This document shows, piece after piece, positions 1 through 32,075 of a stretch of DNA of 32,075 bases. A program made the position numbers and the translations under genes. The stretch is from a virus. Within the stretch, counting starts at the first letter, position 1. Every line of letters begins with the position of its first letter. The stretch lies in the IMG/VR virus record IMGVR_UViG_3300009467_000039, positions 1 through 32,075 of that record. One strand, written 5' to 3'. The notes beneath the pieces are model-generated. The model was not told the origin of the DNA and searched no databases. It saw only the letters and a list, made by a program, of their open reading frames with translations.

Positions 1-158
1 AAATCTGATTCAAGTTGTTCTGCAGCTTCCCAAAGTTTTGGTTCTGGTACTTGATCATGTTCATCGTCAAAGTATGTAGCACCTTTACATTCATAACGTG
101 TAGTATCTTCATCTACTACTAATTCGAAAGTGAATCCGTCAATAGTTCTATTTTTCAT
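1..158 (-). CDS. hypothetical protein, 3' end outside window
   Basis: An open frame begins with ATG at 158-156 and runs off the left edge after 52 codons (MKNRTIDGFTFELVV...). Its ATG overlaps the stop of the thyX-like gene in an ATGA arrangement, so it is translated from the same message. The peptide is acidic (VDEDTT, FDDEHDQ) and has no motif I recognise. Only the N-terminus is visible, so no function is proposed. Confidence 0.7.
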   Translation of the reverse strand, partial: MKNRTIDGFTFELVVDEDTTRYECKGATYFDDEHDQVPEPKLWEAAEQLESD

Positions 159-1171
159 GATTCTACAATTTCTCGATATTGAATAAATCCTTTGAAGTTT
201 CTGCTATAACCTCCATATGCGTTAGGATAAAAATCTGCATGGGTCATAGTTTTAGCACAATGTTCGAAAGGACTAGCATGCCCATTCTTAGCTAGACGGT
301 CATGTAACTTTAGGTCAGCTTCATAATCATCTTTTCCTTCGAAGTTATTGTAACTTATTCGCGCGCAACGGGCTGTAGCAATTTTTATTTTAGCTTCAGT
401 CGTAAGAGGATGTTCCTTTCCTTCAAAAGAGTTGTGAGTTATTTCTACAAAGCGAGGGTCTTTATGGACGATTTTATCTTCAATATCCGCTATTGAAAAC
501 TTATCACCAAAAGGAATATGCCATTCTCCAGCTTTCAATAGTGTAGGCTTGTTTTCATTGTACAAGTCCCACATCTTTTCTGCCAGCATAGAGATATGAA
601 TTTCTGCTCCCCCTGTATTCATTTTTAACCAGACTAAATCAGGAGTGTCTTCTAATGCCCAATCTTTGAGAGCGTCTTTTCTACTTCTGTATTTACCGTC
701 CTCACTAGTAATATCACAAAGATATTGAGGACACCTTAACTTGAAGAAGTTCTCATATTCAGTAGCTGTTACAATGACTTTATACCATTGAAAAGGTTCT
801 AGTAATCTATTACATAATTGTTTAGTTACAGGTAAACTAGCTAAAGCTGTAGCTTCCATAACAGCATTATCTCTTGCTCGTAACCAATGTTCTTTTGCAA
901 TGTTAATATCATACTCACTGGTAAAATATTCTGTCCCTTGCATACCAGAGTGACTTTTTTGGAAAGCTATTGGTATAAAAGGTTCTTCTTGTACTGATTT
1001 AACCATTCTTTCAAACGGTATTGCTCTTGATGAAGCAGCATTTCTAGAAAACATACGATGCGTCATCACTTCAGCATGTATAATTCTAGGATACTCCAAT
1101 ACAAAAGTTGTTATCCTGTCACCTTGCTCATTTATAGAGTCAGCAACAATTTCTGCGCTAATTTGTTTCAT
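155..1171 (-). CDS. thyX: ThyX-type FAD-dependent thymidylate synthase, permuted motif order
   Basis: ThyX enzymes make dTMP from dUMP using methylene-tetrahydrofolate and FAD, supplying thymidylate for phage DNA. This 338-aa protein carries the signature-like segment THRMFSRNAASSR at residues 37-49, equivalent to RHRxxSxNxxSxR. The segments NRLLEPF, VTATEYENFF and a MWDL helix follow. The elements that usually come first in ThyX, ARISY (270-274) and GHASPFEH (297-304), sit at the C-terminus. The usual ThyX order is the reverse, so the chain looks circularly permuted, and it is longer than the usual 210-250 aa. The first Arg of the RHR motif is Thr here. Long ThyX-like proteins of this kind occur in other large phages, from memory. 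The stop overlaps the next start (ATGA). The DnaB-like helicase gene lies 65 bp upstream. Confidence 0.85.
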   Translation of the reverse strand: MKQISAEIVADSINEQGDRITTFVLEYPRIIHAEVMTHRMFSRNAASSRAIPFERMVKSVQEEPFIPIAFQKSHSGMQGTEYFTSEYDINIAKEHWLRARDNAVMEATALASLPVTKQLCNRLLEPFQWYKVIVTATEYENFFKLRCPQYLCDITSEDGKYRSRKDALKDWALEDTPDLVWLKMNTGGAEIHISMLAEKMWDLYNENKPTLLKAGEWHIPFGDKFSIADIEDKIVHKDPRFVEITHNSFEGKEHPLTTEAKIKIATARCARISYNNFEGKDDYEADLKLHDRLAKNGHASPFEHCAKTMTHADFYPNAYGGYSRNFKGFIQYREIVES

Positions 1172-1236
1172 AAGTTTCTAATATCCATTTTGCGTACTTC
1201 ACTAAATATTGTGTTTGTGTCCGACTCTTTTAGTCA

Positions 1237-2370
1237 TTACGTATAAATTGGCCTACGAGCCAGTATCTTCTCCCATATCTTAGGATTAGATTCTATTTGT
1301 TTAATTGTAGGTAATTCTTTGAAAAAGCCTGTACCTCCTTCAAAGAATAATGGGACCATGAGGTTATCCCCACCATCACGATTCTTCAAAATATGTGCAG
1401 ACCTGTAATTTGATTCTATACCCCTCGGACCTAAAATAGGATACCCATGATGGTCTTCCATTGAATACTTAAAAGGATAAAATAGTGCAATAACACTATC
1501 AGCATCCTCTTGAGTATTACCCGACTCTTTGAAGTCAGATAGAAGGGGTTCTAACGCGTCTTCTCTCCGTCTATCCATACCCTCAATGGAGCGGTTAAAC
1601 TGTGAGATGACTACGGGAGAAAGTCCGAAGTTATTTCTAAAAAACACCAGCATTCTACTAGCTCTATCGATAATACTCTTCTGCCCTTTGTCTCCTTTGT
1701 TTCCAGTTAGTAGACCAAGGTGGTCAATAACAACTATAGTAATCAACTTAGGGTTGTTTGGGACATACTTCTCCAATACTTTAGTATCATCACCATTTTC
1801 ATCTTTCTGCCCACTATTCTTCCAAGTTAACTTACCACGGGCTTCGTAGTAATCCATCAACACTTTGTACATGTAGTCTGGAGATGCGGAAGTGTGGAAA
1901 AATAGACGTTTGTTAATCAGGCTGTCAAAATAGTCTTCATATTCATCGATATATTTCTCGATTTGTGGGTTAATATTCTTATTCCCCATAGAATAAATTT
2001 CATTATAACTAGAGAATATCTTCTTCTCTTCGTAGATAGCAGAAGCTATTAGCTTAGCTACTTTTCTCTCTGGAGCAATCTCTAATGAAAAGTAAACTAT
2101 TTCTAAGTCATAGAATGGTGGAATAATTTCCCCCGTATCAAAATCAACCTGTGGTTTAACAATTTGATTTAATGGGGACATCACATAAGCTAAGTCAACA
2201 AATGCGGACTTACCTGTACCTGGTGCACCTCCAACTAGGTCGTACCTTCCTTTTTGTATGTTACATAGCTGGTCTGAAAGTTTGGGGAGCCCCATAGGGA
2301 TTCCTCTAAAGTAACCTTCCTTACCTAGGCGTATGTTTTCTTTGACTTTTTGCCAGATTAAATTTGCCAT
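1237..2370 (-). CDS. dnaB: DnaB-like replicative helicase (SF4), helicase domain only
   Basis: This is the likely ring helicase that unwinds DNA at the phage fork. The 377-aa protein shows the SF4 motifs in order. Walker A is GGAPGTGKSA at 47-56. The H1a motif is FSLEIAPER. Walker B lies in TIVVIDHLGLL. The H3/H4 region reads VISQFNRSIEG followed by LSDFKESGNTQEDADSVIALF, matching the DnaB consensus LSDLRESGxIEQDAD. The N-terminal primase-interacting domain of cellular DnaB (full length about 450-470 aa) is missing; only about 45 residues precede Walker A. The start ATG at 2370 follows the upstream gene by one base, so the genes are co-transcribed. The protein probably acts with the family A polymerase and the SF2 helicase in this block. 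Confidence 0.9.
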   Translation of the reverse strand: MANLIWQKVKENIRLGKEGYFRGIPMGLPKLSDQLCNIQKGRYDLVGGAPGTGKSAFVDLAYVMSPLNQIVKPQVDFDTGEIIPPFYDLEIVYFSLEIAPERKVAKLIASAIYEEKKIFSSYNEIYSMGNKNINPQIEKYIDEYEDYFDSLINKRLFFHTSASPDYMYKVLMDYYEARGKLTWKNSGQKDENGDDTKVLEKYVPNNPKLITIVVIDHLGLLTGNKGDKGQKSIIDRASRMLVFFRNNFGLSPVVISQFNRSIEGMDRRREDALEPLLSDFKESGNTQEDADSVIALFYPFKYSMEDHHGYPILGPRGIESNYRSAHILKNRDGGDNLMVPLFFEGGTGFFKELPTIKQIESNPKIWEKILARRPIYT

Positions 2371-2371
2371 A

Positions 2372-2917
2372 TTAAAGTACTTTTACGTTAGTGTGAACAG
2401 GGGCCACGTCGGCATACTTTTCCCACTCTTGGTTATTAATTACCCTTGATGGGTCTGGTAGAAAGTCTAATTTTCCCCCACGTCTATGCATAGCGACCAT
2501 TGCTTCAGTACCTCGTACTGCTATTTCGTGGTCTTCTATGGTTTTAACGTGTAGTAAGTATTTAGCTTTCAATTTGTTGTAAGTCACTGTACCAGTAGCT
2601 TTTGTTGTAAACACCCTAGTACCTACTTTTGGTGGGTATATTATATACCACTCATCGAAGTTAATATTCTCTTTTGAGATTCCAAGTAGTTTACGTACTG
2701 ATTTACTTAGCACTGTACTTCTAAATTTTGTACCTACTTTAGATAGGATATACTTAGATGTACATAGGTTATCACGAATAGCAATAGCTTCTTCTTTACC
2801 AAATAGTTTTTCTATCTCCTCATATTTCTTAAACTGCATGAGATACAAAAGAACATATTCATCAGGACGTAAATTGTTACGCTTACATTTATATAGGTCT
2901 ATCTCTAGTGTCTTCAT
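2372..2917 (-). CDS. hypothetical protein in replication cluster
   Basis: This 181-aa protein (MKTLEIDLYKCKRNNLRPDE...) has no motif I can name. It is basic in the N-terminal half, with helical stretches (PDEYVLLYLMQFKKYEEIEKLFGKEEA as several short helices). The middle looks like a beta-rich segment (GTRVFTTKATGTVTYNKLKAKYLLHV). It lies between the DnaB-like helicase gene (one base downstream) and a 72-aa gene whose 3' end overlaps its start by 29 bp. Tight coupling to a DnaB-type helicase makes a helicase loader or replication accessory role possible, but this is inference from position only. Confidence 0.75.
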   Translation of the reverse strand: MKTLEIDLYKCKRNNLRPDEYVLLYLMQFKKYEEIEKLFGKEEAIAIRDNLCTSKYILSKVGTKFRSTVLSKSVRKLLGISKENINFDEWYIIYPPKVGTRVFTTKATGTVTYNKLKAKYLLHVKTIEDHEIAVRGTEAMVAMHRRGGKLDFLPDPSRVINNQEWEKYADVAPVHTNVKVL

Positions 2918-3107
2918 TAGGCTTTGATTTACTTTTAGTTTTAGCTAATGCCTTTTTCCAACGTGAAACTGCTAAACTGACATCCTTTTTAGGGTCAATA
3001 TAGATAACAGTCTGCTCGTCAATCCTGACCTTACGTAGTTTGTTTAAATCTGGGGAAGTTCTTTCTACTAATTCCCGTAGTTTCTCCTTTTGTTCTTTAT
3101 TAATCAT
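2889..3107 (-). CDS. small basic hypothetical protein
   Basis: This 72-aa protein (MINKEQKEKLRELVERTSP...) is rich in Lys and Arg and ends in a KTKSKSKPNEDTRDRP tail. It starts with ATG at 3107 behind an A-rich leader (GCAAAGTTAATTAAAATT) of the type seen before genes in Bacteroidetes phages. It overlaps the downstream 181-aa gene by 29 bp in another frame. No family is recognised. The basic composition would suit nucleic-acid binding, which is only a guess. Confidence 0.7.
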   Translation of the reverse strand: MINKEQKEKLRELVERTSPDLNKLRKVRIDEQTVIYIDPKKDVSLAVSRWKKALAKTKSKSKPNEDTRDRPI

Positions 3108-3169
3108 AAGATAATTTTAATTAACTTTGCAATCTAACTTCCTCACTTTATGTGAGTTTTCTGGCTTCT

Positions 3170-3200
3170 GGGAGGTCGCGTCCTGCGACTTCCCTTTTTT
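3170..3200 (+). terminator. hairpin plus T-run reading rightward
   Basis: GGGAGGTCGC (3170-3179) can pair with GCGACTTCCC (3185-3194) around the loop GTCCT, with one mismatch. On the plus strand it is followed by TTTTTT, the form of an intrinsic terminator. All annotated genes here run leftward, so the terminator faces the wrong way for them. On the minus strand there is no T-run after the hairpin. It may end a short plus-strand RNA or block antisense transcription. Confidence 0.5.
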
Positions 3201-3366
3201 ATTCCCTTTTGTAGGGAAAACTAAATAACATATATCTCCTGTAACCATCCCATGGTAGGCTTATCCAGAAGAATACTTTGTTGTTTTCTTTATCTATGTC
3301 AATATTTGGTCGTACCAAAAACAAACAGAAGAGAAATAACCCTATAAGAAATAATGCAGTATTCAT
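3199..3366 (-). CDS. small membrane peptide, 55 aa
   Basis: An ATG at 3366, directly after the stop of the SF2 helicase gene, opens a 55-codon frame ending in TAA at 3201-3199. The product begins MNTALFLIGLFLFCLFLV, one strongly hydrophobic segment. A soluble tail follows, with IDIDKENNKVFFW and a basic end (FPYKRE). This pattern suggests a single-pass membrane protein with a short N-terminus. The lack of a gap to the upstream stop supports translational coupling. No family is recognised. Confidence 0.6.
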   Translation of the reverse strand: MNTALFLIGLFLFCLFLVRPNIDIDKENNKVFFWISLPWDGYRRYMLFSFPYKRE

Positions 3367-4539
3367 CTAATGTAATTTTAGAAATTCATCAACATTTGCT
3401 ACCCAGTGGCTTTTAATTCCCTTATCACGATTCTTTAACCAGTATAACTCTTGAGTTCCTGGTGTATATAAATTAATGATAATCGCTTGTTTCCCCTCTT
3501 GGGCACGTATAATACGTCCACGTTGTTGGGTAGCTTTCAGTTTTTTAGAATTACCAGCTATAGTAAGACCCAAACTTAAGTCTGGAACATCTAGCCCAGC
3601 GCTTAGTGCTTTTACAGAACTTATAACCCTCTTCTTAGTTCTCCCATCTTCAAAGACCCTAAGAGCTTTCTGTTGTTGCTTCTTAGTCATCTTACTGTGG
3701 ATAGGTACACATATATCTCCTAAAGCAAAGTTAATTGTCTTAGCAAATTTGATAGACTCACAAAATGTAAGTGCTTTCCTATCTGGAAAATGGTTAATGA
3801 TGCGCGTCACAACCTCAACCTTATTGATGTTGTTAGTACAAAGAGAGTTTCTCTTAGCTAAAGTCTTATAATAACGAGCAGCTTTACCTTGCTCTTCCTT
3901 ATCTCCATCTTTTATCCACTTTTCCGCCGTCTCAAAAGCTTGACTTCCGTGACCCAATATAGCAGCAAGGTGCATAAATTGACTATCTGCTGACTTATAA
4001 GCAGCTTCGTCTTCTGTACTAAAAGGTACAGCAATGTTATAGACTTCAAATTCTGACACCCAACCATTATCTAAAGATTCTTGAAGAGTAATCTCATCTA
4101 TGACGGGGCAAAACTTACGCCCCACATCTCTTCCATCACTTCTTTCAATAGTTGCAGTTAATCCAATGCGGTATTTGTGTGGTATTTTTGAAGCATACTG
4201 GAATGTATCTGCAGGTAGAGTATGAATCTCATCAAAGATTATCATATCGTAGCTGAGTTCCTTATATTTCTTCGAAGCCGTGTTAATCACGAGCACATCG
4301 ATTGGTATAGAAATCTTCCACTTTTTAATTTCTGCACGCCATTGTGTTTGAAGTGTTATGGTAGGCACAACAATCAAACACGTTTGCACTAAGTCTCGCT
4401 TCACCATACCTCGTATGGCACGTAGACCTGTCCAAGTTTTACCAAATCCTGTAGTAGCTAATAATGTACCTATGTACCCATTAGCTTCCCAGGTCTTACA
4501 AAACTCTACTTGTCTTATTGTTTTTGTTGTGTTACTCAT
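3367..4539 (-). CDS. SF2 DNA/RNA helicase (UvsW/XPB-like)
   Basis: This 390-aa protein has the classical SF2 motifs. Motif I is TTGFGKT (29-35). Motif Ia lies around VVPTITLQTQW. Motif II is DEIH (103-106) and motif III is GLTAT (126-130). The C-terminal half has FCESIKFA, SSVKALSAGLDVPDLS (motif V) and the arginine-finger motif QQRGRIIR (motif VI). The order and length fit compact phage helicases of the UvsW/XPB type, which remodel forks and recombination intermediates. The start overlaps the upstream lipoprotein gene in ATGA form. Location in the same operon as a DnaB-like helicase and a polymerase supports a role in replication or repair. The exact substrate cannot be told from sequence. 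Confidence 0.88.
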   Translation of the reverse strand: MSNTTKTIRQVEFCKTWEANGYIGTLLATTGFGKTWTGLRAIRGMVKRDLVQTCLIVVPTITLQTQWRAEIKKWKISIPIDVLVINTASKKYKELSYDMIIFDEIHTLPADTFQYASKIPHKYRIGLTATIERSDGRDVGRKFCPVIDEITLQESLDNGWVSEFEVYNIAVPFSTEDEAAYKSADSQFMHLAAILGHGSQAFETAEKWIKDGDKEEQGKAARYYKTLAKRNSLCTNNINKVEVVTRIINHFPDRKALTFCESIKFAKTINFALGDICVPIHSKMTKKQQQKALRVFEDGRTKKRVISSVKALSAGLDVPDLSLGLTIAGNSKKLKATQQRGRIIRAQEGKQAIIINLYTPGTQELYWLKNRDKGIKSHWVANVDEFLKLH

Positions 4540-4733
4540 CTATGTATGATAATTGAATATTTCTGAAGAGTATCCCCTTTACGGTATATGACTGTCCATT
4601 CCATAAGTCCCTCTTTACGTAGACTATCAGCTCTCTGAAATACTGCATCTGTGTCTGTACAGTAAGGCACAGGCATGCTTATACATGCCTGTAACCCTAA
4701 TATACACATTACGATTAAAAATCGATTAAACAT
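4536..4733 (-). CDS. small lipoprotein, 65 aa
   Basis: A longer open frame extends upstream, but the ATG at 4733 is preferred. It overlaps the end of the macro-domain gene by 8 bp and gives a clean lipoprotein signal, MFNRFLIVMCILGLQAC, with Cys17 as the predicted lipidated residue. The mature part (SMPVPYCTDTDAVFQRADSL...) is short and soluble. The stop overlaps the helicase start (ATGA). The product is expected at the cell envelope. Phage-encoded lipoproteins often block superinfection, but nothing in this sequence proves it. Confidence 0.65.
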   Translation of the reverse strand: MFNRFLIVMCILGLQACISMPVPYCTDTDAVFQRADSLRKEGLMEWTVIYRKGDTLQKYSIIIHR

Positions 4734-5268
4734 CAGTAAGGTTTTCTGAAGCATGCTTGGCAATACGCTTCTGAATTTGACGTTCGGGAGTATAATTAAC
4801 AATCACCACTTCAAAATGATTGCTTAACTCCTCTTGAATAATTGGTTTAACCTCGTCCCAAGTACCTCCACCATAACCACACCCTATTAAAGGTAAGCCA
4901 AGAGTGAAGCCATGTCCTCCATACTGTCTAGCAAATTTTCGCATAGCTAATCTGCATGCAGCCTCATCAAAGGTAGGCCCAGGGGTTAATTGTGTGTAAA
5001 AATTCACAATACCTTTAAGGCCCTTAAAATACCTTTCTTTCTGCATCCTATCGTTTAGTGTAGCGATATACATACTGTAGTTTCCGAGGCGGTCTTCTCC
5101 TAATTCAAGAGAATAATTTTCATCTACTTCAAATGCTTCTGGAAAGTGTCCTTTAATAGCCAAAGCTACCCCAGCTCCCATAACATTCATACAATTAGCA
5201 CCATGTGCTATGAAATCAAATTCCCCATCTTTAGCTAGAAGGACTAGATTTCCTGTCATTTCTTCCAT
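4726..5268 (-). CDS. macro-domain protein (ADP-ribose binding/processing)
   Basis: This 180-aa protein is essentially one macro domain. HGANCMNVMGAGVALAIKG (22-40) matches the substrate loop NxxNxxMGxGVAxA. LPLIGCGYGGGTWDEV (125-140) matches the second ADP-ribose loop. The form resembles the TARG1/Poa1p type (NCVNVMGAGVALAFK). Such proteins bind or hydrolyse ADP-ribose derivatives, and phages can use them against ADP-ribosyl-based immunity or in NAD recycling. That role is inference here. The start could be Met1 (5268) or Met4 (5259). The 5' end overlaps a 47-aa membrane peptide gene and the 3' end overlaps a lipoprotein gene. Confidence 0.85.
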   Translation of the reverse strand: MEEMTGNLVLLAKDGEFDFIAHGANCMNVMGAGVALAIKGHFPEAFEVDENYSLELGEDRLGNYSMYIATLNDRMQKERYFKGLKGIVNFYTQLTPGPTFDEAACRLAMRKFARQYGGHGFTLGLPLIGCGYGGGTWDEVKPIIQEELSNHFEVVIVNYTPERQIQKRIAKHASENLTDV

Positions 5269-5374
5269 TTTCTTCGTGTTTATCGAACCAACGTCCTATT
5301 AGTATTACTGCCCCAAATAGTATAGTGAGTATTATCACTAATAAAATATCTGGCCAAGAAAAAAAATAAATCAT
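5231..5374 (-). CDS. small membrane peptide, 47 aa
   Basis: ATG at 5374 overlaps the stop of the upstream membrane protein (ATGA) and the frame ends with TAA at 5233-5231. The product begins MIYFFSWPDILLVIILTILF and continues GAVILIGRW, giving one transmembrane helix. A charged, Ser-rich tail follows (DKHEENGRNDRKSSPSS). The last 37 bp overlap the macro-domain gene. The gap between the flanking genes is filled exactly by this frame, which supports it being real. Function unknown. Confidence 0.6.
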   Translation of the reverse strand: MIYFFSWPDILLVIILTILFGAVILIGRWFDKHEENGRNDRKSSPSS

Positions 5375-5634
5375 TTTGCTACGGTATCTAAATGGTTACA
5401 CAAAGTAGTAGCTATAGTCTGGCCATTACTTAAAGTGTAAGTATTAGTCCATAGAGAATAATCAATAATTTGTACTGTATCACTATTGAAAATAACATGT
5501 TTTCCTATATTTTTTTCAATGTCTTCAGTATAATCAGTCAGTTCTCCAGCAAAATAAATTGAAAAAGCAACATACAGTGTTACTAACATTAGTATTGTTA
5601 ATAATACAATTCCTATAAATATTCCGTTTTTCAT
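5371..5634 (-). CDS. single-pass membrane protein, 87 aa
   Basis: The protein starts MKNGIFIGIVLLTILMLVTL and continues YVAFSIYF, a long hydrophobic segment that acts as signal anchor. It ends with a soluble domain of about 55 residues (TEDIEKNIGKHVIFNSDTVQIIDYSLWTN...) that looks like a small beta-rich fold. The gene lies 10 bp after the polymerase gene start region and overlaps the next membrane peptide by ATGA. The family is not recognised. It forms a run of three small envelope genes around the macro-domain gene. Confidence 0.7.
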   Translation of the reverse strand: MKNGIFIGIVLLTILMLVTLYVAFSIYFAGELTDYTEDIEKNIGKHVIFNSDTVQIIDYSLWTNTYTLSNGQTIATTLCNHLDTVAK

Positions 5635-5644
5635 AATTTAATGT

Positions 5645-7615
5645 TTAATGTTTCCAATATGTCGAAATTTCTGCATCAGCAGTAATAGTTACGGTAGGAC
5701 AAAACTTTTTAGCTGCTCTTTCCATACAATCTTGTAAAGCTGTTTTTACTGCTTCTCCTAGATTTTCTGGGCATTCTAATTGTATTTCATCATGTGCCAT
5801 TACTATAATCTTAACCTGGAATGTATAATTATTGGTTAAAATCCACTTCATAAGATAGATGGAGGCAAGTTTAGTCATATTTGCCGCAGTTCCTTGTATT
5901 GGATAATTCAATCCTTTACGTTCAAAAATACCTTTCAGTTTAAAAAACTCCCTAACTTTAGGTCCATAAGTGCTTTTAAACAATTGACTTCCTTTAGCTT
6001 TCTCCTGCTTATACTTATCCCAGAATCCTTTAGCTTTAATTTGCTTTTGCAATTCTAAAAAGGTATCAAACCCAGATAAGTAAGAACGTCTACCAGATAC
6101 TCCACATATAAGTACATAACCTTGCTTCAGAGGGGCTTCAGCTGCTCTCTTAAAGTAGTTCTTTAAATTCGGGAACATGGACATGTAATTATTATAAGCC
6201 TTGTTAGCGGTTTCTATATCAATTCCTAGATTATTAGCAATAGTTTGTCCATTACCTCCATAAGGAATAGCGAAAGTAGCAGCTTTAACAAATTGTCTTT
6301 TATCTTTATGATTCTTTTTAATCTCAGCATGTGTGAGACTTCGAAGTTCTGGATAAATAGACTGCGCCATAAGAGCATGCATATCTTTATCTGGCTCATT
6401 AATATAAGCTAAGTAAGTAGCGTCTTTACTTTTGTCAGCTAACGTATAAGTTTCTTGCCCAGAGTAATCTGAACCCACAATTACATTACCTTTTTCTGCT
6501 GTAATACATGTTCTAGTATGGTCAGCAGGTAAGTTTTGTATATTAGGGTCATCTGACGATATACGTCCAGTATCTTTAATCTGTTTAAAGTGAGAGTGGA
6601 TACGCCCAGTAGTTTTATTAATTTGGTCTAAATATGTTTGACCATAAGTACTGACCACTTTTGAATTTTGAGAGTATTCTTTATATAAAGAAAGTATTGG
6701 GAAATCTTTGATAAACTTAGCAAGATACTTAATGTCTACAGTATTTTTGTTGTGTTTTACATCAAAAGTGTCAATACCAATTTCTCTAAATAATTCCCCT
6801 ACTTTTTTAGGAGAATTCCAATTAAGTGTTACAGATTGAAATTCTTGAGTAAATAAGTCGCCTTGATTATCGATAAATTTACTAGTACTGGGCATATTAG
6901 CAATAATCCAATCGTTTAGTTTATTTAAAGATGCTTGTAATTTAGCTTTGTCGTCTTCCATTTTATCTAACCACTTTTGTCGATTAAGATGGATACCACA
7001 AAAACTCATATAAGCTAAAGGCACTACAAACTTATTTTCCAAACTAGCTGTAGCTAATAAGTTTTCTTTTTTTAGTAAAATTTTTTGAGCTTCGTTAATT
7101 TTATGCAAAGCCATTACATCTTCTGCTGCATAAGTAATACCTCTGACAGTAAATGGAGTTTTCCAAGCACTGTCTTTAGTAATAGTCATGTTTGTATACT
7201 TAGAAACTAAATTAACCAGACTCCTACTTCCTGAAGGCAATAAAAGCCCTGTAGTAAGTACCATTTCTTGTAAATACACATCAATAACTTTACTACATAC
7301 AATACCATACTTAAAAAGTATTTGAATATCATAAGCAGCGTTAGCCATTAATACTGTAGCATTTTCGAGCAAGTCTTTGAATAGTTTGATATCTACAGTA
7401 GTAGTATCTATAACATATTCGTCTCCTTGTCCGTCACTTAGCTGTATTAAATTAACACTACAATCATGAATAACTAAACCAGTAGTTTCTGTATCTACAG
7501 CAATCTGGTCTACATTTTCTAAAGCTTTAAATACTTCAGTTACATCAGCTTTTTTAATTAAATCTGCAGGATAAGACTCGAATAAGTCTAGTTGTTTAGT
7601 GACAAAATAAATCAT
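5645..7615 (-). CDS. family A DNA polymerase with 3'-5' exonuclease
   Basis: This 656-aa phage replicative polymerase has an N-terminal DnaQ-like proofreading domain: exo I DTETTGL (41-47), exo II ANAAYDIQILF, exo III YAAEDVMALH. The C-terminal palm/fingers domain has motif A VGSDYSGQETYTLAD. Motif B is RQFVKAATFAIPYGGNG, keeping the Arg, Lys, Phe and Tyr-Gly positions. NYPIQGTAAN follows. Motif C is MAHDEIQLECP, with the catalytic Asp-Glu and Ala in place of the usual Val before His. In motif A the catalytic Asp and the Glu equivalent to E710 of E. coli Pol I remain, while neighbouring residues differ (GQETY for QIELR). There is no 5'-3' exonuclease domain. It probably works with the DnaB-like helicase of the same operon. 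Confidence 0.93.
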   Translation of the reverse strand: MIYFVTKQLDLFESYPADLIKKADVTEVFKALENVDQIAVDTETTGLVIHDCSVNLIQLSDGQGDEYVIDTTTVDIKLFKDLLENATVLMANAAYDIQILFKYGIVCSKVIDVYLQEMVLTTGLLLPSGSRSLVNLVSKYTNMTITKDSAWKTPFTVRGITYAAEDVMALHKINEAQKILLKKENLLATASLENKFVVPLAYMSFCGIHLNRQKWLDKMEDDKAKLQASLNKLNDWIIANMPSTSKFIDNQGDLFTQEFQSVTLNWNSPKKVGELFREIGIDTFDVKHNKNTVDIKYLAKFIKDFPILSLYKEYSQNSKVVSTYGQTYLDQINKTTGRIHSHFKQIKDTGRISSDDPNIQNLPADHTRTCITAEKGNVIVGSDYSGQETYTLADKSKDATYLAYINEPDKDMHALMAQSIYPELRSLTHAEIKKNHKDKRQFVKAATFAIPYGGNGQTIANNLGIDIETANKAYNNYMSMFPNLKNYFKRAAEAPLKQGYVLICGVSGRRSYLSGFDTFLELQKQIKAKGFWDKYKQEKAKGSQLFKSTYGPKVREFFKLKGIFERKGLNYPIQGTAANMTKLASIYLMKWILTNNYTFQVKIIVMAHDEIQLECPENLGEAVKTALQDCMERAAKKFCPTVTITADAEISTYWKH

Positions 7616-7693
7616 GTTTTAGTGTTTACTAGGTTTTCCATAGCACTTAATTTAAATAAATACTTCTCATTTATTTAGACAGGCTGAAAAGTT

Positions 7694-8140
7694 TTACCTG
7701 TGTTTTTTTATGCGTACATTTTTCCATTTACCTATAGGCATTTCTTTATTGATTAAAAAGTCTATAGTGTTTTGATACCTACTATTCATTACATCTTCTA
7801 CGTACCATACGCCGTCATAAACTTTAGTGCCTTCAACTAAAACAGTATCTCCAAATTCGAAGTACTTTTTTAAATCTCTAGATATTGCCAATATTCTATG
7901 TTTATATTGATTTAAACTGTCAATAGCAAACATACTTGCAGTAGTAAGAAAATCAGCATTACATTGTTTAGGGTCAGCGTGGTATACTGTAGCAGTAACT
8001 TTTATGGAAGGAGATACCTTAATTTTAGTAGGCTTTCTCTTTTTATAGAATTTTTTTATTGTGTTTTTAGGAGTTAAAATAAAACTTTGGCTAATACTTA
8101 AAGGTATTAGTATAAGAATTGATAATATTACTTTTTTCAT
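7694..8140 (-). CDS. secreted RlpA/3D-like double-psi beta-barrel protein
   Basis: The 148-aa protein opens with a signal peptide (MKKVILSILILIPLSISQSF), followed by a Lys-rich linker. The domain from about residue 48 (KVTATVYHADPKQCNADFLTTASMF) to residue 130 has features of the RlpA/3D double-psi barrel fold: TATVYHADPxQC, the LAISRDLKKYFEFGDTVLVEG core, and YVEDVMNSRYQNTIDFLI. Members of this fold bind or cut peptidoglycan. A role in cell-wall access, for instance at lysis, is plausible but unproven. The stop region overlaps the downstream start of no gene, while its own start overlaps the upstream gene by ATGA. Confidence 0.7.
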   Translation of the reverse strand: MKKVILSILILIPLSISQSFILTPKNTIKKFYKKRKPTKIKVSPSIKVTATVYHADPKQCNADFLTTASMFAIDSLNQYKHRILAISRDLKKYFEFGDTVLVEGTKVYDGVWYVEDVMNSRYQNTIDFLINKEMPIGKWKNVRIKKHR

Positions 8141-8487
8141 TCCTTCTCTTTTAGTAGTTCTACTTTTGCTTCTTCAATTACCGCATTCAATTCGTGCGGC
8201 CAAGACTTCCCGCTTTGTAGAATCTCAAAGTACCCTATCAATGTTTCTTCCTTCTTCTTTAACTCCTCAACTTGCTTTTCGAGAGCTTTGACTTTAACGT
8301 CTGATTCCAAGAATAGATTCACGTTTTTTTGAAGAAGATTGAACTGCTCTCCATTCTGCTCCTTTGCGTAGGCTTCTAATATCTCACCTTCCATGTCAAA
8401 GTTCACGATTTTGTTTAGTTTCTTTACAATACCCTCTGAACGGGCTATCTTTTCTTTTCGGAAAAACTCTTCTGCTTTCTTACTCAT
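8137..8487 (-). CDS. coiled-coil protein, 116 aa
   Basis: An open frame extends to 8571, but the ATG at 8487 is the likely start (MSKKAEEFFRKEKIARSEG...). The upstream codons have no leader-like context and overlap the next gene's end. The product is almost entirely helical and charged. The C-terminal half (VKVKALEKQVEELKKKEETL) is a heptad-like coiled coil. The stop overlaps the start of the secreted barrel protein. Candidate roles are structural or scaffolding. No family is recognised. Confidence 0.65.
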   Translation of the reverse strand: MSKKAEEFFRKEKIARSEGIVKKLNKIVNFDMEGEILEAYAKEQNGEQFNLLQKNVNLFLESDVKVKALEKQVEELKKKEETLIGYFEILQSGKSWPHELNAVIEEAKVELLKEKE

Positions 8488-8561
8488 CGTCTTTGGTTTT
8501 TGTTTTATCCCGATTTTTCTTGTGTTATTGGAAAGTTCTTGTTGCGCTGTTCGGCACAATA

Positions 8562-8765
8562 CTAAACACATTCATCTAATATTTCAGATAATGTTTCAGA
8601 AGCATACCTTTCGCCATCAATAGTAAAGTAAATATCTGTACCTATAAATCTATCTTCGCCATCGTAAGAATCTAATTCATCCTTACCAAAGTCGTATTTT
8701 TTAATCAATGCTTTTAATTCTTTCTTAAACTCTTCTACTTTATTTCTTCTATCTAAATCATTCAT
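8562..8765 (-). CDS. small acidic hypothetical protein, 67 aa
   Basis: The preferred start is ATG at 8765 (MNDLDRRNKVEEFKKELK...), since the upstream Met would place a hydrophobic MFLYFVKH in front of an otherwise soluble, charged protein. The N-terminal helix is followed by GKDELDSYDGEDRFIG and a likely beta hairpin (TDIYFTIDGERYAS). Upstream on the minus strand lies TATACTTTG, close to the TAnnTTTG promoter box but off by one base in spacing. Function unknown. Confidence 0.6.
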   Translation of the reverse strand: MNDLDRRNKVEEFKKELKALIKKYDFGKDELDSYDGEDRFIGTDIYFTIDGERYASETLSEILDECV

Positions 8766-8790
8766 AATCGTACTGTGCTTAACAAAGTAT

Positions 8791-8830
8791 AAAAACAAAA
8801 GCTATTATTAGGCTATTTATAAGGCTTTTG
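8791..8830 (-). terminator. intrinsic terminator candidate after the 80-aa gene at 8925
   Basis: On the minus strand CAAAAGC (8830-8824) can pair with GCTTTTG (8802-8796) and is followed directly by TTTTT. The loop is long, about 21 nt, and AT-rich, so the structure is only moderately convincing. The placement downstream of the gene at 8925-9167 and before the next gene fits a terminator. Confidence 0.45.
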
Positions 8831-8924
8831 CTTGTTTATTAATCCGTTTTATTTACTACTCATACCACCATACGTTATCACTCATTTTGCCTAACCCGTA
8901 TCAAGCGACTTTTTTTTGTTTATA

Positions 8925-9167
8925 TTAATGTTCAACGTAACTTTTAGGTACGTTTATTCCGTAGTATTTTAAATCGTGCAACAATCCATATTGCTTTGTA
9001 CCATCTTCGTGCGGCTTTACCCAACTAACGTCTGCCACGAAATTATAGTCCTCATCTATACCCATTGCCGTCATGTTTGTTGTGCGTGTTCCTTTTGGGA
9101 CTGTTATTAGTCCGTAGTCGGCATTTCCTACTTTAAAATGTGTTGTGTAGTCTTTTGATGTTTTCAT
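8925..9167 (-). CDS. hypothetical protein, 80 aa
   Basis: Product MKTSKDYTTHFKVGNADYG... has alternating polar and hydrophobic residues (YGLITVPKGTRTT, YNFVADVSWVKP) suggesting a small beta-rich fold. No motif is recognised. It lies in a series of similarly sized, spaced genes (8562-9870) that have small intergenic gaps instead of overlaps, unlike the replication cluster. A terminator candidate follows it. Confidence 0.65.
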   Translation of the reverse strand: MKTSKDYTTHFKVGNADYGLITVPKGTRTTNMTAMGIDEDYNFVADVSWVKPHEDGTKQYGLLHDLKYYGINVPKSYVEH

Positions 9168-9179
9168 AATGTTTTGTTT

Positions 9180-9410
9180 TTAGATTAGGTTCATTATTTT
9201 TTCTCGGTCATTCAAGTATTGCAATGCTGAATCTTCGTCAAAAAACTCTAACGCATCCCAGTTCCAATCTCTTTCAGCGTGAGTTTTCACCTCTGTGTGC
9301 ATAAAGGGGTCAACGCCTATTGGATACCTCATGTACTTTTTGGTTACGATTCTTTCCGCGATAAACATCCCGTTATCCATCTCGGTAGCTCTAAATTTTA
9401 CGCTTTCCAT
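9180..9410 (-). CDS. hypothetical protein, 76 aa
   Basis: Product MESVKFRATEMDNGMFIAERIV... is rich in Trp, Asp and Glu toward the middle (AERDWNWDALEFFDEDSALQ). It ends in a helical segment (LQYLNDREKIMNLI). The DxxSALQYLND segment resembles the C-terminal helix of many small phage proteins, but I cannot assign a family. It is spaced 12 bp from the downstream gene, so the pair is probably co-transcribed. Confidence 0.65.
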   Translation of the reverse strand: MESVKFRATEMDNGMFIAERIVTKKYMRYPIGVDPFMHTEVKTHAERDWNWDALEFFDEDSALQYLNDREKIMNLI

Positions 9411-9461
9411 GCCTGCTTTTTTTGCTCCAGCTCGCGAAAATACCCAACGAACAGAAAGTTG

Positions 9462-9560
9462 TTAATAAATAAGTCCAAAGATTCTAGGCAATACAATGAT
9501 TGCCATAAATACACAGCACCCTAACAATAGAGCTAGTGCCAATTCGTTATTATTCTTCAT
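9462..9560 (-). CDS. very small membrane peptide, 32 aa
   Basis: ATG at 9560 to TAA at 9464-9462 encodes MKNNNELALALLLGCCVFMA followed by IIVLPRIFGLIY. It is nearly all one hydrophobic helix after a polar start. The frame occupies the otherwise empty space between two genes and has a good A-rich codon context (AAGAATAATAAC). Because it is so short, coding is uncertain. Comparison with related phages would decide. Confidence 0.4.
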   Translation of the reverse strand: MKNNNELALALLLGCCVFMAIIVLPRIFGLIY

Positions 9561-9627
9561 GTTGTTTCAGTGTTTAGTCTGTAGTTAGCCACCGTTTGAA
9601 GCAGCGAATACAATATCACCAATTGTA

Positions 9628-9870
9628 TTATCCGTATGATTTACGAGCATCAGTTTCGTTATCAAAAAATTTACAGCTCCAAAATGTATTTTTTTCACTA
9701 TCGTAATAACTCATATCCCAATCGCATGCAATTAAAGCATGCTCGCACGCATCTTCAAATGTTTTACCTTCCCACATATCTTTACCTGAGTCGTGGTGGT
9801 ATACCCTTTGGGCAGTACCAGACCAGTAGCTTCGTCTGAAGCCTTCTGACCATACTTCATATTTATTCAT
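9628..9870 (-). CDS. hypothetical protein, 80 aa
   Basis: Product MNKYEVWSEGFRRSYWSGTA... has many aromatic residues (eleven Trp/Tyr/Phe in the first half) and the segment GKTFEDACEHALIACDWD, followed by YYDSEKNTFWSCKFFDNETDA. The layout (beta strand, FEDAC helix, beta strand) is common in small phage proteins of unknown role that end with a phrase such as CKFFDNE.DARKS. No function can be given. It is the last gene before the RNA island. Confidence 0.65.
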   Translation of the reverse strand: MNKYEVWSEGFRRSYWSGTAQRVYHHDSGKDMWEGKTFEDACEHALIACDWDMSYYDSEKNTFWSCKFFDNETDARKSYG

Positions 9871-9952
9871 AATAAGTTTGATTTTAAACAGGTTTACCAG
9901 CAGGGTCTCAGCCGTAGCTACCCTGTGGTTTTCTGTTATATAACTGGTGTTA

Positions 9953-10096
9953 GTAAAAAACTAGGCTATGTTTATCTCACCCATATACTACCCTCTCACA
10001 TACGGAGAGGAGTACGTTCCCGTATCCCTTCTGAGGATTATTTGTGAATGCTGGTAACATTTAAGCCACTACCACTTAATGTGACACCTAGTTTAG
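9953..10096 (-). ncRNA. candidate structured RNA domain, pseudoknot-like
   Basis: On the minus strand AAACTAGG (10096-10089 region) can pair with CCTAGTTT about 125 nt later (9964-9957), and the second arm runs into TTTTTTAC, like an intrinsic terminator closing a large domain. Inside, ATACG and CCTCTC are followed by CGTAT and GAGAGG, an interleaved order that would form an H-type pseudoknot (about 9988-10026). AATGTTACC and GGT...AACAT may add an inner stem. No coding frame is apparent. It lies just downstream of the tmRNA and the tRNA-like RNA, and could be a third RNA of that transcript. No known family is recognised. Confidence 0.4.
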
Positions 10097-10106
10097 TTTT
10101 TAATAG

Positions 10107-10254
10107 TGGTGAGGGGAGGCGTTGAACCTCCCATTGCCCGTGTTGCGATTTGTACATCCCGCAACAACCTTAACGCGCTCGACCTTATATTTTTCCTTAT
10201 TACGTATTCGGGAAAAAGCTCCAGTACCGCCTAACTTCCTGTTAGTGTCTCACC
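10107..10254 (-). ncRNA. tRNA-like RNA of about 148 nt, anticodon arm not resolved
   Basis: The 3' end has a perfect T-arm, GGAGG-TTCAACG-CCTCC, followed by CCTCACC and a discriminator A. At the 5' end GGTGAGA pairs with CCTCACC in 6 of 7 positions. It is followed by a D-arm-like CTAA-CAGGAAG-TTAG with a GG in the loop. These ends lie 148 nt apart, too far for an ordinary tRNA. The middle holds two hairpins, TTTTTCC/GGAAAAA and GTTGCG/CGCAAC, and no convincing 7-nt anticodon loop. It begins five bases after the tmRNA 3' end, so the two are probably processed from one precursor. It could be a degenerate or interrupted tRNA or a different tRNA-like RNA. Confidence 0.35.
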
Positions 10255-10259
10255 ATTTG

Positions 10260-10617
10260 TGGAGTCGGGGAGATTCGAACTCCCGTGTTCCTATTAAGTA
10301 AATAATCTTTCTACATGTTTATCCTAGAAATGCTAGGCCACTTTGAATGATGTTTGGGGACATACATTCATACTCCCTTTTGAGTAACTCTCCAGCAAAA
10401 ATGGCAATCTTAGGCAGCCATCAAAACCTCACGCTTTTCTACAACTGTGTTGATAGAAATAACATTGTTCTTAGATGCGAAAGCTACATCACTGTAACCA
10501 CCGACTTCGTTTGAAATGTTTCCATTTACAATTTGATACAATATTTTTAGAGTGTCAATATCATCCACTCACATGCTTACAACGATTTGTTAATAGAAGT
10601 CAAAACCAAGCGACCCC
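10260..10617 (-). ncRNA. ssrA: tmRNA (transfer-messenger RNA) with unusually long tag frame
   Basis: tmRNA rescues stalled ribosomes and tags the nascent chain for proteolysis. The 358-nt RNA has a 7-bp acceptor stem, GGGGTCG with CGACTCC. Its third pair is G-U, the alanine identity pair. It also has a D-loop-like GGTTTTGAC at nt 11-19, a T-arm GGGAG-TTCGAAT-CTCCC and discriminator A. Helix P2 pairs TTCTATTAA (nt 20-28) with TTAATAGGAA (nt 321-330) with one bulge. GAGTG/CACTC fits the first pseudoknot stem. CCA is not encoded. The probable resume codon is GGA at 10523-10521 (nt 95). From there one frame runs 37 codons (start GNISNEVGG, end KREVLMAA) to TAA at 10412-10410. The other two frames stop after 11-13 codons and do not end in Ala-Ala. 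No SmpB gene is in the window, so host SmpB is presumably used. Confidence 0.88.
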
Positions 10618-10633
10618 ATATTTGTAAAACTCG

Positions 10634-10641
10634 CAAAGATA
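10634..10641 (-). promoter_or_regulatory. TAnnTTTG promoter box for the tmRNA
   Basis: On the minus strand TATCTTTG lies 16 bp upstream of the tmRNA 5' end and immediately after the stop of the 123-aa gene. It matches the Bacteroidetes -7 element TAnnTTTG and the boxes before rightward genes at 31529. No clear -33 TTTG is seen. It would allow the RNA island to be transcribed independently of the leftward operon. Confidence 0.55.
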
Positions 10642-10645
10642 AGAT

Positions 10646-11017
10646 TTATGAGCTAATCTTATCTAAGATTTCTATAGTAATTACACACTGAGCTTCATAA
10701 CCACTTTGTTTGTAATTCATTACATAAGAGTGGGCAAGAAATTCAGAACGTTTTAATAACCAACCCTTATCTTTAGTCAATAATTTGACATAACGATATC
10801 CAGGTACATGTGCAAGTAACGCATAATTAGAGGCATAAGCTTCAGTTTTACGGTATTTATGCTCCTCTTTAGGACGTCTTAAAGTTAGTACATCACCTGT
10901 GATGGTTCCTATCTTTTTACTACGTTCAAAAGCTACTAGCTTTAAGAACACCTCTCCCGATGTGGGAGAAAGGTATAATCTGTTACCGTCTATATCAGTA
11001 TCAATTAAAGTCCCCAT
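10646..11017 (-). CDS. hypothetical protein, 123 aa
   Basis: Product MGTLIDTDIDGNRLYLSPTS... is mixed alpha/beta and basic in the middle (LTLRRPKEEHKYRKTEAY). It has no motif I recognise. Its start overlaps the end of the HD-domain gene by 13 bp, so the two are translationally coupled and may act together. The tmRNA promoter box follows its stop by only four bases. Confidence 0.7.
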   Translation of the reverse strand: MGTLIDTDIDGNRLYLSPTSGEVFLKLVAFERSKKIGTITGDVLTLRRPKEEHKYRKTEAYASNYALLAHVPGYRYVKLLTKDKGWLLKRSEFLAHSYVMNYKQSGYEAQCVITIEILDKISS

Positions 11018-11598
11018 GGTATATCTATGTTAAATTCAGTAGCTGTTGTTAGTAATGCATCCCACGCTTCTTGACGTAAGTATTGATTACCCTTCTCCAT
11101 CTTAATCAAAGCGTTGGCTTTTTCTTTAAGGTATATACCTACAAATTCTGGACTATGGTTACTTAATGTGGAGCAATTATGTGCTATATCAGCATACTTA
11201 ATAGTATGTGTAGGCGCTCCACATTTAGCTAAACGAATAGCTTCTCTTTCCTTTCGCCCTTTACGAGGCCAATTTGGATAATTTTTTCTAGTGTATACAT
11301 CAGTAAGGTGTTGTATACCGTGACAAATACGTGTGGCATGAATGGCTTCATAACCAAACTCCTTTAACTTAAGTAATAGGGTATCAAACGTCCATTCCGT
11401 ATCTTCGAATAAATCATGACCTAAGGCAGTATCTTGCATTACCTCATCCTCACCGTGCTCTTTAATCATATCAGCCACTGCGTCACAATGGGTCATATAA
11501 GGTACAGGTTCTCCTTCACGAACTATGTTCTGAAAGGCTTTTTCTACCAAAACCCTAAAACGGATTCTATGGTCTGGTAATTTAGTTTTTGTTGTCAT
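11005..11598 (-). CDS. HD-domain protein, likely small (p)ppGpp hydrolase-like
   Basis: The 197-aa protein has the metal-binding pattern of RelA/SpoT-type hydrolases. These are His37 in PYMTHCDAVADMI, His61-Asp62 and Glu65-Asp66 in ALGHDLFEDTEWTFDTL, and the late motif KYADIAHNCSTL (134-145), equivalent to KLADRLHNxRTL. No synthetase or regulatory domain is present, so it fits the size of a single-domain alarmone hydrolase (Mesh1/SAH type, about 180 aa). Such an enzyme would remove (p)ppGpp made by a starved or infected host. Other nucleotide phosphohydrolase activities of HD proteins cannot be excluded. It lies between chaperonin genes and the RNA island. Confidence 0.75.
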   Translation of the reverse strand: MTTKTKLPDHRIRFRVLVEKAFQNIVREGEPVPYMTHCDAVADMIKEHGEDEVMQDTALGHDLFEDTEWTFDTLLLKLKEFGYEAIHATRICHGIQHLTDVYTRKNYPNWPRKGRKEREAIRLAKCGAPTHTIKYADIAHNCSTLSNHSPEFVGIYLKEKANALIKMEKGNQYLRQEAWDALLTTATEFNIDIPWGL

Positions 11599-11600
11599 GG

Positions 11601-11915
11601 CTATTTAGATTCTTGAATAACATGAATTTTCTTATCTCGGATAAAACAACTGTCAAGACTTTTAATAAGTTTACCTGAAGGGGGGCCAGTAATACTGGTC
11701 ACAGTAATATAGACTCCTAGTTCTTTACAAAATACACGCTTACGACGTTTACCTGACTTAACCATACGGTCTTTAATTCGGTATAATGCTACAGATTTAC
11801 TGAGTAATCTCAAAGACCTTACAGCCTTTGATGTAGAACTAAACTCCGCAAGGAGTTCTCCTGTCTTAGCGTTGTGAATAGCTATAGGTTCTGAGTTATT
11901 GTAAAAAGCTGACAT
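11601..11915 (-). CDS. hypothetical protein, NUMOD1-like N-terminus
   Basis: The 104-aa product has the stretch IHNAKTGELLAEFSSTSKAV at residues 13-32. It resembles the NUMOD1-type DNA-binding repeat (GEFIKEFSSISEAAR) found in phage homing proteins. The second half is basic (KDRMVKSGKRRKRVFCKE) and may bind nucleic acid. No nuclease domain is visible. It stands between the groEL terminator and the HD gene, with a 2-bp gap to the latter. The NUMOD resemblance is weak. Confidence 0.6.
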   Translation of the reverse strand: MSAFYNNSEPIAIHNAKTGELLAEFSSTSKAVRSLRLLSKSVALYRIKDRMVKSGKRRKRVFCKELGVYITVTSITGPPSGKLIKSLDSCFIRDKKIHVIQESK

Positions 11916-11927
11916 AGTTTTTAGTTT

Positions 11928-11956
11928 AAAAAAAGGGGAGACCTAAATCTCCCCTT
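11928..11956 (-). terminator. strong intrinsic terminator after groEL
   Basis: On the minus strand AAGGGGAGA-TTTAGG-TCTCCCCTT forms a 9-bp stem (11956-11948 with 11941-11933), followed by a run of T (11934-11928). It starts 6 bases after the groEL stop and separates the chaperonin operon from the HD-domain genes. Confidence 0.85.
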
Positions 11957-11961
11957 AATTG

Positions 11962-13925
<1,964 letters not shown>

Positions 13926-13958
13926 TTATTGCTTGTTATTTGATTGATTAAAAAAATA

Positions 13959-14531
13959 CTATTCCCAAGTAATTAGGGTACAGTGTTTAGATTTATAGTC
14001 TTTAATAGCTTGTGCTATAGGACTAGGTTCTTTGTATTCTTTGTATTTACGGCGTAGTAATTCTGGTCTATGTTCCCAAAGCAATATTCCTAGATAAATA
14101 ATACCTACTAAAATTGCGGCTATGGTTAGAAATATTAGTATAGTTCCGAGACCAATAGATAAGTACCAAAGGGCTTTAACTATAAAAAATTCAGGAACCA
14201 TCATCCCATTTTCTGCAACCACTTTTTGACCTATAATAGTTATTAGTACTAACAAGAAATTTGCCATAAGACTATACCCAAGATTAGCCCAATAAGACAA
14301 CCTAGCGGATGTGTAGGGGTCATGAGAAATTCTCACAAATATTCCCAACCATGTAATAGGAAGTAAGATAACTACAAAGAAACTGTTCCAAAACCACGAA
14401 CATAAATCTTTGAATGGCTTATTTCCGCGCCAATATACGGTATCATCTTTACCAATCTCCACCCTTTCTGGTCTAATATTATAGATTCGAAAGAGTATTT
14501 TAGTCCACCAGTTGTTATAAGATAATTTCAT
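13959..14531 (-). CDS. multi-pass membrane protein, 190 aa
   Basis: Hydrophobic stretches at about residues 50-68 (FFVVILLPITWLGIFV), 85-105 (YSLMANFLLVLITIIG) and 118-150 (LWYLSIGLGTILIFLTIAAI, extending to LGILLW) predict three or four membrane helices. Both ends are basic and polar, with the C-terminal LRRKYKEYKEP tail likely cytoplasmic. It overlaps the 3' end of the upstream 174-aa gene by ATGA. It has no recognisable family and could be an envelope or lysis-associated protein, without support. Confidence 0.75.
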   Translation of the reverse strand: MKLSYNNWWTKILFRIYNIRPERVEIGKDDTVYWRGNKPFKDLCSWFWNSFFVVILLPITWLGIFVRISHDPYTSARLSYWANLGYSLMANFLLVLITIIGQKVVAENGMMVPEFFIVKALWYLSIGLGTILIFLTIAAILVGIIYLGILLWEHRPELLRRKYKEYKEPSPIAQAIKDYKSKHCTLITWE

Positions 14532-15052
14532 TTTGTTTGTTTTAAATTCGAAATCGCTGTACGAATAATGTTTTTGACCTCCTCTGCTTGTCCAGCTTCA
14601 GTCTTAAAAAGTTCTGTAAAGGTTACCCCCCATTTATGGTCACCTAATGAGTTAGGTATTAATTCGATATATCCACTTTTATGTAAATGAATCAACTTAA
14701 TGGCTGAATGAAGCCTATTCATAGAATAGTTAAACTTCAACAAGTTCATCGGGTTTGGTATTTCTTCGAAGTTACTATAGATGGCGATGAACATAGGGTC
14801 CAATATGAAAGTCTTATCAATATCCCAAATTGCGCTTAATGCATCATCGCTAGAACTATGTTTTTCAAGTAACAGGAATTTACGGTATTCATTATTAGAT
14901 AAGGTTAATAAAAACCCCAATAAAGTATTCTGCTTAGCGCCTAACCACTCTATCCTGAACTCTTTTACCAAATTGGTAGTATCTCCTTCTAGTGGTTGTA
15001 GATTTGCATCTTTATCACTAAGTAAGTTATTTAGATGTTCTAAGTTGTTCAT
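14528..15052 (-). CDS. hypothetical protein, 174 aa
   Basis: Product MNNLEHLNNLLSDKDANLQP... is soluble, alpha-helical and slightly acidic, with HLHKSGYIELIPNSLGDHKWGVTFTELFK near the C-terminus. That segment resembles the wing part of a helix-turn-helix protein (a helix ending in GYI, then a beta turn), but the resemblance is weak. The segment LLGFLLTLSNNEYRKFLLLE is a possible helix-turn-helix core. Start ATG at 15052. It is coupled to the membrane protein gene downstream. Confidence 0.65.
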   Translation of the reverse strand: MNNLEHLNNLLSDKDANLQPLEGDTTNLVKEFRIEWLGAKQNTLLGFLLTLSNNEYRKFLLLEKHSSSDDALSAIWDIDKTFILDPMFIAIYSNFEEIPNPMNLLKFNYSMNRLHSAIKLIHLHKSGYIELIPNSLGDHKWGVTFTELFKTEAGQAEEVKNIIRTAISNLKQTK

Positions 15053-15137
15053 AGGGTTTTATTAAAAAATAAAAGAGCAATTCCTAAGAATCACCCCTTT
15101 ACTTCACCATGATACACAAAAATGTGTCCAATTATAG

Positions 15138-15230
15138 TTATTTCTGTAGAGTAGCTACTTCTGCTTGTACTTCTAACATACAGTCAAGTGCAGCTTGTAA
15201 TTTAAGGCGATTCTTCTCTAATCGTTTTAT
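15138..15230 (-). pseudogene. open frame lacking a standard start codon
   Basis: Thirty codons read IKRLEKNRLKLQAALDCMLE VQAEVATLQK, a good coiled-coil pattern, ending in TAA at 15140-15138. The frame has an in-frame stop six codons upstream of the region and no ATG, GTG or TTG before the internal Met 18; the likely initiator position holds ATA (15230-15228). It could be a gene started at ATA, a remnant, or chance. The surrounding 250 bp have no other gene. Confidence 0.3.
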
Positions 15231-15259
15231 GGTGAGTTAATTATAATTACTAAAAGAAG

Positions 15260-15283
15260 GGTGACACCTATAAAGATGTCACC
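15260..15283 (-). terminator. intrinsic terminator after the 91-aa coiled-coil gene
   Basis: GGTGACA and TGTCACC (15260-15266 with 15277-15283) form a perfect 7-bp stem around a 10-nt loop. On the minus strand the stem is followed by CTTCTTTT. It lies 22 bases after the stop of the gene at 15306-15581. Confidence 0.6.
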
Positions 15284-15305
15284 ATTTCTAATAAGTAAAG
15301 TAATA

Positions 15306-15581
15306 CTAGAACATTTCTGCCTGGTATGCTACCAAACGGTCAAGACCCTTTTGAAGCCCTTCAGCGTTGTCTTCTAGCTCAGAAAGAGCGTGGAAGTTCA
15401 AACCTGCACTAGAACGCATCTGTGCAATTTCACGATTAGCTGTCGCTAGAGAACGCTTCGTTGCCGAGATGTCCGCTGCTAGTTGTAGCTCTTTCTGTTC
15501 TACCAGATAATTCACGTCCTCTAGGGCTTTCTCCTTGTCTGATTTTGCTACTAACGCTGCGTATTTTGATTGCTTTGCCAT
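15306..15581 (-). CDS. small coiled-coil protein, 91 aa
   Basis: Product MAKQSKYAALVAKSDKEKAL... is charged, helical and Ala/Leu-rich (YLVEQKELQLAADISATKRS), with typical heptad spacing. Its start ATG at 15581 lies inside the 3' part of the 280-aa gene, which is read in a different frame for a further 146 bp. The composition looks like a real protein, whereas the overlapping tail of the other gene is Ser/Gly/Arg-rich. No family recognised. A terminator follows. Confidence 0.7.
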   Translation of the reverse strand: MAKQSKYAALVAKSDKEKALEDVNYLVEQKELQLAADISATKRSLATANREIAQMRSSAGLNFHALSELEDNAEGLQKGLDRLVAYQAEMF

Positions 15582-16278
15582 CTTGTAATTGATTTATATC
15601 ATTAGTTAAATTAAAAGTGCTTAAAGGATTATCCTCTAAGCTATGCATGTCTTTATCCGAAAAACATACATAATCACCGCCTATTATGGCGAAATATTGT
15701 GTAAAAGAAACTTGTCTTAGGTTTTTAACTGTACTTTCACTAGAGACTGCGTGAATCATATTAGCGTTTGTAGAAATTAACCAATTATAACCATTTTTAT
15801 CTCCATTATGTACACAATTTGTTAAGGTTAAATCTAAACTAACGCCAGGCAATCTTGCCAAGTCTTCTAGTTGAGATGTACTAGTTAATTTACAATACAC
15901 TTCAGTAATATTTACTTTACCAGAAATAGCGGCTTTGGAGTATTGGTCGATTATTTTAGAAAGAGCTTTAGACACAAAATCTGCGCCTATTAAAGTATCT
16001 TTTTTACTTAAAAAATAATCAGTTGAGAAATGAGTTAAAGCAGTCAAATCATTAAAATTTAAACCTACTTTTTTATCGTAACTCTGTAAATAATTAATAG
16101 TTGATTCTCTAAAATCGTTATCATTATAAGTACTACCCCAACTACATCCTATACTTTGTAGTTGAAATACAAACTGCTCCAACTTATCTCCACTATAATC
16201 AGTAAAGTCAACTATCCTACCTTTCAAGTAGCTTTTGAAATCTAATTGTATCTGTTTCTTTTGTTCTTTTGTGAACAT
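15436..16278 (-). CDS. hypothetical protein with overlapping tail, 280 aa
   Basis: The first 230 residues (MFTKEQKKQIQLDFKSYLKG...) look like an ordinary soluble protein with mixed helix and strand and conserved-looking aromatic/acidic patches (GDYVCFSDKDMHSLEDNP). The last 48 residues (DGKAIKIRSVSSKIRQGESP...) are encoded in an alternative frame over the first half of the next gene, and are basic and Ser/Gly-rich. The product could really carry this disordered tail, or a stop may have been lost. I recognise no family. Start ATG at 16278 behind an AAAG-rich leader. Confidence 0.7.
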   Translation of the reverse strand: MFTKEQKKQIQLDFKSYLKGRIVDFTDYSGDKLEQFVFQLQSIGCSWGSTYNDNDFRESTINYLQSYDKKVGLNFNDLTALTHFSTDYFLSKKDTLIGADFVSKALSKIIDQYSKAAISGKVNITEVYCKLTSTSQLEDLARLPGVSLDLTLTNCVHNGDKNGYNWLISTNANMIHAVSSESTVKNLRQVSFTQYFAIIGGDYVCFSDKDMHSLEDNPLSTFNLTNDINQLQDGKAIKIRSVSSKIRQGESPRGRELSGRTERATTSSGHLGNEAFSSDS

Positions 16279-16296
16279 AACTTTGTCAATTAAATA

Positions 16297-16320
16297 AGTA
16301 GGGAGACTGCGCTCCCTACT
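16297..16320 (-). terminator. hairpin after the 164-aa gene, possibly bidirectional
   Basis: AGTAGGGAG and CTCCCTACT (16297-16305 and 16312-16320) form a perfect 9-bp stem with loop ACTGCG. On the minus strand it is followed by TATTTAATT, on the plus strand by ATATTATAA. The weak T-run makes termination likely but not certain. It lies 20 bases after the stop of the gene at 16341. Confidence 0.6.
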
Positions 16321-16340
16321 ATATTATAACAGACTAGTTA

Positions 16341-16835
16341 CTAGGCTGTCAAACTGTCTACAGACTCAGCTGTAGCTAACTCTTCAGAAACTGTTTCAAC
16401 AACCTCACCAGTAAGGACGAATCCTCGACCTGTGAAAGCACGCTGAATGATAGCCTCATTGGTAACATCACCAAATACAACTACAGTTGCAGTAGTAGCA
16501 GTTGTGTCCTCTTTACCTTCTTTCTCGATAACATAGGCTTCTACACTACGAGTGATGATAGAACCTTGAACAATTTCACCTTTAGTAAGGTCATGTCCAA
16601 ATTGTGCCTCACCAGTAGGCATTCCATTTTCATCCTTTGTAAGGTATGAATGAGGGTATGCAGTGAAACCCATAACTCTTGAAGGTGTGCGTACCATACG
16701 CTTAACTCCAGCAATTACCTGTTCCATTTTGTCAAAAGTTTTCACTTCAACATAATTGTAAGGCGCACCATTTTTATCTTCCCTAAAAGTGTTCGAAACT
16801 ACTTCTAAGACAGTTTTTTCAATAGGTGTATTCAT
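16341..16835 (-). CDS. possible single-stranded DNA-binding protein
   Basis: The 164-aa protein has a compact beta-rich core (VLEVVSNTFREDKNGAPYNYVEVKTFD as short strands, then GSIITRSVEAYVIEKEGKED and VVVFGDVTNEAIIQRAFT). An acidic, flexible C-terminus follows (ETVSEELATAESVDSLTA). A beta core plus an acidic tail is the layout of many phage SSB proteins, which coat exposed DNA and recruit replication proteins. No motif proves it, so this is an inference from architecture and location. It is a separately terminated unit, flanked by hairpins at 16297 and 16868, consistent with high expression. Confidence 0.5.
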   Translation of the reverse strand: MNTPIEKTVLEVVSNTFREDKNGAPYNYVEVKTFDKMEQVIAGVKRMVRTPSRVMGFTAYPHSYLTKDENGMPTGEAQFGHDLTKGEIVQGSIITRSVEAYVIEKEGKEDTTATTATVVVFGDVTNEAIIQRAFTGRGFVLTGEVVETVSEELATAESVDSLTA

Positions 16836-16861
16836 TTTTAATTTGATTTTAAAATTTAAGT

Positions 16862-16893
16862 AAAAATGTGGGCAACTATTATTAGTTACCCAC
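16862..16893 (-). terminator. intrinsic terminator after the 102-aa gene
   Basis: On the minus strand GTGGGTAACT pairs with AGTTGCCCAC (16893-16884 with 16877-16868) through ten pairs including one U-G, with loop AATAAT. ATTTTTACTT follows. It lies about 35 bases after the stop of the gene at 16927. Confidence 0.75.
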
Positions 16894-16926
16894 GGTTTAT
16901 TTAGGATAGGACCTAAATGTTTTTTG

Positions 16927-17235
16927 CTACTCTAATCCGTAGCCTTGGTATTTATTGTATGCTTTGTTAGATTCCTCCTTTTTCTTCAAATTGTTAATAA
17001 ACACATGTCGTTTACCTTTATTATCGTAATAGATAGCATAAGTAACCTTAGGTTTAAATTTATCAACTAGAGAATTCGGGCACTTTAACAAATGCGCTAC
17101 TAACTTTTTAGCTCTATCAAGATTCTTAACGAGCATACTTCGAGTATTTCCTTTACCACTTTCGAATGGTCGGATGATGAGTCGTTGTGTTGTAACACCC
17201 TCAAATCCTGTAAAATATACCTTAGTTGGTCGCAT
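16927..17235 (-). CDS. basic hypothetical protein, 102 aa
   Basis: Product MRPTKVYFTGFEGVTTQRLI... is strongly basic, with RAKKLVAHLLKCPNSLVDKFKPK in the middle and a KKKEESNKAYNKYQGYG tail. Several predicted beta strands (KVTYAIYYDN) suggest a small nucleic-acid-binding fold, which is a guess. It overlaps the upstream 181-aa gene by 14 bp and is followed by a terminator, so it ends a transcription unit. Confidence 0.7.
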   Translation of the reverse strand: MRPTKVYFTGFEGVTTQRLIIRPFESGKGNTRSMLVKNLDRAKKLVAHLLKCPNSLVDKFKPKVTYAIYYDNKGKRHVFINNLKKKEESNKAYNKYQGYGLE

Positions 17236-17767
17236 TTCTCTTGTTTTTAGAGTTAAAATTCATTTTTCTTTTTTTGTTTTCTCGTGATTTAGCTTCACGT
17301 AACTTTAACGCTCTGACATAGTCGTCAATACCCGCCTCAAGTTTCTTATCCGCTTCAGCTTCTTCAATGTATTTGAGAACAAATTCAGGTGTGTTAAGAC
17401 TTAACCACCCAAAGACACCTTCAGTTTTGATTTTATCTACTAAAATAATAGATTCATCGCCTGCTACTTTGCAGTCAGCTATGTTTCTAACTTTCCAGTA
17501 AAGACCCTCATCATCGCAATATACGTCGACAGGGTTAATCTCATCGTTGGTTACGTAGTTCTTAAGAACTAGCTCTTCAGTATCCCAATAACATAATATA
17601 GGTATCGGGTGAGTTTTAGGATACTTGTAACCAAATTTAGTCCCAAACTTTCTGTTCATACGGATTACTAGTCTTCTTTTAGACTTATAATCAGCAACTT
17701 GGCGTGCAATTATCTCATCAGAACTATTAACGTGCACCCCGTCAACAGTTTTAAATCTACTTTCCAT
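17222..17767 (-). CDS. hypothetical protein, 181 aa
   Basis: Product MESRFKTVDGVHVNSSDEII... has a central beta-rich part with short charged turns (YVTNDEINPVDVYCDDEGLYW). It ends in a basic, disordered tail (SRENKKRKMNFNSKNKRNAT). No motif is recognised. The start overlaps the 57-aa gene by 11 bp and the end overlaps the 102-aa gene by 14 bp, so the three genes form a tight operon. Confidence 0.7.
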   Translation of the reverse strand: MESRFKTVDGVHVNSSDEIIARQVADYKSKRRLVIRMNRKFGTKFGYKYPKTHPIPILCYWDTEELVLKNYVTNDEINPVDVYCDDEGLYWKVRNIADCKVAGDESIILVDKIKTEGVFGWLSLNTPEFVLKYIEEAEADKKLEAGIDDYVRALKLREAKSRENKKRKMNFNSKNKRNATN

Positions 17768-17930
17768 TACTAACAGTCTTTAGATTTTTAGATTTGTTGG
17801 GAAACGTACGAGTCGTCTTTTTTGACTCCTCACGTTCGAGACGAGCCCAAATCCTATCGGCTGCCTCATAATTATGTAGCCCCTTCTTAGCGGCTACTGC
17901 ATGATTATACATAGTTTGTCCTTTTGACAT
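17757..17930 (-). CDS. small basic helical protein, 57 aa
   Basis: ATG at 17930 to TAG at 17759-17757 encodes MSKGQTMYNHAVAAKKGLHN, then YEAADRIWARLEREESKK and a basic tail (TTRTFPNKSKNL). The pattern of a helix with AVAAKKGLHNYEAADRIW looks conserved and protein-like. It overlaps the downstream gene by 11 bp. The frame fills space that would otherwise be empty. No family recognised. Confidence 0.6.
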   Translation of the reverse strand: MSKGQTMYNHAVAAKKGLHNYEAADRIWARLEREESKKTTRTFPNKSKNLKTVSNGK

Positions 17931-18002
17931 AACTAACGGTATTAAATAAAGAATAGCTTGCCTTACTATTCAATCCTCTAAGAGTCAAACAAACTTTACT
18001 GG

Positions 18003-18133
18003 TTAAGATTCTTCCGTTCGGTTGAATTCTTTAAGCAATGTTTTCATATACTCAATTTTATTTTGAACTGCTTCAAGATTCGCTTAACAGCAAGAGTTCT
18101 AATATCTTTATGGGGAATTTCTGATAATAACAT
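18003..18133 (-). pseudogene. small helical gene with probable one-base frameshift
   Basis: ATG at 18133 opens MLLSEIPHKDIRTLAVK, after which the frame continues poorly to a TGA. A one-base shift near 18083 (GTTAAGCGAAT; one extra A would restore it) joins it to NLEAVQNKIEYMKTLLKEFN and on to TAA at 18005-18003. The combined sequence makes a coherent helical protein of about 43 aa. The total length, 131 nt, is one short of a multiple of three. It may be an inactivated gene, a population variant or an assembly error. Confidence 0.45.
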
Positions 18134-18154
18134 AACTAATATTTTGGTGATAAG

Positions 18155-18409
18155 TTATGGTAAGCCCATCGATTCAGTTTTTTCACGTCCAAATTCTACA
18201 TCATAACGACCAGATTCAGCGTATGTTGAAACACTACGTACGTCCATGGTTCCCATAACTCGTACTAATTCTTCGAAGGTTAGGTGGATTCGTTTAACCG
18301 TTAAGGTAACTTCACCTGACATAGTATCAATAATAGTCTTACGACCTTTGCATTTAGCAGTAATAGAAAAATGGGCTTTACAGCCATTTGTTGCTAAAAA
18401 TATATGCAT
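18155..18409 (-). CDS. hypothetical protein, 84 aa
   Basis: The start is set at ATG 18409 (MHIFLATNGCKAHFSITAKC...), because the further upstream codon at 18427 is TTG and adds only a few residues. The protein has alternating strands (KTIIDTMSGEVTLTVKRIHL) followed by a helix (TFEELVRVMG) and an acidic end (DVEFGREKTES). This looks like a small alpha/beta domain. No family is recognised and no function can be assigned. Confidence 0.65.
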   Translation of the reverse strand: MHIFLATNGCKAHFSITAKCKGRKTIIDTMSGEVTLTVKRIHLTFEELVRVMGTMDVRSVSTYAESGRYDVEFGREKTESMGLP

Positions 18410-18427
18410 GGTAATGAGTTTAAGCAA

Positions 18428-18679
18428 ATTGAAAACACTTTAGAAACAGGGACACTATGTTTCTAGAGTGCCACCCCCATCTTGCGAACGGGCGTGTGTA
18501 TCCTACTTTTGTTGTTTTTATCATCATGGCTCCAAGTGTAACTAATGTAGGCTAGTCATAGAGTTCAATCCAATACTTATTCTGCTTTTATCCTTGATTC
18601 TAGGTTGTCGACTTAGCAAGACCTTAAGCATATGAACCCTGAAAGCTGAATAAGTTTACTTTTCAGGGGTTACAAATCT
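18428..18679. other. intergenic stretch with possible tiny ORFs and a hairpin
   Basis: No gene above 40 codons is present. Two tiny minus-strand frames nearly fill it, 18420-18527 (35 codons, starting MMIKTTKVGY) and 18542-18631 (29 codons, starting MLKVLLSRQP), neither with persuasive composition. CCCTGAAA and TTTCAGGG (about 18636-18667) can form an 8-bp hairpin around a loop of roughly 15 nt, without a clear T-run on either strand. Confidence 0.4.
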
Positions 18680-18832
18680 TTATCCTTGGATACGCTCATG
18701 CGCAGTTCTGGAACGGTATTTTAAATTACCTTTTACTTTTCCTACAAATGTTTTGTAGACTACCATCTCAGTCAAGAAACCTTTCTTTTTGGTTGCAGAC
18801 TTAGATATTACGTGACGTACTATATCAGACAT
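18680..18832 (-). CDS. small basic protein, 50 aa
   Basis: ATG at 18832 to TAA at 18682-18680 encodes MSDIVRHVISKSATKKKGFL, continuing TEMVVYKTFVGKVKGNLKYR and ending SRTAHERIQG. The product is very basic, with a clear pattern of strands (EMVVYKTFVGKVKGNLKYRS) that suggests a compact fold. It starts 5 bases after the lipoprotein gene stop, so it shares its message. No family recognised. Confidence 0.6.
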   Translation of the reverse strand: MSDIVRHVISKSATKKKGFLTEMVVYKTFVGKVKGNLKYRSRTAHERIQG

Positions 18833-18837
18833 AATAG

Positions 18838-19044
18838 TTATTGTTTAAATTTACATTCTGACACACGTTGATGTTGATAAATTTCTCTATCAACAGTATT
18901 ACTTAATCCAGGATGGTCAGATTCATCCGAATAGTAATCTTCATCTATACCAACTACTCCACACGATGTCATTATTTGTGTAAAGACAAACATGATAAGT
19001 AGGAACAACACAATGGGTAGTATTTCAAGAATTTTCTTTTTCAT
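18838..19044 (-). CDS. small lipoprotein, 68 aa
   Basis: The N-terminus MKKKILEILPIVLFLLIMFV followed by FTQIMTSCG is a lipoprotein signal with a lipobox-like MTSC (Cys28). The mature part is short, acidic and Tyr-rich (GIDEDYYSDESDHPG), ending in a basic segment. Asp and Glu close behind the lipidated Cys can affect outer-membrane sorting in Bacteroidetes, where a negatively charged motif marks surface lipoproteins. This is suggestive only. The start overlaps the 80-aa upstream gene end by 20 bp. Confidence 0.7.
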   Translation of the reverse strand: MKKKILEILPIVLFLLIMFVFTQIMTSCGVVGIDEDYYSDESDHPGLSNTVDREIYQHQRVSECKFKQ

Positions 19045-19267
19045 CTTTAAATAATGTTAGGTACATAGCTTTGCGACTAATACGTCCAAATGTTAGTTGC
19101 AATGAATTATTACGTTTAGCTATAACACGTTTTAGTATCTTAACATTGTGAGATGTCGTGTCGCTAAGTATTTCAGCTAATGCTGATAATTTAATGAGAT
19201 TGTGCTCGTCTAAAGCTTCTACTTCAACCTCATCAAGTCTTTGGGTCAAATCAATTTTTGTAGCCAT
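19025..19267 (-). CDS. helical hypothetical protein, 80 aa
   Basis: The frame extends upstream to 19363, but that part is out of frame with a membrane peptide gene, and ATG at 19267 gives a sensible protein: MATKIDLTQRLDEVEVEALD, then EHNLIKLSALAEILSDTTSHNV and a basic end (RVIAKRNNSLQLTFGRISRK). It looks like a two-helix regulator-sized protein. No family is recognised. It overlaps the lipoprotein gene by 20 bp. Confidence 0.6.
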   Translation of the reverse strand: MATKIDLTQRLDEVEVEALDEHNLIKLSALAEILSDTTSHNVKILKRVIAKRNNSLQLTFGRISRKAMYLTLFKDEKENS

Positions 19268-19290
19268 AAAGCTATAAATTAGGTGAGTGA

Positions 19291-19407
19291 TTATTTCTTC
19301 TTGTTCTGTACTTTTCCCCCAATGTAGGTAACTATAATTAAGAATACTAACATCATAATCCACACAGCTATGTCTTGCTGTTCAGGGGTTACTTTGAGTA
19401 TGTTCAT
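19291..19407 (-). CDS. small membrane peptide, 38 aa
   Basis: ATG at 19407 to TAA at 19293-19291 encodes MNILKVTPEQQDIAVWIMML followed by VFLIIVTYIGGKVQNKKK. A polar start, a hydrophobic helix and a basic end predict one membrane crossing with the C-terminus inside. The neighbours on both sides are also envelope genes. The TAA is 23 bases before the next start. The frame is short, so coding rests on composition. Confidence 0.55.
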   Translation of the reverse strand: MNILKVTPEQQDIAVWIMMLVFLIIVTYIGGKVQNKKK

Positions 19408-19416
19408 AATTAATGT

Positions 19417-19650
19417 TTAAGGATGAGGTACAATCATTATGTTAGAATCTACAGCTAAGTGTACTGTCCAAAAAAGACACCATAGTATGGCTACTATTGT
19501 AATAAGTAAATTCGTGGTATTAAAGTCCCAATCATCTTCAAAGTTTGCAAATCGTAGTATGCCTAGTGTAGTTAAGACTACGAATAGGACATCAAATAGG
19601 TTTACTGGTAGCATAGTGGGTGAATTAGGTGGGTAAATAAAGTCGAACAT
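19417..19650 (-). CDS. two-helix membrane protein, 77 aa
   Basis: Product MFDFIYPPNSPTMLPVNLFD has hydrophobic segments at about residues 14-34 (LPVNLFDVLFVVLTTLGILRF) split by FANFEDDWDFNTTN and at 49-68 (LLITIVAILWCLFWTVHLAV). Two membrane helices with an acidic loop and short ends is the layout of class II holins and of small immunity proteins. No specific evidence for either. It is the first gene of a run of four small genes (19650-18838), preceded by a hairpin-rich gap. Confidence 0.65.
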   Translation of the reverse strand: MFDFIYPPNSPTMLPVNLFDVLFVVLTTLGILRFANFEDDWDFNTTNLLITIVAILWCLFWTVHLAVDSNIMIVPHP

Positions 19651-19923
19651 GTCATATGACTCGTTCTTATGATAACATCCTCTTTAACCTAGAGGATGAT
19701 ACGTGCTAGTACAGATTCCGCTGTATAACATCTTTTATGTTTGTGGATGTCATGCAGCTTTTTCAGCTGGGAATCCATGACATAGGTCTAAGCCTTATAT
19801 TTCTCGTAGGTTAGCAATCACTAGACTTCTGTGGTTGTACGATTGAGACCATCTACCTCGATGGATAGACATTATAGATGACCAGCTGTATCTCTAGACT
19901 AATCAAATAGGCATGCTTTATTT
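19651..19923. other. hairpin-rich noncoding block
   Basis: No gene of useful length is present. The stretch holds a 10-bp palindrome GTCATATGAC (19651-19660) and a perfect 8-bp hairpin CATCCTCT/AGAGGATG (19676-19698). A long hairpin follows, in which ATGTCATG, CAGCT, loop TTTTC, AGCTG and CATGACAT (19747-19783) pair with a six-base bulge. Shorter inverted repeats (CCATC/GATGG near 19850) come after. The density of paired elements suggests a structured RNA or a regulatory/origin element. Confidence 0.5.
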
Positions 19924-20208
19924 TCAATATTGTGTGCATTCAGTACATAGTTCAACATACATGTCTTTATAACATGATTTGTTAAAGTCACTGTTTTCTG
20001 TAGCATTGTTGAGGTACATTTCAATCATAAATGCTTTTTCAAATTCAGTAGCAACATGGTCTAACGGCCATCTGCTATGTGATGATTTCTTTGTACTACC
20101 ATCAGTCCATTCAATACAAGTTTGAGTGTAGTAGATGCGATAGATGTATTGTTCTTTCTCACAAGCTGTGCTTAAGAGTAAGATTAAGGATAAGATGAAT
20201 AGTTTCAT
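19924..20208 (-). CDS. small lipoprotein, 94 aa
   Basis: The start ATG at 20208 is chosen because it opens directly on a lipoprotein signal, MKLFILSLILLLSTAC, with lipobox STAC and Cys16. Earlier codons add a non-hydrophobic leader. The mature part has several Cys (QTCIEW, NKSCYKDMYVELCTEC) that could form disulfides outside the cytoplasm. EKEQ directly after the Cys is again acidic. Function unknown; an envelope-located accessory role is likely. Confidence 0.7.
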   Translation of the reverse strand: MKLFILSLILLLSTACEKEQYIYRIYYTQTCIEWTDGSTKKSSHSRWPLDHVATEFEKAFMIEMYLNNATENSDFNKSCYKDMYVELCTECTQY

Positions 20209-20253
20209 GATGTTTGTTGTGAATAAATGAGTAAATAAATCACTACTACTCAC

Positions 20254-20656
20254 AGTGCAGTCACAATCTCTCGATGTGCCTAGGTCAGCCTCCTCTGCAT
20301 AAATAGTTTTATGTAATTGCCTACAATGCTCAATTATTGTTGTTTTAGTAAGGAATAGTGATTATTTCTTTTGTTTCTGAATAGTTGGGTTAACGCTATA
20401 AGTTATCAATGAGTTCGTAAATGAATGAATGAATAAAGGGTGATAAAGCGGGTAGGTGGCCAGGCAGCCATCCTAACACCTCCGTTCAGCCTATCATCCA
20501 AGGTCTAACACCACTTGCTCCGAGTTAAGCCCTTAGAGGAGCTTATATGAGGCCATTAGTCAGGACTAGGTAGTCCATAGTGTTAGTTAGACAGGTTAGA
20601 CTAGGTAGTCCATCGTGATGGTGAGACGAAAGGTTGGGCCCGAAGGCCCGTCTCCC
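20254..20656. other. gene-free stretch with repeats and structured elements
   Basis: No coding frame is convincing. A 15-bp sequence GACTAGGTAGTCCAT occurs twice (20564-20578 and 20599-20613), 35 bp apart, and contains the inverted repeat GGACTA/TAGTCC in the first copy. CTAACACC is also repeated (near 20474 and 20507). GCTCC/GGAGC with inner TAAG/CTTA forms a hairpin near 20518-20543. GAAT is repeated three times near 20421. The left part (20290-20450) is AT-rich and the right part GC-richer. Confidence 0.5.
20622..20654 (-). terminator. stable UUCG hairpin after the 77-aa gene
   Basis: On the minus strand GGGCC-TTCG-GGCCC forms a stem with a C(UUCG)G tetraloop, inside an outer helix GAGACG/CGTCTC with a short bulge. 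It lies directly after the stop of the gene at 20657. A run of T is lacking (AACCTTTCG), so it may stabilise the 3' end or terminate weakly. Confidence 0.55.
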
Positions 20657-20890
20657 TTACGCAACCAACCATGTGCTGGTACGCTCAACACCATCATCAC
20701 CCATGAAGGTTGATGTCTCCTCTTTGAGTTCTTTCACTTGCTTGGCAACACTGTCACCAACCTTGAGCTTTTCAGCGGCAGCTGCTGTGACATGACAAAA
20801 CACACGGTTCATACCAAATCCAGAAACGTTTTTGTCAATAGCAAGGGTCTTTGTGCCGTCTTCACGGTCTTTAATTTCAACGATAGTCAT
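20657..20890 (-). CDS. hypothetical protein, first leftward gene
   Basis: The 77-aa product MTIVEIKDREDGTKTLAIDK... is compact, with strands and a short helix (VTAAAAEKLKVGDSVAKQVKEL), a common small beta-barrel or SH3-like pattern. The segment LKVGDSVAKQV would fit a KOW/OB-like barrel. No certain family. As the gene nearest the divergent region it may be expressed early and strongly. Its codons are less AT-rich than its neighbours. Confidence 0.65.
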   Translation of the reverse strand: MTIVEIKDREDGTKTLAIDKNVSGFGMNRVFCHVTAAAAEKLKVGDSVAKQVKELKEETSTFMGDDGVERTSTWLVA

Positions 20891-20939
20891 ATTCTAAAGG
20901 TTAAATTTCGAGACGGGGACTATGGTGTTCCCGCAATAA

Positions 20940-21088
20940 TTCGGGGGGGTCTTTCGTTAGGTGGTCCCAGTGCCCGTATTTTGTAAGCATTAAAAATTTA
21001 GAATTTTAAGGTATGGGGGGGGGTATGTTAGCATTAAAGCCCAGTACCCGTATTTTCTAAGGAGTTAAAAAATTTTTTGAAAAGGTAT
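20940..21088. repeat. two imperfect 74-bp tandem units with poly-G runs
   Basis: Each unit has a G-run (7 G at 20943-20949, 9 G at 21015-21023), then CCCAGTGCCCGTATTTT or CCCAGTACCCGTATTTT (20966 and 21040), then a TTAAAA-rich segment ending in AAGGTAT. The CCCAG elements are exactly 74 bp apart. Located between the divergent gene blocks, they may be promoter, packaging or origin elements. The role is unknown. Confidence 0.65.
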
Positions 21089-21253
21089 TTGTTCTAAAAC
21101 CAAGCACTTGAACAATAACTAAGACATGGTGTCCAAGTAAGCATATATCTGTAGATAGGGTACTAAAGTAGTTACTACTATAGGATACGAGGGTGTTTTT
21201 TTGCTCTGAAACGTAGCATCCTCGGTATAACGTACTGAGTATCAGGCTAAACT

Positions 21254-21346
21254 TATTATCATATGCTGTGTACACTATTATCACTAGCTATGAGAATAGT
21301 GTTATCACCCAGGATGAGAATAGTATTATCATAGCTGATGATAATA
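21254..21346. promoter_or_regulatory. array of palindromic operators with 24-bp period
   Basis: Three sites share the layout 8-7-8: TATTATCA-7-TGAGAATA (21276-21298), TGTTATCA-7-TGAGAATA (21300-21322) and TATTATCA-7-TGATAATA (21324-21346). Their centres (21287, 21311, 21335) are exactly 24 bp apart. A degenerate fourth half-site TATTATCA lies at 21254-21261. Equal phasing and symmetry suggest cooperative binding by a dimeric regulator controlling the divergent region. Confidence 0.7.
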
Positions 21347-21469
21347 GTTTTATTTACCCCTGTTAAATATCTCACATACGCAAGAATATTACCTAAATTC
21401 GAAGAATAGTATAGTGTACAAAGGAACTGGGGCATTGGTGGGGCATAGAACATGAAAATAGTTTAACTT

Positions 21470-21490
21470 TATTATCAATAAGTGATAATA
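21470..21490. promoter_or_regulatory. additional operator at the rightward promoter
   Basis: TATTATCA-ATAAG-TGATAATA is a perfect 8-bp inverted repeat of the same half-site as the upstream array, with a 5-bp instead of 7-bp spacer. It ends 16 bp before the promoter box at 21507, covering the position where a -33 element would sit, so a bound protein would directly affect initiation. Confidence 0.65.
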
Positions 21491-21506
21491 GTTCAATAAA
21501 TAGTTG

Positions 21507-21514
21507 TAAATTTG
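21507..21514 (+). promoter_or_regulatory. TAnnTTTG promoter box of the rightward arm
   Basis: TAAATTTG matches the Bacteroidetes -7 element. It ends only four bases before the first ATG (21519), so a transcript starting a few bases downstream would be leaderless or would use the ATG at 21543. No good -33 TTTG is visible, and an operator lies there instead. Confidence 0.55.
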
Positions 21515-21518
21515 CAGT

Positions 21519-22124
21519 ATGATAGCAGACAACAAAGAGTATATGACCCTTACCATAGCTGGTAATTTGAAAGGTATATATACAAGTCGTACAAAGCACT
21601 CAGTGTTTTACGACATAGAACTAAGTTGTGCCAGAAGTGAGGGCATAGACCTTACCCAATACGCACTTGTGGACATTATGACAGGACTTCGAGCCCGTGG
21701 TACAGAGAAAACCCCCCCAATGATATCAAGAGCGGTAGATGGTTACCAATTAATACTCAAACGAATCGAGGGAGCATATGACAATTTTTCCAATGAAGAA
21801 ATTCGGAAGGTATTAAGTCATGTGGGAACTATTGATGAACCTATGGAATCTGTATCGGCGGCCCCAGTAAAGGAGCCATGGGAGATAATTGAGGATATGG
21901 GCCGTGTAAAGCCAGATATTATACTTGATTTCTTAAAGACTAACCAAATAGAAGAGGAATTACTTCTAAATGAAAGTGGTAGTGGAATGACATTCTATTC
22001 TTCTAAAGAGGGGGTATCTATTTCACTTAGTCCTGGAGTATATCTCGCATTTAAGGATTACACTAAACGTAGTTCTACACTTAATAGAGTATCAGAAAAA
22101 CTGAAATTACATGTCGAAGGATAA
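21519..22124 (+). CDS. hypothetical protein, first rightward gene
   Basis: The 201-aa product (or 193 aa if translation starts at Met9, ATG 21543) begins MIADNKEYMTLTIAGNLKGI. The ATG at 21543 has an A-rich leader and lies at a suitable distance from the promoter box, so it is a serious alternative. The protein is soluble, with a strand-rich N-terminus (TLTIAGNLKGIYTSRTKHSV), a helix/strand middle (ALVDIMTGLRARGT) and an acidic, helical C-terminal half (EPWEIIEDMGRVKPDI). No family recognised. It overlaps the next gene by 14 bp. Confidence 0.7.
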   Translation: MIADNKEYMTLTIAGNLKGIYTSRTKHSVFYDIELSCARSEGIDLTQYALVDIMTGLRARGTEKTPPMISRAVDGYQLILKRIEGAYDNFSNEEIRKVLSHVGTIDEPMESVSAAPVKEPWEIIEDMGRVKPDIILDFLKTNQIEEELLLNESGSGMTFYSSKEGVSISLSPGVYLAFKDYTKRSSTLNRVSEKLKLHVEG

Positions 22125-22344
22125 TCGTAGGATAGTTAAGACTGGTGACGGTCGTGAAATGATTATAGGAGACTCTCTAAATAAAGAAGGAGATAGAAAC
22201 CTATTAGAAACTAAGGGTATTATAGCAATGGGTCTAGTAGAAGCTTTACGGCTTATGGTAGAGACTCAACCTAATGACACAAAACTAGGGCGGCAAATAA
22301 GGGCAACCATGACAGAGATTAATGAGTTGGATAAACTTGGTTAA
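22111..22344 (+). CDS. hypothetical protein, 77 aa
   Basis: Product MSKDNRRIVKTGDGREMIIG is charged at the start and ends in a helical part (VEALRLMVETQPNDTKLGRQ). The start overlaps the upstream gene by 14 bp in another frame. Similar short helical proteins commonly precede the packaging genes in phages. No family is recognised. Confidence 0.65.
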   Translation: MSKDNRRIVKTGDGREMIIGDSLNKEGDRNLLETKGIIAMGLVEALRLMVETQPNDTKLGRQIRATMTEINELDKLG

Positions 22345-22357
22345 TAATTGAATTGAG

Positions 22358-22549
22358 ATGGATACTAAGGGAGATGAGGATAATACAGTAGGAGCTGGGG
22401 ACCTTTTAGAAAAAGTGTTTACAGCTACTGGAATTAAAGCGGCGGTAGAAGTGGTTGAGAAAGTTACAGGGAAGCCTTGTAACTGTAAGAAACGTCAAGC
22501 TAAAGCAAACAACGTTAGGATTCCTAACATATTTAAAAAGAAGAAATGA
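22358..22549 (+). CDS. small conserved-looking phage protein, 63 aa
   Basis: Product MDTKGDEDNTVGAGDLLEKV... contains GDLLEKVFTATGIKAAVEVVEKVTGKPCNCKKRQAKAN. This helix plus a CxC-basic motif (TGKPCNCKKR) is a pattern I recall from small proteins of many tailed phages, function unknown. The C-terminus is highly basic (NIFKKKK). It overlaps the following gene by ATGA. The role of the Cys pair is unknown; it could bind metal or DNA. Confidence 0.7.
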   Translation: MDTKGDEDNTVGAGDLLEKVFTATGIKAAVEVVEKVTGKPCNCKKRQAKANNVRIPNIFKKKK

Positions 22550-22872
22550 TGGCAAGAAATTTACAAAAGTTTGACAACATGAGTGAGGTTAATGTGTGGT
22601 TAGACACCGTATGGAAGATACTTGACTCATCTGCATATAAAGATTCTGGAGACCCAATGTTAGGGGCTCCTGAAAGTGATGACATGCAGGACGCTATCAA
22701 TATGGCAGATACACTCATCATCCATCTTCGAAAACGTGGTGGTGAATTATTCGCTAAATTAGAAGCTGAGAATATCGAGAAAGAAAGACTTCTTAATGGT
22801 GACTTAGATTCCGCTGATGAAGTCCCAGTTACTGGGGAGTCTGATTCGGGTAAGGACGCTAAAGATGATTAA
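22546..22872 (+). CDS. acidic hypothetical protein, 108 aa
   Basis: Product MMARNLQKFDNMSEVNVWLD has an N-terminal helical part (TVWKILDSSAYKDSGDPMLG, DAINMADTLIIHLRKRGGEL). It ends in an acidic, disordered tail (DADEVPVTGESDSGKDAKDD region). The two adjacent ATG codons (22546 and 22549) are both possible starts. The stop overlaps the next start (TAATG). No family recognised. Confidence 0.7.
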   Translation: MMARNLQKFDNMSEVNVWLDTVWKILDSSAYKDSGDPMLGAPESDDMQDAINMADTLIIHLRKRGGELFAKLEAENIEKERLLNGDLDSADEVPVTGESDSGKDAKDD

Positions 22873-23165
22873 TGAGACGCACTTGGATAAAAATACGTAT
22901 GAATAAGAACCTAAGTATATTGAATCTCATGGAGAACGACTTAGCTGCTGCTTTACGTATTATTCTTGACCAGACAGACCAGAACTCCTATAAATGGCAA
23001 TCAACAAAGGCCAATAGGGAAGTGATGGTCAGAGAACTGGATAAGAGTTCAGCGACTGTATCACGTTACATCGATAAACTTCGGGAGAAGGAAATTCTAC
23101 TAACGTTCCCAGAATATCAACGGGGGACATATTTAATTAATAGAAGGCTGATAAACTTTGCTTAA
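22872..23165 (+). CDS. winged helix-turn-helix protein, 97 aa
   Basis: The C-terminal two thirds are a likely winged helix. LAAALRIILDQTDQNSYKW leads into the recognition region NREVMVRELDKSSATVSRYI (65-84 from the first Met). Then comes DKLREKEILLTFPEYQRGTY, the wing. The helix-turn-helix pattern LDKSSATVSRYIDKLREKEIL is clear. Met10 at 22899 is an equally good start, as the first nine residues are basic and out of place. It probably regulates phage or host transcription, and could act at the operator array at 21254, which is inference only. Confidence 0.7.
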   Translation: MRRTWIKIRMNKNLSILNLMENDLAAALRIILDQTDQNSYKWQSTKANREVMVRELDKSSATVSRYIDKLREKEILLTFPEYQRGTYLINRRLINFA

Positions 23166-23329
23166 TGGCAATTAATACAAAAACAAAACTGTACAGGGTA
23201 CACAACAGTATTTGTTTACAGGCTGATAATCAAAAAGTGTACTTATCAAAACGTCAAGCAATCAAACTAGCTTGGCATTCTTTAATATTTTGTTTCACAA
23301 AACGTGGGACAACAAAAATTGCAATATGA
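23165..23329 (+). CDS. small basic protein, 54 aa
   Basis: ATG at 23165 overlaps the stop of the winged-helix gene (TAATG) and the frame ends at TGA 23327-23329, overlapping the next start (ATGA). The product is MAINTKTKLYRVHNSICLQA, continuing DNQKVYLSKRQAIKLAWHSL and a basic end (FTKRGTTKIAI). Perfect coupling on both sides argues that it is a real gene. The QKVYLSKRQAIKLAW part looks like a short strand-turn-helix unit. Function unknown. Confidence 0.65.
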   Translation: MAINTKTKLYRVHNSICLQADNQKVYLSKRQAIKLAWHSLIFCFTKRGTTKIAI

Positions 23330-23940
23330 GTAAGAGTAAACAAGAGGAAGTAGAAACGGTAAACATCGGTGACGCAGTAGAAGCGCCTAGATTGGGTCCT
23401 AAGAGTAAGTCCATTAGACGGGCAACTAAGAACCCTAAGACGCAACAAAAGCAAAATATAATGCAGGGACTTAATGTTATGGGCCAAGAGCTTATAAACA
23501 TAAAGAAGCAACTGCAACAAACAGCAGATGCTCTTGGGAAATTGGGGCAATTTGTCGCAGACCGTAATAAAAGTTGGATGGAAACTCTACCAAGAGTAAC
23601 TGAAGGTCCTAAAGTAAATCTAGAGAATGCTATCAAAGATGGCAAGTATCTACACTACTTTGCACAGGTTTGGAAAGATACTACTGTTGAGGGAGAAGGT
23701 GACAACGCGTTCGTGTACCTAGAATTTATCCTAGACAAATGGCAGTGGAAAGACTACGACAAGGAAGCACATGCTGGAGTCTTTGAACATGTTGACACAA
23801 AGTTGACACAATCTATTCCTTTAAATGAGGGAGAATCTCTAGACGATGCTTGGAGACGACTTCACGAAACGCTTACTAAAGTTAACAAGCCTAAGGCTAA
23901 AGCTAAGAAAGCACCTCGTAAGAAAGCAATCAAAGTGTAA
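23326..23940 (+). CDS. coiled-coil protein with basic tail, 204 aa
   Basis: The ATG at 23326 is preferred over the upstream one, because the extra N-terminus would be hydrophobic and overlap the 54-aa gene. The protein has a basic, Gln/Lys-rich start (KSIRRATKNPKTQQKQN), a coiled coil (MGQELINIKKQLQQTADALG), a central acidic part (AIKDGKYLHYFAQVWKDTTV) and a Lys-rich tail (KAKAKKAPRKKAIKV). A nucleic-acid-binding or structural role is possible. No family recognised. Confidence 0.7.
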   Translation: MSKSKQEEVETVNIGDAVEAPRLGPKSKSIRRATKNPKTQQKQNIMQGLNVMGQELINIKKQLQQTADALGKLGQFVADRNKSWMETLPRVTEGPKVNLENAIKDGKYLHYFAQVWKDTTVEGEGDNAFVYLEFILDKWQWKDYDKEAHAGVFEHVDTKLTQSIPLNEGESLDDAWRRLHETLTKVNKPKAKAKKAPRKKAIKV

Positions 23941-24146
23941 TGAGAAAGAAATTTCATAATTGGATGTTGCGCACTTTTCGTTCATTTTTGTGTGCATATT
24001 TAAGGAGGTTCGGTGATACATTTAGTATTACTGGGCTCCCCTTAAATGACGAACTCTTTGAAGTGTTCTATACCGCTGAGGGAAAGACTATCGTACACAT
24101 CGGAGAAAAAAAGTTCATTAATGTAGATACCATTCAGATTATTTAG
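23940..24146 (+). CDS. hypothetical protein, 68 aa
   Basis: Product MRKKFHNWMLRTFRSFLCAYLR has an amphipathic, basic helix, followed by a beta-rich part (TFSITGLPLNDELFEVFYTAEG). Basic and hydrophobic residues at the start may attach to the membrane or nucleic acid. The start overlaps the previous stop (TAATG). A promoter box lies in the last codons of this gene, so the next unit can be transcribed separately. Function unknown. Confidence 0.65.
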   Translation: MRKKFHNWMLRTFRSFLCAYLRRFGDTFSITGLPLNDELFEVFYTAEGKTIVHIGEKKFINVDTIQII

Positions 24147-24155
24147 TACCTTTGT
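24139..24155 (+). promoter_or_regulatory. promoter element TTATTTAGTACCTTTGT
   Basis: The 17-mer occurs identically at 29038-29054 before the portal gene. It contains TACCTTTG, a TAnnTTTG -7 element. It overlaps the stop of the 68-aa gene and lies 46 bp before the ATG of the next gene. Identical copies before two genes support a phage promoter. Confidence 0.65.
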
Positions 24156-24200
24156 GGCGGTGCTAAGCGCACCTTAGACAGGGTCTTAAATAAAATATTG

Positions 24201-24719
24201 ATGGCAAACAACACTTTGAAAACAATAGAAAACGAAATGGGAACCGTGATTCTCGACAAGGCAGTGACAGAGGGGTACTTAACGTACCTCTCTAATCACT
24301 TTGACCTGTCAGACATTTCAAAGGGTTTTATAGAATACGTGTTATCGAATTACCAGCACTTCCAATTTTTCCCAGGAACCAGTAGGGAATTTAGCAAGTT
24401 CAACGAATTAGTTGGTGGTTCGCATTCCTTAAGTGGGATAAAGAAAGCGTTTTACGCTTTAGTGAAACAAGGTTGCATTCAGAAAACAGGCAGAGGTCTG
24501 TACGTTCTGAATGCTTCCCTCTTTCCATTATTCTTAGCCAATGCGCGAACAGTGTTCGTCGTATACAAAATTACAAGCCAGGGAACTGAGCTACGGGCGG
24601 TGGCAGCCAACCCGTCGGAGGAAGTTATGGGGGAACCGAAAATCTCGGTTCTACCCGCTCTCCTAGCGGACGGTGTTAAGACAGATTTTCCAGAGGTAGA
24701 ATTTATTCCTTTTAAATAG
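24201..24719 (+). CDS. winged-helix-like protein, 172 aa
   Basis: ATG at 24201 is chosen as start (MANNTLKTIENEMGTVILDK...); the preceding codon TTG at 24198 is unlikely. Helix-rich residues 30-90 lead into SHSLSGIKKAFYALVKQGCI, then QKTGRGLYVLNASLFPLFL, a typical recognition helix followed by a wing. Such proteins are replication-initiator or transcription regulator-like. The C-terminal half (VFVVYKITSQGTELRAVAAN) is beta-rich. It is the first gene after a promoter box, in the run before the terminase. The target is unknown. Confidence 0.65.
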   Translation: MANNTLKTIENEMGTVILDKAVTEGYLTYLSNHFDLSDISKGFIEYVLSNYQHFQFFPGTSREFSKFNELVGGSHSLSGIKKAFYALVKQGCIQKTGRGLYVLNASLFPLFLANARTVFVVYKITSQGTELRAVAANPSEEVMGEPKISVLPALLADGVKTDFPEVEFIPFK

Positions 24720-24724
24720 AAGTT

Positions 24725-25480
24725 ATGAGGTCATTATACCAAATAAACGCATCAGAGAAGGACATCTTCGAACAGTACTACCAGTACACTAATTTCTTCT
24801 TAAAGGAAAAGTTGACTGATAATCAAATTAAGATTATTTCCCAACTAGCGTATTATTACCTACAGTCAGAAGGAGCCAAGGAGACTATCCGATGGCAATG
24901 GACTTTTTCACAGGATACGCGTAACAAAATTAAAGAGAGTCTAGATTTAGACTCTAACAACTTTAACACCTACCTATCTGGTATGCGTAAGAAAACCTTA
25001 AGTGATGGGAGTTTAGTTATAGAGAAGCATCCTGATTATGAGGCAATTAACCCTAAGCTAGTTGTTAAGCCTGGAGAAATAGGCAAAACTGGTAAACGAG
25101 GTTTCCAATTATTAGTTAATTTTTTCATAAACGAAGAGGTTCCAGAGGCAGCACCTGTCACTACACCCAGTCTCCCAGAAGCCAAGAAGGAAGATACTGA
25201 ACTAGTAGTGACAGAGAGGCCAGAAGAAGATATCCAAAAAATAATCAGAAATGCACAAGAAACAGCTAGACGTAGTAGAGAAAATAGCGAAGGAGAGGAA
25301 CATTCCGACGGAGCAGGTGCTGAACATGTGGAAGATTCAGTTCCGCTTGTTAAGACAGGTAATGTCGGAAGCCGCCCCACAAGACGGTCAGAAGACTTAC
25401 GACCCGCTCCTTTTCAAGGTGGTGATGCTCCCGAAGATGGGGAAATTCGTCCCGAACTATCGGAAAATAAAAGCGATTAA
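24725..25480 (+). CDS. possible DNA-binding protein with overlapping acidic tail
   Basis: The first 140 residues (MRSLYQINASEKDIFEQYYQ...) resemble helix-turn-helix proteins. LTDNQIKIISQLAYYYLQSE leads to IKESLDLDSNNFNTYLSGMR, KKTLSDGSLVIEK and LLVNFFI. The tail from about residue 145 is acidic, Pro/Glu/Arg-rich and of low complexity. Its last 76 codons (from 25251) overlap the next gene in another frame. So the product may really have a disordered tail or the frame may be artificially long. It starts 5 bases after the preceding stop. Regulatory role uncertain. Confidence 0.6.
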   Translation: MRSLYQINASEKDIFEQYYQYTNFFLKEKLTDNQIKIISQLAYYYLQSEGAKETIRWQWTFSQDTRNKIKESLDLDSNNFNTYLSGMRKKTLSDGSLVIEKHPDYEAINPKLVVKPGEIGKTGKRGFQLLVNFFINEEVPEAAPVTTPSLPEAKKEDTELVVTERPEEDIQKIIRNAQETARRSRENSEGEEHSDGAGAEHVEDSVPLVKTGNVGSRPTRRSEDLRPAPFQGGDAPEDGEIRPELSENKSD

Positions 25481-25517
25481 CACTAGAGTAGAGAATAATG
25501 ATACAGATAAGAACTGA
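25251..25517 (+). CDS. small conserved-looking protein upstream of terminase
   Basis: The 88-aa product MHKKQLDVVEKIAKERNIPT continues EQVLNMWKIQFRLLRQVMSE and VMLPKMGKFVPNYRKIKAIN. A helical part followed by LPKMGKFVPNYRKIK is a pattern I recall from small proteins next to phage terminase genes, function unknown. Its 5' 230 bp overlap the acidic tail frame of the preceding gene, and the last 20 bp overlap the next gene. Composition favours this frame as the genuine one. Confidence 0.7.
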   Translation: MHKKQLDVVEKIAKERNIPTEQVLNMWKIQFRLLRQVMSEAAPQDGQKTYDPLLFKVVMLPKMGKFVPNYRKIKAINTRVENNDTDKN

Positions 25518-25998
25518 CTCCTTTGATATTAGTGAAGACTTCTGGAAGAAATTTCCCAGCCTAAAGGCTAGTGTATATTTCATGAAGTTTAAGAACGAAA
25601 AACATAGCTCACATCTTATGTGGGCTTTTCTTTATTTAATCCATCCTGACAGTCCTTTCTACAGTCACCCTACGGGTGAGGAAGAAATTCTTAAGATGCT
25701 TACAAATGAAGGTATTACAGATATTGACTTAACGAAGTATGCTGCACAAATGGCAGAACTTGAGAAAATGTGTCTATCAGAACTTCAAAGGACAATGGCT
25801 TTCTGGGAAACTAAATTACGTGAAAGGCGTGAATGGTTACTTGACCAGGAGTATAATATGAAAGACGGACCAAAACTCGACAAGATGATGGAGTCTACAG
25901 GTAAGATGGCCGAGACGTACGCCAAAGCTTTACAGCAGTTGAAATCCGAAAAAGAATTTTCTAACAAAACATCTGAATCTGATAATGATGACTTATAA
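25498..25998 (+). CDS. hypothetical protein upstream of terminase, 166 aa
   Basis: Product MIQIRTDSFDISEDFWKKFP has a mixed N-terminal half (FLYLIHPDSPFYSHPTGEEE) and a long helical second half (LSELQRTMAFWETKLRERRE, KLDKMMESTGKMAETYAKAL). The phrase KLDKMMESTGKM...LQQLK recurs in proteins near phage terminase genes as far as I recall. No domain name. It overlaps the gene on either side, so it belongs to the packaging operon. Confidence 0.7.
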   Translation: MIQIRTDSFDISEDFWKKFPSLKASVYFMKFKNEKHSSHLMWAFLYLIHPDSPFYSHPTGEEEILKMLTNEGITDIDLTKYAAQMAELEKMCLSELQRTMAFWETKLRERREWLLDQEYNMKDGPKLDKMMESTGKMAETYAKALQQLKSEKEFSNKTSESDNDDL

Positions 25999-26272
25999 AA
26001 CAAATACATTCAAACATTTACTCCAATGGTTGTGGGTAACCAACGCAGCTTCTTACCTGCTTGTGGCGGGTACAATAGGACTTGCTATAGCTGTACATAC
26101 TACTGTGCCTTATGGAGAGGGACAAGTTGTGGGAACATTAGGATTCCTAGCAGTAACATTATTTGCAATTATACGTGGACTCCTTCTCTATGATAGAAAT
26201 TTAAAACTAGCTAGAAGATTCCCCGCTACACAACAATCTGATAAATTCTGGAACATATGGCAGTACAAGTAA
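25985..26272 (+). CDS. two-helix membrane protein, holin candidate
   Basis: The 95-aa product has two hydrophobic segments, about 20-38 (ASYLLVAGTIGLAIAVHTT) and 48-68 (VVGTLGFLAVTLFAIIRGLL), joined by a short turn (VPYGEGQ). The C-terminus is basic (YDRNLKLARRFPATQQSDKF). Length and layout match small class II holins or head/tail-associated membrane proteins. Placement just before the terminase is unusual for a holin, so the assignment is only a possibility. Two ATG codons are adjacent at the start. It overlaps both neighbours. Confidence 0.65.
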   Translation: MMTYKTNTFKHLLQWLWVTNAASYLLVAGTIGLAIAVHTTVPYGEGQVVGTLGFLAVTLFAIIRGLLLYDRNLKLARRFPATQQSDKFWNIWQYK

Positions 26273-26787
26273 TATTAAAAGGATGGCACAACGTTGTCAA
26301 CTTTTGGACAAAGAAACTTTGGACAAGAACTAACTTTACTGCTGCTTCCTTGGTATTCAAGCTAGAAGGTGCATGGTACGTAAAGGATAAAGAAAACGAT
26401 ACCAATAAAATTTGGGGATTCACTCACTTTCCTTTTAATTATAAAAGGGCTTCTATTCGTATAGGGTGGAGACCAACTGCTGAGGTTGGTAGGATAGAAC
26501 TTATTTGCTATAGTTATTCGAAGGGTTTGAGGAATATTGTACCTATCTTGGAGATAGAGGAAGACGCTTTAGTTATGGCGCACTTTATTGTTAACAACGA
26601 GACAGGTCGTGTAGAAGTGTATGCGGAAGCTAACGGAAAGCATGGTTCTGTAAGTGTTCCATATGTTAAATATGAATTAGATAATCCCCTTGTTAGAATC
26701 CACAACATGTATTTTGGTGGACAGGCGAAAGCTCCACACAAAGTGAAGTGCGTAATATATGATGAGGGATTCTGGGAGAAAGTATAA
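26257..26787 (+). CDS. beta-rich hypothetical protein before terminase, 176 aa
   Basis: Product MAVQVILKGWHNVVNFWTKK... is rich in strands and aromatic residues (GAWYVKDKENDTNKIWGFTH, GRIELICYSYSKGL, GSVSVPYVKYELDNPLVRIH). The layout resembles a beta-sandwich, such as a lectin/concanavalin-like fold. It overlaps the terminase start by one base, TAATG-like. The fold guess is from pattern only. It may be a structural or receptor-facing protein, unproven. Confidence 0.65.
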   Translation: MAVQVILKGWHNVVNFWTKKLWTRTNFTAASLVFKLEGAWYVKDKENDTNKIWGFTHFPFNYKRASIRIGWRPTAEVGRIELICYSYSKGLRNIVPILEIEEDALVMAHFIVNNETGRVEVYAEANGKHGSVSVPYVKYELDNPLVRIHNMYFGGQAKAPHKVKCVIYDEGFWEKV

Positions 26788-29030
26788 TGATAGTCAGTAA
26801 TGATTTATTTCGAGTTAAGGAGTATCCTGAGTACAATCCTATTACAGAGAAGTACAAACGGATAGGCTGGTATAAAGAACAAAAACGTAGGTGTATAGAG
26901 GGTTACTGGCATTCTGGGAAATGGATTTCAGGCCCTCTTTACTATTACATAAACTTTCACCACATTTGGATAGAGGACGAAACTGGTATTGCTCAGCGAG
27001 TCTCACTACCTTTCCTTAGGGATATTGACTGGGAACTATTCTTTTATTACGAAGAGTGTCGGGGATTCTCAGGATTTGATGAAGACCTTGAGTATACTTG
27101 TGACAGGAACTATGGGCCAGATAGAGACCTTGCTGTTCGTCTAGGTCGTATTAGTTTAGAACAATCAGAGTCTAAAATTTATATGCCCTCACGCGAGTAC
27201 TTGCGTATGTGGCACGGTACACCAAAGGGTAAACCACTTTACGCAAACTCTGCGAAAAACATGTTAAGTATCCAGGCTAGGGGTGGTGGGAAATCCTACG
27301 CTTCTTCTGGAATCGCTGCACATAACTTCTTATTTGATGGAGCTATCGATTATGATGATTACCTATCACAGAAGAGAGAAAAAACTCCGTATACATCTGA
27401 CACTATTATCGGTGCGATTGATACGAAATATACCCAACCGCTACTTAGGATGGTGCTTACTGGTTTCGACCACTTACCAGGAAGTGTGGAATATATGGGC
27501 GTCCCATACGCTTCACCTTTACAAGTATCACATACAGGGTCATTAGCGCCTAACAAAGAGTGGAGGTCTAAAAACGGGTCACTACTACGACACAGAACTT
27601 TTAAGGATAACCCACTTGCTGCCAATGGTACGCGTCCTAACCTTGTGGTACTTGACGAGATTGGTTTCATGACAAACATTCGAGAAGCTTGGGGTGCAAT
27701 TATGGCCACACAATCTTCGAAACAATATCAACGTCTGGTTATTTGGGCATTAGGTACTGGTGGTTACATCTCAGGGAAATCGGCAGTCTATGCTGAATCT
27801 GTCTTCCGTAATCCTGAACAGTTTAACTGTATCAGCTACGATGACATCTTTGACAACACACATAAAAAGATTGGTTATTTCGTACCTTATGAATTAACAT
27901 TAAACGAGTTTAAAATGGGTGAGAATAAAATCACCGATTTAAACAAGTCTAGGGAATATATCGAGCATAGACGTGAGACGGCTAAAGAATCAACAGATAC
28001 CTCTGTATACATCACAGAGATTATCAACGGTCCACAGAAACCGTCTGAAGCCTTCTTGGTTGTTGAGGGGGGTTACTTCCCAGCATTCCAGCTAAAGGAA
28101 CAATATCAGTTTCTCATGCAGCATCCTGACCGTTTGTCCCACACCTTTAAAGGAAGTTTGAAAATTATTAATGGAGGAAAACTAGAGTGGGTAAACGATA
28201 CTACATTAGAACCTATACGAAATTTCCCATTACTGGGAGATGAGGATAGAGAAGGTTGTGTGGAAATTTATCAGAAACCACAGATAGACCCCACCATGAA
28301 TCGCATACCTCCTATGAGGTATATTATCGGAGCTGATACCGTGGATAAGGCTCGCGCCACTACCACATCATTATTCTCGTGTTTTGTATTTGATAGATGG
28401 ACACGGAAGATTGTTGCGGAGTATACTGGTCGTACAGATGACCCTACAGAGGCGTATGAGAAATGCCGTCGACTGGCTATGTACTACAACGCGAAGATTA
28501 TGTATGAGCAAACTCTTCCAGGAATCTTCACCTATTTCGAACAACAAAGGAGTACGTTCTTACTGGCGGATACTCCTACCCAGTTACGCAATAAAGCCAC
28601 ATATAAGATTGGAAGTAATACCTCTAAGGGAATACCCACATCTGAGACACTTAACCGTTCGGGTAGAGAATTTGTCCTTTCGTGGTTAAAAGAACAATTA
28701 GATGTAGAGAACCCAAGTTATACTCCTATAAAGACTATTGAGTCTCCAGCACTTTTGCGAGAGCTTATCACATGGAACAAGGACGGTAACTATGACCGTG
28801 TATCAGCGTTAAGTGCTTTATTCTGGTTAGACAACACAATGTACAAAAGTCATGCTGACCACACAGAAGCTAATAAGTCTCGTGCACAACATCCTTATTA
28901 TGTGAAAATGGGATTAGTTAAGAAGTCCATAACTAACCAAGGGGCTCAAGACCCACGTATCGCAGATATTATAGCTAGAGCTGACCAAGCTGAGGAGGCT
29001 GCAAAAGAATTCCACAAGAGGAATAAGTAG
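26787..29030 (+). CDS. terL: terminase large subunit
   Basis: This 747-aa protein is the DNA-packaging motor. The N-terminal ATPase has Walker A QARGGGKSYASSG (about 163-175) and Walker B LVVLDEIGFM (Asp-Glu near 290), with the coupling region IWALGTGGYISGKS after it. The C-terminal RNase-H-like nuclease has its acidic residues in RYIIGADTVDKARATTTSLF (about 515), in KIMYEQTLPGIFTYFEQQ and in NYDRVSALSALFWLDN. It is large for a TerL, and its N-terminus (EGYWHSGKWISGPLYYYINF) resembles crAss-like terminases. It follows the 176-aa gene with one base overlap and is followed by the portal gene, the usual order. Confidence 0.95.
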   Translation: MIVSNDLFRVKEYPEYNPITEKYKRIGWYKEQKRRCIEGYWHSGKWISGPLYYYINFHHIWIEDETGIAQRVSLPFLRDIDWELFFYYEECRGFSGFDEDLEYTCDRNYGPDRDLAVRLGRISLEQSESKIYMPSREYLRMWHGTPKGKPLYANSAKNMLSIQARGGGKSYASSGIAAHNFLFDGAIDYDDYLSQKREKTPYTSDTIIGAIDTKYTQPLLRMVLTGFDHLPGSVEYMGVPYASPLQVSHTGSLAPNKEWRSKNGSLLRHRTFKDNPLAANGTRPNLVVLDEIGFMTNIREAWGAIMATQSSKQYQRLVIWALGTGGYISGKSAVYAESVFRNPEQFNCISYDDIFDNTHKKIGYFVPYELTLNEFKMGENKITDLNKSREYIEHRRETAKESTDTSVYITEIINGPQKPSEAFLVVEGGYFPAFQLKEQYQFLMQHPDRLSHTFKGSLKIINGGKLEWVNDTTLEPIRNFPLLGDEDREGCVEIYQKPQIDPTMNRIPPMRYIIGADTVDKARATTTSLFSCFVFDRWTRKIVAEYTGRTDDPTEAYEKCRRLAMYYNAKIMYEQTLPGIFTYFEQQRSTFLLADTPTQLRNKATYKIGSNTSKGIPTSETLNRSGREFVLSWLKEQLDVENPSYTPIKTIESPALLRELITWNKDGNYDRVSALSALFWLDNTMYKSHADHTEANKSRAQHPYYVKMGLVKKSITNQGAQDPRIADIIARADQAEEAAKEFHKRNK

Positions 29031-29037
29031 TTAAAAC

Positions 29038-29054
29038 TTATTTAGTACCTTTGT
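29038..29054 (+). promoter_or_regulatory. promoter element TTATTTAGTACCTTTGT before portal
   Basis: This copy is identical to the one at 24139-24155. It contains TACCTTTG (29046-29053), a TAnnTTTG box, eight bases after the terminase stop and about 25 bases before the portal ATG. It would give a separate transcript for portal and following structural genes. Confidence 0.7.
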
Positions 29055-29078
29055 AAATTATCAGTAGTAATCTAAACT

Positions 29079-31469
29079 ATGTCAATAAACCAAAAATCAA
29101 GAGCACCTCTTGTTTCAGAATTTCCTAGGCAAAAGCTTCCAGACTCCCAAAAAACTGAGGCATGGTGGAAAAAATGCGTAGACGTTGCCTGTGACCTTGT
29201 GTTCTACCAAAGTGACTCTATCCGCTCCTCGCAGCGTAACAAACAGGTTAACTATAACCTCTACTCTGGTATTATTGACCACAGTGATGTAGAAAAAATA
29301 TGTGACCCCCACCAATTAGGTATCGACGATTTTAAGGACACCTTCCAACATATAGGGATGGGTAACAATAAAATCCGTCTACTAGTAGGGGAAGAAAGAA
29401 AACGTAAAGACGATTTCAAAGTCTTTATCTCCGCTAATGACCAAGAGGGTATCGGTGAGAAGGAGAATCAGCTTAAGGCTCTCCTTATGGATAAGGTGAA
29501 TAACACCATCAAAGACAACGACCTTCCAGACGAACTTATAGAATCTGAAATGGCTAAATTCCAGGATTACCTTAAGTATGAATGGCAAGACCATAGAGAG
29601 ATTACTGCTAACAAGATTCTTAAACGAGAATACTATAAGCAGAACATGACAGAATTGTTCTCACAAACCTTCGAAGATTGGTTAATCTCAGGGGAGTGTG
29701 TGATGTTTGCTGGGGTAGAAGGTAACCAAGCTGTTGCTAGAAAATGTAACCCACTACAAATCTTCACCATTGGTGGGGCTAATTCCATGCATATCGAGGA
29801 TTCAGAGATGATTGTCGAGTATGGTTATTTAGGTGTGGGACAAATTATCGATAAGTATTACGAACAATTATCCCGCGATGATGTTGACAAATTGGAGACT
29901 GGGGGACAATTAACAAAAGCTACAAATTATCAAGAAAACCCTGGCTTCATTCCTATGCCCAAAGTGGGGACCATGGCTGCAGAAGGATTGCTTCTTTTAG
30001 ATTCAAAATACTCTAATGTCTTCGCAGGCGCTTATGATACAGACGGGAACGTACGTGTTGTTAAAGTAAACTGGAGAAGTCGTCGTAGAGTACTCATGAT
30101 TAGTTATATTGATAGATTCGGTGATAAGCAGTTTAAGACAGTTGCTGACACCTATAAGATTGATACTACCAAGGGGGAACAGCTTGTAAAAGAGATGTGG
30201 CCAAATGAATGGTGGGAAGGTACTAAGATTGGGGAAGATATTTATGTTGATGTACGCCCTATTCCTTATGTAGGAAAATCTTTAGTTAACATCAGTGAAG
30301 GTACTCCTAACTATATTGGAAGTATCAACAGTACTAACCAAAGTATGGCATTCTCTTTAATGGACATTCTTAAGCCGTTTGATTATCAGTTCGATATAGT
30401 ATGGTGGACGCGTCAACAAGAGATTGCAACAAATCATGGAAACGTACTGGCATATAATATCAACATGGTTCCATCTGATTGGGACCCAGACGAATGGTTA
30501 AAATACGCCTTCCGTAAAAAACTTATGCCTCTTGACCCATCTGCAGAAATCTTAACTGGCCCTAGCCAAGGATTAGCAGCTGGTACATTTAATCAATTAA
30601 CTTCTACAGAGCTGCGAGCTAGTAACTCTGAGTCTATTAAATTGTATACTGAAGTTCTAATGAACATTGAGTATATGATGGGTAAACTATCTGGAGTAAA
30701 TGACCAGCGTGAGGCACAGATTGCCACTTCCGAACGAGTGGGTAATGTTAAGCAGGCGATTACACAATCATCACACATTACAGAAAAATGGTTCGCAACC
30801 CACAGTTTCTTCAAGAAACGCTACTTAACTAAATTTCTAGAAGTATGTAAGTACTCATATAAGAAATGGCCACAACATGCTCAGTATGTCTTCGACAACA
30901 TGGGTATGGAGGTTATCTTAAATTATGACGAATTTTTAGAATCAGAGTACGACCTTTACATGAGTAATGCTTCTGATGACTTCGAATTAATGGAAGATAT
31001 TAAAAGCCTTTCACAAGCCGCGATTCAAAATCAACAAGCCAGCTTTGCTGACATTATCTCTATCCGTAAGTCTGGTAGTCTACAGGATGTACAACGTCGT
31101 CTCGACAGAGCGGCTGAGCGTATCTCTGCAGAACAGAAACAACTGAAAGAGATGGAGAAAGCAAATCAAGAGGCTAAGATTAAAGGTGAAATAGATGCTA
31201 AGATTCTAGTCGACAATAACAAACATAAAAACGACAAAGAACTTGAGGCGTTTAAAATTGCAGCTGATAAGTTTATTGATACCAACAATAACGGTATTGA
31301 CGACCGCCTAGAAGCGGAAGCTGATGTTATTAAGGGGAATCTTGAACGTGCACATAAATCTAGAGAGACAGATAAGAAGTTAGCATCCGACCAACTTAAG
31401 GTAGACAAAACCACTAAGTCCCAAGAACGGATTGCAAAAGCAAATAGAACATCCAGCAATACAAAGTAA
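29079..31469 (+). CDS. portal protein
   Basis: This 796-aa protein follows the terminase, and its composition fits a crAss-like portal, which forms the dodecameric DNA channel at one head vertex. The region after residue 70 (HIGMGNNKIRLLVGEERKRK) matches the portal-type 'NKIRLLVGEE' phrase I recall. A long helical C-terminal part from about residue 640 (LSQAAIQNQQASFADIISIR...) is charged and coiled. DTNNNGIDDRLE near residues 734-745 looks like a calcium-binding DxNxNGxxD loop. The start ATG at 29079 is 25 bases after a promoter box. It was identified by context, size and recalled similarity, not by search. Confidence 0.85.
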   Translation: MSINQKSRAPLVSEFPRQKLPDSQKTEAWWKKCVDVACDLVFYQSDSIRSSQRNKQVNYNLYSGIIDHSDVEKICDPHQLGIDDFKDTFQHIGMGNNKIRLLVGEERKRKDDFKVFISANDQEGIGEKENQLKALLMDKVNNTIKDNDLPDELIESEMAKFQDYLKYEWQDHREITANKILKREYYKQNMTELFSQTFEDWLISGECVMFAGVEGNQAVARKCNPLQIFTIGGANSMHIEDSEMIVEYGYLGVGQIIDKYYEQLSRDDVDKLETGGQLTKATNYQENPGFIPMPKVGTMAAEGLLLLDSKYSNVFAGAYDTDGNVRVVKVNWRSRRRVLMISYIDRFGDKQFKTVADTYKIDTTKGEQLVKEMWPNEWWEGTKIGEDIYVDVRPIPYVGKSLVNISEGTPNYIGSINSTNQSMAFSLMDILKPFDYQFDIVWWTRQQEIATNHGNVLAYNINMVPSDWDPDEWLKYAFRKKLMPLDPSAEILTGPSQGLAAGTFNQLTSTELRASNSESIKLYTEVLMNIEYMMGKLSGVNDQREAQIATSERVGNVKQAITQSSHITEKWFATHSFFKKRYLTKFLEVCKYSYKKWPQHAQYVFDNMGMEVILNYDEFLESEYDLYMSNASDDFELMEDIKSLSQAAIQNQQASFADIISIRKSGSLQDVQRRLDRAAERISAEQKQLKEMEKANQEAKIKGEIDAKILVDNNKHKNDKELEAFKIAADKFIDTNNNGIDDRLEAEADVIKGNLERAHKSRETDKKLASDQLKVDKTTKSQERIAKANRTSSNTK

Positions 31470-31528
31470 ACGCTATACCGCAACGGAGAATTCATAAGAT
31501 TATCTTACCTCCTAAGCAAAATACGTAA

Positions 31529-31536
31529 TATCTTTG
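31529..31536 (+). promoter_or_regulatory. TAnnTTTG promoter box before the head gene
   Basis: TATCTTTG lies 17 bases upstream of the ATG at 31553 in the gap after the portal gene. It equals the box before the tmRNA (10634). There is no obvious -33 TTTG. The gap between portal and this gene is 83 bp, enough for a promoter. Confidence 0.55.
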
Positions 31537-31552
31537 TATCAAATTCAATATT

Positions 31553-32075
31553 ATGGCAGACGATATTAACATCGAGATTATGAGTCCCGAAGCGGCAGAA
31601 GCTGCATTCGCGGGCATAGAAGCTCCAGCAGAGACACAGGAACCTACGATACCAGAAGGTAGTACTGAAGTAGTTGAAGGGGCAGTAGAAGAAAAAATAG
31701 ATTATCAAGAAGGGGATTTAATGTCTCCCGAAGATGTAGCAGCATTAGTTACTTCCGAAGCGGAAGGGGCCGAAGGCGCAGAAGCTACAGCTGACCCAGC
31801 AAAAACTGCAGAGGCTAATCAAGAAACAAATACGGGGAATGCAGCGACGTTACAAGCGTTCGTTGAGGACTTCGTAGAAAAAGGACTTCTTACTCCTATA
31901 GAAGGACGAGAGGTTAAGTCAATAGAGGATGTAGAAGCCATTCTTGAAAAGACTATCAGTGGGAAAGCTGAGGCACGCTTTGATACGTGGCAAGACTCTC
32001 TCGGTGAAGAGCAAAAAACAGCCTTAGGTCTTATGGACTCAGGCATAAGTCCCGCAGATGCGGCACAATTAGCGA
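31553..32075 (+). CDS. acidic head/scaffold-like protein, 3' end outside window
   Basis: ATG at 31553 opens a frame that runs off the right edge after 174 codons. The product (MADDINIEIMSPEAAEAAFA...) is strongly acidic and Ala/Glu-rich, with repeats of the EGAEGAEA type and a helical part (LQAFVEDFVEKGLLTPIEGR). Position right behind the portal and the acidic, helical composition fit a scaffolding protein or capsid-maturation protein. The major capsid protein would be expected further right. The truncated view prevents a firm assignment. Confidence 0.65.
   Translation, partial: MADDINIEIMSPEAAEAAFAGIEAPAETQEPTIPEGSTEVVEGAVEEKIDYQEGDLMSPEDVAALVTSEAEGAEGAEATADPAKTAEANQETNTGNAATLQAFVEDFVEKGLLTPIEGREVKSIEDVEAILEKTISGKAEARFDTWQDSLGEEQKTALGLMDSGISPADAAQLA

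Follow-up and report, generated by a model that had tools for sequence, protein, structure and literature searches.

A phage-encoded tmRNA with a long tag frame apparently conserved as protein

Phage-encoded tmRNAs are already known, as attested by the portions of PMC4131195 and PMC9004378 covered here, and the part of the 2025 tmRNA database paper covered here (PMC11915505) names 10 aa as the commonest length for a tag and treats 2-aa tags as extremely short. How much longer the tag of a phage tmRNA can be, and what the additional residues might do, are questions raised by a tmRNA gene on the minus strand of a 32-kb IMG/VR record (IMGVR_UViG_3300009467_000039, 32,075 nt; hereafter the window, meaning the whole stretch of DNA analyzed), in which a first-pass annotation made from the sequence alone had read a tag of 37 codons. 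Comparison with chromosomal and phage relatives makes it highly probable that this gene encodes a functional tmRNA and that the amino acid sequence of its long tag is conserved.

The window phage and its tmRNA gene

The window derives from a crAss-like phage. Its portal protein matches that of Cellulophaga phage phi14:2 (E 3e-110, 32% identity over 94%) and those of many other Crassvirales, and the large terminase agrees (E 2e-96 against phi14:2); by homology of these two proteins the window is Crassvirales-like, and since portal and terminase identity is only about 32% we place it no lower than the order. IMG/VR records are fragments without host data, and hosts were inferred from isolates and tmRNA similarity, which together suggest that the window virus infects Bacteroidota. 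Searches of IMG/VR with the DNA polymerase and the HD-hydrolase found no close relatives, the whole window tmRNA had no blastn match among GenBank phages and a 22-nt exact pattern taken from it returned no match.

The gene is a one-piece tmRNA of 359 nt (10259..10617, minus strand). The Rfam model RF00023 matches it with cmscan at 10617..10257 on the minus strand (72.1 bits, E 2.2e-26, against a curated cut-off of 47 bits) and is spanned in full (model positions 1-374), and ARAGORN calls the same gene at 10259-10617. The 5′ strand of the acceptor stem, GGGGUCG (10611..10617; sequence, cmscan and MFE fold), supplies G3 of the alanine identity pair G3-U70, and the 3′ strand, CGACUCC followed by discriminator A73, lies at 10260..10267 (sequence and cmscan). 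Between them, on the same minus strand, both cmscan and the minimum free energy (MFE) fold locate the T-arm GGGAGUUCGAAUCUCCC (10268..10284), the approximate strands of the P2 helix (5′ strand 10571..10599, 3′ strand 10288..10318) and the region of pseudoknot PK1 (10535..10570), with a stem GAGUG/CACUC, which is nearly identical in the closest relative described below. In the MFE fold of the single sequence, a long P2 helix, the stem of PK1 and the T-arm form alongside the 7-bp acceptor stem with its G3-U70 pair. The gene does not encode CCA, A73 being followed by CAA, and the RNA 3′ of the tag stop, corresponding to the PK2-PK4 region, aligns to RF00023 with low posterior probability. The first-pass annotation had described a complete tmRNA with a seven-pair acceptor stem, G3-U70, T-arm and P2 and had proposed a search with the Rfam model and a tmRNA-specific finder; both programs find the gene, and the covariance score and the fold bear out the description.

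Two further features share the strand of the tmRNA. Upstream lie groES and groEL (11962-13925), and directly 3′ of the tmRNA is a tRNA-like RNA of about 150 nt (10103-10255) with a 7-bp acceptor-like stem (GGUGAG/CUCACC), a D-arm-like hairpin, a T-arm GGGAGGUUCAACGCCUCCC and a long irregular middle. Its fold is more stable than those of shuffled sequences (z −2.4); neither default ARAGORN nor Rfam calls it, and a doubtful tRNA-Thr comes only from a relaxed, intron-allowing ARAGORN run.

Two families of long phage tags

Translation is predicted to resume at a GGA codon at nt 95 of the RNA (10521..10523, minus strand), in the context TTGTAAAT|GGA. Position and TAAAY|GG context are those of chromosomal Bacteroidota and other phage tmRNAs: ARAGORN places the tag start at nt 94-100 in 27 of 28 tmRNAs from Bacteroidota genomes, and these 27 tags, 9-10 aa long (e.g. 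GENNYALAA, GETNYALAA, GNEEFALAA), typically start with GG after TAAAY or a variant of it. From GGA the frame GNISNEVGGYSDVAFASKNNVISINTVVEKREVLMAA runs for 37 codons to a TAA stop at 10412-10410 (10410..10523 in total, minus strand) and ends in LMAA, a hydrophobic residue followed by Ala-Ala, while the other two frames from the same site stop after 11 and 12-13 codons. The resume position at about nt 95 and the single long frame ending in LMAA, both put forward in the first reading of the sequence, hold up in this comparison and on translation. When the downstream sequence was dinucleotide-shuffled, 9% of the shuffles stayed open for at least 37 codons and only 0.025% also ended in Ala-Ala; length alone is therefore weak evidence, and it is the comparative data that decide.

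A 58-kb contig, L303, allows the window frame to be compared with that of a relative. It has the gene order of the window (thymidylate synthase, DnaB-like helicase, helicase, macro-domain-like protein, DNA polymerase, tmRNA, GroEL) and a tmRNA scoring 76 bits, with 40 of 41 nt identical to the window across the P2-PK1 segment, although much of the RNA 3′ of the stop aligns poorly between the two. Its tag, GNVDSTLGTKADVLAAEKNNVISFRPAETEVREVAMAA, has 38 codons and shares 19 identical residues with that of the window (51%, with one 1-codon gap), and for eight of these 19 a synonymous codon is used; in 20,000 shuffles that left the ends fixed, this similarity was never reached. The first-pass annotation had suggested following the long frame in related phages, and here a syntenic relative keeps it, with synonymous third-base changes, which strongly implies that the window frame is under selection as protein. 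A reading with a tag of 16-17 codons ending near AFAS, produced by a sequencing slip of one or two bases (GCATCTAAG), was rejected because the frame of L303 runs straight through that point.

As a separate observation on these two contigs, the C-terminal part of thymidylate synthase (4246-5334 in L303; 155-1171, minus strand, in the window) is almost identical in both, whereas divergence is seen in the N-terminal part of the enzyme and in the other shared proteins, a pattern that looks like a recent exchange.

A more distant relative of the window tag is found on L298, a 482-kb phage contig with a tmRNA of 101 bits and the tag GNVITNEVGSKADVLAVLKTVKAKPSVAQVEELEIA; it is a weaker relative than L303, with 27 of 20,000 shuffles as similar to the window tag. 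We refer to the tags of these three contigs, which align over their whole length better than shuffles do, as the KNNVIS type. The window tag had these two relatives in the collections searched: a scan for the KNNVIS pattern found L303 and otherwise only unrelated matches, the tags of the window and of L303 had no tblastn match among GenBank phages, and the exact pattern of the window PK1 (GAGTGGATGATATTGACACTC) was absent from 395 genomes of one phylum.

Long tags are far more widely represented in a second family, recognized by the PK1 pattern AGAGAGATAACTG...AAACTAAGGTGA and by an inner tag motif, Q..ANM. At least 120 IMG/VR contigs carry this PK1 pattern, which was absent, as an exact pattern, from 84,980 prokaryote genomes (all of genome_contigs). 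The family includes relatives of the isolates phi14:2 (38 tag codons), phi38:1 and Calle_1 (30) and FpV4 (35, as in Fpv1). The tmRNA of phi14:2 is unannotated (NC_021806.1:4031-4502; 1501-1972 of our record L015) and, at 46 bits, falls just below the Rfam cut-off; its tag is predicted to begin GNDT... and, with the charged alanine, to read A-GNDTDNTQLKANM...KLAMVA. That of FpV4 is likewise unannotated.

Read from the resume codon, the contigs listed together with one further contig (L147) yield 84 distinct coding sequences and 81 distinct peptides of 24-49 aa (mode 35). Because they were sampled by one PK1 pattern, they portray that family and should not be read as a census. Q..ANM is present in 80 of the 81 and an Ala-Ala end in 76. 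For sequences in which several start offsets (10-14 nt after the PK1 pattern) satisfied the start rule, we chose the longest frame; this favours length, yet motif, start and end are consistent among the frames. Within the tag, conservation is highest in the inner motif, Q15, A18, N19 and M20 being invariant in 18 diverse tags. Across 42 nearest-neighbour pairs, substitutions number 91, 83 and 159 at codon positions 1, 2 and 3, and changed codons are synonymous in 97 of 253 cases in the tag frame compared with 42 of 250 and 34 of 251 in the other frames; since third-position bias and synonymous excess are confined to the tag frame, the Q..ANM tags are selected as protein. The 49 full-length members all have G3-U70, and resume at nt 84-91; their median length is 350 nt, and the stretch that follows the stop has a median of 150 nt. 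Four tags of this family (L079, L137, L081 and L093) look modular, as though recombination inside the tag had brought together an N-terminal part from one subgroup (VVSQGDNAQ or VVSLEDNAQ) and a C-terminal part from another (TVVHNILNG... or NLLGDDTQEE...).

The window tag lacks the Q..ANM inner motif, its PK1 differs from the pattern of that family, and it fits the Q..ANM profile weakly (6.8 bits, with 123 of 20,000 shuffles as good). These sequence features place it in the KNNVIS type, outside the Q..ANM type, and the two families may have arisen separately. No donor protein for the tag motifs was found outside tmRNAs in all the DNA searched.

Other phage contigs, found in a third scan, carry additional types of tag with 21-26 aa. 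Among them, a 380-kb IMG/VR contig (G062) has two tmRNAs with different tags, GNILENATVGHFVAEDAAVVA (21 aa, L330) and GNEFDIDENFLDTASVEVGTGEVAFA (26 aa, L333). Prevotella phage Lak-B1 has a tmRNA at the Rfam cut-off (L328, 414201-414610) with a 10-aa tag, DDEIEFRMAA, so the long tag is not universal among phages of Bacteroidota; a weak blastn match in a Lak phage, lying elsewhere than this gene, was rejected as not being a tmRNA. The initial view that tags usually have about 8-20 residues and are rarely longer does not hold for these phages, in which long tags are common.

Proposed role of the long tags

We consider it most likely, judging from sequence, that both families are working phage tmRNAs that use host SmpB and carry a ClpXP-type degron after a selected, probably helical segment. 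Host enzymes would add CCA to the phage tmRNA and charge it with alanine, and host SmpB would deliver it to ribosomes that have stalled on truncated mRNA; a search of 27 phage records found no SmpB, and no ClpP scored over the cut-off in 28. Translation would then resume at GGA, adding Ala and GNIS...LMAA to the stalled chain. In the E. coli tag the last three residues set the degradation rate, LAA and LVA being strong (PMC9097571), and by analogy the C-terminal hydrophobic-Ala-Ala of the phage tags would act as a ClpXP-type degron; given that their ends (VAA, MAA, IAA) differ from the chromosomal ALAA, efficient degradation by ClpXP is not certain.

The inner conserved segment, DV.A..KNNVIS in the window and Q..ANM..V..LL in the other family, may provide a second site of recognition, for a protease adaptor, for another AAA+ protease such as Lon or for a chaperone. 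AlphaFold predicts a helix over Q..ANM..V..LL with a pLDDT of 86-88 in its middle, and a low-confidence helix in the window tag (pLDDT 59). From the conservation of the inner segment we favour, as its probable role, the docking of an adaptor, a protease or a chaperone. The likely benefit would be that ribosomes are freed and chains recycled while infected cells hold many broken mRNAs, the chains being rescued under the phage's own tag instead of that of the host. More broadly, and with a confidence that stops somewhat short of even, we propose that Bacteroidota phages have replaced the 9-10 aa tag, more than once, with long tags in which the conserved inner helix acts as a further functional signal. 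During infection, rescued chains would then bear a phage-written address, and this signal would either dock an adaptor, a protease or a chaperone or be a peptide that itself affects the host. The first-pass suggestion that the extension might redirect chains or serve as a peptide as well as a degron would fit the conservation of the inner tag part.

The same strong conservation would also suit a tag that served chiefly as an effector or sorting peptide instead of a degron, with chains redirected, for instance to the phage chaperonin, or the released tag acting on the host. The groES-groEL pair upstream of the window tmRNA, the GroEL gene directly upstream of the tmRNA in L303 and the presence of Cpn60 in 10 of 28 long-tag phage records point in this direction, but a link between tmRNA and phage chaperonin is only suggested by neighbourhood, 18 of the 28 records show no Cpn60, and the retention of Ala-Ala in 76 of the 81 Q..ANM peptides is as expected of a degron; we consider this explanation unlikely. 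Slightly less probable again is an ordinary degron preceded by a long neutral spacer, in which the last few residues matter and length merely keeps the frame open through a lengthened RNA. The variation in tag length within one family (24-49 aa) and the C-terminal Ala-Ala common to both phage families and chromosomal tags would suit such a spacer, against which stand the prevalence of synonymous changes in the tag frame and the fact that the inner motif, with its four invariant residues, is the most conserved part of the tag.

Very improbable is a decoy or decaying copy that blocks host tmRNA or SmpB and performs no tagging, as proposed for the fragment of mycobacteriophage DS6A, a tRNA-like-only form that inhibits tmRNA according to the portions of PMC4131195 and PMC11915505 covered here; the failure to find SmpB in the phage records speaks for it, but DS6A has lost its mRNA part, whereas the window tag frame is complete and conserved as protein. 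We give least credence of all to a 10-residue tag, VEKREVLMAA, with resumption at nt 176 and an untranslated upstream frame: it is the tag that ARAGORN reports, the last 10 codons of the 37-codon frame, and has the commonest tag length (PMC11915505, in the part covered here), but nt 176 is about 80 nt 3′ of the resume site of 27 of 27 called chromosomal tmRNAs (nt 94-100), a position occupied in the window by TAAAT|GGA, the first 27 codons of the frame are kept as protein relative to L303, including KNNVIS with synonymous changes, and the ARAGORN starts in other phages with an open frame from the homologous resume site are equally displaced and mutually inconsistent (nt 165 in phi14:2, 113 in Calle_1, 158 in L147; range 113-165).

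tmRNA tags are usually short degrons; the phage tags are 3-5 times longer and conserved residue by residue across many phages. Conservation at this level indicates that the inner tag part has a function, and with it ribosome rescue would be rewritten during infection. Standard annotation starts such tags in the wrong place, as in the ARAGORN calls, or misses them, as in phi14:2 and FpV4; cultured phages with long tags (phi14:2, phi38:1, Calle_1 and FpV4) make the question directly testable.

Comparison with known tmRNAs

Complete phage-encoded tmRNAs, like that of the window, are described for Bacillus phage G, mycobacteriophages including Bxz1, and Melnitz in the portions of PMC4131195 and PMC9004378 covered here; these phages have other hosts, the Melnitz tmRNA is of the two-piece form, and those portions describe no long conserved tag for any of them. 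The Calle tmRNA has already been listed (PMC8776804). Long phage tags are not mentioned in the part of the tmRNA database paper covered here (PMC11915505), and we found no description of long conserved phage tmRNA tags in the open-access literature searched. As the literature comparison is with open-access papers, we claim no length record for the phage tags.

The closest parallels lie among the phage and chromosomal tmRNAs compared here. The Q..ANM family resembles the window in its resume site and first residues, in long tags that mostly end in hydrophobic-Ala-Ala and in its restriction, in these searches, to phage records, but differs in PK1, P2 and inner motif. The Bacteroidota chromosomal tmRNAs are one-piece, like that of the window, with the same resume position and context, a similar total length and tags that begin with Gly (Gly or Asp in the chromosomal tags) and end in Ala-Ala; unlike their tags of 9-10 aa with an NYALAA-type end, the window tag has 37 aa, no NYALAA and an added inner motif.

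Among cellular tags, that of Mesoplasma florum, about 27 aa long, is unrelated in sequence to the window tag and shorter than its 37 aa. It nevertheless resembles the window tag in being longer than that of E. coli, and it is read by a dedicated protease, Mf-Lon (PMC9097571), which sets a precedent for tag-specific recognition.
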